Part shown: one piece after another, positions 1 to 49,384 of the stretch
Numbering within the stretch: the first letter of the stretch is position 1
How the letters are laid out: every line of letters begins with the position of its first letter
Source: Anaerolineales bacterium
GTDB lineage: Bacteria; Chloroflexota; Anaerolineae; E26-bin7
Length of the DNA stretch: 49,384 nt
Direction: 5' to 3'
Assembly (NCBI GenBank): GCA_004377365.1
Contig: SOHZ01000288.1
Location: 1-49,384, forward strand
The notes under the pieces: generated by a model
What the model was told of the DNA's origin: nothing
What the model saw: only the letters and a program-made list of their open reading frames with translations
The model's database searches: none
Made by a program: the position numbers and the translations under genes

Positions 1-950
1 GCCAGCAACAATGCCTGAGGGGCAAACAGGGACAAAAGGGCAAAAGGCCTCAGCAATTCATACAAGTAAACCAGGTTTTGTCTAGTCAAAAGGATCTCTG
101 AAGTAAACCTCGGTCTGGTGAGCAGGGAGATGGCTATTTGCAGGGGGTTATCCCCCAGATCTTCGTAGTAATTCAAGAAGGGAGAAGTCTCTTCGGGATG
201 AAAATGGGGGATGACGACGTAAACTGCCACATAGAACCAAATTGCCCCTGCCAGGATGGTGAGCAGGCCCTCTTTTCTGTTCCTTTGGATCAAGAAGATA
301 TACAGCCCCATCATCGCCACGATCAGCGAGATCTCCTCCTTGCAACTTGCGGCCAACAAAACGAAGAGGGCAAAGAGGCGGTAATTCCGCTTGTGCATGA
401 AATAGAAGGCACAGAGGAACAAGGTTGGGGTCAGAGAGACAGCATGGAAGTCGAACATATTGGCTGCCTCGAGGGGCGGGAATAGCAGGTAGGCGGCGGC
501 GAAGACAATGGCGGCCAAGTCGTTTCCTAGCTTTTCCCTTGCCAGCCAAAAGACCGGTAGAGCCCCCAGGGCAATGACCACGGCCTGGAAAACGAGGAGC
601 GTCCTGGGGTCACTGTAAAGCAAATACAACAGCGAGAGGGGGATCAGGATGGGCTCCACGTGCATGCCCAAGCGAACCCGGCCCATCTCAGGCTGGCCCG
701 TGAAGTGTAAGAGGCGGCCGTGAAGGGTGCTCCACAGGGCCTGGTCGTAGTTGCCCATGTCCAAGACATAGGGCTTGAAGCTCTCGTAGCGGGAGATAGA
801 CAAGGTGGCGAAGGTAAGAATGTAGAGGATGATGAGGAACCAAACTAGCGCCAAGGGTAGCTTCTGTAAGTGAGGACGCCGCAGCTTGCTGCGGATAGGA
901 CAGAGCGGCTTCTCTCGTTCGGATTGTGATGTACTGGGTCTGGTTCTCAT
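1..950 (-). CDS. DUF2079-like integral membrane protein, N-terminal part (truncated by the left window edge)
   Basis: Continuous open frame on the minus strand from ATG at 950 to the window edge (MRTRPSTSQSEREKPLCPIRSKLRRPHLQK...MGNYDQALWSTLHGRLLHFTG...HVEPILIPLSLLYLLYS...AREKLGNDLAAIVFAAAYLLFPPLEAANMFDFHAVSLTPT). Strongly similar to the ORF at 3920..6361. Missing from the ORF track because it has no stop inside the window. Confidence 0.85.
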   Translation of the reverse strand, partial: MRTRPSTSQSEREKPLCPIRSKLRRPHLQKLPLALVWFLIILYILTFATLSISRYESFKPYVLDMGNYDQALWSTLHGRLLHFTGQPEMGRVRLGMHVEPILIPLSLLYLLYSDPRTLLVFQAVVIALGALPVFWLAREKLGNDLAAIVFAAAYLLFPPLEAANMFDFHAVSLTPTLFLCAFYFMHKRNYRLFALFVLLAASCKEEISLIVAMMGLYIFLIQRNRKEGLLTILAGAIWFYVAVYVVIPHFHPEETSPFLNYYEDLGDNPLQIAISLLTRPRFTSEILLTRQNLVYLYELLRPFALLSLFAPQALLL

Positions 951-3787
951 TTCACCATCACCTTTCCCAACAGTACCCTGTCCCCTTGCACCTGCCCCCC
1001 CTCATCGAGCACGGGAAGCCGCTGTCCTGTTTCACTTTCGTACATTCCCACCTCGATGACGCACTCCCCCGGCGGCGCATCGGACTGGACGACGATGTCG
1101 TATTCGTCCACGATGACCTCGCCCTCAACCCAGCTTGTCGTAGGGCAGGTGCCATCGCAGGGGATGTTGTCCTTCTGTCCCCAGATGCGATTCTCCCCAT
1201 CCAGCAAGTGGGTGAAGACGGTGTAGCTAGTAGCCATCTGCCTTTGGGTCTGCCAGTAGAGGGTCAGGTGCAGCGTCCCGCCAGGTTCAACCCCCGTTGC
1301 CGTCAGATCGTAGCCGAGAAAGAGCACGTCATCGCCTAAGCTTGCTGGCATAGGGTGCTGTATCCCCTCCGGGATGGCGAACCGTCGCTCGCTAGCCAAG
1401 ATATGCAGCGTGGCAAGTAGGAGGTTGTCCTCGACGAGGGCTTGCCCCGTGTCACTATCAACTAAGTTAATGGACAGCCCATACTCGCCTGTCGGAGCAG
1501 CAGCATTGAGGGGCAAATCATATTGGCCCCGGATTGTCTCTCCTTGCCCCCACTGACTTGTCGGGTAGGTGTCGTTGGCTGGCTGGATCACTCTCTGAGC
1601 TCCAATATATCCGTCTTCGTTCTGAATCTGGAGGAGGAGATTGTAATCACGTCCCATCTCCCTCAACGCTTGCCAGAAAAACGTGAGATGAACGGTATCA
1701 CCGGGCTTGACCCTGTCCCCAACCAGGTTATAGCCCAGCAGTCTTACCCCATCTCCCAGATCTCTCAAGAGCGGGTGCTGAATGGGGAGGTCATCAAGGA
1801 GGGGCTTGCTTGGCTTTGTCACGGTCACCTCCCCCAGGGTGTATGCGGTGCCCGCAGGAGCCTGATTCTCATCCAGGAAATTGAGCCTCTCACCTGTATC
1901 CTTCTGATAAAGGCCGATTCTCACTCTATAACGGCCCGGGGGGGTGCCAATGAGCATGGGCAAGTACAGTCCCTGTTCATAAATCTCACCGGCCGGCCAT
2001 TGGGACGTTTTGCGGTAAGAACAGTCCTCTAACTCCATGTCCAACTGTCCCCACAGATGGTTATCATTGTCCACCAGGTGTAGGAATACGGTGTAGTCTG
2101 TCTCCATCTCTTGTTGAGACTGCCAGTACAGGATGACCCCAAAGTCCTCTCCAGCCTCAACCATCTCCTTCTCGAAGCCATATCCTCTTAGGGTCAACTG
2201 ATAACCAAAGTTCGAGTTCAGCGGCGTAACGGGGTTGAGGTCCTCGGCGTGATACACCTGAAATAGCTGACCACTCCGGTTAAAGCCGCGCACAAGGTGG
2301 AAATGGGTATGAACATAGTGACGAAAATCCCCGTAATCTCGTAATCTAAGCAGTTGATGGGGTGGGGGGATCCCCCCCCAGGTATGGAGGAGTATCATCC
2401 TCACTCCTTTATCCTCGATCTCCTTTGTGAGCTTTTGCCCTGTGATTTGTCCGCTGGCAGTCGCCCCGCTAGATATGTAAGCTCCTAAATGTGTGGTTCT
2501 GCGCTGTGCACAGAAACTCAAACCCGGATAATCGGAGAGGATATAATCATCTGGCTGGGTATGAGCCTGGATGTAATCTGCCAGTCGCCACGTGTCTTTC
2601 TCTGGCAATCTCGATTCGGCTAAGGCACGGTCCTTCTGCAAGAAGGGGATGGCTATCACTGCAGTCAGCAGAAGGCTCAGAGCCCACTTGATTCTGTTGT
2701 CCCTGAGGGGAGATAGGCCCAGGTGCGTTTCGATGCTTGGGGATGCCAGGATAAGCAAAAGCGATTCCAGGGAGGAAGTGAAGAGAATGCAAAGCACAGG
2801 CACTAAATATGCCAGGTGGCGATGCTCCAAAGATCTGGAGAGGAAAAGGAAGATCAGGCCAGTTGGCAACTGCCAGACGAAGATAGTCGTCAGTCTATCT
2901 CTTCGCACAAAACTTCTTACTATGGCCGGAACCGTAAGCAGGAGGAACAAGGGATACTTCAGAAAATAGGTCCAATAGAACTGGAGCCCTTTTCTAAAAA
3001 CCTGCCAGCGAGTGAGCTCTGCCCCTTGCATGAGGTGATGCCCTAACACGGCCTCATAAAGGTGGGGCGTTAGAAGATAGAAGACGGCGAATACCATACC
3101 CACAAGGGCAGCATAGGCAACTGTCAGCGCCAGGGCATTTTTCAACGTTTGTTTCCATTTAGCTCTTGTTCTAAGCCCTTCATGCGACATAAATAACAGG
3201 CAGCCGACCAAGGGCAGAAACCCGAAGAGCTTGCACAAGGTCGCCAAAGCGAACAGTGCTCCCGAAGCCGAAAATCCCCACCACCGATTTTTGAGATTTG
3301 CCAGGACAAAGACATAAATACCCATTACAGCGAAGAGCAACATATACGCTTCGGGAAGAAAGAGCCGGCCTAGCCAATAGATGTGTGGGTGCATCACGAA
3401 GACTAACATGCTCAACAACCCCACCCTGTGATTAAAGACTCTTTTAGCCGTGAGATAAATGAAGAACGAGGTCAGGAACACCGCTAAAGAGGTAAAAGCT
3501 CGCATTACAAACACCGACGGTCCAAAGATCTTACACAACGTAGCTCCCAGGTATAGAAACAGCGGCAACTGAGGGCTAAGAAAATCCCTGTAAGGGAACT
3601 CTCCCTCACTGATGCGCCAGATAGCATATAGATAAGAACCCTCGTCGTCATGCATTAACCACCCGTCTATATCCTCAAGGTAGAAGGAAAGGCCGAGGAT
3701 GATGATAATGATAGGAATGATGTTATATCTGATCAGCAAATCCCTGAAGTCAACACTTCTTTTAGACATTTTGATGCTCGGATCCAC
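947..3787 (-). CDS. GT39/PMT-like membrane glycosyltransferase with three C-terminal copies of the recurring beta-sandwich-like domain
   Basis: 946-aa ORF; N-terminal multi-TM region with GT39-like 'WLMHDDEGSYLYAIWRISEGEFPYRDFLSPQLPLFLYL'. C-terminal repeats contain 'GYxL...PGxxLHLTxYWQ...DYTVFxHLxD...GQ...PTSxW..GE'. Confidence 0.85.
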   Translation of the reverse strand: MDPSIKMSKRSVDFRDLLIRYNIIPIIIIILGLSFYLEDIDGWLMHDDEGSYLYAIWRISEGEFPYRDFLSPQLPLFLYLGATLCKIFGPSVFVMRAFTSLAVFLTSFFIYLTAKRVFNHRVGLLSMLVFVMHPHIYWLGRLFLPEAYMLLFAVMGIYVFVLANLKNRWWGFSASGALFALATLCKLFGFLPLVGCLLFMSHEGLRTRAKWKQTLKNALALTVAYAALVGMVFAVFYLLTPHLYEAVLGHHLMQGAELTRWQVFRKGLQFYWTYFLKYPLFLLLTVPAIVRSFVRRDRLTTIFVWQLPTGLIFLFLSRSLEHRHLAYLVPVLCILFTSSLESLLLILASPSIETHLGLSPLRDNRIKWALSLLLTAVIAIPFLQKDRALAESRLPEKDTWRLADYIQAHTQPDDYILSDYPGLSFCAQRRTTHLGAYISSGATASGQITGQKLTKEIEDKGVRMILLHTWGGIPPPHQLLRLRDYGDFRHYVHTHFHLVRGFNRSGQLFQVYHAEDLNPVTPLNSNFGYQLTLRGYGFEKEMVEAGEDFGVILYWQSQQEMETDYTVFLHLVDNDNHLWGQLDMELEDCSYRKTSQWPAGEIYEQGLYLPMLIGTPPGRYRVRIGLYQKDTGERLNFLDENQAPAGTAYTLGEVTVTKPSKPLLDDLPIQHPLLRDLGDGVRLLGYNLVGDRVKPGDTVHLTFFWQALREMGRDYNLLLQIQNEDGYIGAQRVIQPANDTYPTSQWGQGETIRGQYDLPLNAAAPTGEYGLSINLVDSDTGQALVEDNLLLATLHILASERRFAIPEGIQHPMPASLGDDVLFLGYDLTATGVEPGGTLHLTLYWQTQRQMATSYTVFTHLLDGENRIWGQKDNIPCDGTCPTTSWVEGEVIVDEYDIVVQSDAPPGECVIEVGMYESETGQRLPVLDEGGQVQGDRVLLGKVMVK

Positions 3788-3919
3788 CTTATTTGGACCG
3801 ACTCGTCCAGCAGAATACGGTTATCTACGACTGCAACACCTATTTTACCACACTTACCTTGTTCAATAAAACTCTGTCTTCCTGCGCTACGCCTCCATTG
3901 CCCCCACTTTGCCTGGCAT

Positions 3920-6361
3920 CTACTCCTTCCTCCTGGGTATCTGAGCCTTACACAGTACTATCCTGTTCCCTTCCACGTCTCCACCTTCATCCTGCACTTT
4001 CAGCCTCTCTCCCGTGTAAACATTATACATACCGATTTCGATGACATACTCGCCGGGGGGAGCGCCAGCCCGTATCGATACTTTGTATTCGTCGGCTATG
4101 ACCTCCCCCTCCAGCCAACTGGTCGTTGGGAGGAGACCACCTCCGGGCACGCTGTCCCATTGTCCTCCCATTATCCCATCCTTGTTCAGCAAGTGGACAA
4201 AGACTGTGTAGGACTCGTCTATCCTGGTCATAGCCTGCCAGTACAGGGTCAGGTGCAAAGTCTCACCACGTTTGTAGGGTGGGGGAGAGAGGTCGTATCC
4301 CAGAAACCGCACCTGATCTCCCAGGATGGCCTCCATAGGGTGCTCGATCTCTGGCACGGTGAAGCGCCGCTCTTGCAGCATGGGCTTGGCTCCTGCCCAG
4401 GTTTTGCGGAAGGTTATCAGTTGCAACAGGGTACCATCAGCAGGCAGCGGCGTGAGCAATTCGGATTCGATGACCTTTGGCCTCAACCGGCGGCCCACGT
4501 CCCAGGTGTCGTTTCCATCCAGGATTCCCAGGGCAACGCTGTATTGCTCCCTGTCACCTGTCCACCAAGATAGGGTATCCGCTCTGATCTTCACCACTTC
4601 GCCTGGCTGCCAACGGTCTGTGGGATACCAGATTGTTGCCGCTTGCAGTTCGACGGTGCTGCCCACAACCTGACCAGCCTCGTCAACCAGGTACAGGGCG
4701 ATGAAGTAGTTGCGGTCCAACGGGTGCCAGGTTCGGAAGTAAAGGTTGTAATGCGGTTCTTCATCGCGCTTGTGGATGACATCGAATCCCAGGAACTCGA
4801 TGTGAGAGTCAAAGTCGGCCAGCAGAGGGTACTGGATCTCGGGGTCTTTGACCCTGACGAAGGTATAAAATGAATCGGGTGGGCGAGAATCAGAAGCGCC
4901 GCGCTGCAACAGGAGATACCCGTCTCGGGCAGCGACGACACCGAAAGGTCCGTTTTCCAGCAACTGTTCCTTAACCCAGGTATTTATATCATCCTTGTTG
5001 CCCAACGAGGCTGCGTCGAGGAAGATGTACTCAGCTTGGTCAATATGGGGAAAGATATAGAGCTTCTCCCGATGGCTGACGTGAGGGTTCAAGTTGAGTT
5101 GGGCTGAGACGCTGGCCGTTGGTGGGATCCGGTCAATCAACTCCTGAGCCAGGCGGTGATGTGCAGTGGCTACAGGCCATCTGAATCGTACGGATAAAGG
5201 CGAGAACCCCCGATAGCGATGATAGCCCAGGCTGCAAACCAAAACCAAACAAGAGAGGAGATAGGACAACGATCTGCTCCCCCCTGGCATTCGTCTCCCC
5301 AGGTGTCTAACCAGGAACCCTGCTCCCCAAATAGCAGCCAGGACGGCGAAAGGGACGATGGGCCCTGCGTAGTGAAACATCTCTGGGCGGTGCATCTGCA
5401 TGTTGCCGCTCAGCAGGTTGATGGCCAGTGAGGGGAGGGCAATAAGCAGAATAGGCGGGTAAAATAGGGGCAGAAAGGCCAGGGGAAGAAGCAACCTGAA
5501 TAGATAGTCCAAGTTACCCTTGTTGAAGATGAGCCACCAGGCTCGTTGCCCGATCATGGTCAAGGCTATCTCGAAGGGATTGTCGCCCCAATCTTCGTAG
5601 TAGGCGAGGTACTGGGATTTGCCCTGGGGGTTGGCCCAGGGGATGACGATGTAGACTGCCACGTAGAACCAGATCGCCGCCACGACGATCATGGCCGCCC
5701 CAAGCTTCTTCCTCTTGCGCATCAGGAGAGTATACAAGCCCATCATCCCTATCAGGAGCGACATCTCTTCTTTGCAGCTCATGGCCAATACAGAGAAGAC
5801 GATGAACCACGGATCCTTCTCCTTCTCCAGGAAGTAAAAGGCCCAGAGCAAAAAGGTGGGAGCCAGGGATACGGCATGAAAGTCGTACAAGTTGGCTGCC
5901 TCGAGGGCTGGAAAGAGCAAATACGCCGCTGCGAAAACGATCCCCCCGAACTCGCTTCGTAACTTCTCCCGCGCCAACAGGTAGACCGGCCAGGCTCCTA
6001 GAGCAACGACCACCGTCTGGAGGACGAGCAGCGTCTTGGGGCTGCTGTAGATCAAGTAAAACAGCGAAACTGGCAGGAGGATGGGTTCCACGTGCTGGGC
6101 CAACCGGATGGTCAGGCCCTTCACGTTGGTGAAACGGAGGAGACGACTATGGCTAGTGTTCCAGACGGCCTGATCGTAGTTGCCTAGATCGTAGGCCAAG
6201 GTCTCAAAGGCTTCGTGCCGGGCCGCCGTTAGAGCGGAGAAGACAGCGATGTAGAGGACGATGAGGAGCCCCATTATGCCCAGAGCTAACCAACTTTGGG
6301 AATGGGGTTGCGTGATTTGTGATGTGTGATTCGTGATTCGTGAAGTTGACTCCTGACCCAC
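3920..6361 (-). CDS. DUF2079-like membrane protein with C-terminal repeat domains
   Basis: 813-aa ORF; 'LAYDLGNYDQAVWNTSHSRLLRFTN...QHVEPILLPVSLFYLIYSSPKTLLVLQ...AANLYDFHAVSLAPTFLL' matches the DUF2079 pattern. One divergent and one canonical copy of the recurring C-terminal domain. Confidence 0.85.
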   Translation of the reverse strand: MGQESTSRITNHTSQITQPHSQSWLALGIMGLLIVLYIAVFSALTAARHEAFETLAYDLGNYDQAVWNTSHSRLLRFTNVKGLTIRLAQHVEPILLPVSLFYLIYSSPKTLLVLQTVVVALGAWPVYLLAREKLRSEFGGIVFAAAYLLFPALEAANLYDFHAVSLAPTFLLWAFYFLEKEKDPWFIVFSVLAMSCKEEMSLLIGMMGLYTLLMRKRKKLGAAMIVVAAIWFYVAVYIVIPWANPQGKSQYLAYYEDWGDNPFEIALTMIGQRAWWLIFNKGNLDYLFRLLLPLAFLPLFYPPILLIALPSLAINLLSGNMQMHRPEMFHYAGPIVPFAVLAAIWGAGFLVRHLGRRMPGGSRSLSYLLSCLVLVCSLGYHRYRGFSPLSVRFRWPVATAHHRLAQELIDRIPPTASVSAQLNLNPHVSHREKLYIFPHIDQAEYIFLDAASLGNKDDINTWVKEQLLENGPFGVVAARDGYLLLQRGASDSRPPDSFYTFVRVKDPEIQYPLLADFDSHIEFLGFDVIHKRDEEPHYNLYFRTWHPLDRNYFIALYLVDEAGQVVGSTVELQAATIWYPTDRWQPGEVVKIRADTLSWWTGDREQYSVALGILDGNDTWDVGRRLRPKVIESELLTPLPADGTLLQLITFRKTWAGAKPMLQERRFTVPEIEHPMEAILGDQVRFLGYDLSPPPYKRGETLHLTLYWQAMTRIDESYTVFVHLLNKDGIMGGQWDSVPGGGLLPTTSWLEGEVIADEYKVSIRAGAPPGEYVIEIGMYNVYTGERLKVQDEGGDVEGNRIVLCKAQIPRRKE

Positions 6362-6384
6362 TGACCTCTCCTCCTTTGCAGCAC

Positions 6385-9246
6385 CTATTTTACCACAACT
6401 GCTTCGTTCAATAAAATCCTATCCTCCTGCGCCACGTCTCCAGGGACAGGCTCTTCGGCTTTCCCTTCGACTTCGCTCAGGGCGGGGCTCAGGACAGGCA
6501 AACGCTGGCCAGTCTGCGCGTCGTACAGGCCGACCTCGATAAGGTATTCGCCCGGCGGCGCATCGGTCTTGACGGTGAACTCGTACTCGTCGGCGATAAC
6601 CTCTCCCTCGACCCACCTCGTGGTCGGCAGGGTGCCGTTACCAGGTACGCTGTCGCGCTGTCCCCAGATCCGATTCTCTTTGTCCAACAGATGCACAAAG
6701 ACAGTGTAAGACACTTCCATCTCATCCAAGGCCCGCCAATATAAGGTCAGGTGCATCGCTTCACCGGCTCGCACCTCATCAGGGGTCAGGTCGTAACCCA
6801 AGAACTCTACCTGATCGCCCAGGTTGGCCGAGAGCTGGTGCTGGATCTGCAGGACCTGGAAAACCCTGCTCCGGCCCTCGATGGTCAGCGAGGGGAGAGC
6901 GATCTCACAGACCAGGCTTTCCGTAGCCGTGTCTACCAGGCCCACTGTCAACTGATACTGGCCGGCTGGCGTCTCTGCAGAGAGAGGCAGTTCATAACGA
7001 TCTCGCAGGACCTCGCCCTCTTGCCAAAGAGTGGTGGGATAAGTGCTGGCCACAGGCCGCTCCTTCACCTGACCCCATACCTGGCCAGCCTGATCCCTCA
7101 CACGGATGAGGACGAAATAGTCTTCCTGCACGTCGGCCAGAGCCTGCCAGTACAAGTCCAGGGATACGGCAGCCCCAGGTGTTACGGTTTCACTGGCCAA
7201 GTCATACCCCAGCAGCCTGACCTCTCCCCAGCCCGCTGTAAGCTCGTGTTGGATGCCCAGGGAGGCAACAGACGGCGGTGACAGGGGGCGACTGACCTCT
7301 ATCTTACCTAGCTGAACGGCCGTCCCCTGGGGCGTGCCGTTGGCGTCAAGGACGTCGAGCCTGGCCAGGCTTTCAGGCTCGTAGACGGCTACTTCTACGG
7401 TGTATTGGCCCGGCGGGGTGCCGTCGGGCACCAGCGGGTCATAGACATTGATCACCACCTCATCCAACCACCAACTAGGAGTATACAGATGCCGGTCGTT
7501 GATCAATTGCCGGTCGTCCTGTCCGATGAGATGACCACGATTATCTTTCAGGAACAGGGCAACTTTGTAGTTTCGGTCCACCTCTTGCTGCAATTGCCAC
7601 TGCAGAACGGCCCACATTTTTTTCCCTGCTGGTACGACCCTTGCCTCCACTTCTGCTTCGTTGCTGGTAGCTCCTGCTCCTCGCCCACCATAAGCATAGC
7701 CCACCAGCGAAATCTGGTCGGCAAAGTCCACGTCAATGGGGTTGACTTCCGAGGTCAAAGAAAAAGTCCCGTGGGGTGGCAGTTGATACCAGAGCACCTC
7801 GTAGCCACGAAAGCTCGCCTGGCCCAGGGGCTGGCCGTACTTGTCTAGCAGGAACAGGACCGCACCACGGGGGTCGGTATCGGATTTGTGCCAGCGGATC
7901 CAAAAGACCCGCTCCCGCCCCTGGCACAGCGTGGTCAGTCGCTGGGCCACCGTGTGGATGTCAACGAAAAGGTAGTGGGCTGGCGCCAGACCGTGGTAGT
8001 AATAATCGAAAGGATAGGGCACGTCAATCAGGATGACATCGTTCTTCCCGGCCTGGCTCTCGATGAAATGGGCCAGACCGCGCGTGTCGTCGCCGAAACC
8101 GGCCGGATCGAAATAATCGGCCTGGATAGCGGGAACAAAAGCGGCGAGGAGAAAGATGGCAGACAGCAGCCCAACCACTGGCACCCGCTTCCAGATCTGC
8201 CCGACGGCATAGGCCAGTAGCAGATAGTAGGGTGGGGTAGCCAACATGATGTAGCGGGGGTGGAAGAAGGGCCTGTCGCGCAAAACATAGAAGTACAGGA
8301 GGATAGGCAACGCCAGCCACAGGCACAGCCATATCATTTGAGATTTGAGAGAGGCCAATCCGATGACCAGGCCCAGGACCAGGATGAGGGCTATGCCAGC
8401 CAGGAAGGGAGTGGCTTGGATTAGTTCAGCGGCTGGTCCCAGGCTGAAGCCTTGCCAGACTTCCAGCAGAAAAGAAGGCAGGTCCGGCACCCCCATGGTG
8501 GGGTTCTCATAAGCCACGTACTGTCGCAAAGTGATGCGCATCTGAGGAACGTATAGCAGGGCTATGCCTAGCTGGCTGAGCACCCAACCTCGCAGAATTT
8601 TCAGCCACTTTCCCTGCCGCCAGACTGTGACAAGAACCATCAACCCCAGGAAGGCGTTTTCGGCAATCAGGATAAAGCCAGCCGAGTAGTGGGTGTAGAT
8701 GCTCAGAGCCGACGTCAGCACGTAGCCAATCCACAAGAGCCAGCCACCTTTTCGCCAGGCCCGGTAGAGGAAGTAAGCCGAGGCCGTGGTCAGAAAGATA
8801 GCCATGGTGTACATCCTGGTCTCCTGGGCCTCAGAAACGTAGAAGGGAGCAAAGGCAGCCACAGTAGCCGCCAGCAAGCTGAAGGGGTGATTTGGGATTT
8901 GAGGTTTGAGATTCGTCCCCATTGCCGCACTGAAACGATAGAACAGGGGGATGGTCAGCAGGGAGAAAAAGATGGACAGGAACCTCACGGCGAACTCGCT
9001 GCGCCCGGCTCCCAGCATCCAGAGGTGTAGGGTATAGAAGTACAGGGGAGGGTGGATGTCCATCTCCTTGGCCGTGGCGATGACAGCCAGGCTGCGGCCG
9101 GCCACGTCAATGTTGCGTCCCTCGTCCCACCAGATGTCCTGGGAATCGAGGCGATAGAGACGCAAAGCAAAGGCGCACAACAGTACGAGAAAGATTATCA
9201 CTAGATTCCGGTGGCGTGACATAGGAAATTTACCCATGCTGATCAA
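6385..9246 (-). CDS. GT39/PMT-like membrane glycosyltransferase with three C-terminal repeat domains
   Basis: 953-aa ORF; N-terminus 'LRLYRLDSQDIWWDEGRNIDVAGRSL...DIHPPLYFYTLHLWMLGAGRSEFAVRFLSIFFSLLTIP' is typical of GT39 family proteins. Confidence 0.88.
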   Translation of the reverse strand: MISMGKFPMSRHRNLVIIFLVLLCAFALRLYRLDSQDIWWDEGRNIDVAGRSLAVIATAKEMDIHPPLYFYTLHLWMLGAGRSEFAVRFLSIFFSLLTIPLFYRFSAAMGTNLKPQIPNHPFSLLAATVAAFAPFYVSEAQETRMYTMAIFLTTASAYFLYRAWRKGGWLLWIGYVLTSALSIYTHYSAGFILIAENAFLGLMVLVTVWRQGKWLKILRGWVLSQLGIALLYVPQMRITLRQYVAYENPTMGVPDLPSFLLEVWQGFSLGPAAELIQATPFLAGIALILVLGLVIGLASLKSQMIWLCLWLALPILLYFYVLRDRPFFHPRYIMLATPPYYLLLAYAVGQIWKRVPVVGLLSAIFLLAAFVPAIQADYFDPAGFGDDTRGLAHFIESQAGKNDVILIDVPYPFDYYYHGLAPAHYLFVDIHTVAQRLTTLCQGRERVFWIRWHKSDTDPRGAVLFLLDKYGQPLGQASFRGYEVLWYQLPPHGTFSLTSEVNPIDVDFADQISLVGYAYGGRGAGATSNEAEVEARVVPAGKKMWAVLQWQLQQEVDRNYKVALFLKDNRGHLIGQDDRQLINDRHLYTPSWWLDEVVINVYDPLVPDGTPPGQYTVEVAVYEPESLARLDVLDANGTPQGTAVQLGKIEVSRPLSPPSVASLGIQHELTAGWGEVRLLGYDLASETVTPGAAVSLDLYWQALADVQEDYFVLIRVRDQAGQVWGQVKERPVASTYPTTLWQEGEVLRDRYELPLSAETPAGQYQLTVGLVDTATESLVCEIALPSLTIEGRSRVFQVLQIQHQLSANLGDQVEFLGYDLTPDEVRAGEAMHLTLYWRALDEMEVSYTVFVHLLDKENRIWGQRDSVPGNGTLPTTRWVEGEVIADEYEFTVKTDAPPGEYLIEVGLYDAQTGQRLPVLSPALSEVEGKAEEPVPGDVAQEDRILLNEAVVVK

Positions 9247-9269
9247 CTGCTAGAGACCTGAGCAGGAGT

Positions 9270-9298
9270 TTGACACGAATCGCAATTTGGCTTATACT
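9270..9298 (+). promoter_or_regulatory. sigma70-type promoter: TTGACA - 17 nt - TATACT
   Basis: TTGACA at 9270-9275 and TATACT at 9293-9298 with exact 17-nt spacing, 20 nt upstream of the + strand ORF at 9318. Confidence 0.75.
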
Positions 9299-9317
9299 GT
9301 TCATGAGGTGACAGATT

Positions 9318-9740
9318 GTGACCAAAACGATAAGTCTTAAAGAAACCCGCACAACCTATTCCCTTTCCCTCGATGAGACTCAACTTGGCCAAGAGCCTGT
9401 CATCATCGAGCGAGAGGGCCAACCGTTGGCGGCCATTATTCCCATTGAGAAATACCGAGAATTCGTCGCTTGGCAGGAGAGTCGCACCGAAAGACATCGG
9501 CAACTCTCCGCTCTGCAAAAGGAGAGAGAGGCTTTCCACCAACTACGGGATCAACTTTTGAAGACCCACAGAGGTCAATTCGTCGCCGTTCTAGACGGTC
9601 AGGTCGTTGACTCGGATGCAGATAATTGCGAATTGGCTCGGAGGGTCTATAACAAATTTGGCTACGTGCCCATCTACATCCAGATGGTCGAGGAAAAACC
9701 AACGGTGTATGAGATCCCCTCCCCTGAGGTGGTAAGCTGA
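9318..9740 (+). CDS. Phd/YefM-like antitoxin N-terminus fused to DUF5678-like C-terminus
   Basis: 140 aa; 'ISLKETRTTYSLSLDETQLGQEPVIIEREGQPLAAIIPIEKYREFVAW' (Phd-like), then 'GQFVAVLDGQVVDSDADNCELARRVYNKFGYVPIYIQMVEE' (DUF5678-like). Confidence 0.7.
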   Translation: MTKTISLKETRTTYSLSLDETQLGQEPVIIEREGQPLAAIIPIEKYREFVAWQESRTERHRQLSALQKEREAFHQLRDQLLKTHRGQFVAVLDGQVVDSDADNCELARRVYNKFGYVPIYIQMVEEKPTVYEIPSPEVVS

Positions 9741-10117
9741 TGCCTCGTTACGACACCAGTATCCAGCCCCCAGCCCCGTTTGTAGACGTCCTGATTTTGC
9801 ATCCCTCTGACCACGAGCAAACCAGGTACATTCGAGGCAAGCTTGATAGTGGGGCCGACCTCTCTGTGATTCCTGAGGAAGTAGCCGATGAATTGCAACT
9901 CATCCCGGCCAGGGAGATACAAACTCGTAGCTACGATGGTACGGTGCGAGACATTCAGAGCTATTTCGTCGCCCTTGAGATAGAAGGGTATTCTATCCAA
10001 CTCATCGAAGTAGTTGCCTCTCACCGAGCCGATACACTTTTAGGCCGGGATGTTCTGAACCATTTTAGGATCACCCTCGATGGGAAAACGCTCACTTTTG
10101 AGATGACAGATCCCTGA
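9740..10117 (+). CDS. Retropepsin-like (clan AA) aspartic protease
   Basis: 125 aa; catalytic-type 'LDSGADLSVIP' plus downstream 'DTLLGRDVLNHFRITLDG'. Overlaps the upstream stop (TGATG). Confidence 0.75.
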   Translation: MPRYDTSIQPPAPFVDVLILHPSDHEQTRYIRGKLDSGADLSVIPEEVADELQLIPAREIQTRSYDGTVRDIQSYFVALEIEGYSIQLIEVVASHRADTLLGRDVLNHFRITLDGKTLTFEMTDP

Positions 10118-10205
10118 GCGCCTACCACAACTGCTCCACTGCCGTCCCCTGTGCTATCTGCTGGCCTATCTTCTTCTCCAACTGTTCCTTGACTCAGCGA
10201 CCTCC

Positions 10206-11186
10206 TCACTCCAGGATCTCCCTGACCACGTAAATGCGCTTGCCCTGGCTCTCGTGGTAGGTGCGCACTACCAGTTCACCCAGCAGCCCCATGGTGATCA
10301 TCTGCACGCCCATGACCATGAGCAGAATGGCCAGCAACAGCAGGGGACGGCTGCCAATGTCCTGCCCCAGGGCCAACTTGACAACGGAAAGGTAGAGGCC
10401 CAAGATACCCCCCAAACCCGACATGGCCAACCCCAGGGAACCAAAGATGTGAATGGGACGGGTGGAGTAGCTGAGCAGGAACCGGACAGTGAGCAGGTCC
10501 AGCATCACCTTGATGGTACGTTTGAGGCTGCCGTACTTGGAGCGGCCAAATTGCCGTGAACGATAATGGACCGGTATCTCAGCTACAGAGACGCCCATCC
10601 AACTGGCCATAGCCGGGATGAAGCGGTGGAGCTCACCGTAGAGGTTGATGTTCTTCACCACCTCGCTCCTGTAGGCCTTGAGGGAGCAACCATAGTCGTG
10701 CAGGTGCACCCCAGTGGTCTCCGAGATGAGACGGTTGGCCACCACCGAGGGCAGACGCCGCGTCAACCAGGCGCTCTTCCAACGTTCCATCCGCCAGCCG
10801 CTGACTACATCGTAGCCTTCCTCCAGTTTCTCCAGGAGCCTGGGGATATCTGCCGGATCGTTCTGCAAATCGGCGTCCATAGTGACGACCACCTGGCCCC
10901 GAGCGTACTCGAAGCCAGCGGCGAAGGCGGCCGTCTGGCCAAAGTTGCGGCGGAAGCGGATTACCTTCAGCCGCTTGTCTTGGGCCTGGAGGCCCCTCAG
11001 CAGCTCAAAGCTCCGGTCGGTGCTGCCATCGTCCACGATGATGATCTCGTAACTCTGCTCTAGTGGCTCCAGGGCCTCCTTGAGTTGAGCGTAGAGGGGC
11101 TCCACGCTTTCTTCCTCGTTGAAAAGCGGGATGACAATAGAAAGTTCGATTTCATCGTTCATAGGCTCATCCTTCTTCTGCTGCAT
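10206..11186 (-). CDS. GT2 family glycosyltransferase, polyprenyl/dolichol-phosphate sugar transferase (ArnC/DPM1-like) with two C-terminal TM helices
   Basis: 326 aa; 'ELSIVIPLFNEEESVEPLYAQLKEAL...IIIVDDGSTDRSFELL...VVVTMDADLQNDPADIPRLLEKLEEGYDVVSGWR'. Translation may start at MNDEIELSIV (11162). Confidence 0.92.
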   Translation of the reverse strand: MQQKKDEPMNDEIELSIVIPLFNEEESVEPLYAQLKEALEPLEQSYEIIIVDDGSTDRSFELLRGLQAQDKRLKVIRFRRNFGQTAAFAAGFEYARGQVVVTMDADLQNDPADIPRLLEKLEEGYDVVSGWRMERWKSAWLTRRLPSVVANRLISETTGVHLHDYGCSLKAYRSEVVKNINLYGELHRFIPAMASWMGVSVAEIPVHYRSRQFGRSKYGSLKRTIKVMLDLLTVRFLLSYSTRPIHIFGSLGLAMSGLGGILGLYLSVVKLALGQDIGSRPLLLLAILLMVMGVQMITMGLLGELVVRTYHESQGKRIYVVREILE

Positions 11187-12219
11187 AGTCCTGTGCTCCC
11201 TTCAGCACGTAGATGATCCCGCCGATCAAGCCTGGGGTGAATATACTGATAACGTAAACCAGCAGTGATAGCGACAGGGCCGTCTCCCGGGGCATGCCAG
11301 CCTGGGTGAAGAGAAAGACGTAAGCGCCCTCCCTCACCCCCAGACCGGCGAAAGATACAGGCAATATGGTGACTATGGAAGTGATAGGCACAAAAAGGAA
11401 ATAGTACCATATCGAGACCCGATCACCCAAGGATAGACCGAGCAGGTAATTCATGGTAATCAGCGAGATGTTAAAGACCAGAGACACGCCCAAGGTCTTG
11501 CCAACCGCGGCGACATTGTAGCCATGAAGTGACTCGTAGAATCGCTTGAGCCCTTCGATGATTCCTTCGGCTTTCCCTTCGACTTTGCTCAGGCCATGCC
11601 CTGAGCCTGTCGAAGGGACAGACCCCTGCTTCTGACTAAAGGAGGCCAGGGGTTTCAGGCGCTCTCCCAGGCTCTGCCACAGTCGCTGGTTGAGGAGGAG
11701 CCACACCGAGACTAGGCTCCCGACGAAGAGGAGCACGGTGAAAGCGATCATCCACGGCTCGACCAACTGATAGCCAAAGGCCAGGGCCACCACGGCCATA
11801 GCCTGTAAGACGATGAGGCCAAAGAAGCGGTCGGCGAGGACCGTACCGGCCGACTCTGCTGTCTTATGAGTGTACCTTGATAGCTCATACATGCGAACGG
11901 GGTCGCCGCCGAAGCCGGTGGGGAGCACGTTGGTGAAAAGGAAGCCGATGAAGTAGAGGTCGATCAGTTGTCTCAGAGGCACCTCCACCTCCAGGGCTGA
12001 GAGCAAGACCTGCCAGCGGTAGGCCCTGACCACAATACCCAACAGGGCCACGACCAGAGCTGCCAGGAGATAGCCCGGCTGGACCTGCAGGAGCTTTTCC
12101 AGAGTCTCCTGCAAACCTATCTCCCTCAACAAGAGGACGATAAAGATCAAACTCACAATGACCTTGGCCAAATCTAGAAGTCTCTTTTTATTCATTGTCT
12201 GTCTTCCCTGGGGAATCAC
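11167..12219 (-). CDS. UPF0104 / lysylphosphatidylglycerol-synthase-TM-type flippase-like membrane protein
   Basis: 350 aa; 'AYRWQVLLSALEVEVPLRQLIDLYFIGFLFTNVLPTGFGGDPVRMYELSRYT...AGTVLADRFFGLIVLQ...LPVSFAGLGVREGAYVFLF' are hallmarks of this family. Probable start MNKKRLLD (12195). Confidence 0.9.
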   Translation of the reverse strand: MIPQGRQTMNKKRLLDLAKVIVSLIFIVLLLREIGLQETLEKLLQVQPGYLLAALVVALLGIVVRAYRWQVLLSALEVEVPLRQLIDLYFIGFLFTNVLPTGFGGDPVRMYELSRYTHKTAESAGTVLADRFFGLIVLQAMAVVALAFGYQLVEPWMIAFTVLLFVGSLVSVWLLLNQRLWQSLGERLKPLASFSQKQGSVPSTGSGHGLSKVEGKAEGIIEGLKRFYESLHGYNVAAVGKTLGVSLVFNISLITMNYLLGLSLGDRVSIWYYFLFVPITSIVTILPVSFAGLGVREGAYVFLFTQAGMPRETALSLSLLVYVISIFTPGLIGGIIYVLKGAQDYAAEEG

Positions 12220-14537
12220 TCCCCCTTGACCATGATCTCGCTCAACAGGGCCTTATCATCCAATACTTGCCCATCCTGGTCCACAATGGTCAGGCGCTGG
12301 CCGTCGGCCAGGCGATACATCCCCACTTCGATCCAGTACTTACCCGGTGGAGTGTCCTCGCCGACGACGAAAGCGTGCTTATCCTTGACTACCTCATCCT
12401 GGTCCCAGAAGGAGGTTGGGTAATAGCCGTTGACAGGCTGGCCATCATGCTGCCCCCAGATGGTGCCCTCCTCATCCACCAAATGAACAAAGACGGTATA
12501 ATCCTCTTCCATTTTCCTTTGAGCCCGCCAGTACAAGGCCACATTGATGGTCTCACCAGCCTTGACCTCGGTCTTGTCTACCTTGTAACCGGTCAGAGAC
12601 ACCTGCCTGCCCTGAGCGGAGTCGAAGGGGTGGGCCATGTCGAAGGCTACTGGCGTTCCTCCGGAGTAGTGCGGCTCCTGTTGGGTGGTGACCTTGCCCT
12701 GAGCCACAGTGACTCCGTGGAGGAGGTGGCCGTCCTTGTCAAAAGCAGGTAGGGCCTCGCCTGTGGAGCGGTCGTAGACGCCCACTTCTACTCGGAAGCG
12801 GCTGGGCGCTTTGGATTCGGGCAGGACGTACATCCCATAGGTGTCCTTTATCACCCCCCCGACCTGCCATAGGCTGGTGGGGTAAGAACCCATCCCAGGA
12901 TAAGTGTCCTTCTGAGCGATCACTTCCTCGTCACGACCGAGGATGTGGACGAACACGTTGTAATCTTGCTCCATCTCGGCCCGGGGTTGCCAGTACAGGG
13001 TGACGCTCAGGGGATCGCCCCGTCTGACCACCTTCTTATCCAGTTGGCAGGCCAGCAACCTTGTCTTATCACCAAAGTTGATGTCGAGGTGATGGGCTTC
13101 GGCCGGGATGTCCTCGGCGGTGATAACAGGCGGCTTGGCATAGGTTGGGGCAATGTAGACGAAGGGGCATAAGACGGCCAGGAGAAACAATGCTCCGCCG
13201 ACCACGCCGGCCAACATCCCATTGTACCGCTGCGGCACGAACTGGCTGAGCCCCAGGAAAATAAAGATAGAAATAGCCGGGATAGCTGGAAACAGGTAGC
13301 GGCCTTGAGCGCCGGTTTGGATCTGCATGAACCTGAGCAGGGAAGCAAAGAGAAGCAGAAACCATAATCCAAGTAGCAACAGGCTAAGCAAGTTTGATCT
13401 GTCTAGCTGCTTCCTCTGTAGGGCTTTGAACTTTTCAAATTGGCTGATGGCGAGGACTAGAAGGCCCACGATGGATAGACGCACCATTACCGCCAGGAGC
13501 TTGTAAAAGATTTCATCAATCACTATGTTCATCCAGCCAAAGACGGCCCAGAAGGATATCTCCAGGCCCCAGAACTCTTCGTACAATTCAATGAGGCTGG
13601 GTTGGGGCTCCCGAAGACCAACAGCCGCCAGCCATACATTGGAAGCTAAGGGGTGACGATAAAGAATCCAATTTCTTAAGTACGCCCATCCAGCTATCAG
13701 CAGGACTATGGAGAATACGATCATGCCCCATTTGATCAAGCGACCAACAGAGCGCTGTTGGATGGCTCGGATGGCGAGCGTTAAAGCCGCCAGGGGCAAA
13801 AGGGCCAGGGAGCTAATCTTGGAGAGCAGAGCCAGGCTCAGGGTCACGCCCAGCCAGATCAGTCGCCCTCTGGTCGCTCCCCGTTTCAAGAGTCTGACTA
13901 TCCCCAGGAGCACCAGCGCGGAAAAGGTAGTCACCATAGCGTCATTACCTACTCTGGCGCTGATGAAAATGAATTGAGGGTTGAAAGCATTGATAGCAGC
14001 CGCACCCAAAGCCAGGGGCTTCCAATGGGGGAAGATCTCCAGAGCGATGAGATAGGTAGCGAGCACAGTTACTCCACTCAACAGCACCGTGAACAGACGG
14101 AGAATACGTATAGCCAAAGCTGTGCCGTGGTAGTTGAACACCTCAGTGTCAAGGTGGATGATCCTGTTCTTGTTGCCGGGCCAATGGGGCACCCCGGCAA
14201 CACAGTGCGGGTTATGCCAAATCAAGCTGTCCGCGTCGTCTGTGTCAATCCAGAATGTGAGCAGGGCCGATGTGAGATGGTACAAAGGGGGGTGATGGCC
14301 GACTGTGCCAGCCACCGGGTTCTTAGAAGGATCCAGATGCAGCACGGGCAAACCACGACCGTCGGCTATGTGCTTCACATATCCATAGTGAGAGTCTTCG
14401 TCTGGTGTCTCGATAAGGGGAGTGACTACGCTGTAGATAACCCCTAACGCCAGGAAAGAAACGATTATGAGACTGATACCCAAGTGTTGTCTAATCGAAA
14501 ATATTATAGATCTCATTCTTGGCCTAGTTTCTGTCAA
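12216..14537 (-). CDS. DUF2142-like / GT39-related membrane protein with two C-terminal repeat domains
   Basis: 773 aa; 'YSVVTPLIETPDEDSHYGYVKHIADGRGLPVL...VGHHPPLYHLTSALLTFWI', then two copies of the DYxVFVH domain. Confidence 0.75.
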   Translation of the reverse strand: MTETRPRMRSIIFSIRQHLGISLIIVSFLALGVIYSVVTPLIETPDEDSHYGYVKHIADGRGLPVLHLDPSKNPVAGTVGHHPPLYHLTSALLTFWIDTDDADSLIWHNPHCVAGVPHWPGNKNRIIHLDTEVFNYHGTALAIRILRLFTVLLSGVTVLATYLIALEIFPHWKPLALGAAAINAFNPQFIFISARVGNDAMVTTFSALVLLGIVRLLKRGATRGRLIWLGVTLSLALLSKISSLALLPLAALTLAIRAIQQRSVGRLIKWGMIVFSIVLLIAGWAYLRNWILYRHPLASNVWLAAVGLREPQPSLIELYEEFWGLEISFWAVFGWMNIVIDEIFYKLLAVMVRLSIVGLLVLAISQFEKFKALQRKQLDRSNLLSLLLLGLWFLLLFASLLRFMQIQTGAQGRYLFPAIPAISIFIFLGLSQFVPQRYNGMLAGVVGGALFLLAVLCPFVYIAPTYAKPPVITAEDIPAEAHHLDINFGDKTRLLACQLDKKVVRRGDPLSVTLYWQPRAEMEQDYNVFVHILGRDEEVIAQKDTYPGMGSYPTSLWQVGGVIKDTYGMYVLPESKAPSRFRVEVGVYDRSTGEALPAFDKDGHLLHGVTVAQGKVTTQQEPHYSGGTPVAFDMAHPFDSAQGRQVSLTGYKVDKTEVKAGETINVALYWRAQRKMEEDYTVFVHLVDEEGTIWGQHDGQPVNGYYPTSFWDQDEVVKDKHAFVVGEDTPPGKYWIEVGMYRLADGQRLTIVDQDGQVLDDKALLSEIMVKGE

Positions 14538-17142
14538 CAGTCAATGTTCCCAACAATATAGCGTCATCCGTCAGGCGCAATCCAGGCTGATCATAGGCAG
14601 GCAGACGTTCTCCTGTAGCGAGCTGGTACAACCCCACTTTGAGCTCGTACCTTCCAGAAGGCACACCTAGCCCAATTACGAGCCGGTGCTCATCTTTGAC
14701 GATCTCTCCTACATCCCAGATAGAGGTCGGATAACGTCCGCTCTGCGGCTGGTCATCATGTTGAGCTTCAATATGGTCATCTGGACCTAGCAGGTGGGTG
14801 AAAACTGTGTAGTCTTTATCAATCTTCTTCCGTGCTTGCCAGTACAAAGTCAGATTGATCGTGTCACCCGGTTTAAGAGCACGGCTCCTCAGGTCGTAGC
14901 CGCGAAAGATAATCTCATCTCCCAGGTTGACTTTCATGGGAAATGGGATAGAGCTAGCGTTAATGAACTCGCCGATGATCTTTACTGTCCCCAGTGTAAT
15001 TTTATTATCCAGTAACCCCGATTCGGAATCCACAATGATGGGCAGTCGCTGTCCCGTCGATTTCTGATATAAACCAACTTCAAAGGTGTATTTCCCCGGG
15101 ATAGCCCCCGGACCAACTTTGATCTTGTACTGATCGGGCACAATTTCACCCGGACGCCAGAGAACAGTGGGATAGGCCCCTTGTAAGGGTTGCACATCTG
15201 TCTGCCCCCGAACCTGCCCTTTGCTGTCCAGCAAGTGCACAAAGACTTCATGATTTCTTTTCATCTTCGATACTGCTTGCCAGTAGAGATCTAGCCTGAT
15301 TTCATTCCCTCTCATAACCTCATACGGAGCCAGGTTGTAGCCGACTAGCCTCAACTGGCCGTTGAAATCAGCCTTGAGGGGGTGAGGGGGGATGACATAG
15401 GGGGAGAAGAAGTCAATAGGAGAGGAGAAAGGCCACTCGTAAGCGATGAGCATATTGTTTGAATCCCGCAGTTCAAAGGTTGATTCTTGGTTAACACGTT
15501 CTATCAACATTTCTCTGAGGGAGTGATCTAGAGGGCTCAGGATGTAAGCTGTGCCTTTGCTCTGAGAAGCGCGATCCAGCAGGATAAATGAGTGCCCCCC
15601 TTCATTATCAGGAGACAGAAAACATACAGCTTTCTCCTCGCCAGAGATCAACGACATGGAATCATCGGCCATCGAAAGAGAAACCGCATCAGTATACACC
15701 TGGCTAAGGAGATAGGTAACGGTGGGATAGGCATACATCTCCACAGGTAGATAGACCGTGTGATTCTGTCCTTGCTGAATCACACGTCTGGCTAGAGCAG
15801 CCTTGTCTGCATCGAAAGCATAGTATGTTTCGGGTTGGTAAGCCCAAACGTTGAAATAGTCATGGTAGGTCCGCAAGCCGCCAAGTCCGAGGAAAGCCAC
15901 AATCAAACCTGGTAGCCATTTCACGGTGGGCCAGCCCATCCAAGACGTCAATTTAGCCCAAAGGATGGATAGGCCAATAGCCGATAGGATATAGACAGCC
16001 GGTGCCGCTCCAAGAGAGCGCAAGGTATTAGGAGCGTCTGTGGAGAAAACCGTAGCCGAGAGCATCACCCCGATCCAAAGCAGAGTGAGCCCGTATTGAG
16101 GCTTATTTAACCGGTGGATGGCTATTACGATGCCTATCCAAAAACCGATGGATGAGATGGTGTTTAGGACAGGGCGGCAAGGCAGGTTATGTCTCCACTG
16201 CCAATCGCCTTGATCAACAAACATACGCAGCACCTTGCCTAGGTTAGACAATGTTGCTAAGATGATCTCTCGATATTCTGACGAGATAGCCAAAATGGAC
16301 ACATCCTTGCCCCGACCACTCCAGGCAAAGGGATGGGTTTGAAAATAGCAACCCAGAGGAGCAAAGAGGGCCAAGGAGACAAGCGTCAATAGAAGAGCTC
16401 CCTTTAGGCGATCAGAGAATCGGGGCACTTGGGAGGCAGGCTGACCGGAATCCCCGCTGCTAGTAGTTGCCGAAAGTTGATTCCCCCGCCTCTTCATGGT
16501 AGCCCAGCTTTTCTTCAGGCATTCCCAAAGGATGAAAGCCAAAAGCACCAGTGGCATAAGCCGGGCCGCGATATAAGTATAGGCACTCATCCCAAGAAGA
16601 ACACCGGTTCCCAGAAAGAAGCCCTTCTTCCCGGTGAACCACCCCTGCCAGAATAGACAAAGGGTCATCACGATGAATAAGGGAAGCAGAATAGTCCTAA
16701 AACCGATGCGGCTGAAGTGTACGTGCCAATAGGAAGTTGTCAGGCCGGTAGCGGCCAGCAAGGCAATTCGCCTCGCCTCTTCACTTCCAACGGAGGCGAA
16801 CATCAATTTGGTCAAAACATATAACATTGGAATTGTAGACAACCCAACTAAGGCCGAAACGATGCGCAACGCAAAGGGGCTAGCGCCTAGCATTTTAATA
16901 GAAATTGCCTCCAGATAGATGAAAAGAGGTTCTCGCCCTCCATTGCCCTCAAAAAACAGCGGGTGCCATCCGGCCTGCAAAATCCTTATCGCATCCAGAC
17001 CATTGAAGGCTTCATCATGGTATAATCCAGGTGGCACGTCATTCAGGCGATAGAGCCTGAGGAAAGCAGCCACAAGAATTAGTAGCCCCAGAAGGGCCAG
17101 ATCCTTTCTACCATCCCTGCCAAGTTTTGCGAACCGTTTCAC
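14524..17142 (-). CDS. GT39-like membrane glycosyltransferase with two C-terminal repeat domains
   Basis: 872 aa; 'LRLYRLNDVPPGLYHDEAFNGLDAIRIL...FEGNGGREPLFIYLEAISIKMLGASPFALRIVSALVGL'. Confidence 0.85.
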   Translation of the reverse strand: MKRFAKLGRDGRKDLALLGLLILVAAFLRLYRLNDVPPGLYHDEAFNGLDAIRILQAGWHPLFFEGNGGREPLFIYLEAISIKMLGASPFALRIVSALVGLSTIPMLYVLTKLMFASVGSEEARRIALLAATGLTTSYWHVHFSRIGFRTILLPLFIVMTLCLFWQGWFTGKKGFFLGTGVLLGMSAYTYIAARLMPLVLLAFILWECLKKSWATMKRRGNQLSATTSSGDSGQPASQVPRFSDRLKGALLLTLVSLALFAPLGCYFQTHPFAWSGRGKDVSILAISSEYREIILATLSNLGKVLRMFVDQGDWQWRHNLPCRPVLNTISSIGFWIGIVIAIHRLNKPQYGLTLLWIGVMLSATVFSTDAPNTLRSLGAAPAVYILSAIGLSILWAKLTSWMGWPTVKWLPGLIVAFLGLGGLRTYHDYFNVWAYQPETYYAFDADKAALARRVIQQGQNHTVYLPVEMYAYPTVTYLLSQVYTDAVSLSMADDSMSLISGEEKAVCFLSPDNEGGHSFILLDRASQSKGTAYILSPLDHSLREMLIERVNQESTFELRDSNNMLIAYEWPFSSPIDFFSPYVIPPHPLKADFNGQLRLVGYNLAPYEVMRGNEIRLDLYWQAVSKMKRNHEVFVHLLDSKGQVRGQTDVQPLQGAYPTVLWRPGEIVPDQYKIKVGPGAIPGKYTFEVGLYQKSTGQRLPIIVDSESGLLDNKITLGTVKIIGEFINASSIPFPMKVNLGDEIIFRGYDLRSRALKPGDTINLTLYWQARKKIDKDYTVFTHLLGPDDHIEAQHDDQPQSGRYPTSIWDVGEIVKDEHRLVIGLGVPSGRYELKVGLYQLATGERLPAYDQPGLRLTDDAILLGTLTVDRN

Positions 17143-17154
17143 AGTGATGATCCT

Positions 17155-19482
17155 CTACGATCCCTTCACGCGCACCTTGGTCAACAGGACGCGACTGTCA
17201 ATCCAATGTCCCGCTTCATCCAGAAGGCCCAACCGCTCTCCTGTAGCTGGCAGATAGAGCCCCACTTCGATATCGTAGACGCCGGGAGGGGTGTCGGGCT
17301 CGACGAGCAAGTGATATTCGTCCATCAAGACCTGCCCCTGGTTCCAGGTTGAGGTCGGTACCGCTCCTCCCTGTGGCTGGCTGTCCACCTGGGCCCAGAT
17401 GCGGTCTCGCTCCCCTAGGACGTGGGTGAACACAGTGTAATCCCTTTCTATCTCGGCCAGGGCTTCCCAGTAGAGGGTCAGGTGGATTTCCTCACCTGGC
17501 CCAACCGCTCGCCCCTCCAGGGCATAGCCAATGAGGGCAATCTGGTCCCCGAAATTAAAGCGCACAGGATTGGGCACACTACGTCCTGAGCCTGTCGAAG
17601 GGTCGCTCCCCGCGTGAGGCAGGACCTCTATCCTGTGAAAACGGACGTTGTCTCCAAGGGACTCTCCCTGGGACCCATAAACCGCCAAGCGCTTCCCGCT
17701 GTCAAACTCGTACAGCCCCACTTCGAGCTGGGCCGAGCTGGGGGTGAAGGCCGTGGGCGGTACGGCGATGGTGTACACATCGGCGATGGCATCCCCTGCC
17801 CGCCACAGCCGGGTTGGATAGGTGCCCTGGCCCGGGAAGGTATCTTGTGAGGCCAACACCAGATCGTTCTCATCCAGAAGATGAACGAAGACGCTGTAGT
17901 TCCTTTCCATCGGGGCCAAAGCCTGCCAGTACAGGGTGACATCGAGGCTCTCCCCTGGCCGGACTGTCTCCCGACCTACCTCGTAGCCCAGGAGCTTTAT
18001 CTGGTCATCGAAGGTGATGGCCATAGGATTTGGTATCTTCTCCAGATTGGTTTCTGAGAGGAGAGGCGGCCCTTCGGCTATGCTCAGGACATGCCTGGCG
18101 TAGGCTGGCGCGATGTAGCGAAAGGGACTGATAACGGCAATGGCCAGCATAACCAAGCCCAATATGCCAGCCAGGGACATGACGGCCTGCCGAGGCACCC
18201 ACTGGGCCAGACCCGTGAACAGTAGGATGGAAATGGCCGAGATGGCCGGATACATCAATCGCCCCTGGGAAGCGCGGGTCATCTGAGTCCAGCGTACCAA
18301 GCCGGCCAGGACAACAGCGATCCACAAGAGCAGGAACAACAGCCAGGGCCAGCTCAGTGTCTCCTCTCCTCTCAGTTGCTTAAAGACCAGCAGCAACAGC
18401 CCCACCGCTCCCAGCAGAGCCAGCCCGTCGAAGGCCAGGTAGAGCCAGGGCTCGGCCAGAATGTTGAACCAGCCAAAGAGAGCCCAGAAGGACATTCTCA
18501 GCCCTTTGAATTCTGCCAGGAGTTCGAGCAGGGATGGCCTGTAGACCCGGGTGCGGAAGAGGATGGCCATGATCTTCATGCCAAGGGGGTCACCGTACAG
18601 CAGCCAGTTCCGGGCGTACCACCAGCCGCCCACGGCCAGGGCCACGATAGACACGATGGTCATCCACCCGACGAAAGAAATCAGTCGCTGGCGGTGGAGG
18701 GCTACCACCCCCAATACCACAGCGGCCAGTGGCAGGAGCATCAGACCAGTCAGCTTGGTCAGCGAGGCCAGACCGATGACAAGGCCCAGCAAGATCAAGC
18801 GACCCCTTGAAACCTCCCTCCTGGCCAGAACCACCAGCAACCAGGCCGCCAGGGCAAAGAGAACGATCACCAGGTTGTCGTTGTTGATGGTCCCGCTGAT
18901 GAAGGCGAACTGTGGATTGAAGGCGTTGATGACCGCCGCGCCGATGGCCAGCCCCTCTGCTCCCTCCCTCAAAGTTGGGGGAGGGCCGGGGTGGGGGCGC
19001 TGGGGCATGATCTGTCGAGCAATACAATAGGTTGCCAGCACCGTGGCTGCTCCCATCAGCACCGAGAGCAAACGCACCAGGTGCACCGCCAGGGTCACCC
19101 CTCGATAGGGAAAGCTCTCCTCAGCCGAGTGAACGACCATGTTCACGTTACCGCTCGCCGTGGGGACGCCAATCTGGGCGTGAGGGTTGTGCCAGACGAA
19201 ATCCGTCAAGGGGCCTGTGTTTATCCAAAAGGTGACCAGAGCCCCCAGAGTATAATAGAGGGGCGGCTGGTGCACCTCTGCCTGGATGTCCGGTACCGGC
19301 CCGGTGATGACTGGCAATCCCTCCCCATCAGCGAGGTGTTGGACGAAGAAATAGTGCTGAAGCTCGTCGGGGGCCTCAAAGATGGGTGTGACCACGCTGT
19401 AAGTGGTGCTCAGCAACACGAAGGCAACAAGGATGACTGCGATAGCTTTGTGCTGATTTGCTGGTTGGGTTAATCTGTTCAC
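17155..19482 (-). CDS. DUF2142-like membrane protein with two C-terminal repeat domains
   Basis: 775 aa; 'TYSVVTPIFEAPDELQHYFFVQHLADGEGLPVITG...EVHQPPLYYTLGALVTFWINTG'. Paralogous to 12216..14537 and 19479..21923. Confidence 0.78.
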   Translation of the reverse strand: MNRLTQPANQHKAIAVILVAFVLLSTTYSVVTPIFEAPDELQHYFFVQHLADGEGLPVITGPVPDIQAEVHQPPLYYTLGALVTFWINTGPLTDFVWHNPHAQIGVPTASGNVNMVVHSAEESFPYRGVTLAVHLVRLLSVLMGAATVLATYCIARQIMPQRPHPGPPPTLREGAEGLAIGAAVINAFNPQFAFISGTINNDNLVIVLFALAAWLLVVLARREVSRGRLILLGLVIGLASLTKLTGLMLLPLAAVVLGVVALHRQRLISFVGWMTIVSIVALAVGGWWYARNWLLYGDPLGMKIMAILFRTRVYRPSLLELLAEFKGLRMSFWALFGWFNILAEPWLYLAFDGLALLGAVGLLLLVFKQLRGEETLSWPWLLFLLLWIAVVLAGLVRWTQMTRASQGRLMYPAISAISILLFTGLAQWVPRQAVMSLAGILGLVMLAIAVISPFRYIAPAYARHVLSIAEGPPLLSETNLEKIPNPMAITFDDQIKLLGYEVGRETVRPGESLDVTLYWQALAPMERNYSVFVHLLDENDLVLASQDTFPGQGTYPTRLWRAGDAIADVYTIAVPPTAFTPSSAQLEVGLYEFDSGKRLAVYGSQGESLGDNVRFHRIEVLPHAGSDPSTGSGRSVPNPVRFNFGDQIALIGYALEGRAVGPGEEIHLTLYWEALAEIERDYTVFTHVLGERDRIWAQVDSQPQGGAVPTSTWNQGQVLMDEYHLLVEPDTPPGVYDIEVGLYLPATGERLGLLDEAGHWIDSRVLLTKVRVKGS

Positions 19483-21923
19483 GGGCTCACCACGCGCACC
19501 TTGCTCAAGAGGACCCGGTTGTCACGCAAGCGTCCTCCCTCGTCCAGAACCCCCAATCGTCCTCCCGTAGCGGCCAGGTAGAGCCCTACCTCGATATCGT
19601 AGACGTCGGGCGGTGTGTCAGGTTTGGTGACCAGATCGTAATGGTCCTCAACCATCTGGCCCACCTGCCAGGACGAGGTTGGCGCAACGCCTCCTTGCGG
19701 CTGGCTGTCCACCTGCGCCCAAAGGCGATCCTCCTCACCCAGCACGTGGGTAAAGACGGTGTAGTCTTCTTCCATCTCGCCCAAAGCCCGCCAGTATAAA
19801 GTGAGGTGGATGGTCTCTCCCTGCCGCGCGGTGCGCTTGTCCAGGTTATAGCCTACGAGGGCGACCCGGCCCTCGAAATCGAAATCCACCGGGTTGGGTA
19901 CCGGGCTATCCTCACGAGGCAGGACGGCTACCTGGTGAAAGCGCACGTTGTCGCCCAGGGATTGACGATCCGGCCCCGTGGCCACCAACCGCTCCCCGCT
20001 GGCGAAATCGTAGAGCCCCACCTCGAAGCGGCCCGTGCAAGGTGCGAAAACCGTGGGAGACAATGTCAAGACGTAACGGTCAGCGAAGGCGTCGCCCACT
20101 CGCCACAGGCGGGTCGGGTAGGTCCCCAGACCTGGATAGGTGTCCCGCTGCGCGATGACCAGGTCGTTCTCATCCAACAGGTGCACAAAGACAGTGTAAT
20201 CCCTGTCTATCTCGGCCAACGACTGCCAATAGAGGGTGACCTCCACGCTCTCTCCTGGCTTGATCTCTTCGTTGCCAGCCTCGTAGCCCAGCAGCCTGGC
20301 TTTACCTTCGAAAGTGACATCAAGACGGTCAGGTATCCCTTCGAGTTCGGCCTCTGAGAGCAGGACTGGCTTGGCGTAGGCTGGCGCAATGTAGCGGAAA
20401 GGGGCGATGGCGGCCAGAACAAGCATCAGACCGCCGACGATGCCCAGCAGCCACTTCTCATAACGACGCGGCACCCATTGGCTCCACCCCAGGGCCAGCA
20501 GGACAGAGATGGCCGAGATGGCCGGGAACATGAGCCGGCCCTGGGAGGCTTTGGTGATCGTGGTCCAGCGGATCAGGGCCAGGAAAAGGATGATGGGCCA
20601 GGTCAGGAGGGTGAGGAGGGAGTAACGGGTAGTAAGTGATGAGTCGTCCCTCGAAACCTGAAACGTGAAACGTGTCACCAATGCACGCCCCAGGTCGATC
20701 ATCAGGCCGACAAGGCCTAGGATGGCTAAAGCGTTGAGCACCCAGTATGCTGCTGGCTCCATGGCCACGTTGACCCCGCCGAAGAGCCCCCAGAAAGTCT
20801 TGACGAACCCTTCCCATTCGCCCAGCAGTTGTCGCAGAGTCGGTTGGGGGAGACGGGGTCCGACGATGGCCACGAAGGTGTTCAGGCCCAGTGGGTCGCG
20901 GTAGAGTAACCAGTTCCTCATGTACCACCAACCGGCTATGGCGGAGGAAATAGCCAGGACCGTGACAAAGCTTCCAAAAAACCAAGCAATGCGACGGGAC
21001 ACCGACTCAGCCCGTATTCTCCAGGCTGAGAAGGCCAAGCCCAGGGCTGTCAGAGGAATCAGGCCCAGGGCGCTGGCTTTGGATAAGGCCCCCAGCCCGA
21101 TGACCAGGCCCAACAATGCACAATGACCAAATCCCAAATCCCAAATCCTAAATCCCAATTGGTCATTGGGCATTGGCTCCGAAGGTCTGCTGCGGCGGCT
21201 ATGGAAAGCCGCCCTACTGCGCACCAGACGGATCAGGAGAAGCAAAGTGAGCGAACAAAAGAGAATCGTCAGGTTATCGTTGTTGACAGAGCCGCTGATG
21301 AAAGGGAACATGGGCACAAAGGCGTTGAAAGCGGCCGCGCCAGCGGCCAGCGTTTTCTGTTCCGGAAAAACCTCTAAAGCGATCAGGTAGGTGCAGAGCA
21401 CGGTGCCTGCTCCCATCAGCACCGAAAGGAAGCGCACGATGTGCACCGCCAGGGCCGTGCCCCGATAGGGAAAGCTCTCTCGCTCCGAGTGGACGACCAT
21501 GTTGAGGTTGCCGTCGGCCGTTTCGACGCCGATGTCGGCGTGGGGGTTGAGCCACCGCACCTCCGTCAAGTTGGAGGTGTCAATCCAAAAGGTGGCCAGA
21601 GCCCCCAGGGCGTAGTAGAGGGGGGGCTGGCTGCCCTCCTGCCGCCACGGCTGCTCGATGCGAGGGTCCTGGACTGGCAGTCCTCCGCCGTCGGCCAAGT
21701 GTTGGACGAAAGGATAGTGCCACAGCTCGTCAGACGCCTCAAAGAGGGGCGTGACCACGCTGTAGACCGTGCCCAGAATGATGAAGCTGATCAGGATAAG
21801 AGTGATGGCTCGATGCTGCTGCACGATCTCAACCAGCGATGATAGCTTGTCATGAGCGCAGTCGAATGGCTTGTCATGAGCATGGTCGAATGGCATGGTA
21901 AACCTCAAGGGTCTTCTCCGCAA
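19479..21923 (-). CDS. DUF2142-like membrane protein with two C-terminal repeat domains
   Basis: 814 aa; 'YSVVTPLFEASDELWHYPFVQHLADGGGLPVQDP...GSQPPLYYALGALATFWIDTS'. N-terminus overlaps the upstream GT4 stop and contains a tandem 24-bp repeat; real start may be MPFDHAHDK. Confidence 0.78.
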   Translation of the reverse strand: MRRRPLRFTMPFDHAHDKPFDCAHDKLSSLVEIVQQHRAITLILISFIILGTVYSVVTPLFEASDELWHYPFVQHLADGGGLPVQDPRIEQPWRQEGSQPPLYYALGALATFWIDTSNLTEVRWLNPHADIGVETADGNLNMVVHSERESFPYRGTALAVHIVRFLSVLMGAGTVLCTYLIALEVFPEQKTLAAGAAAFNAFVPMFPFISGSVNNDNLTILFCSLTLLLLIRLVRSRAAFHSRRSRPSEPMPNDQLGFRIWDLGFGHCALLGLVIGLGALSKASALGLIPLTALGLAFSAWRIRAESVSRRIAWFFGSFVTVLAISSAIAGWWYMRNWLLYRDPLGLNTFVAIVGPRLPQPTLRQLLGEWEGFVKTFWGLFGGVNVAMEPAAYWVLNALAILGLVGLMIDLGRALVTRFTFQVSRDDSSLTTRYSLLTLLTWPIILFLALIRWTTITKASQGRLMFPAISAISVLLALGWSQWVPRRYEKWLLGIVGGLMLVLAAIAPFRYIAPAYAKPVLLSEAELEGIPDRLDVTFEGKARLLGYEAGNEEIKPGESVEVTLYWQSLAEIDRDYTVFVHLLDENDLVIAQRDTYPGLGTYPTRLWRVGDAFADRYVLTLSPTVFAPCTGRFEVGLYDFASGERLVATGPDRQSLGDNVRFHQVAVLPREDSPVPNPVDFDFEGRVALVGYNLDKRTARQGETIHLTLYWRALGEMEEDYTVFTHVLGEEDRLWAQVDSQPQGGVAPTSSWQVGQMVEDHYDLVTKPDTPPDVYDIEVGLYLAATGGRLGVLDEGGRLRDNRVLLSKVRVVSP
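21846..21893. repeat. Tandem duplication of a 24-bp unit (cttgtcatgagcgcagtcgaatgg) x2
   Basis: cttgtcatgagcgcagtcgaatgg (21846-21869) followed immediately by cttgtcatgagcatggtcgaatgg (21870-21893). Encodes PFDHAHDK-PFDCAHDK in the overlapping ORF. Confidence 0.9.
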
Positions 21924-23070
21924 TGCTATCCCATCCGAAGGCTTTGGATAGCTCTTTCGCTCCTTGTCCTAGCTTCTGTCGCAGCTCAGGAGTATCGGCC
22001 AGACGAGCGATGGCCTCCGCCAGGGCCTCTGCGTCGTCCGGCGGCACCAGCAGCACATTCTCCCCGTCTCGCAAACGAGGCAGGTGGGCAGCGGATTCCA
22101 AATCCGCCGCGAGCGGGCCTGCCGAGGTGGTGACGATGGGCAGGCCGTGGATCAGGGCGGCCATAAAGCTCCCCCGCCGGAAGGAGGCCCCATCGCGGTA
22201 GGGCAGCACACAGATGTCCGAGGCCAGCAGGTTGGCCGACACCTCCTCCTGGGAGGTATAGCCCGTCCACATCACCCGTTCCGACAGGCCCAGTTCGTCA
22301 ATCAGGGCCTCGACCCGCTGGGCGTAGGCCACGTTGGTGGGGTCGCTGGAGCCCCATCTGCCGCCAACCATCAGCAGGCGAGCGCGGTAGCCTTTTTTCA
22401 TCACCTTGTCCAGAGCCCGCATCAAGGTCTCGCCGCCTTTGCTCTCATTGAGAAAGCCAAAGTAGGAGAGCAGAATGTCCTCCGGTCCCATACCCCAACG
22501 GGCGCGCCAGGCGTCGCGATCATACTTGGCGGGCGGTGCTGGCTCGATGTTGCTGCCGATGGGGATAAGGTAAGGGGCAGGAGATAGTGGATAAGGGGCC
22601 AGGGTTTCCAGATCCTCCTCGTTGGTGACGATGACGGCGTCGCTCCAGCGGGCCAGGGCCAGGACGACCCACCAGCGGATGCGACCCGCTTTGGGGAACA
22701 GGTAAGGCACTTTCAGGTCGTGGAAAGTGACCACGACCCTGGGGCGCTGTTTCCGTGCTCGCAACCGCAGCGGCAGAAAGTTGATGGCCGGGTGCATCCC
22801 GTAGGCGGCAGCCTGGTACTGGATGTTGAGGACATCGGCTTCCAGTTCCTCCGCTATGCGCATGATGGTCCGCCAACTGTTCCATCCCCAACGCTCCAGG
22901 CGTGGCTCGACCCGCAGCCCGTCTTCGTTGCGGTGTGGCCCGGCTGCCGTTGAGGTCAGCACCGTCACTGCTGCCCCCAGATAGCGCAAGGCCCACCCCA
23001 CCTCGTAAGTGAAATCGCCGACGCCTCCCTGCATCGGCCTGAATTCGCCGCTGATCAAACAGACTTTCAT
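21874..23070 (-). CDS. GT4 family glycosyltransferase
   Basis: 'MKVCLISGEFRPMQGGVGDFTYEVGWALRYLGAAVTVLTS...LLMVGGRWGSSDPTNVAYAQRVEALIDELGLSERVMWTGYTSQEEVSANLLASDICVLPYRDGASFRRGSFMAALIHGLPIVTT'. Confidence 0.9.
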   Translation of the reverse strand: MKVCLISGEFRPMQGGVGDFTYEVGWALRYLGAAVTVLTSTAAGPHRNEDGLRVEPRLERWGWNSWRTIMRIAEELEADVLNIQYQAAAYGMHPAINFLPLRLRARKQRPRVVVTFHDLKVPYLFPKAGRIRWWVVLALARWSDAVIVTNEEDLETLAPYPLSPAPYLIPIGSNIEPAPPAKYDRDAWRARWGMGPEDILLSYFGFLNESKGGETLMRALDKVMKKGYRARLLMVGGRWGSSDPTNVAYAQRVEALIDELGLSERVMWTGYTSQEEVSANLLASDICVLPYRDGASFRRGSFMAALIHGLPIVTTSAGPLAADLESAAHLPRLRDGENVLLVPPDDAEALAEAIARLADTPELRQKLGQGAKELSKAFGWDSIAEKTLEVYHAIRPCS

Positions 23071-23213
23071 CTCTCCCACCACTTGGAATCCTTCCGCAAA
23101 ACGAAAGGCTGGCGGCGTGCACTCCCTACAAGCCGACCTCGTTTGGTCGCTCGACGCCTTCCGCGAGACCAGACGGTGCTGTCAGCCAGAGCCGTGTATT
23201 TGCAGACCCCGTT

Positions 23214-23570
23214 CTACTCAAGTTCACGCGGTTCTAGTAGAAGCCCGATCCCATCAAGAATCTCGTGCACTCGCCTACTCGAGAGTGTCCCGATCTTTTC
23301 GCCCAATTGGCTCTTATCCACCGTGAAAATCTGAGATACGTTGACGACACTCTGTTTCGGCAGATTGGCCTCTTTTGGTTCAAGGAGGACATTTCCTGGA
23401 GCAGCGGCACGTTTGAGGTTGGAGGTTAGCGCGCAAACGACGACCGTGTTGATACGACTGCGGTTGAACACGTTGTTCTGGACGACCACGTGGGGATGTC
23501 GGTATCCGGGTTCCGAGCCCGAGGGTTCGTCCAGGTCAATCCAGAAGATGTCGCCCTGGTTGATCACCAT
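23214..23570 (-). CDS. MazF/PemK-like endoribonuclease toxin
   Basis: 118 aa; 'MVINQGDIFWIDLDEPSGSEPGYRHPHVVVQNNVFNRSRINTVVVCALTSNLKRAAAPGNVLL' is a canonical PemK/MazF N-terminus. Confidence 0.93.
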   Translation of the reverse strand: MVINQGDIFWIDLDEPSGSEPGYRHPHVVVQNNVFNRSRINTVVVCALTSNLKRAAAPGNVLLEPKEANLPKQSVVNVSQIFTVDKSQLGEKIGTLSSRRVHEILDGIGLLLEPRELE

Positions 23571-23818
23571 TCGCCTTCTACAATCTGCCGATGCTGGCGA
23601 CGCATCCTACGCCGCAGAACTTGCTCCGATGGATCGGGAGCATCGTCGTAAGCGGCGTTGATCCGTTCCAAAAGTTGCTGGCTTTGATGGCGCTGGAAAA
23701 ATTCTTCCAGGGCCAGCACGAATAGGCGGCTGCGTGAGATTTTCATTTCGCTAGCCAGGGTTTCGACTTGCTCAAAGAGGTCTTCTCGAAGAGAGATCGC
23801 TGTTTTGATATGGGCCAT
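23564..23818 (-). CDS. Ribbon-helix-helix (MazE/CopG-like) antitoxin
   Basis: 84 aa directly upstream of mazF and overlapping it by 7 nt; 'HIKTAISLREDLFEQVETLASEMKISRSRLFVLALEEFFQRH'. Confidence 0.85.
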   Translation of the reverse strand: MAHIKTAISLREDLFEQVETLASEMKISRSRLFVLALEEFFQRHQSQQLLERINAAYDDAPDPSEQVLRRRMRRQHRQIVEGEW

Positions 23819-23845
23819 TTGTTATACCATCCTTTCTACCGACAG

Positions 23846-23874
23846 TATAACCAATTTGCACGCCAATGTCAAGG
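23846..23874 (-). promoter_or_regulatory. sigma70-type promoter for the MazEF-like pair: TTGACA - 17 nt - TATACT
   Basis: Reverse strand: TTGACA (23874-23869), 17 nt, TATACT (23851-23846), upstream of the start at 23818. Confidence 0.78.
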
Positions 23875-23888
23875 CCGCAACATAAGAG

Positions 23889-24393
23889 TCACTCACTGGC
23901 TACAACCACTACCCCGACGAGTCCAGCACCAGAGTGGACGGACAGACCCGGCGTGAGCTCGGCCGTGAGCACGTCGTCAGGGCATGGCAGGCTGGCGCGC
24001 ACCTGCTCCTCTTGAACGCGGAATTTCGGAACTCGCGGAACACGCGGAAACCATCCGCGCTCTCCGTCCCTCCGCGCTTCCGCGACCCTCATGGCCAGGT
24101 ATTTGAGCGTGGACAGGGCAGCGTAAAGGTACGTGCGCTCGCCCACTGCAACGGCGTGGGCGACGATCTCGTCCCTGGACGCGCCTGTCTGGGCGGCCTC
24201 TGCCGCGGCCAGCACCATGAACCCCTGGCTCATGGAGAGGCTGCGCGAGTCCACCACCGTAAGGTCTCCTGCCCAAAGTGGACGGCGATGGGCACCTGCC
24301 GCCTGTGCCGCAACAGTGGCGGATGCCGTAGCGAGCGGCAACCTCGGCCGGCAGGCTGGAATCGGTGTCGGTGATAATGGCAATGGATGACAT
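23889..24393 (-). pseudogene. degV-like (fatty-acid binding DegV family) pseudogene with internal deletions and two different short-repeat insertions
   Basis: Starts 'MSSIAIITDTDSSLPAEVAARYGIR', frameshifts, resumes 'QVPIAVHFGQETLR', then 'VVDSRSLSMSQGFMVLAAAEAAQTGASRDEIVAHAVAVGERTYLYAALSTLKYLAM', a repeat-derived segment 'RDGERGWFPRVPRVPKFRVQEEQ', and finally a DegV-like C-terminus 'ELTPGLSVHSGAGLVGVVVV'. Confidence 0.8.
24008..24093. repeat. CGGAATT-type dispersed repeat, copy 1 (inside degV remnant)
   Basis: ttgaacgcggaatttcggaactcgcggaacacgcggaaaccatccgcgctctccgtccctccgcgcttccgcgaccctcatgg; similar sequence at 24397, 25281 and 26387. Confidence 0.85.
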
Positions 24394-24396
24394 AGC

Positions 24397-24462
24397 TCCT
24401 CCCTTTGAACGCGGAATTTCGGAGGGCGCGGAATATGCGGAAATCCCTTCCGCGCCCTTCGC
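24397..24462. repeat. CGGAATT-type dispersed repeat, copy 2
   Basis: tcctccctttgaacgcggaatttcggagggcgcggaatatgcggaaatcccttccgcgcccttc. Confidence 0.8.
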
Positions 24463-24557
24463 TCTACTCAGTTGCAATCGTTCAACTCGGCCTCTCACAG
24501 CAGCGACTTTCGCCAGTCCCTGTGAGGTCATTGGCTTGCTTTGGAATGGTTGTGGCT

Positions 24558-24779
24558 TCAGGCTTCAGCACGGGCAAGCTGTGCCAGGCGCTCTGGGCCA
24601 ATGGTTGCACGTAGAAAGCGTGAAGCGTTCAGGATCTCCACGCCGAGCAGTTGCCCTTCCTCGTCTAGCTCTACATTGACCCCTTCGGCCACCTCCACAA
24701 ATCTCTCTTCCTCTCCGTCCCGCACCAGAAAATAGAGTATATCGCTTTGTGGGTCGTAGTGAACTGCTGGTCTATTCAT
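24558..24779 (-). CDS. DUF2283-like small protein
   Basis: 73 aa; 'VHYDPQSDILYFLVRDGEEERFVEVAEGVNVELDEEGQLLGVEILNASRFL' is the classic DUF2283 pattern. Confidence 0.88.
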   Translation of the reverse strand: MNRPAVHYDPQSDILYFLVRDGEEERFVEVAEGVNVELDEEGQLLGVEILNASRFLRATIGPERLAQLARAEA

Positions 24780-25077
24780 GGGTCCACCTCCCTGCGAGCA
24801 CTCGCTCGCTGATCTGACGGCTTTCGATAGGATGGATAGTCACAATCTCCACACGGTCAGGAAACTCGTCGTAGGCGATCATCATCTTTCTGCGGCGACG
24901 ATGGTAGATCACAGACATTACAGCGACATGACGAAAAGTGGCGTGATTGTAATAGCGTTCCTGTGCCTCGCGGTAAATGCGTTCGGGCATCCTCTCAGGA
25001 ATCCGTCTCGCTCGCAAACGAAGTTTGAGATGGTCAGTGTAGACGACGCGCACACCTCTCCTCCAGCATGTCTGCAT
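24772..25077 (-). CDS. DUF4258-like/toxin-like small protein partnered with the DUF2283 protein
   Basis: 'YTDHLKLRLRARRIPERMPERIYREAQERYYNHATFRHVAVMSVIYHRRRRKMMIAYDEFPDRVEIVTIHPI', followed by overlap with the DUF2283 ORF. Confidence 0.6.
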   Translation of the reverse strand: MQTCWRRGVRVVYTDHLKLRLRARRIPERMPERIYREAQERYYNHATFRHVAVMSVIYHRRRRKMMIAYDEFPDRVEIVTIHPIESRQISERVLAGRWTHE

Positions 25078-25273
25078 GTCTGGCGTGTGCCAGCGAAGCC
25101 TGCATCAGGTCATGCAAGTCTTCCTCGCTCCAGGCATCGCTCACGTCCACGGCTGTGCGTTGGCCGTAGCGCTCTTGCAAAAAGGTGATAAAGTCATACA
25201 CCTCGGCCACCTTTTCGGGGGGCAGGGTAAACAATGCCTGCAGGATTTCTCTGGCTTGTGTGCGCGTCATCAT
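25034..25273 (-). CDS. DUF2281-like antitoxin-type small protein
   Basis: 'MMTRTQAREILQALFTLPPEKVAEVYDFITFLQERYGQRTAVDVSDAWSEEDLHDLMQASLAHAR'. RBS AGGAGGAAC upstream; the longer frame to 25360 is repeat-derived. Confidence 0.65.
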   Translation of the reverse strand: MMTRTQAREILQALFTLPPEKVAEVYDFITFLQERYGQRTAVDVSDAWSEEDLHDLMQASLAHARHADMLEERCARRLH

Positions 25274-25280
25274 CGGCGTT

Positions 25281-25354
25281 CCTCCTTTTGAACGCGGAAG
25301 CTCGGAACTCGCGGAATACGCGGAAACCATCCGCGCCCTCGCCCCTCCATGCTT
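25281..25354. repeat. CGGAATT-type dispersed repeat, copy 3
   Basis: cctccttttgaacgcggaagctcggaactcgcggaatacgcggaaaccatccgcgccctcgcccctccatgc. Confidence 0.83.
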
Positions 25355-25375
25355 TGGCATCTTTTGCTTTCACCA

Positions 25376-26362
25376 TCAGAGAATCCGCATATCAGCGAGG
25401 TCTCCACAAGCCTCAGGGATTGGCCCGTGCAAAATTACGTCGGTTGCATCAACCCATCTTCCGAGACGCTCAGCAATCGGCTCAGGGTGGGGAGCGAAAA
25501 CGTGCACCAATGGCCGATTTACTCCTGATTTCTTGAGCAGGCGGCCAATCTCAACATCATAGTCTGGAATGCTATAGCCAACAATCAACCATGTTGTTGC
25601 CGCTTTGAGTTTTTCCAATGCTAACTCCCAGATAGGCTTCAGCCATTCGGGAGTCTCTTTCCCTTGAATCGGTGGGATCATAGCGGCATCACCTCGGAAA
25701 GCTGGACGGCAGTCACCATATTTCACCAGAGAGGTTTTCTCAACCGCCCAAGAAATTGAACCGTGAAGTTTCAGCAATGCAACCGAGCCCGAGATTTCGG
25801 GATTTCGTCGGTATTCTGAACGGGGGTGGCCAGTAACACCGGCAAGCAATTCCTTACCAGAGCCGTAATGAAATCCAGGTCTGAGCCGCCGAGGGGTGGG
25901 TCTAGGCCTGAGACCTCGTTCAACCCAAATATCCCAGTTCGTCGTTACGACAGTAAGAGGGTATTCTAGCCCAAGCCTTTGGAAGAGTGCATCCCACCAC
26001 AGTTCGTGTGGGAAGGGTATCTGGGCTTCAAAGATGTTATCACTCGAACGGCTAGATTTGGAGTCATGCTTGTACCACCGTGCGAAATCTTGAGCCAACC
26101 GCATTGCCAGAAATTGCACTATGTCTTGCCAAAGCTTCAAACCGCTGAACTCATTACGATGACGGTACACCTCCGTGACAAATGCCTCGGGGCCGCCATC
26201 ATGTTCTCGGCTCCAGCGGTCCCAGGCAACAAGCACACGCTCAATCAAGCGATTTCGCCATTGAGCCCCGCCGAAGGGCTCGATGTCAAACAGTTCTGCC
26301 GCGAGAGGCGATCCTGCGGTCTTCGAAAAACCAGCACCAAGAATCAAGGCCATGCTTGACAT
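25376..26362 (-). CDS. SIR2-like domain protein
   Basis: 'MSSMALILGAGFSKTAGSPLAAELF' (GAGxS-type NAD loop), 'TVVTTNWDIWVERGL', 'ALLKLHGSISW', 'TTWLIVGYSIPDYDVEIGRLL'. RBS GGAGAGG before ATG at 26362. Confidence 0.85.
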   Translation of the reverse strand: MSSMALILGAGFSKTAGSPLAAELFDIEPFGGAQWRNRLIERVLVAWDRWSREHDGGPEAFVTEVYRHRNEFSGLKLWQDIVQFLAMRLAQDFARWYKHDSKSSRSSDNIFEAQIPFPHELWWDALFQRLGLEYPLTVVTTNWDIWVERGLRPRPTPRRLRPGFHYGSGKELLAGVTGHPRSEYRRNPEISGSVALLKLHGSISWAVEKTSLVKYGDCRPAFRGDAAMIPPIQGKETPEWLKPIWELALEKLKAATTWLIVGYSIPDYDVEIGRLLKKSGVNRPLVHVFAPHPEPIAERLGRWVDATDVILHGPIPEACGDLADMRIL

Positions 26363-26386
26363 ACGAGATTCCTCTCCCAATCTACC

Positions 26387-26470
26387 CGCGCCTTCCGCCT
26401 CTCCGTGCTTCCGCGACCCTCATGGACGGAATCTCGGAACTCGCGGAACTCGCGGAAACCCCTCCCCCCC
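26387..26470. repeat. CGGAATT-type dispersed repeat, copy 4 (permuted order relative to copy 1)
   Basis: cgcgccttccgcctctccgtgcttccgcgaccctcatggacggaatctcggaactcgcggaactcgcggaaacccctccc; the 'ccttcc...ccctcatgg' block precedes rather than follows the 'cggaatctcgg' block. Confidence 0.75.
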
Positions 26471-26569
26471 GGCCTCATGGACGTCCAGCAAGTGATCATA
26501 ATCAGGATTGGCCTTGGCCAACTCCCGCTCCCGATGAGCGATGCGCAAAGCGGCTTCCTTATCGGACAA
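26420..26569 (-). pseudogene. Small ORF remnant downstream of the NLR-like gene, 3' end replaced by the dispersed repeat
   Basis: TTG start after GGGGCGAGG; translation MSDKEAALRIAHRERELAKANPDYDHLLDVHEAGGEGFPRVPRVPRFRP*. The tail FPRVPRVPRFR is encoded by the repeat, as in the degV remnant. Confidence 0.55.
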
Positions 26570-26583
26570 CGATTACCTCGCCC

Positions 26584-29500
26584 CTACTCCAAAACCGCCC
26601 CCTGTGCCGCCAGCCATTGGCCAAGGGTCACGTTTTCAACAACGTATTCCTCCGCTTCCTCGTTGAACACTTTCTTTGTATGTACAACTGCATCTAGTCC
26701 CTTGGCTCCGGCCAGTTGTAGATTCTGACATCTCAAACGCTGGGAAATTCTAGCTATTGGATAGAATTTTTCCATCTCTTTTGTTGAGAAAATCACGATA
26801 GTTCCATCGTCAAGTCCTGCAGCGATGAGGTCCCCAGTGTTGTCGTAGCTCACGCTTTTGATAACTCCTATCTTACTGGTGGTCTCATAGCACTTGTACA
26901 TCATCGGATGATCCGTAGCAAAAAAGTAGATTCTATTACTAAGACCAACTGCAGCTTCCTCAACTCTTGGGTGGAGATCGAAGTTCCTGGGAAAACTAAG
27001 TCTCAACGTCAAAGCGTAGCGCCTGGACTGGATTTGTACCTCCAGGCAAATCGATGAGCGATGTGAGCGCCTGAACCTGGCATCGTTGTTTCTTTGTGAG
27101 GCAAAGTGAGCGCAAATCGAGGACTTGCTAGTTCCGACTTGATAGTATTTCTCATCGAATTCTTCTGAACCAAGCACTCTGGTGTTACGTGTCTGCAGCG
27201 ACAGCACATGAATTGATCGGGTACTAATGTCCCAAATTAGAAGGTCATCGCCGCTAAAGGCAATATCGCCCGGTCGCCAAGTTTGTCGAAAACTAGCATA
27301 TCGAGACTGCTTTTCAAGGTGCCATATGCAGACATTTCCATCATCATCGCAGCTAGCAATCAAATCTCCTTTCGCAGACCAGCAAATAGCCTTCAGTGGA
27401 GCAGAATGACCACTGAATGTAATAACCTCCTTCACATTCTTAAGCTCGCTCACGTCCCATATGTGCAAGTAGGTGTCCATGCCGCCACTAGCTAGCATCG
27501 TCCCCTCCGGGCTGAAGGCGATAGAGTTCACCGCACTCATCTCGCTGAACTGGGCATTAGTCAGGTCGGCGTCCCGCAGATTGGCGTTTACTAGCGTGCC
27601 GCCTCGGAATTGGACGGATCGCAGATTGGCAGACCGCAAATTGCAGTCAGTCAGATCGGGATTCTGTAATTGGACGAATTGCAGATTGGCAGACCGCAAA
27701 TTGCAGCCGGTTAGGTCAGGGTTCTGCAAGTTAGCATAGCTCAGGTTAACTTCGCGCAGATTATGCCCCTTGAGAGTCAGAGGGTCGCACCGGATAAGCA
27801 GTGTGGCGACGTTGCCCCCCGTAGTCCCTACGTCATCCATGGTTTTGACTCGCGTCCTGGCAATGACGGCCAATAGTCGCTCTTTGACAGCTTCCTCGTT
27901 CGGACCAAGCATGTTCTGCATCAATTCTAGTATGGCTTTGGTAAACGGTTCCTTGCCCACGGTTTCCGCCAGATTCTTCATTTCTTCAGCTACAAACTCT
28001 CGGAGGTGTGAGATGGGTTTAATGGCGCCCGTTTCATCTACCTTACGCTGGAAATAGGAGGACCACGCGTAGTCCTGGGGTGACGCACTCTCATCCAAAT
28101 GTGACTGCTGTTGGGCCATTACAGTAAGGTCTGGGGCCAACACACCTAGTTCGGCGGCAAATTTGTAGGCCACGAAGAACTCCAGGAGTGAACGATGGGC
28201 CGGGGTATAGTCGCCGTCGGCGTTGCGGATCAGCATGGTTTGGCCCATCATGTCGTAGTGCCAATGGTCCAGGTCCTTTTGTTCCTGTACGACGGGACCG
28301 AAGAGACGGCGCAGGCGATCAGGAAATTGACGGTAGTTGAGGCTCATCTGGTCGGTAGAGAGCATCTCCCATGACAACTCGCACAAGAAGTGGAGCTTGT
28401 CGGCCAGCGAGGTAAAGGTGCGCTCCGCTTTGATGTCCCGCTCCATCTTGCGCCGTACGGCGTAGAGGTAGATGCGCGATAGGTCCACTGGCTTGCCGGC
28501 CTCGATGTCGGGCAGCGCCTCCAGGATGAACTCGGTCATCACCGGGCGGCGGGCCAAGTCGAGAAGCTGGGGATTGCTCATCACCTGCTTCACTATGGCA
28601 GGCTCGGCCCGCAACGACAGCACCTGGCGGATTTGGGCGTCATCGAATTTCTCCAGTTCCAGCACCTCGAACTGGGGCGGTTCGCCGGTCAGCTTGGAAG
28701 TAGAGGCTTGCAATTCCGCACTGAGCAGGGCACGGCCCTCTCTGGCCTCTGGAAAGTGCTCGGTGCGACAGGTGAGAATCGCCTTGGCCCCCGAAACCAC
28801 CACCCGGGCCAGTTCCCAAAAGTTGTTAATCATCTTTTGGCGATCTACTTTAGCTGCCATCTCGTCAAAGCCATCGAAGATGAGCAGCAGCTTGCCCATG
28901 CGGTTGAGTTGCTCAAAGGCGGAATAGCCGGGCAGGGGGATCTCGTGCTTGCGGAAGAAGAATTCGGAAAAGAGGGACTCAACGCTGACCGCCTTGGCAT
29001 AGTCGCGCAGGGGGATGACCAGGGGCAGGCGGGGTCGTTCGACACCCCGTTCTTTGGCCTCGCGGTAGCGTTGCAAGGCGGTCCAGGCATAGTGCAAGGC
29101 GAACCAGGTCTTGCCGGTGCCGAACTCGCCCAGGATGGAGATGTGCTCCTTGGCCGGGTCATCCAGCCAGCGATCAATGTAGCCGTCTATCCAGCCGTTG
29201 CGGTCGTTGTAACGACTTTCCCCAACCTTTTTCTTGGTGACCGGATCGAACTCCTCTTTGGTACAAGCCAAGGGGACGTACATTCGGTCAATGCCATGGC
29301 GCTTGACCTCGGCCTCCAACCAATCGAGGTAGCCGCTAAAGTCGGCGTGCTCGTCCAGCAGTTCGTCAAAGGTGTAGCAAAAGAGGTCGCGATTCTCCTT
29401 CTTTTCGAGTTCGTCACAGGCGGCTTGACTTTTACGACGGGCAGCCACCAGCCAGCCCTCATCGGTCTTTTGGTCGTTCACGGCTTGGCGCAAGGCCGCG

Positions 29501-30228
29501 ACATCGCTCACTTCGGCCTCACCTTCGATGCCGCGCACCAGGATGCGGTCGTATCCCCGCCGCGCTGGGATGTTGATGATCCACTCGAAATAGTCCTCGG
29601 CTCGGATGGCGTGGCTTTCAAAACGGTAGCCGAGGGTTTCAAACCAGGCCTTCATCTGCTGGGCCAGGTAGTCGGAGGGGGTGCCCTGAGGCAGACGTTC
29701 GCGGCTGGCAGCCTGCAGGCGGTCCACCTCGGCCTGGAGGCGAGCGATCTTGTCCTGGGAAACACGTGCTGCCTGAATCTCGGCTGTCATCTCTCGGTGC
29801 CGCCACACCAACCAGGCCATGATGTCATCGGCGACTTGCTGGCCCAATTCTACGGCGCTGTCGAAGTAGTCGTAGGTCACACCTTTTTGCAGGTCGTAGA
29901 TCTCGTTCTCCAGGAAATCTTCCAATGCTTTCTCTCGTTGAATATCCTTGTCGCGGATGTAGACAAAGCATTCCTTACCCAGGGCGCGAGCGTGGTGGTA
30001 CTCCTGCACCGTTACCTCGCCGTACTTTTGCCAGAACAGTCCCAGATAGATGTCGGCGGCCTCCACCTCGCGCAATGAGGTCTCTACCACATCTTCCGGC
30101 CTAGCGCCGGCGTGAGCTTCATACACCCAGGCCTCAATCCCTTTGTCATCGAGGGCCTTGGCGACAACCTCGCGTACGTCGCGCAGTTCAGCCATCTTGG
30201 AACTGATAAACACCTTGAGCTTTTCCAT
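26584..30228 (-). CDS. NLR/STAND-like protein: DUF4062 - endonuclease-like region - NACHT NTPase - pentapeptide repeats - WD40 - closing segment
   Basis: 1214 aa. N-term 'LKVFISSKMAELRDVREVVAKALDDKGIEAW' (DUF4062-like); Walker A 'GEFGTGKTWFALHYA', Walker B 'LLLIFDGFDEM', 'AILTCRTEHF'. Pentapeptides 'NLREVNLSYANLQNPDLTGCNLRSANL'; WD40-like 'VNSIAFSPEGTMLASGGMDTYLHIWDVSE'. Confidence 0.88.
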   Translation of the reverse strand: MEKLKVFISSKMAELRDVREVVAKALDDKGIEAWVYEAHAGARPEDVVETSLREVEAADIYLGLFWQKYGEVTVQEYHHARALGKECFVYIRDKDIQREKALEDFLENEIYDLQKGVTYDYFDSAVELGQQVADDIMAWLVWRHREMTAEIQAARVSQDKIARLQAEVDRLQAASRERLPQGTPSDYLAQQMKAWFETLGYRFESHAIRAEDYFEWIINIPARRGYDRILVRGIEGEAEVSDVAALRQAVNDQKTDEGWLVAARRKSQAACDELEKKENRDLFCYTFDELLDEHADFSGYLDWLEAEVKRHGIDRMYVPLACTKEEFDPVTKKKVGESRYNDRNGWIDGYIDRWLDDPAKEHISILGEFGTGKTWFALHYAWTALQRYREAKERGVERPRLPLVIPLRDYAKAVSVESLFSEFFFRKHEIPLPGYSAFEQLNRMGKLLLIFDGFDEMAAKVDRQKMINNFWELARVVVSGAKAILTCRTEHFPEAREGRALLSAELQASTSKLTGEPPQFEVLELEKFDDAQIRQVLSLRAEPAIVKQVMSNPQLLDLARRPVMTEFILEALPDIEAGKPVDLSRIYLYAVRRKMERDIKAERTFTSLADKLHFLCELSWEMLSTDQMSLNYRQFPDRLRRLFGPVVQEQKDLDHWHYDMMGQTMLIRNADGDYTPAHRSLLEFFVAYKFAAELGVLAPDLTVMAQQQSHLDESASPQDYAWSSYFQRKVDETGAIKPISHLREFVAEEMKNLAETVGKEPFTKAILELMQNMLGPNEEAVKERLLAVIARTRVKTMDDVGTTGGNVATLLIRCDPLTLKGHNLREVNLSYANLQNPDLTGCNLRSANLQFVQLQNPDLTDCNLRSANLRSVQFRGGTLVNANLRDADLTNAQFSEMSAVNSIAFSPEGTMLASGGMDTYLHIWDVSELKNVKEVITFSGHSAPLKAICWSAKGDLIASCDDDGNVCIWHLEKQSRYASFRQTWRPGDIAFSGDDLLIWDISTRSIHVLSLQTRNTRVLGSEEFDEKYYQVGTSKSSICAHFASQRNNDARFRRSHRSSICLEVQIQSRRYALTLRLSFPRNFDLHPRVEEAAVGLSNRIYFFATDHPMMYKCYETTSKIGVIKSVSYDNTGDLIAAGLDDGTIVIFSTKEMEKFYPIARISQRLRCQNLQLAGAKGLDAVVHTKKVFNEEAEEYVVENVTLGQWLAAQGAVLE
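27611..27730. repeat. Two tandem 60-bp units within the pentapeptide-encoding region
   Basis: 27611-27670 and 27671-27730 share tggac...gcagattggcagaccgcaaattgcag...; 60 bp = 20 aa = four pentapeptides. Confidence 0.9.
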
Positions 30229-30247
30229 CTCGCCCCTCCTGAGCTGG

Positions 30248-30484
30248 TCAATTTACCGACACACCTAGCTTCATGTATTCACCAGCCTCATATTCCATCC
30301 GAGCTTCTCGAATCTCAGCCATGATGCGAAGATTGGCTAACATCAACTCATCCTCGTACTCAGCTAGCTTCTCGTCCAGCCACTCACGCAATCGCAGCAT
30401 ATCCTGGGGCTGCAATTGCTCCATGAGCCTGGTTAGCGCGGAAAACGGCACCTTGAGCTGAATGTCCCTTTCATCTACCCCCAT
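30248..30484 (-). CDS. Small antitoxin-like protein of unknown family
   Basis: 'MGVDERDIQLKVPFSALTRLMEQLQPQDMLRLREWLDEKLAEYEDELMLANLRIMAEIREARMEYEAGEYMKLGVSVN'. Ends 19 nt before the NLR-like start. Confidence 0.6.
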   Translation of the reverse strand: MGVDERDIQLKVPFSALTRLMEQLQPQDMLRLREWLDEKLAEYEDELMLANLRIMAEIREARMEYEAGEYMKLGVSVN

Positions 30485-30505
30485 ACTCCCATCCCCTTTC
30501 ACATC

Positions 30506-30763
30506 TTAACACGAGGCTGAAACCTCTACGCTTCTATCTACCGCTACCTGGAAAACATCCCGCCACCTACCTCCTACCGCTTCGTACATCCTCCCCAATC
30601 GCTCGGGGATTTCGCTGAAATCCGACACCCAGAGCACGCGCGTGCCCAAACGTTTCAGAGGGGCTTCGGCCAGATGATTGATCTCGGGCGCTGTCCAATC
30701 CGGCAGGATGGCGAAATGGAGGGATGCGGTCAAGTCAGTGGTGTGGGCATGAAAGCTGACCAT
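30506..30763 (-). CDS. Hypothetical small protein
   Basis: 85-aa frame MVSFHAHTTDLTASLHFAILPDWTAPEINHLAEAPLKRLGTRVLWVSDFSEIPERLGRMYEAVGGRWRDVFQVAVDRSVEVSASC, 14 nt after the YgiT-like stop. Could be a gene fragment. Confidence 0.4.
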   Translation of the reverse strand: MVSFHAHTTDLTASLHFAILPDWTAPEINHLAEAPLKRLGTRVLWVSDFSEIPERLGRMYEAVGGRWRDVFQVAVDRSVEVSASC

Positions 30764-30777
30764 CCAACGACAGCACC

Positions 30778-31017
30778 CTACGCCGTCAGAGATAGCGGCA
30801 GGCGGAACACGGGCGCCTGTCCCACTGGCGTTTCGGTTTCCGGATCCAGGGCAAACAGGGTGTCCAGCACGCGCAAATCCAGCACCGTATACCCACACAC
30901 CGGGCAAACCAGCGCTGGCAGATCTTCAACGACAATGGGATTTCCATCACGCACAAATGTATGCACGATCCGGCGTTGCTCCATTTCGCCAGGGCATCCC
31001 TGAACAATGCATTTCAT
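30778..31017 (-). CDS. YgiT/MqsA-type zinc-finger protein (antitoxin-like)
   Basis: 79 aa; 'MKCIVQGCPGEMEQRRIVHTFVRDGNPIVVEDLPALVCPVCGYTVLD' with two Cys pairs. Confidence 0.82.
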   Translation of the reverse strand: MKCIVQGCPGEMEQRRIVHTFVRDGNPIVVEDLPALVCPVCGYTVLDLRVLDTLFALDPETETPVGQAPVFRLPLSLTA

Positions 31018-31340
31018 CGCTCGTAACCTCCTCGTAAGGTTGGTGTGATCCATTTGGGTGGACGGGGTTCATACACGGTGATAATCGTGACCGGAAAGCC
31101 CGAGTAGGAGGCAACAATGTGTAAATCGCGTCCAGCGGCGGTCCGTCCATGGATCAGACATGATGGCCCAAGCCACCACTGGGGATAATCCTCAAGCAGT
31201 TGCGCGTTGAGCATGGCCTCCTCTATCTCTGGCCGGGTGATGTGTTCAGCGAGTGCCTCCTCAGCCGCGTATAGTGAAATCTTGAGTTGGTGTTCTCGTA
31301 CCGTTCGTTCGAACAGGTCCAGAATGGACGCCGTGTTCAA
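31014..31340 (-). CDS. DUF4258-like toxin-type protein
   Basis: 108 aa; 'ISLYAAEEALAEHITRPEIEEAMLNAQLLEDYPQWWLGPSCLIHGRTAAGRDLHIVASYSGFPVTIITVYEP'. Overlaps YgiT by 4 nt; start codon is TTG. Confidence 0.78.
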   Translation of the reverse strand: MNTASILDLFERTVREHQLKISLYAAEEALAEHITRPEIEEAMLNAQLLEDYPQWWLGPSCLIHGRTAAGRDLHIVASYSGFPVTIITVYEPRPPKWITPTLRGGYER

Positions 31341-31531
31341 TCCAGCTCTTCGGGCAGAGGTTCACCGTCAGCTAGCCTGTCTTCGACGTGCAACCCGATG
31401 GCGCCCCTGATATTCTCCAGGGCCTCTTCGTAGGTATCTCCCTGGGTATAGCACCCTTTCAACTGGGGACAATAGGCGAAATAGCCATCGGCGTCCTTCT
31501 CAATGAAAACAGGCAAAGAGAGTTTTTCCAT
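31337..31531 (-). CDS. HicB-like antitoxin-type protein
   Basis: 'MEKLSLPVFIEKDADGYFAYCPQLKGCYTQGDTYEEALENIRGAIGLHVEDRLADGEPLPEE'. Confidence 0.85.
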   Translation of the reverse strand: MEKLSLPVFIEKDADGYFAYCPQLKGCYTQGDTYEEALENIRGAIGLHVEDRLADGEPLPEELD

Positions 31532-31591
31532 GATCTCACTATCGGACTTTTTCAAACGCAAAGGTTTCGAATCACGAATGGGCGAATTTCA

Positions 31592-31617
31592 CGCCTGTAC
31601 CGCAACAGTGGTGAATG
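31592..31617. repeat. Short dispersed repeat cgcctgtRccgcaacagtggYg (copy also in degV remnant at 24300-24320)
   Basis: cgcctgtaccgcaacagtggtgaatg versus cgcctgtgccgcaacagtggcggatg. Confidence 0.75.
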
Positions 31618-31688
31618 TGGCTTCATCATTTCGGATAGAGTTTGTGCCGTTCGTCCCTTCGTGACATTCGTGTTTCAAAGCTGCCAGA

Positions 31689-32636
31689 TCACCGTAACCC
31701 TGATCTGAGCACCTGCCAATGTGCTCTCACCCGCTCTGCCCGCAATGGCCGCTTGTGCCCCACCAGCCACTTCAGAGATTCCAGGAACAGTTGGTAGGCG
31801 TAGGTAGCCAGTAGGAAGAGGCACAGGACCTCGGCCTGCCAACGTCCATGATGCTTGCGGAAGTAGAGGACCTTGCTGCGCTGAAACTGGATGTGCTGCA
31901 AGGGTTTCACCTGCTCGCTGGACTTGGCCTCGTGGTGGATGATTTGGGCCGTGGGCAGATAGACCACCCGCCAGCCACGTTCTTTGAAACGGCGGCACCA
32001 ATCCATCTCCTCGGAGTACATGAAGAACTCTTCGTCCAACAGACCGACCTGCTCGATGGCCTGGCGGCGGGCCAGGAGGCAGGCCCCCACTACCCAGTCC
32101 ACCTCTTGCACCTCGTCGTCCCCCCGCTCACGGATGTAGTAGCGGCGTAGGACCCGGTTATCGGGGAACCACTGCTGGAGGACGGTGCTCTCCAGAAAGG
32201 CCGTGGCCATGGTCGGGAAGCGACGCCGTGAGGGCTGTACGCTGCCATCGGGATTCAGCAACTGTGGCCCCAGAGCCCCCCCCTGGGGATGGGCGTCCAT
32301 GTACTGCACCATCGTGCTCAGGGCATCGCCCACCACTTCGGTGTCTGGGTTCAGCAGGAGCACGTAGCGCCCCTGGCTCTGGGCGATGGCCTGATTGTTG
32401 CCTTTGGTGAAGCCCAGGTTCTTTTCGTTGGCGATCAGGTGCACCTGGGGAAAGCCCTCACCCACCATGGCCACGCTGCCGTCACTGGAGGCATTGTCCA
32501 CAACAATGACCTCCAATTCAAGGCTGGCTCCCGTGGTCCGATAGATCGAACTTAGACAGCGCCGCAACAACTCTCGCACGTTCCAGCTAACGATGACGAT
32601 AGAGAGATCAATGGAGAGTGGTAAGCGTTCAGCCAT
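31689..32636 (-). CDS. GT2 family glycosyltransferase (rhamnosyltransferase-like)
   Basis: 315 aa; 'LSIVIVSWNVRELLRRCLSSIY...VIVVDNASSDGSVAMVGEGFPQVHLIANEKNLGFTKGNNQAIAQSQGRYVLLLNPDTEV'. Confidence 0.93.
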   Translation of the reverse strand: MAERLPLSIDLSIVIVSWNVRELLRRCLSSIYRTTGASLELEVIVVDNASSDGSVAMVGEGFPQVHLIANEKNLGFTKGNNQAIAQSQGRYVLLLNPDTEVVGDALSTMVQYMDAHPQGGALGPQLLNPDGSVQPSRRRFPTMATAFLESTVLQQWFPDNRVLRRYYIRERGDDEVQEVDWVVGACLLARRQAIEQVGLLDEEFFMYSEEMDWCRRFKERGWRVVYLPTAQIIHHEAKSSEQVKPLQHIQFQRSKVLYFRKHHGRWQAEVLCLFLLATYAYQLFLESLKWLVGHKRPLRAERVRAHWQVLRSGLR

Positions 32637-32742
32637 CAGCGGTCAGCTTTCAGTTTCTGGATAAACGATGTGAGCATTCGCTTCACCTCGGTCACTTCAC
32701 AAGCAATCAGCCGTCAGCTTTCGGCGATCGCCTAACCGCTGT

Positions 32743-32780
32743 GAGTGAAAAGACGGCGGCTCGAGGGCCGCCGCGTCGTT
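32743..32780 (-). terminator. Probable Rho-independent terminator of the polyprenyl synthase transcript
   Basis: Minus strand: gcggcggccctcgagccgccgtcttttcac; GC-rich stem (GGCGGC/GCCGCC) followed by TCTTTT, 30 nt past the stop at 32810. Confidence 0.65.
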
Positions 32781-32809
32781 GAGATATGGCAATGGCTGGG
32801 CCTCCACCC

Positions 32810-33772
32810 TCACCAGCGCCGCTCCACCACATAGTCGGCCAAATCCAGCATGGCCTGGCGATACTCGTTGTGGGGCAATACTTGCAAGGACTCCCGGCTG
32901 CCCTGAGCGAAGCTTCTGGCTTCATCCAGGGCTGATTCCACTGCGCCCGATTCCTTGACGGCGGCTACAACCGCTCTCACCTCCTCTTCCCCTGGGTCGT
33001 TGAGCGCTTTTATCAGCGCGTCGTCTGTCGGGTGCATCTCGTGGAAATAGAGCGCCGGCAGAGTGACGATACCCTGGCGCAGGTCGCTGCCCACAGGCTT
33101 GCCCAATTCACGCTCGTCGCCCACAAAGTCCAGCACGTCGTCAACGATCTGGAAGGCCATGCCCAGGGTGCGGCCGTATTCACGCAGGGCCTGTACCTCT
33201 GGCTCTGGTGCCCCGCTCAGCACCGCCCCGGCCTCCGTCGAAGCGGCAAAGAGGGAAGCGGTCTTGCTGTAGATGCGTTGATAGTACTCCTCTCTGGCAG
33301 GAAGATTTCCCTGGCTGTTAAAGATCTGCTTTAGCTCCCCGCTGCAAATGGCCATCAGGCCTTGGGCAAAGATAGACATCACCCGCACGTTCTCTACCTC
33401 CGCGGCCAGGCCCGCTGCCAGGGCAAAGAGGAAATCACCGGCCAGGACGGTCGCCCCCCTGTTCCAGGTAGCGTTGAGGGTAGGGTTGCCCCGCCGGACG
33501 AGGGAGTTATCTATCATATCGTCGTGGACGAGGGTAGCTGTGTGCAACATCTCCACCGAAGCGGCCAGAGAGATGGCTTTCTCTGCATCGGCGGGGTGGA
33601 ACTTGCATGACAGTAGAACCAAAGCTGGCCGCAGGCGCTTTCCCCCGCTTTTCAAAAGATCATCCAGCACTGCTGCCAGGTGTTCGTATTCGACCTGGCT
33701 GGCCTCGCGCATCTTTTGCTCTACGCGCTGCAACTCCTCGTGAACCAGGTCCAGAATGGAGATGGTCTTCAA
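32810..33772 (-). CDS. Polyprenyl synthetase (trans-isoprenyl diphosphate synthase)
   Basis: 'LKSGGKRLRPALVLLSCKF...SVEMLHTATLVHDDMIDNSLVRRGNPTLNATWNRGATVLAGDFLFA...GMAFQIVDDVLDFVGDERELGKPVGSDLRQGIVTLPAL'. TTG start at 33772 (KTISILDLV); the longer ORF overlaps tatD. Confidence 0.93.
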   Translation of the reverse strand: MKTISILDLVHEELQRVEQKMREASQVEYEHLAAVLDDLLKSGGKRLRPALVLLSCKFHPADAEKAISLAASVEMLHTATLVHDDMIDNSLVRRGNPTLNATWNRGATVLAGDFLFALAAGLAAEVENVRVMSIFAQGLMAICSGELKQIFNSQGNLPAREEYYQRIYSKTASLFAASTEAGAVLSGAPEPEVQALREYGRTLGMAFQIVDDVLDFVGDERELGKPVGSDLRQGIVTLPALYFHEMHPTDDALIKALNDPGEEEVRAVVAAVKESGAVESALDEARSFAQGSRESLQVLPHNEYRQAMLDLADYVVERRW

Positions 33773-33789
33773 ATCCCTTCCTTTCGATG

Positions 33790-34599
33790 TCAGGTAGCTC
33801 CGGGCGATTCCAGGCCAAAGAGCGCCCGGGCATTCGTAGTGGTGATACGTGCCACTTGTTCCAGCGGTATCCCCCTGATCCGTGCGATGGCCTCCGCTAC
33901 CAGTCTGACGTAAGCTGGCTCGTTGCGCTTCCCTCGATGGGGATGAGGGGTGAGATAAGGACAATCGGTTTCGATCAGTAATCGTTCCAGCGGCAAAGCG
34001 CGTACCAATTCCGGCAGGCGACGGGCGTTGGTGAAAGTGACCGGGCCAGGGATGGAGATGTAGAAGCCCATCTCGATGACCTCCCGGGCCATGGCCAGAT
34101 CACCTGAGAAGCAGTGCATCACGCCAACTGGCCGATGGCTGGTGGCAGATGGCTGGTAGCCTTCCCCGACCCACTGGCGGAGCATGTTCATGACGTCATC
34201 ATGGGCTTCGCGGTCGTGGACGATGATGGGCTTGCCCAGTTTCCTGGCCAGAGCCAGTTGTTGCTGGAAAGCCCGGCGCTGGACCGGCCGGGGTGACTGG
34301 TCACGATAGTAATCCAGCCCTATCTCACCGATGGCCACCACTTTTTGGTGCTGAGCCAGAGCTCGTAGCTTTTCCAGAACGCCCTCGTTCAGGGTCTTAG
34401 CCTCATGGGGGTGGACTCCTACCGCAGCGTAAACCTGGGGGTAGGTCTCGGCCAGGGCCACCCCCGCCTGGCTGGCTTCCAACCCGGCCCCGGCGTTGAC
34501 GATGATCTCCACCCCGGCTTCCTGAGCGCGAGTGATCACCTCCTGGCGGTCTGCATCGAATTGGGGGAAGTCAAGGTGGGCGTGGGTATCAATCAGCAA
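33790..34599 (-). CDS. tatD: TatD family metal-dependent DNase
   Basis: 269 aa; 'MLIDTHAHLDFPQFDADRQEVITRAQEAGVEIIVNAGAGLEAS...AIGEIGLDYYRDQSP...MHCFSGD...LLIETDCPYLTPHPHRGKRNEPAYV'. Confidence 0.95.
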   Translation of the reverse strand: MLIDTHAHLDFPQFDADRQEVITRAQEAGVEIIVNAGAGLEASQAGVALAETYPQVYAAVGVHPHEAKTLNEGVLEKLRALAQHQKVVAIGEIGLDYYRDQSPRPVQRRAFQQQLALARKLGKPIIVHDREAHDDVMNMLRQWVGEGYQPSATSHRPVGVMHCFSGDLAMAREVIEMGFYISIPGPVTFTNARRLPELVRALPLERLLIETDCPYLTPHPHRGKRNEPAYVRLVAEAIARIRGIPLEQVARITTTNARALFGLESPGAT

Positions 34600-34663
34600 A
34601 AGCTGCTCCTCCGGTTTCGATACGCTTCGTACTCAACCCAAGAATCAATTATGGCGCGCAACA

Positions 34664-36061
34664 TTATCCGCTTTCCCATTCCTCCCCAATTTCAGGGTAC
34701 TTGGAGAACTTTTTGCGGAAGATGGCCATGATCTCGTCAACGCGCTCTTGAGTCTTGGCTTCGAAGCGCAAGACCAGCACAGGGAGATTAGAGGAAGCAC
34801 GGACCAGTCCCCACCCATCGCCAAAATTGACCCTGGCTCCGTTAATATCGTTGACATCATATCCGTCTGCTTTAAACTCTTGGGTCAACTTGTCAACCAC
34901 ATCATATTTGACTTCATCTGCACAATCGGCCTGCAAAGCTGGAGTAGATACGTAGTACGGTGTGTTAGCAATCACTTCAGACATGGTGCCTGTTTGTTGT
35001 GAAAGGTATTCTGTCAGTTTCAGAGCGGCAAAGACGGAATCATCAAACCCATAGTAGTCAGGCTGGCTTACGAATATGTGGCCGCTCATCTCCCCTCCCA
35101 GCACCGCTTGCTCGTCCCGCACTTTTTGCTTGATGTAGGAGTGTCCTGTTTTCCACATAATGGGGATGCCACCGTGGGCCTCAATGTCTTCTGGCAGAGC
35201 CTGAGAACACTTTACGTCAAATACAATCTTCGATCCAGGATGCTTTTGCAGAGCTTGCCGCGAGAGCAGGATGAGGAAACGGTCGGGCCAGACAACCTGA
35301 CCCTGCTCATCAGTAATTCCCAGTCGGTCACCATCGCCGTCAATCGCCAGGCCGATGTCGGCTTCTGTTTCGACGACCTTCTGCCCTGTGTCTTCCATCA
35401 TTTCCACTAATGAGGGATTGGGGAAGTAAACGGGAAAGTCCCAATCCAGATTGCAGTACAGTTCGACCACCTCGCACCCTGCTTTACGCAAGATAGCTGG
35501 GACAAACGCGCCAGCGGTTCCATTTCCTGTGTTGACGACAACTTTCATAGGGCGTGCTATCTCGACGCGCTTTAACAGGTCCGCTGTATAGTGTTCTGTG
35601 AAATCATCGGCCTGAACCGTGCCCTTTCCAGACCCAAAATCCTCGCTGACGGTTAGCTCGTACAGTTCTTCCATTTCCTCTGGCCCAAACGTATAAGAAT
35701 ATCCAAGGGCCAGTTTCAACCCACTCCATCCACTGGGATTGTGGGAAGCCGTGAGCATGAGCCCGCCCTTGGTCTCGTAATGATACTGAGCCGAATACAT
35801 CAGCGGGGTCAAAATCATACCCAGGCTGATGGCGTTGACGCCCGTAGATACGAGCCCCTCAATCGCTGCTTGTGTGAGTCTCTCCGAAGATTTCCTGTAA
35901 TCGTGGCCAACTATTGCTGTCTTGATCTCCCGTTGCCGAAGCATCGTCCCGTATGCTTTAGCAAGGATTCTGATGGTATCCTCGTTCAACTCCTTGTCGT
36001 TCACCCTCCCGCGAAGGTCATATTCGCGGAACATAGTACGCTCCAGGTTTGCCATTGACAA
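34664..36061 (-). CDS. Phosphomannomutase/phosphoglucomutase
   Basis: 465 aa; 'MFREYDLRGRVNDKELNEDTIRILAKAYGTML', 'LTASHNPSGWSGLKLALG', 'LAIDGDGDRLGITDEQG'. Confidence 0.93.
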   Translation of the reverse strand: MSMANLERTMFREYDLRGRVNDKELNEDTIRILAKAYGTMLRQREIKTAIVGHDYRKSSERLTQAAIEGLVSTGVNAISLGMILTPLMYSAQYHYETKGGLMLTASHNPSGWSGLKLALGYSYTFGPEEMEELYELTVSEDFGSGKGTVQADDFTEHYTADLLKRVEIARPMKVVVNTGNGTAGAFVPAILRKAGCEVVELYCNLDWDFPVYFPNPSLVEMMEDTGQKVVETEADIGLAIDGDGDRLGITDEQGQVVWPDRFLILLSRQALQKHPGSKIVFDVKCSQALPEDIEAHGGIPIMWKTGHSYIKQKVRDEQAVLGGEMSGHIFVSQPDYYGFDDSVFAALKLTEYLSQQTGTMSEVIANTPYYVSTPALQADCADEVKYDVVDKLTQEFKADGYDVNDINGARVNFGDGWGLVRASSNLPVLVLRFEAKTQERVDEIMAIFRKKFSKYPEIGEEWESG

Positions 36062-36076
36062 ACTCCTTTTAAAAGA

Positions 36077-36637
36077 TCAGATTCCCTTGCGTTGCTTTAG
36101 GATGATCTCCACCGCCTGAGCTAGGTCCTCCACAATGAAATCGGGCCGTGTCTTCCAGTTCTGACGCTCCTGTAGCGCTTTGCCGCCCCGGCCTGTTTTG
36201 ACCAGGAAGGTCGTGCAGCCCACGGCCGAACCAGCTTCAATGTCCGATATGGCATCGCCCACCATATAGCATCGAGTCAGGTCGAGGTCCCAGTCTGCCG
36301 CAGCCTTGAGCAACATTCCCGGCTTGGGCTTGCGACACTGACATCCGTCCTCAACCCGATGGGGACAGTGATATACCGCCGATATCTTCCTGCCAGCGAC
36401 GCTGGTTTGTGTAACCAGGCGGCGGTTGATCTCCTGCACCATCGCATCCGATACCAGCCCTTTGCCTATACAGGCTTGATTGCAAATCACGATGACAGGC
36501 CTGTTCTCTCTTAGCAATCGTTGGATGGCCTCGCGGGAGCCGGAGAGAAACTCGAACTCTTGCCAGTGCCTGACATAGTCGCCATCTATATTGCGGTTGA
36601 TTACACCGTCGCGATCCAAAAACACCGCGGTCTTCAT
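36077..36637 (-). CDS. HAD family phosphatase, GmhB-like (D-glycero-D-manno-heptose-1,7-bisphosphate 7-phosphatase)
   Basis: 186 aa; 'AVFLDRDGVINRNIDGDYV', 'VYHCPHRVEDGCQCRKPKPGMLLKAAADWDLDLTRCYMVGDAISDIEAG'. Confidence 0.92.
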   Translation of the reverse strand: MKTAVFLDRDGVINRNIDGDYVRHWQEFEFLSGSREAIQRLLRENRPVIVICNQACIGKGLVSDAMVQEINRRLVTQTSVAGRKISAVYHCPHRVEDGCQCRKPKPGMLLKAAADWDLDLTRCYMVGDAISDIEAGSAVGCTTFLVKTGRGGKALQERQNWKTRPDFIVEDLAQAVEIILKQRKGI

Positions 36638-36651
36638 ATTTTTGCTCGAAC

Positions 36652-36888
36652 CTATCCTGTCACCTGCTGGATGACATCGGCGATGGCCTGTGTTTCTCTC
36701 TCGATGACTTCCTGATCGTCTCCCTTGATCATCACTCGCGCTGGGTCCTGGGTGGCCGAATAGCGCAGCACGATGCGGTTAGCTTCGCCCAGCGCGACCC
36801 AGGCTTTGGCTACTTGAGCCTGGACTTTAGGGATTTCTTCGCCGCGGATGCTGTCGGTGCCGAAAAGCTTTTTCACCTCGACTGCCAT
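36652..36888 (-). CDS. Mini phosphoglucosamine-mutase-like ORF: GlmM N-terminal signature joined directly to GlmM C-terminal domain (internal-deletion remnant?)
   Basis: 78 aa MAVEVKKLFGTDSIRGEEIPKVQAQVAKAWVALGEANRIVLRYSATQDPARVMIKGDDQEVIERETQAIADVIQQVTG. 'KLFGTDxIRG' is the GlmM start signature; 'RIVLRYSATQDPARVMIKGDD' corresponds to the phosphate-binding C-terminal domain 'RVLLRYSGTEPxxRVMVEG'. Confidence 0.75.
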   Translation of the reverse strand: MAVEVKKLFGTDSIRGEEIPKVQAQVAKAWVALGEANRIVLRYSATQDPARVMIKGDDQEVIERETQAIADVIQQVTG

Positions 36889-36889
36889 G

Positions 36890-37297
36890 TCATTGCGCTC
36901 CCAGGTATTGTTCGACGAGTTCCAGAACCTCGGTCGCCAAAGCGATAGCTCCTTCGGCGTCCCGGTCATCATATACTTCGGCTGGCACGCCGCCAGGCAG
37001 CCCATTAGGGTATCGAGTGGGGATGTAGAAACGATCCAACTTGCCCACCTGCGAGGTCAGAGAGGCAAAAACTTCCTGGTGCTCTCCACAGCGTTCGCAC
37101 AACTCTATGACCGAGTGGCCAGTTACGAATCGCTCTCCCTGTCGAAAAAGAAAGGCTTTAAGGGCTTTCTCGGCACTCTGCTGGGCACTGAAGCAGGCGG
37201 TGGCATAGAATTGGCCCTCAGCGTTGTACTTGGCCACTTCAAGGTCGTATTGGGCTTGTTTAAGCCAACGCGCGGCTTCAGCTACTGGATCCTTCAT
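36890..37297 (-). CDS. HEPN domain protein (HEPN/MNT module)
   Basis: 135 aa; 'ARWLKQAQYDLEVAKYNAEGQFYATACFSAQQSAEKALKAFLFRQGERFVTGHSVIELCERC'; RFVTGH = Rx4H motif. Confidence 0.9.
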   Translation of the reverse strand: MKDPVAEAARWLKQAQYDLEVAKYNAEGQFYATACFSAQQSAEKALKAFLFRQGERFVTGHSVIELCERCGEHQEVFASLTSQVGKLDRFYIPTRYPNGLPGGVPAEVYDDRDAEGAIALATEVLELVEQYLGAQ

Positions 37298-37601
37298 AGA
37301 CGACGACGCCTTCCTTCAATACTATTTCAACGAAAGAGTTGCCTCGCTCTTGCATCTCCGTGAACTCTTGGGGAGTGTAGACCAACACGTCCAAGGCGAA
37401 ACGGGGTTGAACCAGTTCGTAGATAGTTTTCAACCGATCCAAGAAGCGCTCGTTTGTCTCTTTTATGATTACAATATCCAAATCGCTGTACTGGTCAGCA
37501 TTCCCTCTGGCTTGAGATCCAAAAAGAATGATTCGCTTAGGCTCATATTCCCTCAGAGCTGAGACGACTTGAGCGATTCGATCCTGCTGGGAAATCAACA
37601 T
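37278..37601 (-). CDS. Minimal nucleotidyltransferase (MNT) of HEPN/MNT module
   Basis: 107 aa; 'RIILFGSQARGNADQYSDLDIVII' (GSxARGx5SDxD). Confidence 0.92.
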   Translation of the reverse strand: MLISQQDRIAQVVSALREYEPKRIILFGSQARGNADQYSDLDIVIIKETNERFLDRLKTIYELVQPRFALDVLVYTPQEFTEMQERGNSFVEIVLKEGVVVYEGSSS

Positions 37602-37602
37602 A

Positions 37603-38583
37603 CTATACCTTAGCCTTTACACTGTCCTTCTGCAAGGCTTTCACATCAGCGTCCACCATCATGTGAATCAGTTCCTCGAAGGAGACCCTGGGCTCCCAGC
37701 CCAGTACCTTTCTGGCCTTGCTGGCATCGCCGATCAACTGATCTACCTCGGCCGGGCGGTAGAATTTGGGATCGCAGACCACATACTTTCGATAGTCGAG
37801 GCCCAGGTACCCGAAAGCCACCTCGCATAGCTCTCGCACCGAGTGCGTCTCGCCGGTGGCTATAACATAGTCATCGGGTTCGTCCTGCTGGAGCATGAGC
37901 CACATGGCCTCGACGTAATCGCAGGCGTAGCCCCAGTCCCGTTGGGCTTCCAGATTGCCCAGCGTCAGTTCATCGGCCAGGCCCAGCTTGATCTTGGCCG
38001 CGCTGTGGGTCACTTTGTGGGTAACGAACTCGAGGCCACGGCGAGGACTCTCGTGGTTGAACAGGATGCCCGAGCAGGCGAACAGGCCGTAGCTCTCCCG
38101 GTAGTTGACGGTCATCCAGTGGCCATAGACCTTGGCTGCGCCGTAAGGACTACGGGGGTGGAAAGGGGTGTTCTCGTTCTGGGGTACCTCTCGAACTTTA
38201 CCAAACATCTCCGAGGAGCTGGCCTGATAGAAGCGGATGTTGTGATCCACCAGCCGGATAGCATCCAGCACCCGGGTCACCCCTAGGGCGGTGAATTCCC
38301 CGGTCAAGACCGGCTGCTCAAAAGAAGTGGGCACGAAGGACTGGGCAGCCAGGTTGTAGACCTCATCAGGGTGGTGCTTCTGAAGGATGGCGATGAGGGA
38401 GACCTGATCCAGTAGATCACCCTGTACCAACTCGATATCATTTTGAATGTGGGTGATACGGTCAAAACCTACGGTGCTGGTGCGGCGCACCATACCCAGA
38501 ACCTTGTATCCCTTCCCTAGCAAGAACTCAGCCAGGTATGAACCGTCTTGACCGGTGACGCCAGTGATCAAAGCTTTTCTCAT
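37603..38583 (-). CDS. gmd: GDP-mannose 4,6-dehydratase
   Basis: 326 aa; '[35 protein letters not shown]', '[65 protein letters not shown]'. Confidence 0.96.
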
Positions 38584-38602
38584 TACCTTTATCTCTTATC
38601 CT

Positions 38603-39562
38603 TTATTCCTTATCCCTTACGCTCTCTCGCCAATAGTCCAGCACGTTTTGTAAACTCTTCTCGAAGGGAATGGTCACCCGCCAACCTGTGCGAGCCCGCA
38701 ACTTGGAGCAGTCGCTGACCATAACCGGTACATCGGCCGGGCGCAGGCGGGCCGGGTCTTGCTCGACCTGGATGGACACGGAAGCCATTGACAGCAGACC
38801 GTCTAACAATTCGCCAATAGAGTGCGTCTGCTCTGAGCCCAGATTATAGACCTCCCCTGGCTCCCCTTCGGTAAGAGCTGCATGGTATCCCCGCACCACA
38901 TCGCGCACATCGCTGAAGTCACGCTGGGGTTCCAGGTTACCGACCTGGATGACGGGCTCTTTCAAACCCGCTTCGGCTTTGGCTATTTGCCTGGCAAAGT
39001 CGGGGGCCACGAAGCCCAACCTCTGGCGAGGGCCAATGTGGTTGAAGGGCCGCACCCGCACGGTGAACAACTTGTGGCTCAAGTGATATTGCAGTCCCAG
39101 CATATCCTGGGCCACTTTGCTCACCGCGTAGGGACTGGTGGGGCGTAAGGGATTCGTCTCTTTGATTGGCAATTCGTCAGGTTGCACCAGACCATACTCT
39201 TCACTGGAGCCGACCACCAGTATCTTGGCCGTCGAGCCCAGCCTGGCAACAGCCTCCAGGATATTGAGCTGGAGACGGATGTTATTGGCCAGGGTCGCCC
39301 AGGGGTCGCGTCGTGAGAGGGAGACAAGAGGCTGGGCAGCCAGGTGAAAGATATAATCCGGCTTCACTCGCTCTATGATTGAGGTCACTGTTTTCAGTTC
39401 TGAAAGCTCTGCTGGGTAGAGCTCCAGTCTGTCTTGCAAGTGCTCGATGTTGTCTTCAGGGCCGTAGACAGTACCAGCCACCTGCCAGTCGGTATGCTCA
39501 AGAAGATATTCGGCCAAGTGGCTGCCGACGAAACCGGAGATGCCCGTGATCAATGCCTGCAA
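38603..39562 (-). CDS. NAD-dependent epimerase/dehydratase, GDP-6-deoxy-D-lyxo-4-hexulose reductase (RMD)-like
   Basis: 319 aa; 'MQALITGISGFVGSHLAEYLLEH', 'GSSEEYGLVQPDELPIKETNPLRPTSPYAVSKVAQDMLGLQYH', 'NHIGPRQRLGFVAPDFARQI'. Confidence 0.88.
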   Translation of the reverse strand: MQALITGISGFVGSHLAEYLLEHTDWQVAGTVYGPEDNIEHLQDRLELYPAELSELKTVTSIIERVKPDYIFHLAAQPLVSLSRRDPWATLANNIRLQLNILEAVARLGSTAKILVVGSSEEYGLVQPDELPIKETNPLRPTSPYAVSKVAQDMLGLQYHLSHKLFTVRVRPFNHIGPRQRLGFVAPDFARQIAKAEAGLKEPVIQVGNLEPQRDFSDVRDVVRGYHAALTEGEPGEVYNLGSEQTHSIGELLDGLLSMASVSIQVEQDPARLRPADVPVMVSDCSKLRARTGWRVTIPFEKSLQNVLDYWRESVRDKE

Positions 39563-39735
39563 GTTGCCCCCTTGTCACTCGTTATTCATTGCTCATTACT
39601 TGCTGGCTAGGTGTTCAATCTTGGTGTCCTATTATACCCCACTTTGTTTATCATCGCAAGGATACCCTTGCCGTAACTTCACCCACTTGCCAGCAGGCTA
39701 TCCCTGTGGTATCATTGGTGCAGGCACAAAATACA

Positions 39736-41757
39736 ATGACCAACTTCCAAATTCCAATCTCTATGAAAGAACTCTTACCCAGACGCAAAGTTTTTCTTCT
39801 AAGGGCTATCGTTTTCGTTGGCGCTCTGGCCCTCTATTGGCGTACCCTGGCCCCTTCAGTGGCCACCGTCTTTGACGACAGCCTGGAATTTCAACTCGTT
39901 TGCCCCACACTGGGCATAGCTCACCCCACCGGCTATCCTCTCTACACTCTCTTGGGCAAATTCTTCACTTTGATCCCCATCGGCGACGCTGCCTATCGGG
40001 TGAACTTGATGTCAGCTTTCTTCGCGGCCTTGACTGTGGTTTTCACTTACCTCCTCGTCCGTATGCTCACCGACAATTCTCTCTCAGCCTTTTTTGCCTC
40101 CTTAGCCGTTGCCGTCTCCCCCGTTTTCTGGTCACAGGCGGTCATTGCAGAGGTGTATTCTCTGAATGCTTTCTTTACCGCTCTGGTGGTCTATTTGCTT
40201 CTCAGATGGGAGGCGAACCGCAGACAGCGGCCAACAGTATGGCAGGTTTCCATACCTGCCATACCCAATAACTTATTGCTGGCTGCTTTCGTCTACGGCT
40301 TGAGCCTGACCCATCATCGCCTGATGCTGTTCCTGGCTCCGGCCATGGCCCTTTTCGCCTGGTTGACGGAACGCCCCCTCCGCTCGTGGCGGATTTGCAA
40401 TCCGCCACCCCTCAAGCTCGCCTCGAGGCTCTTCCTCCTTTTCCTGGCTCCCCTTATGCTCTACGCCTATATCCCTCTTCGGGGCCTGCACATTTCTTCC
40501 CTGGACGGCACTTACCAGAATACCTGGAGCGGCTTCCTTCACCATGTCACAGCCAGCGGGTACAACGTTTTTATCACTGGAAACCCCCTGGCCCAAAGTC
40601 GTCCCTTGAGCTTTTACTGGCAACTGTTGGTCAGCCAATTTGGGCTGGTGGGGATTGCCCTGGGCCTGGTGGGTTTCCTCGCCTCAATGAGGAGGCCCAG
40701 ACCCTCAACCCTGCTGGGGGTGGCCTTCGCCCTCAACGCCGCCTTCGTCCTGACCTATCGCGTGGCAGATATTGAGGTCTTTGCCATCCCGACCTTCTTG
40801 CTATACGCTATCTGGATTGGGATCGGAGTGGACTTTCTGGGGGGAATCCTTGCGAAGGTTTGGAAGCGGCTTTCAAGCCCCAAACGCCTTCGCTCACCGA
40901 GAATCGTCCTGTTGCCAGGGCTATTCGCAACCTTCGCAAGGGTGGCTGAACGTTTGCCCGACGCGAAGGCACTTGCCTCCTGCCGTTTGCTACTTGTCAC
41001 TCTGCTTCTCCTTCAACCACTAGCCCTCCTCAGAGACAATTATCCTGAGCTCGACCTGAGCCAACGTTGGGCGGTTCATGATTATGGTGTTGACATGCTG
41101 AGCCAACCCCTGGAAGACAATGCCGTCGTCATTGGCATCCTGGGCGAGATGACCCTCCTGAGATACTTTCAGCGAACGGAGGACCTGCGTCCCGAGGTCG
41201 TCACCATTGTCGCCGATCGCGATGAGGAACGCCTGGCTGCCATCGAGGGTGCCCTGGATGCCGACCATGCCGTCTACGTGACCCGTCTCATTCATGGCCT
41301 GCCCGAGCGCTACAGCTTATCGGCTTTGGGCCCCTTGATTAGAGTGAGGGATGCACCGGTCACTGCTATCCCTACCCCTCAGCATCCGCTGGCCATTGAC
41401 CTGACCGATTCGCTGCGCCTGCTCGGCTATGACGCGGCTGTTATGTCACCTCACCAGCAAACCACAGTGCGCCTCACCCTGCACTGGCAAGTTATTGCTA
41501 CAGTAGGTGCCGACTACAAGGTCTCGGCCCGTCTCTTGGACGTAGAGGGAAATCAGGTGGCTCAGATTGACGACGTGCCTGTCCACAGCACCTATCCTAC
41601 CAGCCGCTGGAAAGCGGGCGAAACCCTCGCCGATGTCTACGACCTGACTGTCCCGTCTGACACGCCATCCGGTCAGTACCGCCTGCTGGTTATCTTATAT
41701 GAGCCGGATACCCTGGCCGAAGTGGGACGGGCAGAATTGGGAACAGTCCAGTTGTAA
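39736..41757 (+). CDS. DUF2723 membrane protein with one C-terminal copy of the recurring domain
   Basis: Within ORF 39553..41757. 'ALYWRTLAPSVATVFDDSLEFQLVCPTLGIAHPTGYPLYTLLGKFFTLIPIGDAAYRVNLMSAFFAALTV' is typical DUF2723. Start at 39736 (MTNFQIPISMK) or 39763; the upstream extension overlaps the divergent gene. Confidence 0.85.
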   Translation: MTNFQIPISMKELLPRRKVFLLRAIVFVGALALYWRTLAPSVATVFDDSLEFQLVCPTLGIAHPTGYPLYTLLGKFFTLIPIGDAAYRVNLMSAFFAALTVVFTYLLVRMLTDNSLSAFFASLAVAVSPVFWSQAVIAEVYSLNAFFTALVVYLLLRWEANRRQRPTVWQVSIPAIPNNLLLAAFVYGLSLTHHRLMLFLAPAMALFAWLTERPLRSWRICNPPPLKLASRLFLLFLAPLMLYAYIPLRGLHISSLDGTYQNTWSGFLHHVTASGYNVFITGNPLAQSRPLSFYWQLLVSQFGLVGIALGLVGFLASMRRPRPSTLLGVAFALNAAFVLTYRVADIEVFAIPTFLLYAIWIGIGVDFLGGILAKVWKRLSSPKRLRSPRIVLLPGLFATFARVAERLPDAKALASCRLLLVTLLLLQPLALLRDNYPELDLSQRWAVHDYGVDMLSQPLEDNAVVIGILGEMTLLRYFQRTEDLRPEVVTIVADRDEERLAAIEGALDADHAVYVTRLIHGLPERYSLSALGPLIRVRDAPVTAIPTPQHPLAIDLTDSLRLLGYDAAVMSPHQQTTVRLTLHWQVIATVGADYKVSARLLDVEGNQVAQIDDVPVHSTYPTSRWKAGETLADVYDLTVPSDTPSGQYRLLVILYEPDTLAEVGRAELGTVQL

Positions 41758-41837
41758 AGCCCAGGTGCGACGTACTTCAATAAGTGCGAAAAAAAGCCTG
41801 AGCATGGCAGTCAGTTGTGCTTGATAGCGGTCTGTGG

Positions 41838-41843
41838 TATAAT
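41838..41843 (+). promoter_or_regulatory. Perfect -10 element TATAAT upstream of the RelB/YafQ module
   Basis: tctgtggTATAATgtacg, 44 nt upstream of ATG at 41888; GGGAGG RBS at 41873. The -35 is weak. Confidence 0.55.
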
Positions 41844-41887
41844 GTACGCACAACAGCAATACAAATTACAGTGGGAGGTGTTCTATT

Positions 41888-42148
41888 ATGCCCAAGACAG
41901 CGGTTATTTCAGCCAGGATTGACCCCGAGCTTAAGCGCGACGCGGAAGAGGTGTTCAGGGAACTGGGTCTAACTGCCACGCAGGCTATCACGTTATTCTA
42001 CAAGCAGGTAGAGCTTGAGCGAGGGCTACCCTTTGCCGTGCGGGTGCCCAACGACGTGACTGTGGAAGCGCTGGAGCAGGCAAGAACACGCCAGGGGCTT
42101 GAGAGTTTCAACACGCTTGACGATCTGTTCGAGGACTTGGGGATCTGA
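41888..42148 (+). CDS. RelB/DinJ family antitoxin
   Basis: 86 aa; 'AVISARIDPELKRDAEEVFRELGLTATQAITLFYKQVELERGLPF'. Confidence 0.95.
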   Translation: MPKTAVISARIDPELKRDAEEVFRELGLTATQAITLFYKQVELERGLPFAVRVPNDVTVEALEQARTRQGLESFNTLDDLFEDLGI

Positions 42149-42417
42149 TGAGGACGATCAGGCGGACGTCGCAGTTCAAGCGGGACATCAAGCAAATGCA
42201 GCGGCAGGGCAAGGACTTGGGAAAACTGAAGAAGGTGCTTGAGAGCCTGGTGAAAGACGAGAAACTATCCCAGAAGTATCGTGATCACGTCTTGGTTGGG
42301 CAGTACAAGGGGACACGAGAGTGCCATATCGAGCCCGACTGGCTGCTGATCTATGAGTTGCCTAAGAGCGAGGTAGTGCTCATCAGAACAGGCTCACATT
42401 CAGATTTGTTCAGGTAG
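42148..42417 (+). CDS. YafQ family mRNA interferase toxin
   Basis: 89 aa; 'RRTSQFKRDIKQMQRQGKDLGKLKKVLESLVKDEKLSQKYRDHVLVGQYKGTRECHIEPDWLLIYELPKSEVVLIRTGSHSDLF'. Starts on the antitoxin stop (TGATG). Confidence 0.95.
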   Translation: MRTIRRTSQFKRDIKQMQRQGKDLGKLKKVLESLVKDEKLSQKYRDHVLVGQYKGTRECHIEPDWLLIYELPKSEVVLIRTGSHSDLFR

Positions 42418-42556
42418 TACCACGGGGGGAGTCCTGTTGTCGCCATTGGGCGCAGGCTAGCACGCGGTTGGTGCGACCCGTCCGCTTGAAACTGGCAAAA
42501 GAGCCGGGGAAAAAGCGGGGAAGGGAGAGACACCGGCAAGTCTCGAACTTTTACAG

Positions 42557-42773
42557 GGGAGTCAGATAGCCCAGATTGACCACGTGCCTGTCCACAGCAC
42601 CTATCCTACCAGCCGCTGGAAAGCGGGCGAAACCATTACCGATGTCTGCGACCTGACTGTCCCGCCTGACACGCAATCCGGTCAGTACCGCCTGCTGGTT
42701 ATCCTATATCAGCCAGATACCCTGGCCGAAGTGGAGCGGGCAGAATTGGGAACAGTCCAGTTATACACTCATG
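42557..42773 (+). pseudogene. Duplicated 3' fragment of the DUF2723 gene (C-terminal domain end)
   Basis: Near-identical to ~41552-41756: cacgtgcctgtccacagcacctatcctaccagccgctggaaagcgggcgaaacc...gcagaattgggaacagtccagtt; differs at roughly 15 of ~200 positions by eye. Confidence 0.92.
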
Positions 42774-42916
42774 ACCTATCATAAGTGTCAGGCACCTTCC
42801 CATTAGAGCCGTTTTGTAGTATAATTACAAAAGTTCCCATTGAATTCATAGAAGCGCACCAGTTATTGGTTGAGGCAAAGCTCTTATAGAGCCCTCACCT
42901 CCTAGATCGGAACCCC

Positions 42917-45778
42917 ATGAGCAGAATCTACGTGGCTCTGGACCTGGAGACCACCGGCCTGCGGCCTGAGCACGACGCCATCATCGAGATTGGAGCGGTC
43001 AAGTTCCGCGAGAACGAGGTGTTGGAGACCTGGTCTAGCCTGATCAACCCCCAACGCTCCATCCCTCACAAAATTACCCAACTGACGGGCATCACTCAGG
43101 CCGAGGTGGATCAGGCTCCTACTCTGTCCTCAGTCATCGGCCCCTTGAGGAGCTTTGTCAAGGATTATCCCATCGTTGGCCACAATGTACCCTTCGATCT
43201 GAGGTTCCTGGAACGCCACGATCTCTTTCTGGACAATCCGGCCATTGACACCTTTGAGCTGGCCAGTATCCTTCTGCCCCATGCTGCGCGTTACAGCCTG
43301 GGCATCCTGGCTGACACTCTGAGCATCACCTTCCCCACCCGACACCGCGCCCTGGACGACGCCCTGGCTACCAAGGACCTTTTCCTGGGACTCTTGCAGC
43401 AGGCCTCTCAACTGGACCTCAGCGTCATCCGCGAGATCAACCGTCTGGCTGCCAGGAGTAACTGGTCTCTTAGGCCCGTCTTCCAGGGTCTGGAGCGCAA
43501 TAAGGTCCGCTTCGCCTTCACCGGCAGCATCGGCCAGCAACTGATGGCCAAAGGGGCTCTGGACGGCGAGGGCTCCATGAGGCTGCTCTTCACCCAGGAG
43601 GAAAGAGCGAAGCCCCTCCAGCCGAAAGCGGAGCGGCAGTTGTTGGACATGGACTCCCTGGCGGCCATGCTGGGGGAGGACGGCGATTTCTCCTACAAGT
43701 TTCCCGGCTACGAGTATCGTCCTCAGCAAGTGGAAATGCTTCGGGCCGTGGCCGAGGCCTTCAACGAGCGCCAGCACCTCCTGGTGGAGGCCGGCACCGG
43801 TACGGGGAAATCCATCGCTTATCTCCTGCCTGCAGCCCATTTCGCTGTGCAGAACGGCGAGCGGGTGGTCATCTCCACCAACACCATCAATCTGCAAGAC
43901 CAGCTCTTCTTAAAGGACGTTCCCGACTTGCAGAAAATACTGCCTTTTGAATTCAAAGCAGCCTTGCTCAAAGGACGCAGCAACTATATTTGCCTGCGGC
44001 GGCTGACTGCTATGCGCCGTGCTGGCAATTTATCGGTTGACGAACTGCGGGTGCTGGCCAAAGTCCTGGTTTGGCTGCCCAGCACGATGATTGGTGATCG
44101 GGCCGAGTTGTTCATGCCCACCCTGGGGGAGCGCCTCATAGGGAATCGAATCTGCTCAGATTCCGAGAATTGCCTGGCCGAGCGGTGCACTTTTCGGCAG
44201 GAAGGTAAGTGCTTTTTCTATCGCGCCCGTCAGCAGGCGGAGGGGGCTCACCTCATCGTCGTCAACCACGCTCTGCTCCTCTCCGACGTAGCCGTGGAAA
44301 ATCGGGTGCTGCCCGAATATCGCTACCTCATCGTGGATGAAGCTCACCACCTGGAGGATGCCACCACCCATCAACTGAGTTTTGCAGTCAGCCTGCGGAG
44401 CGCCCAACGGCTGCTCTCCGAGTTGAGCCAGAGGCCGGGCCCCAGGCGCTACACAGGCTACCTGGCCGAGGTCATGGCCCGCTGCCGAGGAAGCGTGCCT
44501 GAGGCTATCGAGCATGAGTTGGAGAGTTACATCAGGGACCTGCACCAAGAGGTGGAAGCGGCCGAGCGTAGCCTCCACGAATTCTTTGACACCCTATCTC
44601 TCTTTCTGAAGGAGCACAGCCGACCGGGCGGCAAATACGATCAACGCATCAGACTGACCAGCGGCCTCCGGGTGCAGCCCGCCTGGGCAGACGTGGAAAT
44701 TGCCGGGGACAACTTTGCCGTTCACCTTTTCAAGTTAAGTGGTGGGCTGAAGCGACTCTATAGTGGTCTGGGGGATCTGGAAGGCTATGACATCTCTGAC
44801 TATGAGGATCTGCTGCAAGGATTGCTGGGCTATCACCAACGGCTGGAGGGCCTGCACGAACAACTGAACGCTCTCATTGCCGAACCCTCACCCGGCGACA
44901 TCTATTGGGTCAAGATCGCGGCCAAAGACGAGGAACTCTCTCTGCACGCCGCACCCCTGCACATCGGTCATCTGGTGGAGCAACATTTGCTTGCACCTAA
45001 GAAGTGCGTCGTCCTCACCTCAGCTACCCTGTGCACCGACGGCGATTTCAGCTTCATCAAGGAACGCCTCAATGCCTGGGAGGCGCAGGAACTGGCGGTC
45101 GGCTCTCCTTTCGATTACGTGAATTCCACTTTGCTCTACCTGGTCAACGACATCCCCGCGCCCAACCAACCCTATTATCAGAAAGCTGTGGAGCAGGCGC
45201 TTATCGCCCTCTGCCGGGCCACCCGGGGGCGCACCTTGGCTCTTTTCACCTCTTACAATCAGTTGCGCAATACCTCCAAGACCATCACCCGCCCTCTGGC
45301 AGAACACGACATCGTGGTTTTTCAGCAGGGCGATGGCTCCTCACGCCGTCAACTGCTGGAGAACTTTCGCACCACCCCCCGTTCGGTCCTCCTGGGCACG
45401 CGCAGCTTTTGGGAGGGGATTGATGTCATGGGCGAGGCTCTCAGTTGCCTGGTCATCGCCCGGCTGCCCTTCTCCGTGCCCACCGATCCCGTCTTTGCTG
45501 CCCGCAGCGAGACCTTCGAGGACCCTTTTGGCCAGTATGCGGTGCCGGAGACCATCCTGCGCTTTCGCCAGGGTTTTGGGCGGCTCATCAGGAGCAAGAC
45601 CGATCGGGGCGTGGTGGTGATCCTCGACAAGCGGGTGCTGACCAAATCCTATGGCCAGTCCTTCTTGAACTCGTTGCCGGAATGTACCGTCAAACGCGAC
45701 CCTCTAGCGGACCTTCCCGCTGCGGCGGCCCGCTGGATTGATGGCGAAGCGTCTTACCAGCCGGGTATGGGTTTGTGA
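42917..45778 (+). CDS. DnaQ-like exonuclease fused to DinG-type helicase
   Basis: 953 aa; 'YVALDLETTGLRPEHDAIIEIGAVKF'; Walker A 'LLVEAGTGTGKSIAYLLPA'; FeS-type cysteines 'ICSDSENCLAERCTFRQEGKCFFYRAR'; 'LIVDEAHHLED'. Confidence 0.94.
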   Translation: MSRIYVALDLETTGLRPEHDAIIEIGAVKFRENEVLETWSSLINPQRSIPHKITQLTGITQAEVDQAPTLSSVIGPLRSFVKDYPIVGHNVPFDLRFLERHDLFLDNPAIDTFELASILLPHAARYSLGILADTLSITFPTRHRALDDALATKDLFLGLLQQASQLDLSVIREINRLAARSNWSLRPVFQGLERNKVRFAFTGSIGQQLMAKGALDGEGSMRLLFTQEERAKPLQPKAERQLLDMDSLAAMLGEDGDFSYKFPGYEYRPQQVEMLRAVAEAFNERQHLLVEAGTGTGKSIAYLLPAAHFAVQNGERVVISTNTINLQDQLFLKDVPDLQKILPFEFKAALLKGRSNYICLRRLTAMRRAGNLSVDELRVLAKVLVWLPSTMIGDRAELFMPTLGERLIGNRICSDSENCLAERCTFRQEGKCFFYRARQQAEGAHLIVVNHALLLSDVAVENRVLPEYRYLIVDEAHHLEDATTHQLSFAVSLRSAQRLLSELSQRPGPRRYTGYLAEVMARCRGSVPEAIEHELESYIRDLHQEVEAAERSLHEFFDTLSLFLKEHSRPGGKYDQRIRLTSGLRVQPAWADVEIAGDNFAVHLFKLSGGLKRLYSGLGDLEGYDISDYEDLLQGLLGYHQRLEGLHEQLNALIAEPSPGDIYWVKIAAKDEELSLHAAPLHIGHLVEQHLLAPKKCVVLTSATLCTDGDFSFIKERLNAWEAQELAVGSPFDYVNSTLLYLVNDIPAPNQPYYQKAVEQALIALCRATRGRTLALFTSYNQLRNTSKTITRPLAEHDIVVFQQGDGSSRRQLLENFRTTPRSVLLGTRSFWEGIDVMGEALSCLVIARLPFSVPTDPVFAARSETFEDPFGQYAVPETILRFRQGFGRLIRSKTDRGVVVILDKRVLTKSYGQSFLNSLPECTVKRDPLADLPAAAARWIDGEASYQPGMGL

Positions 45779-45795
45779 AAATGTTAGCAGGGCAT

Positions 45796-45824
45796 TTGAC
45801 AGTTGCCAGAGGAAGACTTATAAT
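45796..45824 (+). promoter_or_regulatory. Consensus sigma70 promoter for efp: TTGACA - 17 nt - TATAAT
   Basis: TTGACA 45796-45801, TATAAT 45819-45824, 48 nt before ATG at 45872. Confidence 0.85.
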
Positions 45825-45871
45825 CCAGACCAGAGGTTAGAATTAGAAATTAGAAGGGGCGAAGAACAACC

Positions 45872-46429
45872 ATGATTGATGTGAACGAACTCAGAAAAGG
45901 CGTTACCTTCGAGTTGGATGGGGAACTGTATCAAATCCTCGACTACCAACACCACAAACCCGGCCGAGGAAAAGCCATCATCCGCACCACCATTCGCAAC
46001 CTGCGCACCGGTGCCATCATTGACAAGAAATTTATCTCCGGTGACCGGGTTCAGGACGTTCGCCTGGACCATCATACAGTCCAGTATCTCTACAGCGATG
46101 GGGACCTCTACTACTTTATGGATACCAAGACTTACGAGCAGCCCAGCCTTTCGGCCGAGGTCCTGGGCGAGGCGGTGAACTATCTGACCGACGGGTTGAC
46201 CTTGGAATTGTCCACCTACGAGGGCGAGCCCATAGACCTCGAGTTGCCCGTCACCGTCGAATTGGAGGTCGTGGAGGCTCCGCCGGGTTACGCTGGCGAT
46301 ACGGCCACTGGTGCCACCAAACAGGTCATCCTGGCGACCGGTTTGAAAGTCCAGGTGCCCCTCTTCGTCGAGAAGGGCGACCGCATCAGAGTGGATACCC
46401 GCACCGGTGAGTATTTGACTCGCGTATAG
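45872..46429 (+). CDS. efp: Elongation factor P
   Basis: 185 aa; 'MIDVNELRKGVTFELDGELYQILDYQHHKPGRGKAIIRTTIRNLRTGAIIDKKFISGDRV...GDTATGATKQVILATGLKVQVPLFVEKGDRIRVDTRTGEYLTRV'. Confidence 0.97.
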   Translation: MIDVNELRKGVTFELDGELYQILDYQHHKPGRGKAIIRTTIRNLRTGAIIDKKFISGDRVQDVRLDHHTVQYLYSDGDLYYFMDTKTYEQPSLSAEVLGEAVNYLTDGLTLELSTYEGEPIDLELPVTVELEVVEAPPGYAGDTATGATKQVILATGLKVQVPLFVEKGDRIRVDTRTGEYLTRV

Positions 46430-46458
46430 GGCGTATAAGGGGTGAGAGGACAAGGCCA

Positions 46459-47754
46459 GTGAGAGGCAAAAGCCTGGACGATGAATGGGGGCAGCAGTTG
46501 TCTATGTGGGGCAGTCCCCAGGCGGGACCATCTCTCCCAGCTATGCAGATCTACCGGGTCTCGCAGATCACTGCCTACATCAAAGGGTTGTTCGACAGCG
46601 ACTACGCCTTGCAGGACCTCTGGCTGGAAGGTGAGGTCTCGAACTATTCCCGGGCAGCTTCGGGACACGTCTACTTCACCCTCAAGGATGAGGAGGCCCA
46701 GATCCGCTGTGTGATGTGGCGTTCGCAGGCGGAGCGACAGGCCTATTTGCCGCAGAATGGTGAGGCCATTATCGCCCACGGTCGTATCTCGGTCTACGAG
46801 GCAGGAGGCCGGTATCAGCTCTACGTTGACGACATTCAGCCAGCGGGCGCCGGTCTTTTGTACCTCCAATTCGAGGCCCTCAAGGAGCGGTTGGCTGCCG
46901 AGGGCCTCTTTGATGTCGAGCGCAAGCGCCCCTTGCCACCCTTCCCCCGGCGGCTTGGTTTGGTCACCTCGCCCACGGCCGCAGCCCTACGGGACATCGT
47001 GAACGTCCTGAGACGCCGCTATCCCCTGGTCGAAGTGGTGCTTTCACCCACCTTAGTTCAGGGCGATGAGGCTCCTTCCCAGATTGTAGCTGCCATCAAA
47101 GCCCTCAACCAGCATACGGATATGGATGCCATCATCGTCGCCCGGGGTGGCGGTTCACTGGAGGATTTGTGGGCTTTCAACGATGAGCGGGTGGCGCGGG
47201 CTATCTACGCCTCCCAGATACCCGTCGTCACTGGCGTGGGCCACGAGACCGACTTTACCATCGCCGACTTTGTAGCCGATGTGCGGGCTCCCACCCCGTC
47301 GGCAGCAGCCGAGGTGGCTGTGCCCGACCGGCAGGAGCTACGAGGGGCGGTGGAGAATTGGCGCGGGCGTCTGGTGCAGCTCATGAGAGGGCGTATCGAG
47401 GAAGGACGCAGGGCCTTGCAATACCGGGAGCAGATTCTGCGCCGTTTCTCGCCCCAGGCCCAAATTGATAGCTACCGCCAGCGCATTGACGATCTGATGC
47501 ATTCGGCGCTGGCTGGCCTGAAGCACCATCTGGCTCTGGCAAGGGAACGGCTGCGGACCCTGGATAGCCAGTTGCAGACCCTCAGCCCTCTGGCTACTTT
47601 GGAGCGAGGATACGCTATCGCCAGGCACCTGGGCACAGGGAAGGTGGTGAGGAGCATCGCTCAGGTGGGGGCCGGAGACCGGCTGGAAGTGCGGGTGAGC
47701 GACGGCCAGTTCGAGAGCACTGTGGAGGCGGCACAACAGTGCCGTCAGACGTAA
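46459..47754 (+). CDS. xseA: Exodeoxyribonuclease VII large subunit
   Basis: 431 aa; 'YRVSQITAYIKGLFDSDYALQDLWLEGEVSNYSRAASGHVYFTLKDEEAQIRCVMW', 'LGLVTSPTAAALRDIVNVLRRRYP', 'IIVARGGGSLEDLWAFNDERVARAIYASQIPVVTGVGHETDFTIADFVADVRAPTPSAAAE'. Confidence 0.97.
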   Translation: MRGKSLDDEWGQQLSMWGSPQAGPSLPAMQIYRVSQITAYIKGLFDSDYALQDLWLEGEVSNYSRAASGHVYFTLKDEEAQIRCVMWRSQAERQAYLPQNGEAIIAHGRISVYEAGGRYQLYVDDIQPAGAGLLYLQFEALKERLAAEGLFDVERKRPLPPFPRRLGLVTSPTAAALRDIVNVLRRRYPLVEVVLSPTLVQGDEAPSQIVAAIKALNQHTDMDAIIVARGGGSLEDLWAFNDERVARAIYASQIPVVTGVGHETDFTIADFVADVRAPTPSAAAEVAVPDRQELRGAVENWRGRLVQLMRGRIEEGRRALQYREQILRRFSPQAQIDSYRQRIDDLMHSALAGLKHHLALARERLRTLDSQLQTLSPLATLERGYAIARHLGTGKVVRSIAQVGAGDRLEVRVSDGQFESTVEAAQQCRQT

Positions 47755-47798
47755 GCCCGAAAATCAGGACACAACTTGGGCAGATTAGAGAGAGCGGA

Positions 47799-48038
47799 AT
47801 GGAGATAGAGAATCTGTCATTTGAAGAAGCGTTCAAGGAATTGGAGGAGACAGTGCGCCGCCTGGAAGAGGGGGATTTGACCCTGGATGAGTCCATCACT
47901 CTTTTTGAACGGGGTCAAGCTCTGGCCCGGCATTGCGGCGAAAAGTTGGATAGAGCAGAGCTCAGAGTAAGCCAGCTTGTTCCCTCCAGCGGGCAGGACG
48001 AAGGCGGCTACGAAACCGTGCCCTTTGAAGGCGAGTGA
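47799..48038 (+). CDS. xseB: Exodeoxyribonuclease VII small subunit
   Basis: 'MEIENLSFEEAFKELEETVRRLEEGDLTLDESITLFERGQALARHCGEKLDRAELRV'. Confidence 0.95.
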   Translation: MEIENLSFEEAFKELEETVRRLEEGDLTLDESITLFERGQALARHCGEKLDRAELRVSQLVPSSGQDEGGYETVPFEGE

Positions 48039-48122
48039 GAGCGGCAAGTATCAGCAGATCACAAAAGCTCGCAGCGGATCCCTTCGGTAGGCTCAGGACA
48101 GGCGCCAGATCCGCTGCTCAGT

Positions 48123-48144
48123 TGCTGGATCTGGCGATCCAGCA
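48123..48144. other. Perfect 9-bp-stem hairpin in the rluD leader: TGCTGGATC-TGGC-GATCCAGCA
   Basis: Perfect inverted repeat with a 4-nt loop, 53 nt upstream of the likely rluD ATG. A second inverted pair GCAGCGGATC (48071-48080) / GATCCGCTGC (48108-48117) lies just upstream. Confidence 0.7.
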
Positions 48145-48196
48145 GGGGCAAGTTGGGATCTACTGGGTATGTCAACAGACAATAACAGGTTCTGGC

Positions 48197-49183
48197 ATGG
48201 AGCAAGTGATCGAATTGCTGGTTGCCGAAGGTGGCCAGCGTTTGGACAAGTACATCGCCCAGGAGGCACCCGATCTCTCCCGGTCGCTGATACAGAGGCT
48301 GATCCGCGAGGGACTGGTCACTGTCAATGGGCAAACGGTCAAAGCCAGCCGCAAAGTAAAAGTCGGCGATACGATTGTCCTGCACGTCCCGCCGCCGGAA
48401 CCCCTGGAGGTGCGTCCGGAGGCCATCCCTCTGGACATCGTCTACGAGGACGCTGATCTCTTGGTGGTGAACAAACCGGCGGGCATGGTCGTGCACCCGG
48501 CCTATGGCCACCGAACAGCCACTCTGGTCAACGCCGTCCTGGCCCATTGTCCCGAGATAGCCGGTGTGGGGGACACCCTGCGGTCGGGGATAGTCCATCG
48601 CCTGGACAAAGAGACCTCGGGACTGATCATCGTGGCCAAGAACGACGCCGCTCGACAGCATTTGCAGCGGCAGTTCAAACGACGAGAGGTCAAGAAGACC
48701 TATCTGGCTTTGGCGGAAGGGCATTTGGAGCCAGCGCAGGGGCTTATCGAGGCTCCCATCGGCCGTGACCCCCGTCGTCGCAAGCGTATGGCTGTGGTGA
48801 AAGCAGAGGAGGGGGGGCGGGAGGCCCGAACCGAGTATCGGGTGGTGGAGTATTTCGCTTTGCAGGTGGGTGGGAAGTCTCGCCTCTACTCGTTGGTTGA
48901 GGCCCAGCCCGTGACCGGCCGCACCCACCAGGTGCGGGTTCATTTCGCCTTTATCGGCCATCCCCTGGTCGGTGACCCCGTCTATGGCTTCCGCAAACAG
49001 CGTCTGGCTGACTATGGTTTGCCGCCCCTGAGCCGGCAGTTCCTCCACGCTCAGAGCCTAGCCTTTCATTTACCCCATTCCAATCAGTACGTCGAATTCA
49101 GAGCCGAATTGCCGACTGACTTGAGGGAGGTGTTGGAAAGATTACGAGTTCCGACTGACTCCGGACCCTGGTCGCTGCCGTGA
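48197..49183 (+). CDS. rluD: RluA/RluD family 23S rRNA pseudouridine synthase
   Basis: 'QRLDKYIAQEAPDLSRSLIQRLIREGLVTVNGQTVKASRKVKVGD' (S4), 'LLVVNKPAGMVVHPAYGHRTATLVNAVLAHC', 'GIVHRLDKETSGLIIVAKND'. The longer ORF from 48035 includes repeat-derived sequence. Confidence 0.94.
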   Translation: MEQVIELLVAEGGQRLDKYIAQEAPDLSRSLIQRLIREGLVTVNGQTVKASRKVKVGDTIVLHVPPPEPLEVRPEAIPLDIVYEDADLLVVNKPAGMVVHPAYGHRTATLVNAVLAHCPEIAGVGDTLRSGIVHRLDKETSGLIIVAKNDAARQHLQRQFKRREVKKTYLALAEGHLEPAQGLIEAPIGRDPRRRKRMAVVKAEEGGREARTEYRVVEYFALQVGGKSRLYSLVEAQPVTGRTHQVRVHFAFIGHPLVGDPVYGFRKQRLADYGLPPLSRQFLHAQSLAFHLPHSNQYVEFRAELPTDLREVLERLRVPTDSGPWSLP

Positions 49184-49202
49184 GCGTACCAAGTCAGGAC
49201 AT

Positions 49203-49378
49203 GTCATTCTAAGCGACCGAAGGGAGCGAAGAATCTCGGTCCACAAGCTAAGAACGGGATGGGTATATCCCAGAAATGTCGGTGAGCGGGGCACACTGCC
49301 TGTCATTGCGAGCGACCGAAGGGAGCGAGGCAATCTCCTGACTTGGCCAAACGAGATTGCTTCGTCGCGGAGTTTATC
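49203..49378. repeat. Two copies of GTCATTSYRAGCGACCGAAGGGAGCGARGMAATCTC-type dispersed repeat plus inverted arm GAGATTGCTTCGTCGC
   Basis: gtcattctaagcgaccgaagggagcgaagaatctc (49203) and gtcattgcgagcgaccgaagggagcgaggcaatctc (~49302), followed by gagattgcttcgtcgc (~49354). Confidence 0.88.
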
Positions 49379-49384
49379 CTGAGC

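What the first reader, a model, noticed from the sequence alone, without database searches (positions are those of the whole stretch)
25376..30228. Candidate two-gene immune-type locus: SIR2-like gene downstream of a DUF4062-NACHT-pentapeptide-WD40 NLR-like protein
Seen: a 1214-aa STAND/NLR-like ORF with intact Walker A (GEFGTGKT) and Walker B (LIFDGFDEM) is followed on the same strand by a compact SIR2-like ORF. The SIR2 ORF retains NAD-loop (GAGFS), TTNWD and LHGS motifs. Established: SIR2 domains are NAD-depleting effectors in several defence systems (Thoeris ThsA, SIR2-APAZ, DSR, Avs variants), and bacterial NACHT/STAND NTPases sense phage. Inference: the NLR may be a sensor with a DUF4062 (TIR-like) N-terminus acting with SIR2 in trans, a split TIR-like/SIR2 layout loosely analogous to Thoeris. 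The ~220-bp gap with a repeat and a gene remnant weakens the case for a strict operon.
Basis: partly seen in the sequence, partly recalled or inferred. Interest (0 to 1): 0.78.

Follow-up and report, generated by a model that had tools for sequence, protein, structure and literature searches.

The report
Bacterial NLR-type receptor beside solo SIR2
A Chloroflexota genome carries an intact immune-receptor-like gene whose own N-terminal domain belongs to the newly described TIR-like NAD-destroying family (DUF4062), and the SIR2 gene next to it is most likely a separate, solo defence gene rather than its conserved partner.

Summary
Both ORFs are real and intact. DUF4062 is a TIR-like NADase family (preprint PMC13174449; PDB 10wc, 11gz), and its catalytic Glu is kept here as E76. 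The NACHT chassis (aa 310-800) is 58-75% identical to cyanobacterial plasmid NLRs whose N-terminal slot holds an NNH5 or caspase domain; a 34%-identical Chloroflexota relative has SIR2 there. So DUF4062 sits in the effector slot, and the receptor probably depletes NAD by itself when activated (inferred). The SIR2 (328 aa) keeps the NAD loop, N142 and H200, and is nearest to defence SIR2s (SIR2-HerA), not metabolic sirtuins. In a tree it falls among solo SIR2 genes, apart from the ThsA-like SIR2s that are fused to or precede STAND genes in the same genome. Of 71 other DUF4062 genes in 399 genomes of the phylum, one has a SIR2 neighbour, from a different SIR2 branch. The 221-bp gap holds a dispersed repeat and a 34-codon remnant. 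New variant of a known kind.

The parts
26584..30228 (-). NLR-like receptor gene, 1214 aa: DUF4062 / NA-iREase1 / NACHT / pentapeptide / WD40
   Evidence: ORF; Pfam; RBS
29806..30222 (-). DUF4062 TIR-like domain (aa 3-141); predicted catalytic Glu E76 in TVQE76Y
   Evidence: Pfam; alignment A3; PDB profile hits KpSwz 10wc 1e-23 and TEP1 11gz 7e-9; wild-type homologs
29353..29667 (-). NA-iREase1 domain (aa 188-292)
   Evidence: Pfam E 2.7e-41; genome search
28621..29142 (-). NACHT NTPase core (aa 363-536), Walker A GEFGTGKT, Walker B LLLIFDGFDEM
   Evidence: Pfam; alignment with cyanobacterial plasmid homologs
27529..27762 (-). pentapeptide repeats (aa 823-900)
   Evidence: Pfam; 60-nt direct repeat 27608-27727
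26755..27540 (-). WD40 region, about one propeller (aa 897-1158); central blades poorly recognisable
   Evidence: Pfam
25376..26362 (-). SIR2-like gene, 328 aa; GAGFS, N142, H200 kept
26386..26460 (-). dispersed repeat in the gap, just upstream of the SIR2 start
26468..26569 (-). 34-codon open remnant of unknown origin in the gap, beginning at a TTG 14 nt after the NLR stop
30248..30502 (-). 84-aa ORF ending 19 nt upstream of the NLR start; function unknown, possibly on the same transcript

Best explanation
The locus holds two neighbouring, probably independent antiphage genes. The first is a self-contained NLR-type receptor: its C-terminal pentapeptide/WD40 part senses an unknown ligand, the NACHT NTPase oligomerises, and the clustered N-terminal DUF4062 domains, a TIR-like NADase with catalytic E76, hydrolyse NAD+ and stop the infected cell. 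The second, SIR2, is a solo SIR2-family NADase. Shown here: the domains, the kept catalytic residues, exchanged N-terminal domains on a shared chassis, and the absence of conserved linkage. Inferred: ligand sensing, oligomerisation, NAD depletion, antiphage role.
For: DUF4062 proteins are TIR-like NADases in antiphage defence (PMC13174449). A profile of 28 DUF4062 domains including this one hits KpSwz (1e-23) and TEP1 (7e-9) in the PDB. The Glu invariant in that alignment aligns to an Ala in the deposited KpSwz sequence, read here as the published E97A mutant; natural homologs have Glu there. So E76 is the catalytic position. The chassis is 58-75% identical to cyanobacterial plasmid proteins with NNH5 or caspase in the N-terminal slot, and a Chloroflexota relative has a ThsA-like SIR2 there: effector exchange on a constant chassis. 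SIR2: PDB profile hits are to defence SIR2s (5e-7, 9e-6; fold); the tree places it with solo SIR2 genes (95/86) and apart from STAND-linked SIR2s. Linkage tests.
Against: No activity was tested. In humans NWD1, NWD2 and NPHP3 have DUF4062-NACHT but showed no NADase activity in the same preprint, so a kept fold does not guarantee catalysis. The window's domain lacks the loop between YG and TxxEY that most relatives have. Both genes lie on one strand with no predicted terminator between them, so co-transcription is possible. STAND-SIR2 gene pairs do exist in this genome.
Confidence: 0.6

Rival explanations
1. NLR and SIR2 form one two-gene system with two NADase modules; the activated receptor recruits or triggers the SIR2.
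For: Same strand, no terminator seen in the gap. In the own genome ThsA-like SIR2 genes sit upstream of STAND genes with gaps of 6, -56 and 83 bp, one of them TIR-nSTAND1-WD40. G130 has a DUF4062-STAND gene with a SIR2 47 bp downstream. SIR2 occupies the N-terminal slot in the G011 relative.
Against: The SIR2 clade differs from all those pairs; the order is reversed against the own-genome pairs; 221-bp gap with repeat and gene remnant; no SIR2 at seven plasmid loci of the chassis; 1 of 71 other DUF4062 genes has a SIR2 neighbour.
Confidence: 0.22
2. Thoeris-like signalling: DUF4062 makes an ADP-ribose-derived signal that activates the SIR2.
For: TIR-like domain and SIR2 adjacent, as in Thoeris ThsB/ThsA.
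Against: TEP1 DUF4062 made no extra ADP-ribose derivatives and KpSwz gave ADP-ribose and nicotinamide. The SIR2 is 328 aa with no second domain found. PADLOC ThsA models do not hit it, though they hit other SIR2s of this genome.
Confidence: 0.04
3. The locus is a decaying defence island; the NLR is intact in reading frame but no longer functional.
For: WD40 region short and low in GC (0.477 against 0.576 for the chassis), degV remnant and gene remnant nearby, dispersed repeats.
Against: 1214 codons without stop, good ribosome-binding site, all catalytic motifs kept, chassis up to 75% identical to cyanobacterial homologs.
Confidence: 0.12

Closest known systems
Cyanobacterial plasmid NACHT proteins (Nostoc, Calothrix, Annamia, Acaryochloris; e.g. 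WP_114080806.1, WP_179069641.1)
   Same: NA-iREase1 and NACHT chassis, aa 310-800 58-75% identical; WD40 C-terminus
   Different: N-terminal NNH5 or caspase instead of DUF4062; mostly longer WD40 arrays with little identity
Swarozyc (KpSwz, DUF4062 NADase; PMC13174449, PDB 10wc)
   Same: DUF4062 TIR-like domain with the catalytic Glu
   Different: KpSwz has a short HTH/winged AUX domain binding phage portal, no NACHT or WD40
Human TEP1/NWD1/NWD2 (DUF4062-NACHT-WD40)
   Same: domain order DUF4062, NACHT, WD40
   Different: NA-iREase1 and pentapeptides here; no TROVE/vWA; NACHT kinship not tested
SIR2-HerA (Nezha) SIR2 subunit
   Same: nearest solved SIR2 by profile and fold
   Different: no HerA neighbour here; about 14% identity in the fold match, low-confidence model
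Thoeris ThsA/ThsB
   Same: TIR-like domain and SIR2 near each other
   Different: no SLOG domain; SIR2 outside the ThsA-like clade

Membership tests
DUF4062 TIR-like NADases (Swarozyc family in the broad sense) | DUF4062 domain above curated cut-off | tested here: met
   41.7 bits against 24.7
DUF4062 TIR-like NADases (Swarozyc family in the broad sense) | conserved catalytic Glu | tested here: met
   E76
DUF4062 TIR-like NADases (Swarozyc family in the broad sense) | NAD hydrolysis | not testable with these tools
   needs an enzyme assay
Swarozyc proper | C-terminal AUX (HTH/winged) portal-binding domain | tested here: inconclusive
   C-terminus is NACHT-pentapeptide-WD40 by Pfam; no AUX model was on hand to search with
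NACHT/STAND receptors | NACHT domain with intact Walker A and B and C-terminal repeats | tested here: met
Thoeris | ThsA: SIR2 of the ThsA type with SLOG or other C-terminal sensor | tested here: not met
   no ThsA hit and no second domain; tree
SIR2 antiphage NADases | SIR2 domain with GAGxS loop, catalytic Asn and His | tested here: met
SIR2 antiphage NADases | not in the canonical deacetylase family | tested here: met
   only SIR2_2 hit at E up to 1 in Pfam; canonical sirtuins rank below SIR2-HerA
Conserved NLR-SIR2 operon | same SIR2 clade beside related NLRs in other genomes | tested here: not met

The most novel reading that the evidence does not exclude
The DUF4062-NACHT-WD40 receptor and the SIR2 act together as a dual-NADase system, a bacterial counterpart of the TEP1/NWD1 architecture with a second executioner in trans.
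Probability: 0.2. Interest if true: 0.72.

Novelty: new variant of a known kind. Interest (0 to 1): 0.5.

Why it matters
The receptor places a TIR-like NADase (DUF4062) in the effector slot of a NACHT chassis shared with cyanobacterial plasmids, and it has the same order of modules as human TEP1 and NWD1. The preprint that defined the family only speculates that WD40 sensing and NACHT oligomerisation switch DUF4062 on. A bacterial protein with this layout could make that step testable. It is also a clear case of effector exchange (caspase, NNH5, SIR2, DUF4062) on one receptor chassis.

Tried and rejected
Single-protein scan of genome contigs for SIR2 found nothing; the two-sequence alignment found seven loci, none beside a NACHT gene. 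Viral contigs, phages and plasmids gave no SIR2 relative. NLR search of phages: none. The DUF4062 alignment had no stretch conserved enough for a viral scan; the NACHT alignment gave two weak viral hits, with no SIR2 on them, not followed further. The SIR2 model is weak (pLDDT 58) and the single-sequence DUF4062 model is poor (pLDDT 47, not used). A 329-aa gene downstream of the Annamia homolog looked like a SIR2 by size but is a transposase. The G130 DUF4062-STAND/SIR2 pair looked like a second instance, but its SIR2 groups elsewhere with 91/90 support, on a long branch. Chance of such a pair: about 72 x 88 x 20 kb / 1.6 Gb = 0.08 expected (my estimate, with about 4.1 Mb per genome), so one case is weak evidence.

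Full report
OBSERVATION. The NLR-like gene is 26584-30228 (-), 1214 aa, with a good ribosome-binding site. Pfam gives DUF4062 (5-73), NA-iREase1 (188-292, E 2.7e-41), NACHT (363-536), pentapeptides (823-900) and WD40 from about 897. The NA-iREase1 domain was not in the finding. The SIR2 gene is best read from ATG 26362 (328 aa). Its Pfam SIR2_2 score is below the curated cut-off, but a 37% relative in a Candidatus Dormiibacterota genome and PDB profile hits confirm the family.

WHAT THE N-TERMINUS IS. DUF4062 was recently described as a family of TIR-like NADases with an antiphage role (Swarozyc) and a human member, TEP1 (preprint PMC13174449). A profile of 28 DUF4062 domains hits KpSwz and TEP1 in the PDB. 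Only one Glu is invariant in that alignment, and E76 is also nearly invariant in 41 long DUF4062 proteins. The KpSwz deposit shows Ala at this column, which I read as the published E97A mutant; plasmid homologs from Vibrio alginolyticus and Acinetobacter junii have Glu. The window protein keeps it as E76.

A SHARED CHASSIS WITH EXCHANGED ENDS. Against plasmid records the NLR matches Nostoc, Calothrix, Annamia and Acaryochloris proteins. Identity is 58-75% over aa 310-800, but at most 20% over the N-terminus and 16-26% over the pentapeptide and WD40 parts. Their N-terminal slot holds NNH5 in four and a caspase in one. A Chloroflexota relative (G011, L013; NACHT 34%) has a ThsA-like SIR2 there. 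The window's DUF4062 is 67% identical to a lone 239-aa DUF4062 ORF in another Chloroflexota genome (G358). This is the pattern of a receptor chassis with exchanged effector and sensor, a theme described for STAND systems (PMC8195603; PMC10907252). It argues that DUF4062 is the effector of this receptor.

THE SIR2 GENE. It keeps GAGFS, N142 and H200. Nearest solved structures are SIR2 subunits of SIR2-HerA systems (the model is weak). A tree of 34 SIR2 domains puts it with the Dormiibacterota gene (100/100) inside a set of solo SIR2 genes (95/86), apart from the ThsA-like SIR2s that are fused to, or lie directly upstream of, STAND genes.

LINKAGE. In 399 genomes of the phylum there are 72 DUF4062 and 88 SIR2_2 matches at the thresholds used. 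Apart from the window, one pair is adjacent: G130, a DUF4062-STAND gene with a Dsr1-like C-terminus followed 47 bp on by a SIR2, next to a type III restriction enzyme. Its SIR2 groups elsewhere in the tree. A SIR2 profile found none in the flanks of the other DUF4062 genes, though many contigs are short, nor near the plasmid homologs. The own genome does have STAND-SIR2 pairs: C160, C166 and C424, the last with a TIR-nSTAND1-WD40 partner; in these the SIR2 is upstream and of the ThsA-like clade.

THE GAP. The 221 bp hold a repeat that occurs elsewhere in the genome (19 matches to a longer copy) and a short open remnant starting 14 nt after the NLR stop, with no Pfam match. One reading is that another gene once followed the NLR and the SIR2 came later.

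VERDICT. A defence role for both genes is likely. The NLR most likely carries its own NADase, and the SIR2 is more likely a neighbour than a partner (about 0.22 for partnership).

Noticed in passing
window 24010-24110, 24405-24461, 25288-25354, 26386-26460: Dispersed repeat, 19 matches in the own genome, here just upstream of start codons of the SIR2, the DUF2281 gene and a degV remnant; several copies lie near contig ends.
   Followed up: partly
window 23889-24531 (-): Apparent degV pseudogene with frame changes (starts MSSIAIITDTDSSLPAEVAARYGI, then continues in another frame).
   Followed up: no
window 23214-23818 and 30778-31561 (-): Toxin-antitoxin-like genes on both sides: PemK/MazF with a small partner, DUF4258 with a weak MqsA-like zinc-ribbon gene, HicB-like.
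   Followed up: partly
   Followed up: partly
L065 4381-8790: Own genome, contig C160: SIR2 6 bp upstream of an nSTAND1-subtilase-FGE protein.
   Followed up: partly
L091 5013-6827, L110 7794-9674, L112 3525-5411: Macro domain fused to a C-terminal DUF4062 in several Chloroflexota: an ADP-ribose-binding type domain with a TIR-like NADase domain.
   Followed up: partly
L012 2275-8288: G130: DUF4062-STAND gene with Dsr1-like C-terminus and a SIR2 47 bp downstream, beside a type III restriction enzyme.
   Followed up: partly
L014 8281-9000: Lone 239-aa DUF4062 ORF, 67% identical to the NLR N-terminus, ending at the same coiled-coil boundary.
   Followed up: partly
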